DNA of 5,861 bases, taken from NCBI GenBank assembly GCA_902388545.1, contig CABMPS010000129.1, positions 1-5,861 on the forward strand, read 5' to 3'. Position 1 is the first letter of the stretch. Each line of letters opens with the position of its first letter. This document shows, piece after piece, positions 1-5,861 of this stretch. A program made the position numbers and the translations under genes. Below the pieces are notes generated by a model. That model did no database searches, was not told where the DNA came from, and worked only from the letters and a program-made list of their open reading frames with translations. Source of the DNA: an uncultured Collinsella sp. (lineage in GTDB: Bacteria > Actinomycetota > Coriobacteriia > Coriobacteriales > Coriobacteriaceae).

Positions 1-27
1 CCACAAAGGGGACAGGCACCTTTGTGG
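1..27. repeat. Short palindromic intergenic repeat (REP-like)
   Basis: CCACAAAGG (1-9) and CCTTTGTGG (19-27) are perfect 9-base inverted arms around a 9-base loop, GGACAGGCA. The form is that of a stand-alone repeated extragenic palindrome. From memory, the GACAGGCACC-type core recurs between genes in several gut anaerobes, but only one copy is visible here, so the repeat status is inferred. It lies about 55 bases beyond the stop of the minus-strand micro-ORF and could help end that transcript, although no T-run follows on that strand within the window. Confidence 0.55.
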
Positions 28-81
28 TGGTTTTGACGGATGATTGTTGGCGGATAAATGCCGACGATCGGCTATTGGCGC

Positions 82-153
82 TTATGCGTGTGCGGAATCC
101 TCGCGGCGTGCCGAGGGCGACATGCAGGTTTTTCGACTATGGCTGCCTTCCAT
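82..153 (-). CDS. Possible 23-residue small protein or leader peptide
   Basis: A minus-strand ATG at 153 lies just behind an almost ideal Shine-Dalgarno (AAGGAGGTG, complement of 158-166) with normal spacing, and reads 23 codons to TAA at 82. The peptide is basic and hydrophilic (Met-Glu-Gly-Ser-His-Ser-Arg-Lys start), has one Cys, and shows no membrane segment and no known family. GCA is used for all four Ala codons, unlike the GCC-rich neighbours, which argues against an old coding gene. A good promoter lies 68 bases upstream and the 1-27 palindrome downstream, so it could be a self-contained micro-gene. It may instead be the leader ORF of a gene beyond the left edge, or a decayed gene start. 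The signals are visible; the coding function is inferred. Confidence 0.33.
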   Translation of the reverse strand: MEGSHSRKTCMSPSARREDSAHA

Positions 154-157
154 GGCA

Positions 158-166
158 CACCTCCTT
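158..166 (-). promoter_or_regulatory. Strong Shine-Dalgarno for the minus-strand micro-ORF
   Basis: AAGGAGGTG on the minus strand is a near-perfect anti-16S match, stronger than that of any other gene here. GCCTT just upstream and AAGGC just after the ATG (144-170) could pair and enclose both the site and the start codon, so translation might be gated by folding. Confidence 0.45.
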
Positions 167-220
167 AAGGCCGGGCGCGGCGCGCTTTGGGTATCTCGTA
201 CCCGTTTTTAATCCGCCCGT

Positions 221-249
221 ATTCTTGATGAGGGGGTTTGCCGTGTCAA
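221..249 (-). promoter_or_regulatory. Leftward sigma-70-type promoter
   Basis: On the minus strand, a perfect TTGACA -35 (complement of 244-249) is followed after exactly 17 bases by AAGAAT (complement of 221-226), a 4/6 match to TATAAT. Transcription would start near 214 and run left into the micro-ORF. It is the best -35 in the window, yet no recognised gene lies downstream inside it. Confidence 0.45.
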
Positions 250-378
250 CCCCATTGTTCGGAAAATCATCGTCTCTGACAAAGCCTTTACAGAATGCCG
301 TGAGCTCAAAGCGCGCCCGCAATGCGCCCTGCCTGCGCTAAACTGGAAGGCACGTACGCGAACACGAGAGGAGCCCGC

Positions 379-1059
379 ATGGAGGCTTACAAGCAAGAGT
401 TTATCAAGTTCATGGTCGAGTCCGACGTTCTTAAGTTCGGCAGCTTTACGCTCAAGAGCGGCCGTCAGTCCCCGTTCTTTATGAACGCCGGCGCTTACGT
501 GACGGGCTACCAGCTCAAGAAGCTGGGCGAGTATTACGCCCAGGCCATTCACGATAACTTTGGCGACGACTTTGACGTGCTGTTTGGACCGGCCTACAAG
601 GGCATTCCGCTGGCCGTCGTGACCGCCATTGCCTACCACGAGCTGTACGGTAAGGAGGTCAAGTACTGCTGCGACCGCAAGGAGGCCAAGGACCACGGTG
701 CCGACAAGGGCAACCTGCTGGGCTATGAGCCCCAAGATGGCGACCGCGTGGTGATGGTCGAGGACGTGACCACCTCCGGCAAGTCCATCGACGAGACCTA
801 TCCCAAGGTTATGGCTGCGGCCGATGTCGAGATTAAGGGCCTTATCGTCTCGCTCAACCGCATGGAGGTCGGCAAGGGCGGTGTGACCACCGCACAGAAG
901 GAGATTGAGGCCAAGTACGGTTTCCCCGTCGCGAGCATTGTTTCTATGGCCGAGGTCGTCGAGACCCTCTACAATCACGAGATCGACGGCAAGGTTGTCA
1001 TCGACGACGAGCTCAAGACCGCCATCGACGCCTACTACGAGCAGTACGGAGTTCGTTAG
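379..1059 (+). CDS. pyrE: Orotate phosphoribosyltransferase
   Basis: This cytosolic enzyme converts orotate and PRPP to orotidine 5'-monophosphate in de novo pyrimidine synthesis. The product is 226 residues, usual for the family. The diagnostic PRPP-binding loop VVMVEDVTTSGKS lies at about residues 122-134, with the acidic pair E-D before the TTSGKS turn. The N-terminal part carries the substrate-side FTLKSGRQSPFFMNAG stretch (about 22-37) and the GPAYKGIPLA segment (about 71-80), both typical of PyrE. The ATG at 379 is chosen because GAGAGGAG (366-373) sits just upstream and the family alignment begins there; the frame stays open to an ATG at 322, but that extension has no homologous look. 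No other pyr gene is adjacent, so it appears to be transcribed alone. The folded repeat begins at its stop codon. Confidence 0.97.
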   Translation: MEAYKQEFIKFMVESDVLKFGSFTLKSGRQSPFFMNAGAYVTGYQLKKLGEYYAQAIHDNFGDDFDVLFGPAYKGIPLAVVTAIAYHELYGKEVKYCCDRKEAKDHGADKGNLLGYEPQDGDRVVMVEDVTTSGKSIDETYPKVMAAADVEIKGLIVSLNRMEVGKGGVTTAQKEIEAKYGFPVASIVSMAEVVETLYNHEIDGKVVIDDELKTAIDAYYEQYGVR

Positions 1060-1230
1060 TTACGCGGTTTTACCAAACCGCGGAACGGGCCGACGCTGCG
1101 CGCCGCCCAGGGCGACAATTTGTCATTCAAAAGGCAAGGCATGACCAGAAGGTCTATGCCTTGCCTTTTTCATGCCAACTTGTTCGCCCTGGACGTCGCT
1201 CGCTGTCCGTCCTCTACATGCGGCGTTGTC
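1058..1230 (+). repeat. Large folded intergenic repeat, copy 1
   Basis: This element is homologous to 4702-4888. Shared blocks, in order: AGTTACGCGGT (1058-1068); a hairpin with TACC loop (arms 1063-1070 and 1075-1082); CGACGCTGC (1091-1099); a long outer stem (1107-1118 with 1180-1192, one bulged T); a middle stem (1120-1126 with 1172-1178, one mismatch); an apical stem ending in GACC-AGAA-GGTC (1129-1169); then CGCTGTCCGTCCTCTAC (1201-1217) and a TGCGNCGTTG-type tail. Stem sequences differ from copy 2 while pairing is kept. It starts inside the pyrE stop codon, so it forms that mRNA's 3' end. Function is unknown: it may be a mobile palindromic element, a 3' UTR structure or a small RNA. Confidence 0.8.
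1129..1170 (+). terminator. Intrinsic terminator of pyrE
   Basis: Perfect 14-base arms, AAAAGGCAAGGCAT (1129-1142) and its complement (1156-1169), are capped by a second small stem, GACC-AGAA-GGTC (1143-1154), with one bulged T. The downstream arm ends in TTTTT. It is the apical part of the larger repeat, so the terminator appears to be supplied by the repeat. The A-run at the 5' arm could let it work in both directions. Confidence 0.85.
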
Positions 1231-1246
1231 TTGCTCCGGATGCGGT

Positions 1247-1273
1247 GGTCATTGGGGATGTTCTTAAATGACT
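1247..1273. repeat. Short hairpin repeat, forward copy
   Basis: GTCATT (1248-1253) pairs with AATGAC (1267-1272) around the 13-base loop GGGGATGTTCTTA. The same unit recurs at 4900-4926 with the loop reverse-complemented (12 of 13 bases match) and the stem changed to GTCGTT/AACGAC. Both copies lie 10-20 bases beyond the tail of the large repeat. Confidence 0.65.
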
Positions 1274-1280
1274 ACTCAGG

Positions 1281-1306
1281 ATGAGCGTCCAAAAATCCGC
1301 GCTCGT
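1281..1306. repeat. TCC(A/G)CGCTC-family repeat, copy 1
   Basis: The 23 bases at 1284-1306 match 2152-2174 with a single difference (G versus A at 1299). The unit is itself a loose palindrome, GAGCG (1283-1287) facing CGCTC (1300-1304) across an A-rich centre. The arms of the long hairpin at 2077-2146 carry the same core. Confidence 0.65.
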
Positions 1307-1321
1307 TCGATTGGCGCATGT

Positions 1322-1334
1322 CTACGCAGCGTAG
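1322..1334. promoter_or_regulatory. Perfect palindrome upstream of the XRE-fusion promoter
   Basis: CTACGC-A-GCGTAG is a perfect 6+1+6 inverted repeat ending two bases before the proposed -35. Its size and place suit an operator for a dimeric XRE-type regulator, most simply self-regulation. The palindrome is seen; its role is inferred. Confidence 0.4.
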
Positions 1335-1335
1335 G

Positions 1336-1364
1336 TTGTCGAGCCTGGCCTTCAAATGGATACT
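1336..1364 (+). promoter_or_regulatory. Candidate promoter of the XRE-desulfoferrodoxin gene
   Basis: TTGTCG (1336-1341) and GATACT (1359-1364) are each 4/6 matches to consensus and are exactly 17 bases apart. The start point would be near 1371, downstream of the ATG at 1356, which favours 1413 as the translation start. Confidence 0.4.
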
Positions 1365-1390
1365 GACTGTCGAACCGGTTCACTCCATTT
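1354..1390. promoter_or_regulatory. Inverted repeats over the start-site region
   Basis: AAATGGA (1354-1360, overlapping the candidate -10) is mirrored by TCCATTT (1384-1390), 30 bases apart, about three helical turns. Between them lies GAACCGGTTC (1372-1381), a perfect 10-base palindrome at the expected transcription start. These could be operator half-sites or a 5' UTR hairpin. Confidence 0.33.
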
Positions 1391-1412
1391 CTTCAATTTG
1401 ATTGGACAGCCC

Positions 1413-2033
1413 ATGAACCAGACACGGCAAACCAATGCCTCCCATACTTTTTTGGCAGCGCATGCCATCAAGCAGCTGCGCGAAGAGCGCGGCCTCACCC
1501 AGCGCGCCCTGGCGGAAAGCCTTGGCGTGACCGATAAAGCCGTCAGCAAGTGGGAATCCGGCCGCGGCCTTCCCGACATTTCCCTCGTTGAGCCTTTGGC
1601 CCAGAGACTCGGCGTAAGCGTGGCTGAGCTTTTGGCTGGTGACATTCGGGCCAACGCCAACCGTGCAGGCAATATGCTCAAAGGCGTCTTTTACGTTTGC
1701 CCTATCTGCGGAAACGTTGTGCACGCGCTCGGAGAAGGCAGCTTTAGCTGCTGTGGCTCCACGATGTTTCCCCAGGAGGCCGAAGAGCCGGACGCGGACC
1801 ACGCCTTTTCCATCGAGCGCATCGAGGACGATTGGTACGTCACGCTCGATCATCCCATGACCAAGGATCACTACATTAGCTTTGTGGCATATGCGACTAT
1901 GGACGGCATCTGCTTTAAGAAGCTCTATCCAGAGCAATCGGTGCAGCCGCGCTTCCATATTACCGGGCGCGGCAGAATATTTCTTTACTGCAACCAACAC
2001 GGACTCTTTACGTCGCTGACGCCTCGCAAATAA
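1413..2033 (+). CDS. XRE-type regulator fused to a desulfoferrodoxin (superoxide reductase) module
   Basis: The product is 206 residues in two parts. Residues about 16-77 form a Cro/C1-type helix-turn-helix (QLREERGLTQ, then DKAVSKWESGRGLPD). From residue 94 it reads as a two-centre desulfoferrodoxin: C96-x2-C99 and C113-C114 match the rubredoxin-like desulforedoxin iron site, and H130, H147 (HPM), H153 (HYI), C193 and H196 (CNQHGLF) match the four-His, one-Cys iron site of superoxide reductase, which reduces superoxide to peroxide. All nine iron ligands are present, but the Glu-Lys pair normally just before the first His is Ala128-Asp129. The 1413 ATG is preferred because the helix-turn-helix starts soon after it and the candidate promoter lies beyond 1356; no strong Shine-Dalgarno is visible for either start. 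The likely role is a cytosolic superoxide/redox-responsive regulator; a DNA-bound scavenger is possible. The domain calls are firm; the sensing role is inferred. Confidence 0.9.
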   Translation: MNQTRQTNASHTFLAAHAIKQLREERGLTQRALAESLGVTDKAVSKWESGRGLPDISLVEPLAQRLGVSVAELLAGDIRANANRAGNMLKGVFYVCPICGNVVHALGEGSFSCCGSTMFPQEAEEPDADHAFSIERIEDDWYVTLDHPMTKDHYISFVAYATMDGICFKKLYPEQSVQPRFHITGRGRIFLYCNQHGLFTSLTPRK

Positions 2034-2076
2034 CGGCTGTCTATCCGCCCTCCTCATGCGTTCCCAGGGGACCCAA

Positions 2077-2146
2077 AATGAGCGTGGATAATCTCCCGGT
2101 TTTGGCTCGGTGACGGCCTCAAAGTGGGAGATTGTCCACGCTCGTT
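2077..2146. repeat. Long hairpin repeat between convergent genes
   Basis: GAGCGTGGATAATCTCCC (2080-2097) faces its complement at 2126-2143 with one G-T mismatch. With flanking bases the arms reach 21 (2077-2097 and 2126-2146) around a 28-base loop. It sits between two genes that converge, so it may act as a two-way transcription barrier, though no T-run is present. The arm ends carry the TCCACGCTC core shared with 1281-1306 and 2152-2174. Confidence 0.75.
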
Positions 2147-2151
2147 AGTTA

Positions 2152-2174
2152 AGCGTCCAAAAATCCACGCTCGT
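2152..2174. repeat. TCC(A/G)CGCTC-family repeat, copy 2
   Basis: This stretch is 22/23 identical to 1284-1306. It follows the long hairpin by five bases and ends three bases before the end of the RpiR gene, so the hairpin and this unit form a compound repeat. Confidence 0.65.
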
Positions 2175-2176
2175 CG

Positions 2177-3031
2177 CTACTTGAGCCCGGGCAGGCGGGT
2201 GTAGGGAAACGATTGCTCCAGGAATTCGGCGCAGCGGGCGTAGTCTTTGGCAAAGTAGCTGCTGTAGAGCGAATCGAGCACGTATTGCACGGCGATGTGG
2301 CACGCGAACTGTGTGATGCGGTGCGTCATGCTCTCGTGGTCGCTCACCGTGAGGTAGGCGGCAAAGCCGGGGTGAATACGCGCGCAATGAGGCGTGCCGA
2401 TGACGATGGCCGGGACATGCCGACTGCTGATGATCGGCAAGATGTCCTTGAGGTTGGGGGCAAGGCCGCTGTAGGAGATAGCGATTGCCACATGGTCGGG
2501 GCCCGAGGCAAGCGCCGTGCGCACCTGGGCTTCGGCATTGTCGTGGCACGTCGCACTTTTACCGTCGGAGAGTAGGCGATCGCGGAACATTCCTGCTGGA
2601 TAGAGGTTGTGCGAGCCCGTGAAAATATCGACCTGTCGGGCGTTCGCGATGAGCTTGGCGGCGTAGTCGAGCTGTGCGGGGTCGAGCAGCTCCTGCGTCT
2701 CGGCCAGCGTAGTCTGGTAGAGTCCTTCCATACGCTCCATGACCTGCGCGGGGGTGGACGTAGCATCGAAGGGAAAGTCGATGTCCACGTCGCGACGGTT
2801 TCCCGCCTCAGTTGTCAAGCGAATAAGCTCGACCTTGAGATCCTTGAAGCCCTCGAGGCCGAGCTTTTTGCAAAAACGGTGCACGCTCGCAACGGAAACG
2901 TTGGTGCGCGCGGCAAATTCCTTAATAGAAAGCCCGCGGATGTCCTCGCCGATGGCAAGGGCCGCAATGCCGAGTTGTTGCTCGGTGGGGGTGAGGCCCT
3001 GCGCCTCGGTAATCTTGCGTTTGATATCCAT
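2177..3031 (-). CDS. MurR/RpiR-family transcriptional regulator
   Basis: This is a 284-residue DNA-binding repressor or activator of the RpiR type, which usually senses a phosphorylated sugar. An N-terminal helix-turn-helix spans about residues 1-75, with the recognition region LSIKEFAARTNVSVASVHRF at 34-53, followed by GLEGFKDLK. A C-terminal SIS (sugar isomerase) domain lies at about 120-255, shown by VDIFTGSHNLYPAGMFRDRL (134-153) and AIAISYSG (182-189), the usual sugar-phosphate loop. The length is normal. The ATG at 3031 is chosen because GGGAG (complement of 3038-3042) is correctly spaced; the frame remains open to 3061, but that start would fall in the palindrome and lacks a ribosome site. 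It is divergent from crr, which suggests control of PTS-linked sugar use and of itself. The ligand cannot be told from the sequence: amino sugar, ribose-type and glucose phosphates are all possible. Confidence 0.93.
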   Translation of the reverse strand: MDIKRKITEAQGLTPTEQQLGIAALAIGEDIRGLSIKEFAARTNVSVASVHRFCKKLGLEGFKDLKVELIRLTTEAGNRRDVDIDFPFDATSTPAQVMERMEGLYQTTLAETQELLDPAQLDYAAKLIANARQVDIFTGSHNLYPAGMFRDRLLSDGKSATCHDNAEAQVRTALASGPDHVAIAISYSGLAPNLKDILPIISSRHVPAIVIGTPHCARIHPGFAAYLTVSDHESMTHRITQFACHIAVQYVLDSLYSSYFAKDYARCAEFLEQSFPYTRLPGLK

Positions 3032-3045
3032 GCGAACTCCCACAC

Positions 3046-3061
3046 TTGCCAAACCTGGCAA
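3046..3061. promoter_or_regulatory. Palindromic candidate operator upstream of the RpiR gene
   Basis: TTGCCA-AACC-TGGCAA is a perfect 6+4+6 inverted repeat, 14 bases from the RpiR start codon. It may be an autoregulatory operator or a hairpin in the leader. A related GCCA-TT-TGGC pair (3302-3311) lies inside the crr promoter, which fits one regulator acting on both genes, although the spacer differs (4 versus 2). Confidence 0.45.
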
Positions 3062-3290
3062 AAAGGAACGGGTTTATTTTGGCACGTTTCGGTCGGTATC
3101 AGGAAGTGTCAGGGACGGGGCGGCGGCGGTCCGTGGGCGCGAAAAGAAGTGTCGGGTTTGGCGCGCCCGCTTCTGCCCGTTCCGTGCGCAGACGATACTC
3201 GGCTTATCGAGGGTTAATCGACAATATGAGAACCACTGGGGAAAAGGTTTTGGGAAGGGCTTGAAAGGGCTTGCGATTCGAGCCCTCGCC
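3062..3290. other. Divergent control region between the RpiR gene and crr
   Basis: There is no credible gene here. The left part is G-rich, with two GAAGTGTC repeats (3103-3110, 3146-3153). Near crr, GGGCTTG occurs twice in tandem, 10 bases apart (3257-3263, 3267-3273), and the second copy can pair with CGAGCCC (3279-3285) in a hairpin ending just upstream of the crr -35. These may be regulator sites. No clear minus-strand promoter for the RpiR gene was found; an AATAAA-type stretch near 3070-3078 is the only weak candidate. Confidence 0.4.
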
Positions 3291-3319
3291 TTAGTATTTT
3301 GGCCATTTGGCACTATAAT
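3291..3319 (+). promoter_or_regulatory. crr promoter
   Basis: A perfect TATAAT (3314-3319) is preceded at 17 bases by TTAGTA (3291-3296), a weak -35. Transcription would start near 3326, giving a leader of about 43 bases. The weak -35 with a perfect -10, and GCCATTTGGC in the spacer, suggest a regulated promoter. Confidence 0.6.
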
Positions 3320-3368
3320 CACCATAGGCATGCGCATAACGTTGCGCTGAATCAAGAGGAGAAAACGT

Positions 3369-3905
3369 ATGGGTCTGTTTGACATGTTCAAGAAGAAGGC
3401 TGAGCCCGCGGCTGCCGCTGCTCCGGCCTCCATCTCTGCTTCTGCCGGCGCCGACGTGCTGTGCTCGCCCGTCAAGGGCAAGGTCATCAAGATGGCCGAC
3501 GTGCCCGATCCCGTCTTTGGTGGCGAGGTTCTGGGCAAGGGCTGCGCCGTGTGGCCCGAGGACGATCTGGTCTACGCTCCCTGCGACGGCAAGGTGACCG
3601 TCACCATGGGTCACGCCGTGGGCCTGCAGTCCGATAGCGGCATCGAGGTTCTGGTGCACGTTGGCGTCGATACCGTCAACATGAACGGCGACGGCTTCGA
3701 GGGCTTCGTCAAGGCCGACGATGTCGTTAAGGCTGGCCAGCCCATGCTCAAGATCGACCGCGCCAAGATCGCCGCTGCCGGCTACAAGGACTGCGTCGTC
3801 GTGGCTGTGTCCAACACCGCCGAGTTCGCCGACGTCGAGCTCGCCGTCGAGGCTGACTCCGCTGTCTCCGCTGGCGATGCCATCGTCAAGGTCGTCCGCA
3901 AGTAG
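3369..3905 (+). CDS. crr: Glucose-type PTS EIIA component (EIIA-Glc)
   Basis: This 178-residue cytosolic phosphocarrier takes phosphate from HPr and passes it to the IIB domain of sugar permeases; in many bacteria it also signals carbon status. The fold markers are in order: SPVKGKVIKMADVPDPVFGG (33-52), APCDGKV (70-76), the supporting histidine in MGHAVGL (H82), and the phosphorylated histidine in LVHVGVDTV (H97), then GFEGFV and the C-terminal GDAIVKV. The N-terminus, MGLFDMFKKK, resembles the membrane-touching amphipathic helix of enterobacterial Crr and is joined by an Ala/Pro-rich linker (11-28). It is a stand-alone EIIA, so it must serve permeases encoded elsewhere. AGAGGAGA just upstream sets the start. 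It has its own promoter and terminator, and is divergent from an RpiR regulator. Confidence 0.95.
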   Translation: MGLFDMFKKKAEPAAAAAPASISASAGADVLCSPVKGKVIKMADVPDPVFGGEVLGKGCAVWPEDDLVYAPCDGKVTVTMGHAVGLQSDSGIEVLVHVGVDTVNMNGDGFEGFVKADDVVKAGQPMLKIDRAKIAAAGYKDCVVVAVSNTAEFADVELAVEADSAVSAGDAIVKVVRK

Positions 3906-3930
3906 TCTGCGGCAACATAAGGGTGTTTTG

Positions 3931-3963
3931 GGGTGGTCGGGTTATCCGGCCGCCCTTTTTTAT
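3931..3963 (+). terminator. Intrinsic terminator of crr
   Basis: GGGTGGTCGG (3931-3940) pairs with CCGGCCGCCC (3946-3955), including two G-U pairs, over a 5-base loop, and is followed directly by TTTTTT. It lies 25 bases past the crr stop. Confidence 0.92.
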
Positions 3964-4047
3964 TGCAATGCGGCGGAACGTTTTATTGCGCGTTGGGCGG
4001 ACCGGTAAACCGTTCGGACGTTAAATCGAGCCGACTGCGCCTTTGCT

Positions 4048-4077
4048 TTGCCGGGGGTGTTCGTTATCGGCTAGTAT
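4048..4077 (+). promoter_or_regulatory. Candidate promoter of the lipoprotein gene
   Basis: TTGCCG (4048-4053) and TAGTAT (4072-4077) are each 4/6 matches with an 18-base spacer. The lipoprotein gene needs its own promoter, because the strong crr terminator lies upstream. The leader would be about 57 bases. The rest of 3964-4140 shows nothing else clear. Confidence 0.35.
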
Positions 4078-4140
4078 GGCCTTATTGTTACGACGCGCAC
4101 CGCGTCGGGAAGCGCGGTGCCGCTTGTTGGGAGGAATGTC

Positions 4141-4698
4141 ATGAAGAAGAAGCTGCTGCTTGCGCCCCTGATGGCTGTTCTGGTCGCGTGCGTGGTTGTG
4201 CTTTCCGGCTGCGGAGGTCCTTCGGTTGAGGAGCTCATCACCGAGGATCTTACGACGCAGTTTGACGAGGTCAAGAACGGCGGCGACGACTTCCTCGCCG
4301 GCCTGGAAGAGGCCTCGGGCGACGAGTTCGAGCAGCTGGGCATCGATCCCAAGGAGTACGCCAAGAGCTATCTCGAGGGTTTTGACTACAAGATCGGCGA
4401 TGTGACGGTCGACGAGGACAAGGGCACCGCGACTGCCGATGTCACCATTACCTGCAAGTCCATGAACAAGATCGTTGAAGATTTCGCTACCCAGTATCAG
4501 GAGAAGATCGCGGCGCTCGATACGATGCCTTCCGAGGACGACCTGTACAAGATGGCCGGCCAGGTCATGGTCGACGTGACCAAGGCCGCTAAGACCAAGG
4601 ACACCAAGGTTACCTTCAAGTACACCGCCAATGACGATGGCGAGTGGTCTGCTGACGATTCCGCAACCACCGAGATGATGAATGCAATGATGAACTAG
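4141..4698 (+). CDS. Small secreted lipoprotein of unknown function
   Basis: The product is 185 residues. It has a textbook lipoprotein signal: a KKK N-terminus, a hydrophobic stretch (5-20) and the lipobox L21-S22-G23-C24, so the mature protein should be lipid-anchored at Cys24 on the outer face of the membrane. The mature part is very acidic and predicted soluble: a helical N-terminal half (PSVEELITEDLTTQFDEVKN), then strand-like alternation (DYKIGDVTVDEDKGTATADV at 82-101) and a C-terminal segment ending with a Met/Asn-rich tail. This layout resembles the small alpha+beta lipoproteins grouped under several DUF names in Gram-positive gut bacteria; I cannot assign a family with certainty. 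The start at 4141 follows TTGGGAGGAA at normal spacing; an ATG at 4117 lacks such a site and would spoil the signal peptide. It has no operon partner. Export and lipidation are firm; function is unknown. Confidence 0.88.
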   Translation: MKKKLLLAPLMAVLVACVVVLSGCGGPSVEELITEDLTTQFDEVKNGGDDFLAGLEEASGDEFEQLGIDPKEYAKSYLEGFDYKIGDVTVDEDKGTATADVTITCKSMNKIVEDFATQYQEKIAALDTMPSEDDLYKMAGQVMVDVTKAAKTKDTKVTFKYTANDDGEWSADDSATTEMMNAMMN

Positions 4699-4701
4699 GG
4701 G

Positions 4702-4888
4702 AGTTACGCGGTAGTTCGTTGCGGCGTTTTACCAAACGCCGCAACTGCTCGACGCTGCAAACGCCCCTAAGCGGCAATCTGACGTTCAATTTCAAGGGCG
4801 CGACCAGAAGGTCAGCGCCCTTTCATTTCACGTCACCTTGCTCGCTTAGGGGCGTTTTCGCTGTCCGTCCTCTACCTGCGACGTTGCC
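4702..4888 (+). repeat. Large folded intergenic repeat, copy 2
   Basis: This is homologous to 1058-1230 in the same order: AGTTACGCGGT (4702-4712); a TACC-loop hairpin with perfect 12-base arms (4718-4729 and 4734-4745); CGACGCTGC (4750-4758); an outer stem of about 19 pairs (4759-4777 with 4838-4857, one extra base); a middle stem TGACGT/ACGTCA (4780-4785 with 4830-4835); the apical stem (4794-4822) with the same GACC-AGAA-GGTC tip; then CGCTGTCCGTCCTCTAC (4859-4875) and the tail. The stems are longer than in copy 1 and have different sequence but intact pairing. It starts three bases after the lipoprotein stop codon and lies between convergent genes. Confidence 0.8.
4794..4828 (+). terminator. 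Terminator-like apical hairpin behind the lipoprotein gene
   Basis: AAGGGCGC-GACC (4794-4805) pairs with GGTC-A-GCGCCCTT (4810-4822), with one bulged A, over an AGAA loop. It is followed by TTT-CA-TTT, a broken T-run, so termination may be weaker than at the matching site behind pyrE. Confidence 0.65.
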
Positions 4889-4899
4889 ATTGTTTGACC

Positions 4900-4926
4900 A
4901 GTCGTTTAAGAACGTCCCCAACGACT
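4900..4926. repeat. Short hairpin repeat, inverted copy
   Basis: AGTCGTT (4900-4906) pairs with AACGACT (4920-4926) around TAAGAACGTCCCC. The loop is the reverse complement of the 1254-1266 loop apart from one base, so the unit is flipped relative to copy 1 although the neighbouring large repeat is not. Confidence 0.65.
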
Positions 4927-4974
4927 ACTTTCCGCGCAACGGCATTGCGGCGGCTGGGTTGGGCAGCGCTGGCG

Positions 4975-5643
4975 TTACTCGCCCAGGATCAGCGCCGCGA
5001 GCTCTTCCTGCGTGTCAACCACGTAGTCGGCACCGGCTGCTTCGAGCTCTGCGCGGCCTCGGAAGCCCCAGCTGACGCCCGCACTCTTAAGGCCGGCGTT
5101 GTGGCCGGTCAGGATATCGACATTGGAATCGCCCACATAGAGCGTGGTTGCCGGATCGGCACCCAGCTCTTCCATCACATGCAGCGTGACGGGTGCTTCG
5201 GGCTTGGGCGGAAACGCATCGACACGGCCCTGCACCAGCGCAAAGCGCTCGGAACCAAAGTATTTCTCGATAAGCGAAGCCGCCGAGACGTGGTCCTTGT
5301 TAGTGAGTACGGCAAGCTGCACACCCGCGGCGCGCAAGCGGTCGAGCATCTCGATCGTGCCGGCATAGGGGGCGGTGTGGTCCTCCTTGTGCTCGCCGTA
5401 GTAAGCCCTAAACTCGGCAAGCGTCTGCTCAAACATACGGCCGTCGCCCGCATACTCGGCGGGCATAAAGCGCTCAACCAGCTTGAGCATGCCGTTTCCC
5501 ACCTTGTAGCGGTACTCGTCGACGGCAAACGTAGGCCAGCCGTGCGTCTCGCAGGTATGGTTGCCGGCGGCCGCCAGGTCCTCGAGCGTGTTGAGGATGG
5601 TGCCGTCTAAATCAAAAATCACATGGGAAAAAGCTGCTGCCAT
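4975..5643 (-). CDS. HAD-superfamily phosphatase, phosphoglycolate phosphatase-like
   Basis: This is a 222-residue cytosolic hydrolase of the haloacid dehalogenase class that forms a phospho-aspartate intermediate. Motif I is FDLDGTILNT, with nucleophile D11 and acid/base D13; motif II is VLTNKDH (T114); the motif III lysine is K147 in PPKPEAP; motif IV is YVGDSNVDI (D172, D176). The helical segment at about 20-95 between motifs I and II is a C1 cap as in Gph and PGMB enzymes, and the C-terminal SWGFRGRAELEAAGADYVVD stretch is typical of the phosphoglycolate phosphatase group. The exact substrate is not certain; a phosphosugar, pyrophosphate or phosphoglycolate would fit. The ATG at 5643 is chosen for its GGGAG six to eight bases upstream and because motif I then sits at residue 10, as usual; in-frame ATGs upstream lack well-placed ribosome sites. 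Confidence 0.92.
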   Translation of the reverse strand: MAAAFSHVIFDLDGTILNTLEDLAAAGNHTCETHGWPTFAVDEYRYKVGNGMLKLVERFMPAEYAGDGRMFEQTLAEFRAYYGEHKEDHTAPYAGTIEMLDRLRAAGVQLAVLTNKDHVSAASLIEKYFGSERFALVQGRVDAFPPKPEAPVTLHVMEELGADPATTLYVGDSNVDILTGHNAGLKSAGVSWGFRGRAELEAAGADYVVDTQEELAALILGE

Positions 5644-5677
5644 GAAAGCTCCCGTCATTGGGTTTAAAACGCACCTC

Positions 5678-5683
5678 ATAATA
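5678..5683 (-). promoter_or_regulatory. Possible -10 of the HAD phosphatase gene
   Basis: TATTAT on the minus strand (5/6 match) lies 35 bases upstream of the start codon, but no recognisable -35 is found 16-18 bases further up. No clear terminator separates this gene from the one to its right (gap 5644-5766), so read-through is equally possible. Confidence 0.25.
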
Positions 5684-5766
5684 CTGGGCTTACGTGTCTG
5701 GCGTGGCTGGAATCTGAACATCTCCAGGGTTATCAGGCCATATCGCGCCAGCTGTGCAATTCCGCC

Positions 5767-5861
5767 CTAGCAAATTCTCGGCAGCTGCTCTCCCACGAGC
5801 ATGTCGAGGATGCGGGTCGAGCCCCAGCCGGTGCGCACGCGCACGGCGGGACGGGCACCCT
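5767..5861 (-). CDS. C-terminal end of an unidentified protein (partial)
   Basis: This open minus-strand frame enters from the right edge and ends with TAG at 5767-5769, giving the last 30 residues: [18 protein letters not shown] followed by [12 protein letters not shown]. Codon use (CGC, GTG, CTC, GAC, ACC) is like that of the other genes, and the frame is uninterrupted, which supports coding. The fragment is too short to name a family; the tryptophan-glycine turn and Arg-rich strand look like the end of a globular domain. It runs in the same direction as the HAD gene with a 123-base gap, so the two may be co-transcribed. Confidence 0.6.

Follow-up and report, generated by a model that had tools for sequence, protein, structure and literature searches.

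A dispersed family of structured, REP-like repeats abuts stop codons in Coriobacteriia

Introduction

What are the two large intergenic elements that recur, with the same nested fold, within one stretch of Collinsella DNA, and is that fold held by selection? The stretch (hereafter the window) comprises the 5,861 nucleotides of contig CABMPS010000129.1 from an uncultured Collinsella sp. A preliminary description, made from its letters alone, noted that the stems differed between the two copies while pairing stayed intact and the loops were fixed. It read this as the hallmark of selection on structure and suggested an undescribed repeat, RNA or protein-binding fold. We examined these claims by covariance-model searches of related genomes, by comparing copies at orthologous sites and by mapping copies relative to the genes around them.

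Results

Two copies of a composite element in the window

Open reading frames and Pfam matches gave the gene order pyrE, HTH regulator, RpiR-type regulator, PTS EIIA, lipoprotein-like gene and HAD hydrolase. The pyrE gene (orotate phosphoribosyltransferase; 379–1059, forward strand; PF00156; start codon judged by eye) ends in TAG at 1057–1059. Its product is 98–100% identical to PyrE of the 21 closest genus genomes, which marks the window as chromosomal DNA of Collinsella aerofaciens type, and its ortholog in genome G154 matched TIGR00336 (pyrE) above the cut-off. The gene 5' of the second element (4141–4698, forward strand, stop codon TAG at 4696–4698), read as lipoprotein-like from the N-terminus of its open frame, had no Pfam match at 1e-5 and has homologs in 42 of 43 genus genomes.

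All parts of both copies lie on the forward strand. Copy 1 opens with a palindrome at the stop codon (H1, 1059–1086, loop TACC at 1071–1074), defined by sequence, by predicted fold and as helix 1 of the covariation tests; the G of the pyrE stop codon (1059) is its first stem base. The conserved block CGACGCTGC (1091–1099) follows, then the core (1100–1199), delimited by fold and covariation as a long bulged rod with the tip GACCAGAAGGTC at 1143–1154, and finally the TCGCTG block with the tail TCGCTGTCCGTCCTCTACATGCGGCGTTG (1200–1228), a direct repeat shared with copy 2. Copy 2 sits 3' of the stop codon of the lipoprotein-like gene. By inverted repeat and fold, its complete H1 (4718–4745) has 12-bp arms and a TACC loop, and its core (4759–4857) has a perfect 15-bp outer stem (4759–4773 with 4843–4857) and the same tip GACCAGAAGGTC at 4802–4813; the block CGACGCTGC (4750–4758), placed by sequence and column conservation, lies between them, and the shared TCGCTG block and tail (4858–4886) close the copy. 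The predicted folds were far more stable than those of shuffled sequences: −90.4 kcal/mol for copy 1 (1056–1235; z −8.0) and −100.4 kcal/mol for copy 2 (4699–4893; z −10.1), with 0 of 200 shuffles as low in either case.

The preliminary description was thus borne out as to the places of the two copies, their nested fold and their first hairpin, which has eight continuous pairs around TACC in copy 1 and 12 in copy 2. Some details needed adjustment: the stem of copy 1 runs from the stop-codon G at 1059, and copy 2 is preceded by an extra H1, a truncated relic of an older one (GTTACGCGGT, 4703–4712) recognised by sequence 4 nt past the stop codon; the same nesting occurs at L180.

Several other repeats lie in the window. 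A smaller repeat, GTCATTGGGGA..TTCTTAAATGACTA, follows both elements (1245–1278 and 4895–4928), and several of the genus's RAYT-like loci (L294, L298, L302) have similar GGGGAC repeats. A hairpin with 26-bp arms (AATGAGCGTGGATAATCTCCC.., 2077–2146) is also found 3' of pyrE in other strains, for example at L206, L209 and L212. The HTH gene is flanked by a near-identical direct repeat, AGCGTCCAAAAATCCGCGCTCGT (1284–1306 and 2152–2174), and positions 1–30 hold a short hairpin, CCACAAAGGGGACAGGCACCTTTGTGG, of a small GGGGACAGG repeat type.

Family size and taxonomic range

Searched for as an exact string, the 17-base tail occurred in 82 stretches. Collinsella contigs contained 37 of these, of which 36 entered the first copy comparison; the remaining stretches were single matches in unrelated organisms. 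The first covariance model was built from 27 distinct copies, leaving out tail-only matches (L017 and the second in L073) and matches less than 160 bases from the start of their locus. Copy numbers were then counted in the genomes of relatives. The related-genome search that the preliminary description had proposed returned far more than two copies: 16 Collinsella genomes gave 12–49 matches each at E ≤ 0.01, antisense matches to the rod included (150 candidates scored per genome). G002 yielded 51 matches at E ≤ 1 and G154 36 at E ≤ 0.001, again with 150 candidates scored; we accepted 30 and 27 of them, respectively, as sense copies, and the others were mostly antisense or weak partial matches.

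A broader covariance model matched 105 of 296 Coriobacteriia genomes at E ≤ 1e-6 (nine candidates scored per genome). At the same threshold, 11 of 296 genomes matched in a sample of the phylum, whose listing names 31 of the 296; all 11 were members of the class already drawn in the class search. A5 comprised 43 hand-picked sources. The element family is Coriobacteriia-wide and dispersed, and in this sample it was restricted to the class.

None of the 4227 Rfam families searched matched the element at gathering score in the window or in 20 loci; the earlier suggestion of a repeat is supported, for a family with a kept fold. Copy 1 also drew matches from microRNA-type long-hairpin families, which at a best E of 0.0003 stayed well below the gathering score and were taken as chance. 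The Collinsella-1 RNA motif (RF01700), listed in a table of PMC2864571 as a candidate structured RNA of Actinobacteria and the human gut, did not appear when copy 1 was searched at E ≤ 10. A TPP riboswitch, barely above its gathering score, was found off any element at L336 (3019–3148). Copy 1 had no match in the phage set; copy 2 had one match in the plasmid set, a 900-kb Collinsella aerofaciens replicon, at eight places. Open-licence texts, without supplements, on repeats or RNA motifs of Collinsella, Coriobacteri- and Eggerthella yielded no description of the element, although one may exist elsewhere.

Anatomy and conserved parts

The element is about 170 nt long and consists, 5' to 3', of H1, a (Y)CGACGCTGC block, the core, TCGCTG and the tail. 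H1 is palindromic, spans about 28 nt and has a short loop. The core measures about 100 nt and is predicted to fold as a single rod with patterned bulges and an NNAA-type apical loop; the tail, of about 25 nt, comes in several kinds. In 400 kb of G154 scanned for H1 by motif and hairpin, all four sense H1 palindromes found were parts of elements.

We scored conservation in 82 sense copies, joined at 90% identity into 48 core clusters; one antisense row of L273 was left out. Across the clusters, GACGCTGC was kept at 92–100% per column, TCGCTG at 96–100% and a tandem TC opposite TC in the rod at 94–100%, and most stem positions were variable. A greater overall conservation of unpaired than of paired core positions was rejected (p 0.93); it is particular mismatches that are kept. 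The loops, the GACC-AGAA-GGTC tip and the CGCTGTCCGTCCTCTAC tail, which had been described as fixed, are common to both window copies but constant in close copies only; over the 82 sense copies they vary.

Some of these parts also occur in other arrangements. The tail (CGCTGAC..CTACCTGC or CGCTGTCC..) recurs 3' of elements, singly or in short tandem runs, at L150, L151, L159, L017 and L073. At L130 and L131, and also at L181, L211 and L216, a shared stretch past the core (TCGCTCATATGACCCAATCCGCTGTCAAGAGCC..) is another dispersed unit that replaces the usual tail.

Stop codons at the first base of the element

The stop codon of the upstream gene abuts or overlaps the first base of the element (within −5 to +1) in 77 of 101 copies, one of them counted twice. 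In G002 and G154, where genes were called by codon scoring, the stop codon had its last base in this range for 21 of 30 and 22 of 27 copies, respectively (43 of 57). A set of 24 copies from other genomes, drawn from 24 of 30 loci, gave 19 when open frames were counted by hand; ten of these 24 belong to further genomes of the genus set, and 14 lie beyond it. In seven genomes outside the genus set, open frames gave 15 of 20; these copies were picked by hand from the phylum search, and L166/L337 is also in the 24-copy set. An antisense control of the same 20 copies gave 0 of 20. By comparison, 4.2% of 3'-flank intergenic bases lie that close to a stop codon, and 1.3% would be expected for a random intergenic base and strand.

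In 53 of the 57 copies of G002 and G154 the upstream gene is in the sense orientation. TAG, TAA and TGA are all used, which means that the stop codon is not simply supplied by the element. Upstream genes in G154 include prfA, lysS, rpoC, pyrE, hspR, queA, a DAHP synthase gene and a W/Y-type tRNA synthetase gene, and about twenty genes in each of the two genomes counted carry an element directly 3' of the stop codon. Among them is the one that encodes peptide chain release factor 1, in both G154 (L257) and G002 (L116).

Fourteen of the 57 copies fall outside −5 to +1 of a sense stop codon. At L137, L145 and L263 an older relic lies between stop codon and element. For misfits such as L117/L256, L119, L129, L138, L268 and L278, we found no such relic.

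Downstream context

A convergent gene faces 28 of the 57 copies, and where the downstream neighbour is co-directional it lies at least 100 nt away in 22 of 24 cases. Collinsella copies thus usually close a transcription unit. Outside the genus set, ten of 20 copies (in G025, G046, G052 and G070) have a co-directional start codon at most 41 nt downstream, counted when accompanied by a Shine-Dalgarno-like run and an open frame of at least 100 codons. The mirror-image antisense scan found a close start at three of 20, and the 24-copy set had one at 3 of 24 only.

A simple scan, run without a shuffled control, found a terminator-like inner hairpin with a T-rich stretch within 38 of the 57 copies; the T-run is not conserved among copies. 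At L125 a good terminator lies some 20–40 nt further on in both strains, and at L140/L277 a clear, stronger terminator stands downstream of the element. Because some copies precede a terminator and ten of the 20 outside-genus copies precede a close start, at which a plain terminator would be polar, the element is probably not simply a terminator, and termination may be part of its role. What these settings share is the stop codon.

Apparent core exchange, relics and an empty site

G002 and G154 have 20 clear orthologous loci, with flanks 91–98% identical, at which the two copies are dependent observations. Orthologous cores were less than 0.75 identical at nine of the 20 loci, and the ortholog was the best core match at only seven. 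At 11 of 20, a core from another locus matched better than the ortholog by at least 0.1; without two nested cases, nine of 18 pairs were better matched by a core elsewhere. H1 and core can change separately: identities were 0.95 for H1 and 0.58 for the core at L116/L257, and 0.76 and 0.99, respectively, at L118/L258. Of 30 pyrE loci we read 28 (all but G175 and G037), a further 11 genomes being without a locus; across strains, pyrE has cores of at least three families.

In the first nested case, L130 in G002 is intact, whereas L145, at the same gene in G154, has only the 5' half up to the tip and, beyond it, an intact element that belongs to another family. The same pattern occurs with the strains reversed at L267 (G154, intact) and L137 (G002, nested), where the relic again ends at the tip. 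Further relics are found at L076, L263, L180 and window copy 2, and the cores at L186 and L276 are hybrids of the 5' half of one core and the 3' half of another. At L273 the tip is inverted and one arm exactly reverse-complements the other, a state that suggests template switching, which according to a passage of PMC8794818 is able to create, mend and maintain hairpins.

The preliminary description had also proposed looking for empty sites, and one was seen. At L124, judged by eye, G154 lacks the element, as an ancestral state or after a deletion, and the stop codons of two convergent genes overlap, where G002 carries a copy; at L125, G154 retains H1 and tail without a core. The eight more distant genus genomes whose pyrE ends were inspected have no element there, and some of the distant genomes, for example G170 and G164, have an ordinary hairpin and T-run 3' of pyrE.

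Covariation among copies

Changes on both sides of a pair were seen in 22 of 55 pairs among 27 close copies, in 42 of 55 among 44 chosen copies and in 47 of 55 in an alignment of 83 rows, one of them an antisense row of L273. The many-copy test that had been proposed therefore upheld the stems. In the 83 rows 93.1% of cells were paired, against 34–44% with slid partners, and covariation exceeded both shuffles and slid controls; these counts take no account of relatedness, and the structure of the model guided the fitting of the larger alignments. A basal stem closing the core (GACGCTGC with GCGGCGTT) was modelled and found unsupported, with double changes at none of eight pairs and about 80% of cells pairing.

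Relatedness, core exchange and template switching also produce such covariation, and much of what is seen here is accounted for by exchange together with arm copying. Given the core exchange, the hybrids, the arm copying and the lack of a G-U excess in the core, the covariation does not prove selection here. Counted without the antisense row of L273, G-U and A-C cells are equally frequent in the core (57 versus 58), so there is no sign there of selection on the sense RNA strand, and a DNA-level role would look alike; G-U is in excess in H1 (24 versus 7) and in the basal stem (135 versus 45). Covarying stems with conserved loops, once read as the hallmark of selection, are thus not one by themselves at these loci, where a foreign core fits better at 11 of 20 orthologous sites. 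The kept TC/TC mismatch and the kept blocks are a better sign of selection, and the anchoring at stop codons across the class also argues for it.

Discussion

Among known systems, the E. coli REP and BIME repeats resemble the element in being intergenic palindromes in many copies, mostly 3' of genes and often near the stop codon. A passage of PMC3733652 gives REPs as 20–40 bp with an unpaired GTAG or CGTC tag, and adds that GTAG REPs often supply a TAG stop. The element is composite, about 170 bp long and mostly tag-less: H1 alone is about 28 bp, GTAG stands beside the stem in eight of 54 copies (three of the 57 were unscored), and the CGTC REP families are described with stems of 8–9 bp, unlike those found here. 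The many copies do lie mostly downstream of coding regions, with a stop codon within a few nucleotides in about three-quarters of them; the 77 of 101 copies within −5 to +1, one counted twice, are inside the 15 nt used for stop-codon REPs. By analogy the element may work as REPs may, but it falls outside their definition by size and tag.

Palindromic repeats also spread within genomes as REPINs with RAYT genes, so we looked for the linked transposase that the preliminary description had raised. Genes matching PF01797 occur in 37 of 43 genus genomes. None of ten RAYT-like loci had an element match, so no RAYT gene among them is flanked by the element, and one of 18 loci with a PF01797 gene did (L286). 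Mobilisation by RAYT as a direct link, tested through PF01797, was rejected. Five PF01797-less genus genomes in the search sample (G064, G080, G164, G191 and G248) are not among the 80 element-matching genomes (nine candidates scored per genome); the association is weak and confounded by kinship, and several genomes with PF01797 are likewise without a match. The copy at L286 (about 1203–1356) lies near an IS200-like transposase gene.

ERIC, BOX and Correia/NEMIS are transcribed intergenic repeats of 100–200 bp, modular and with kept folds. They may share these traits with the element but belong to other phyla, and neither anchoring at stop codons nor core exchange at orthologous sites is known as a feature of theirs.

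The family, its positions, the co-variation of its arms and the different cores at orthologous sites are established, and the RNA fold is predicted. From these we propose, with moderate confidence, a REP-like mRNA 3'-end structure that ties translation termination to transcript fate and whose modular hairpins seem to be exchanged between copies. While a ribosome occupied the stop codon, the 5' arm of H1 would be covered, so that H1 would fold only once the ribosome had left. Together with the rigid rod, folded H1 would then block 3'-to-5' exonucleases as well as ribosomes that follow or re-initiate, and the gene would be insulated from whatever is downstream. A passage of PMC12306157 cites reports that E. 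coli REPs at most 15 nt from stop codons stall ribosomes, and that deleting REPs from mRNA 3' ends shortens half-life. During replication, rods would break or switch template at their tips and be repaired from other copies; such events would leave behind exchanged and hybrid cores, nested 5' relics ending at the tip, and perfected arms. A bolder version, which we hold only tentatively, is a class-wide RNA device in which the ribosome would read H1 at the stop, the rod would set decay or insulation of the cistron, and cores would circulate as cassettes through tip breakage and repair.

Anchoring at stop codons could stem from the way copies spread and not from function. The main rival to an RNA 3'-end structure is a DNA-level repeat with no RNA role, non-autonomous or spread by recombination. 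Template switching and gene conversion would maintain its hairpins, and its adjacency to stop codons would result from the process of insertion or conversion or from the sites at which insertions are least harmful. We consider it rather unlikely, although core exchange, hybrids, nested relics and the copied arm all fit it, as do the empty site in G154, the absence of a G-U over A-C excess in the core and the capacity of template switching to create and maintain hairpins (a passage of PMC8794818). Yet arm copying would erase mismatches, and TC/TC, GACGCTGC and TCGCTG are kept in the 48 core clusters; copies are also anchored a few nucleotides from stop codons both inside and outside the genus. 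In a narrow search (ten RAYT-like loci, the phage set and the plasmid set), we found no mobilising gene.

That the copies are terminator cassettes, in which the inner hairpin and a T-rich bulge end transcripts and which replaced native intrinsic terminators, seems to us improbable. The terminator-like signal in 38 of 57 copies (from the scan without a shuffled control) and the convergent gene at 28 of 57 are what such cassettes would show, and distant genomes that lack the element (G170, G164) have ordinary terminators 3' of pyrE. But the T-run is unconserved, stronger terminators lie beyond L125 and L140/L277, ten of 20 outside-genus copies precede a close co-directional start against three of 20 antisense, and a terminator needs neither a stop-codon hairpin nor a TC/TC mismatch. 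Least probable by far is a recombination site in folded single-stranded DNA, attC-like or of the kind used by HUH transposases. A fold kept as sequence changes, kept extrahelical bases, parts exchanged between loci and, in some genomes, a position between a stop codon and the next gene would suit it. However, the integron core-site consensus is a GTTRRRY/RYYYAAC pair, of which H1, judged by eye, has none; 17 of 18 PF01797 loci have no element match, and only eight of 54 copies carry a GTAG tag.

The element thus represents a large structured repeat family of common gut bacteria, with no Rfam match and no description in the literature searched. Its strong covariation, largely explicable by core exchange and arm copying, calls for caution in covariance-based RNA discovery. 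Orthologous genes with an empty site, a core-less or nested element or an exchanged core provide a natural set of stop-codon hairpins for testing structures at stop codons. We favour reading this as a new REP-like repeat family and likely an mRNA 3'-end structure tied to translation termination.
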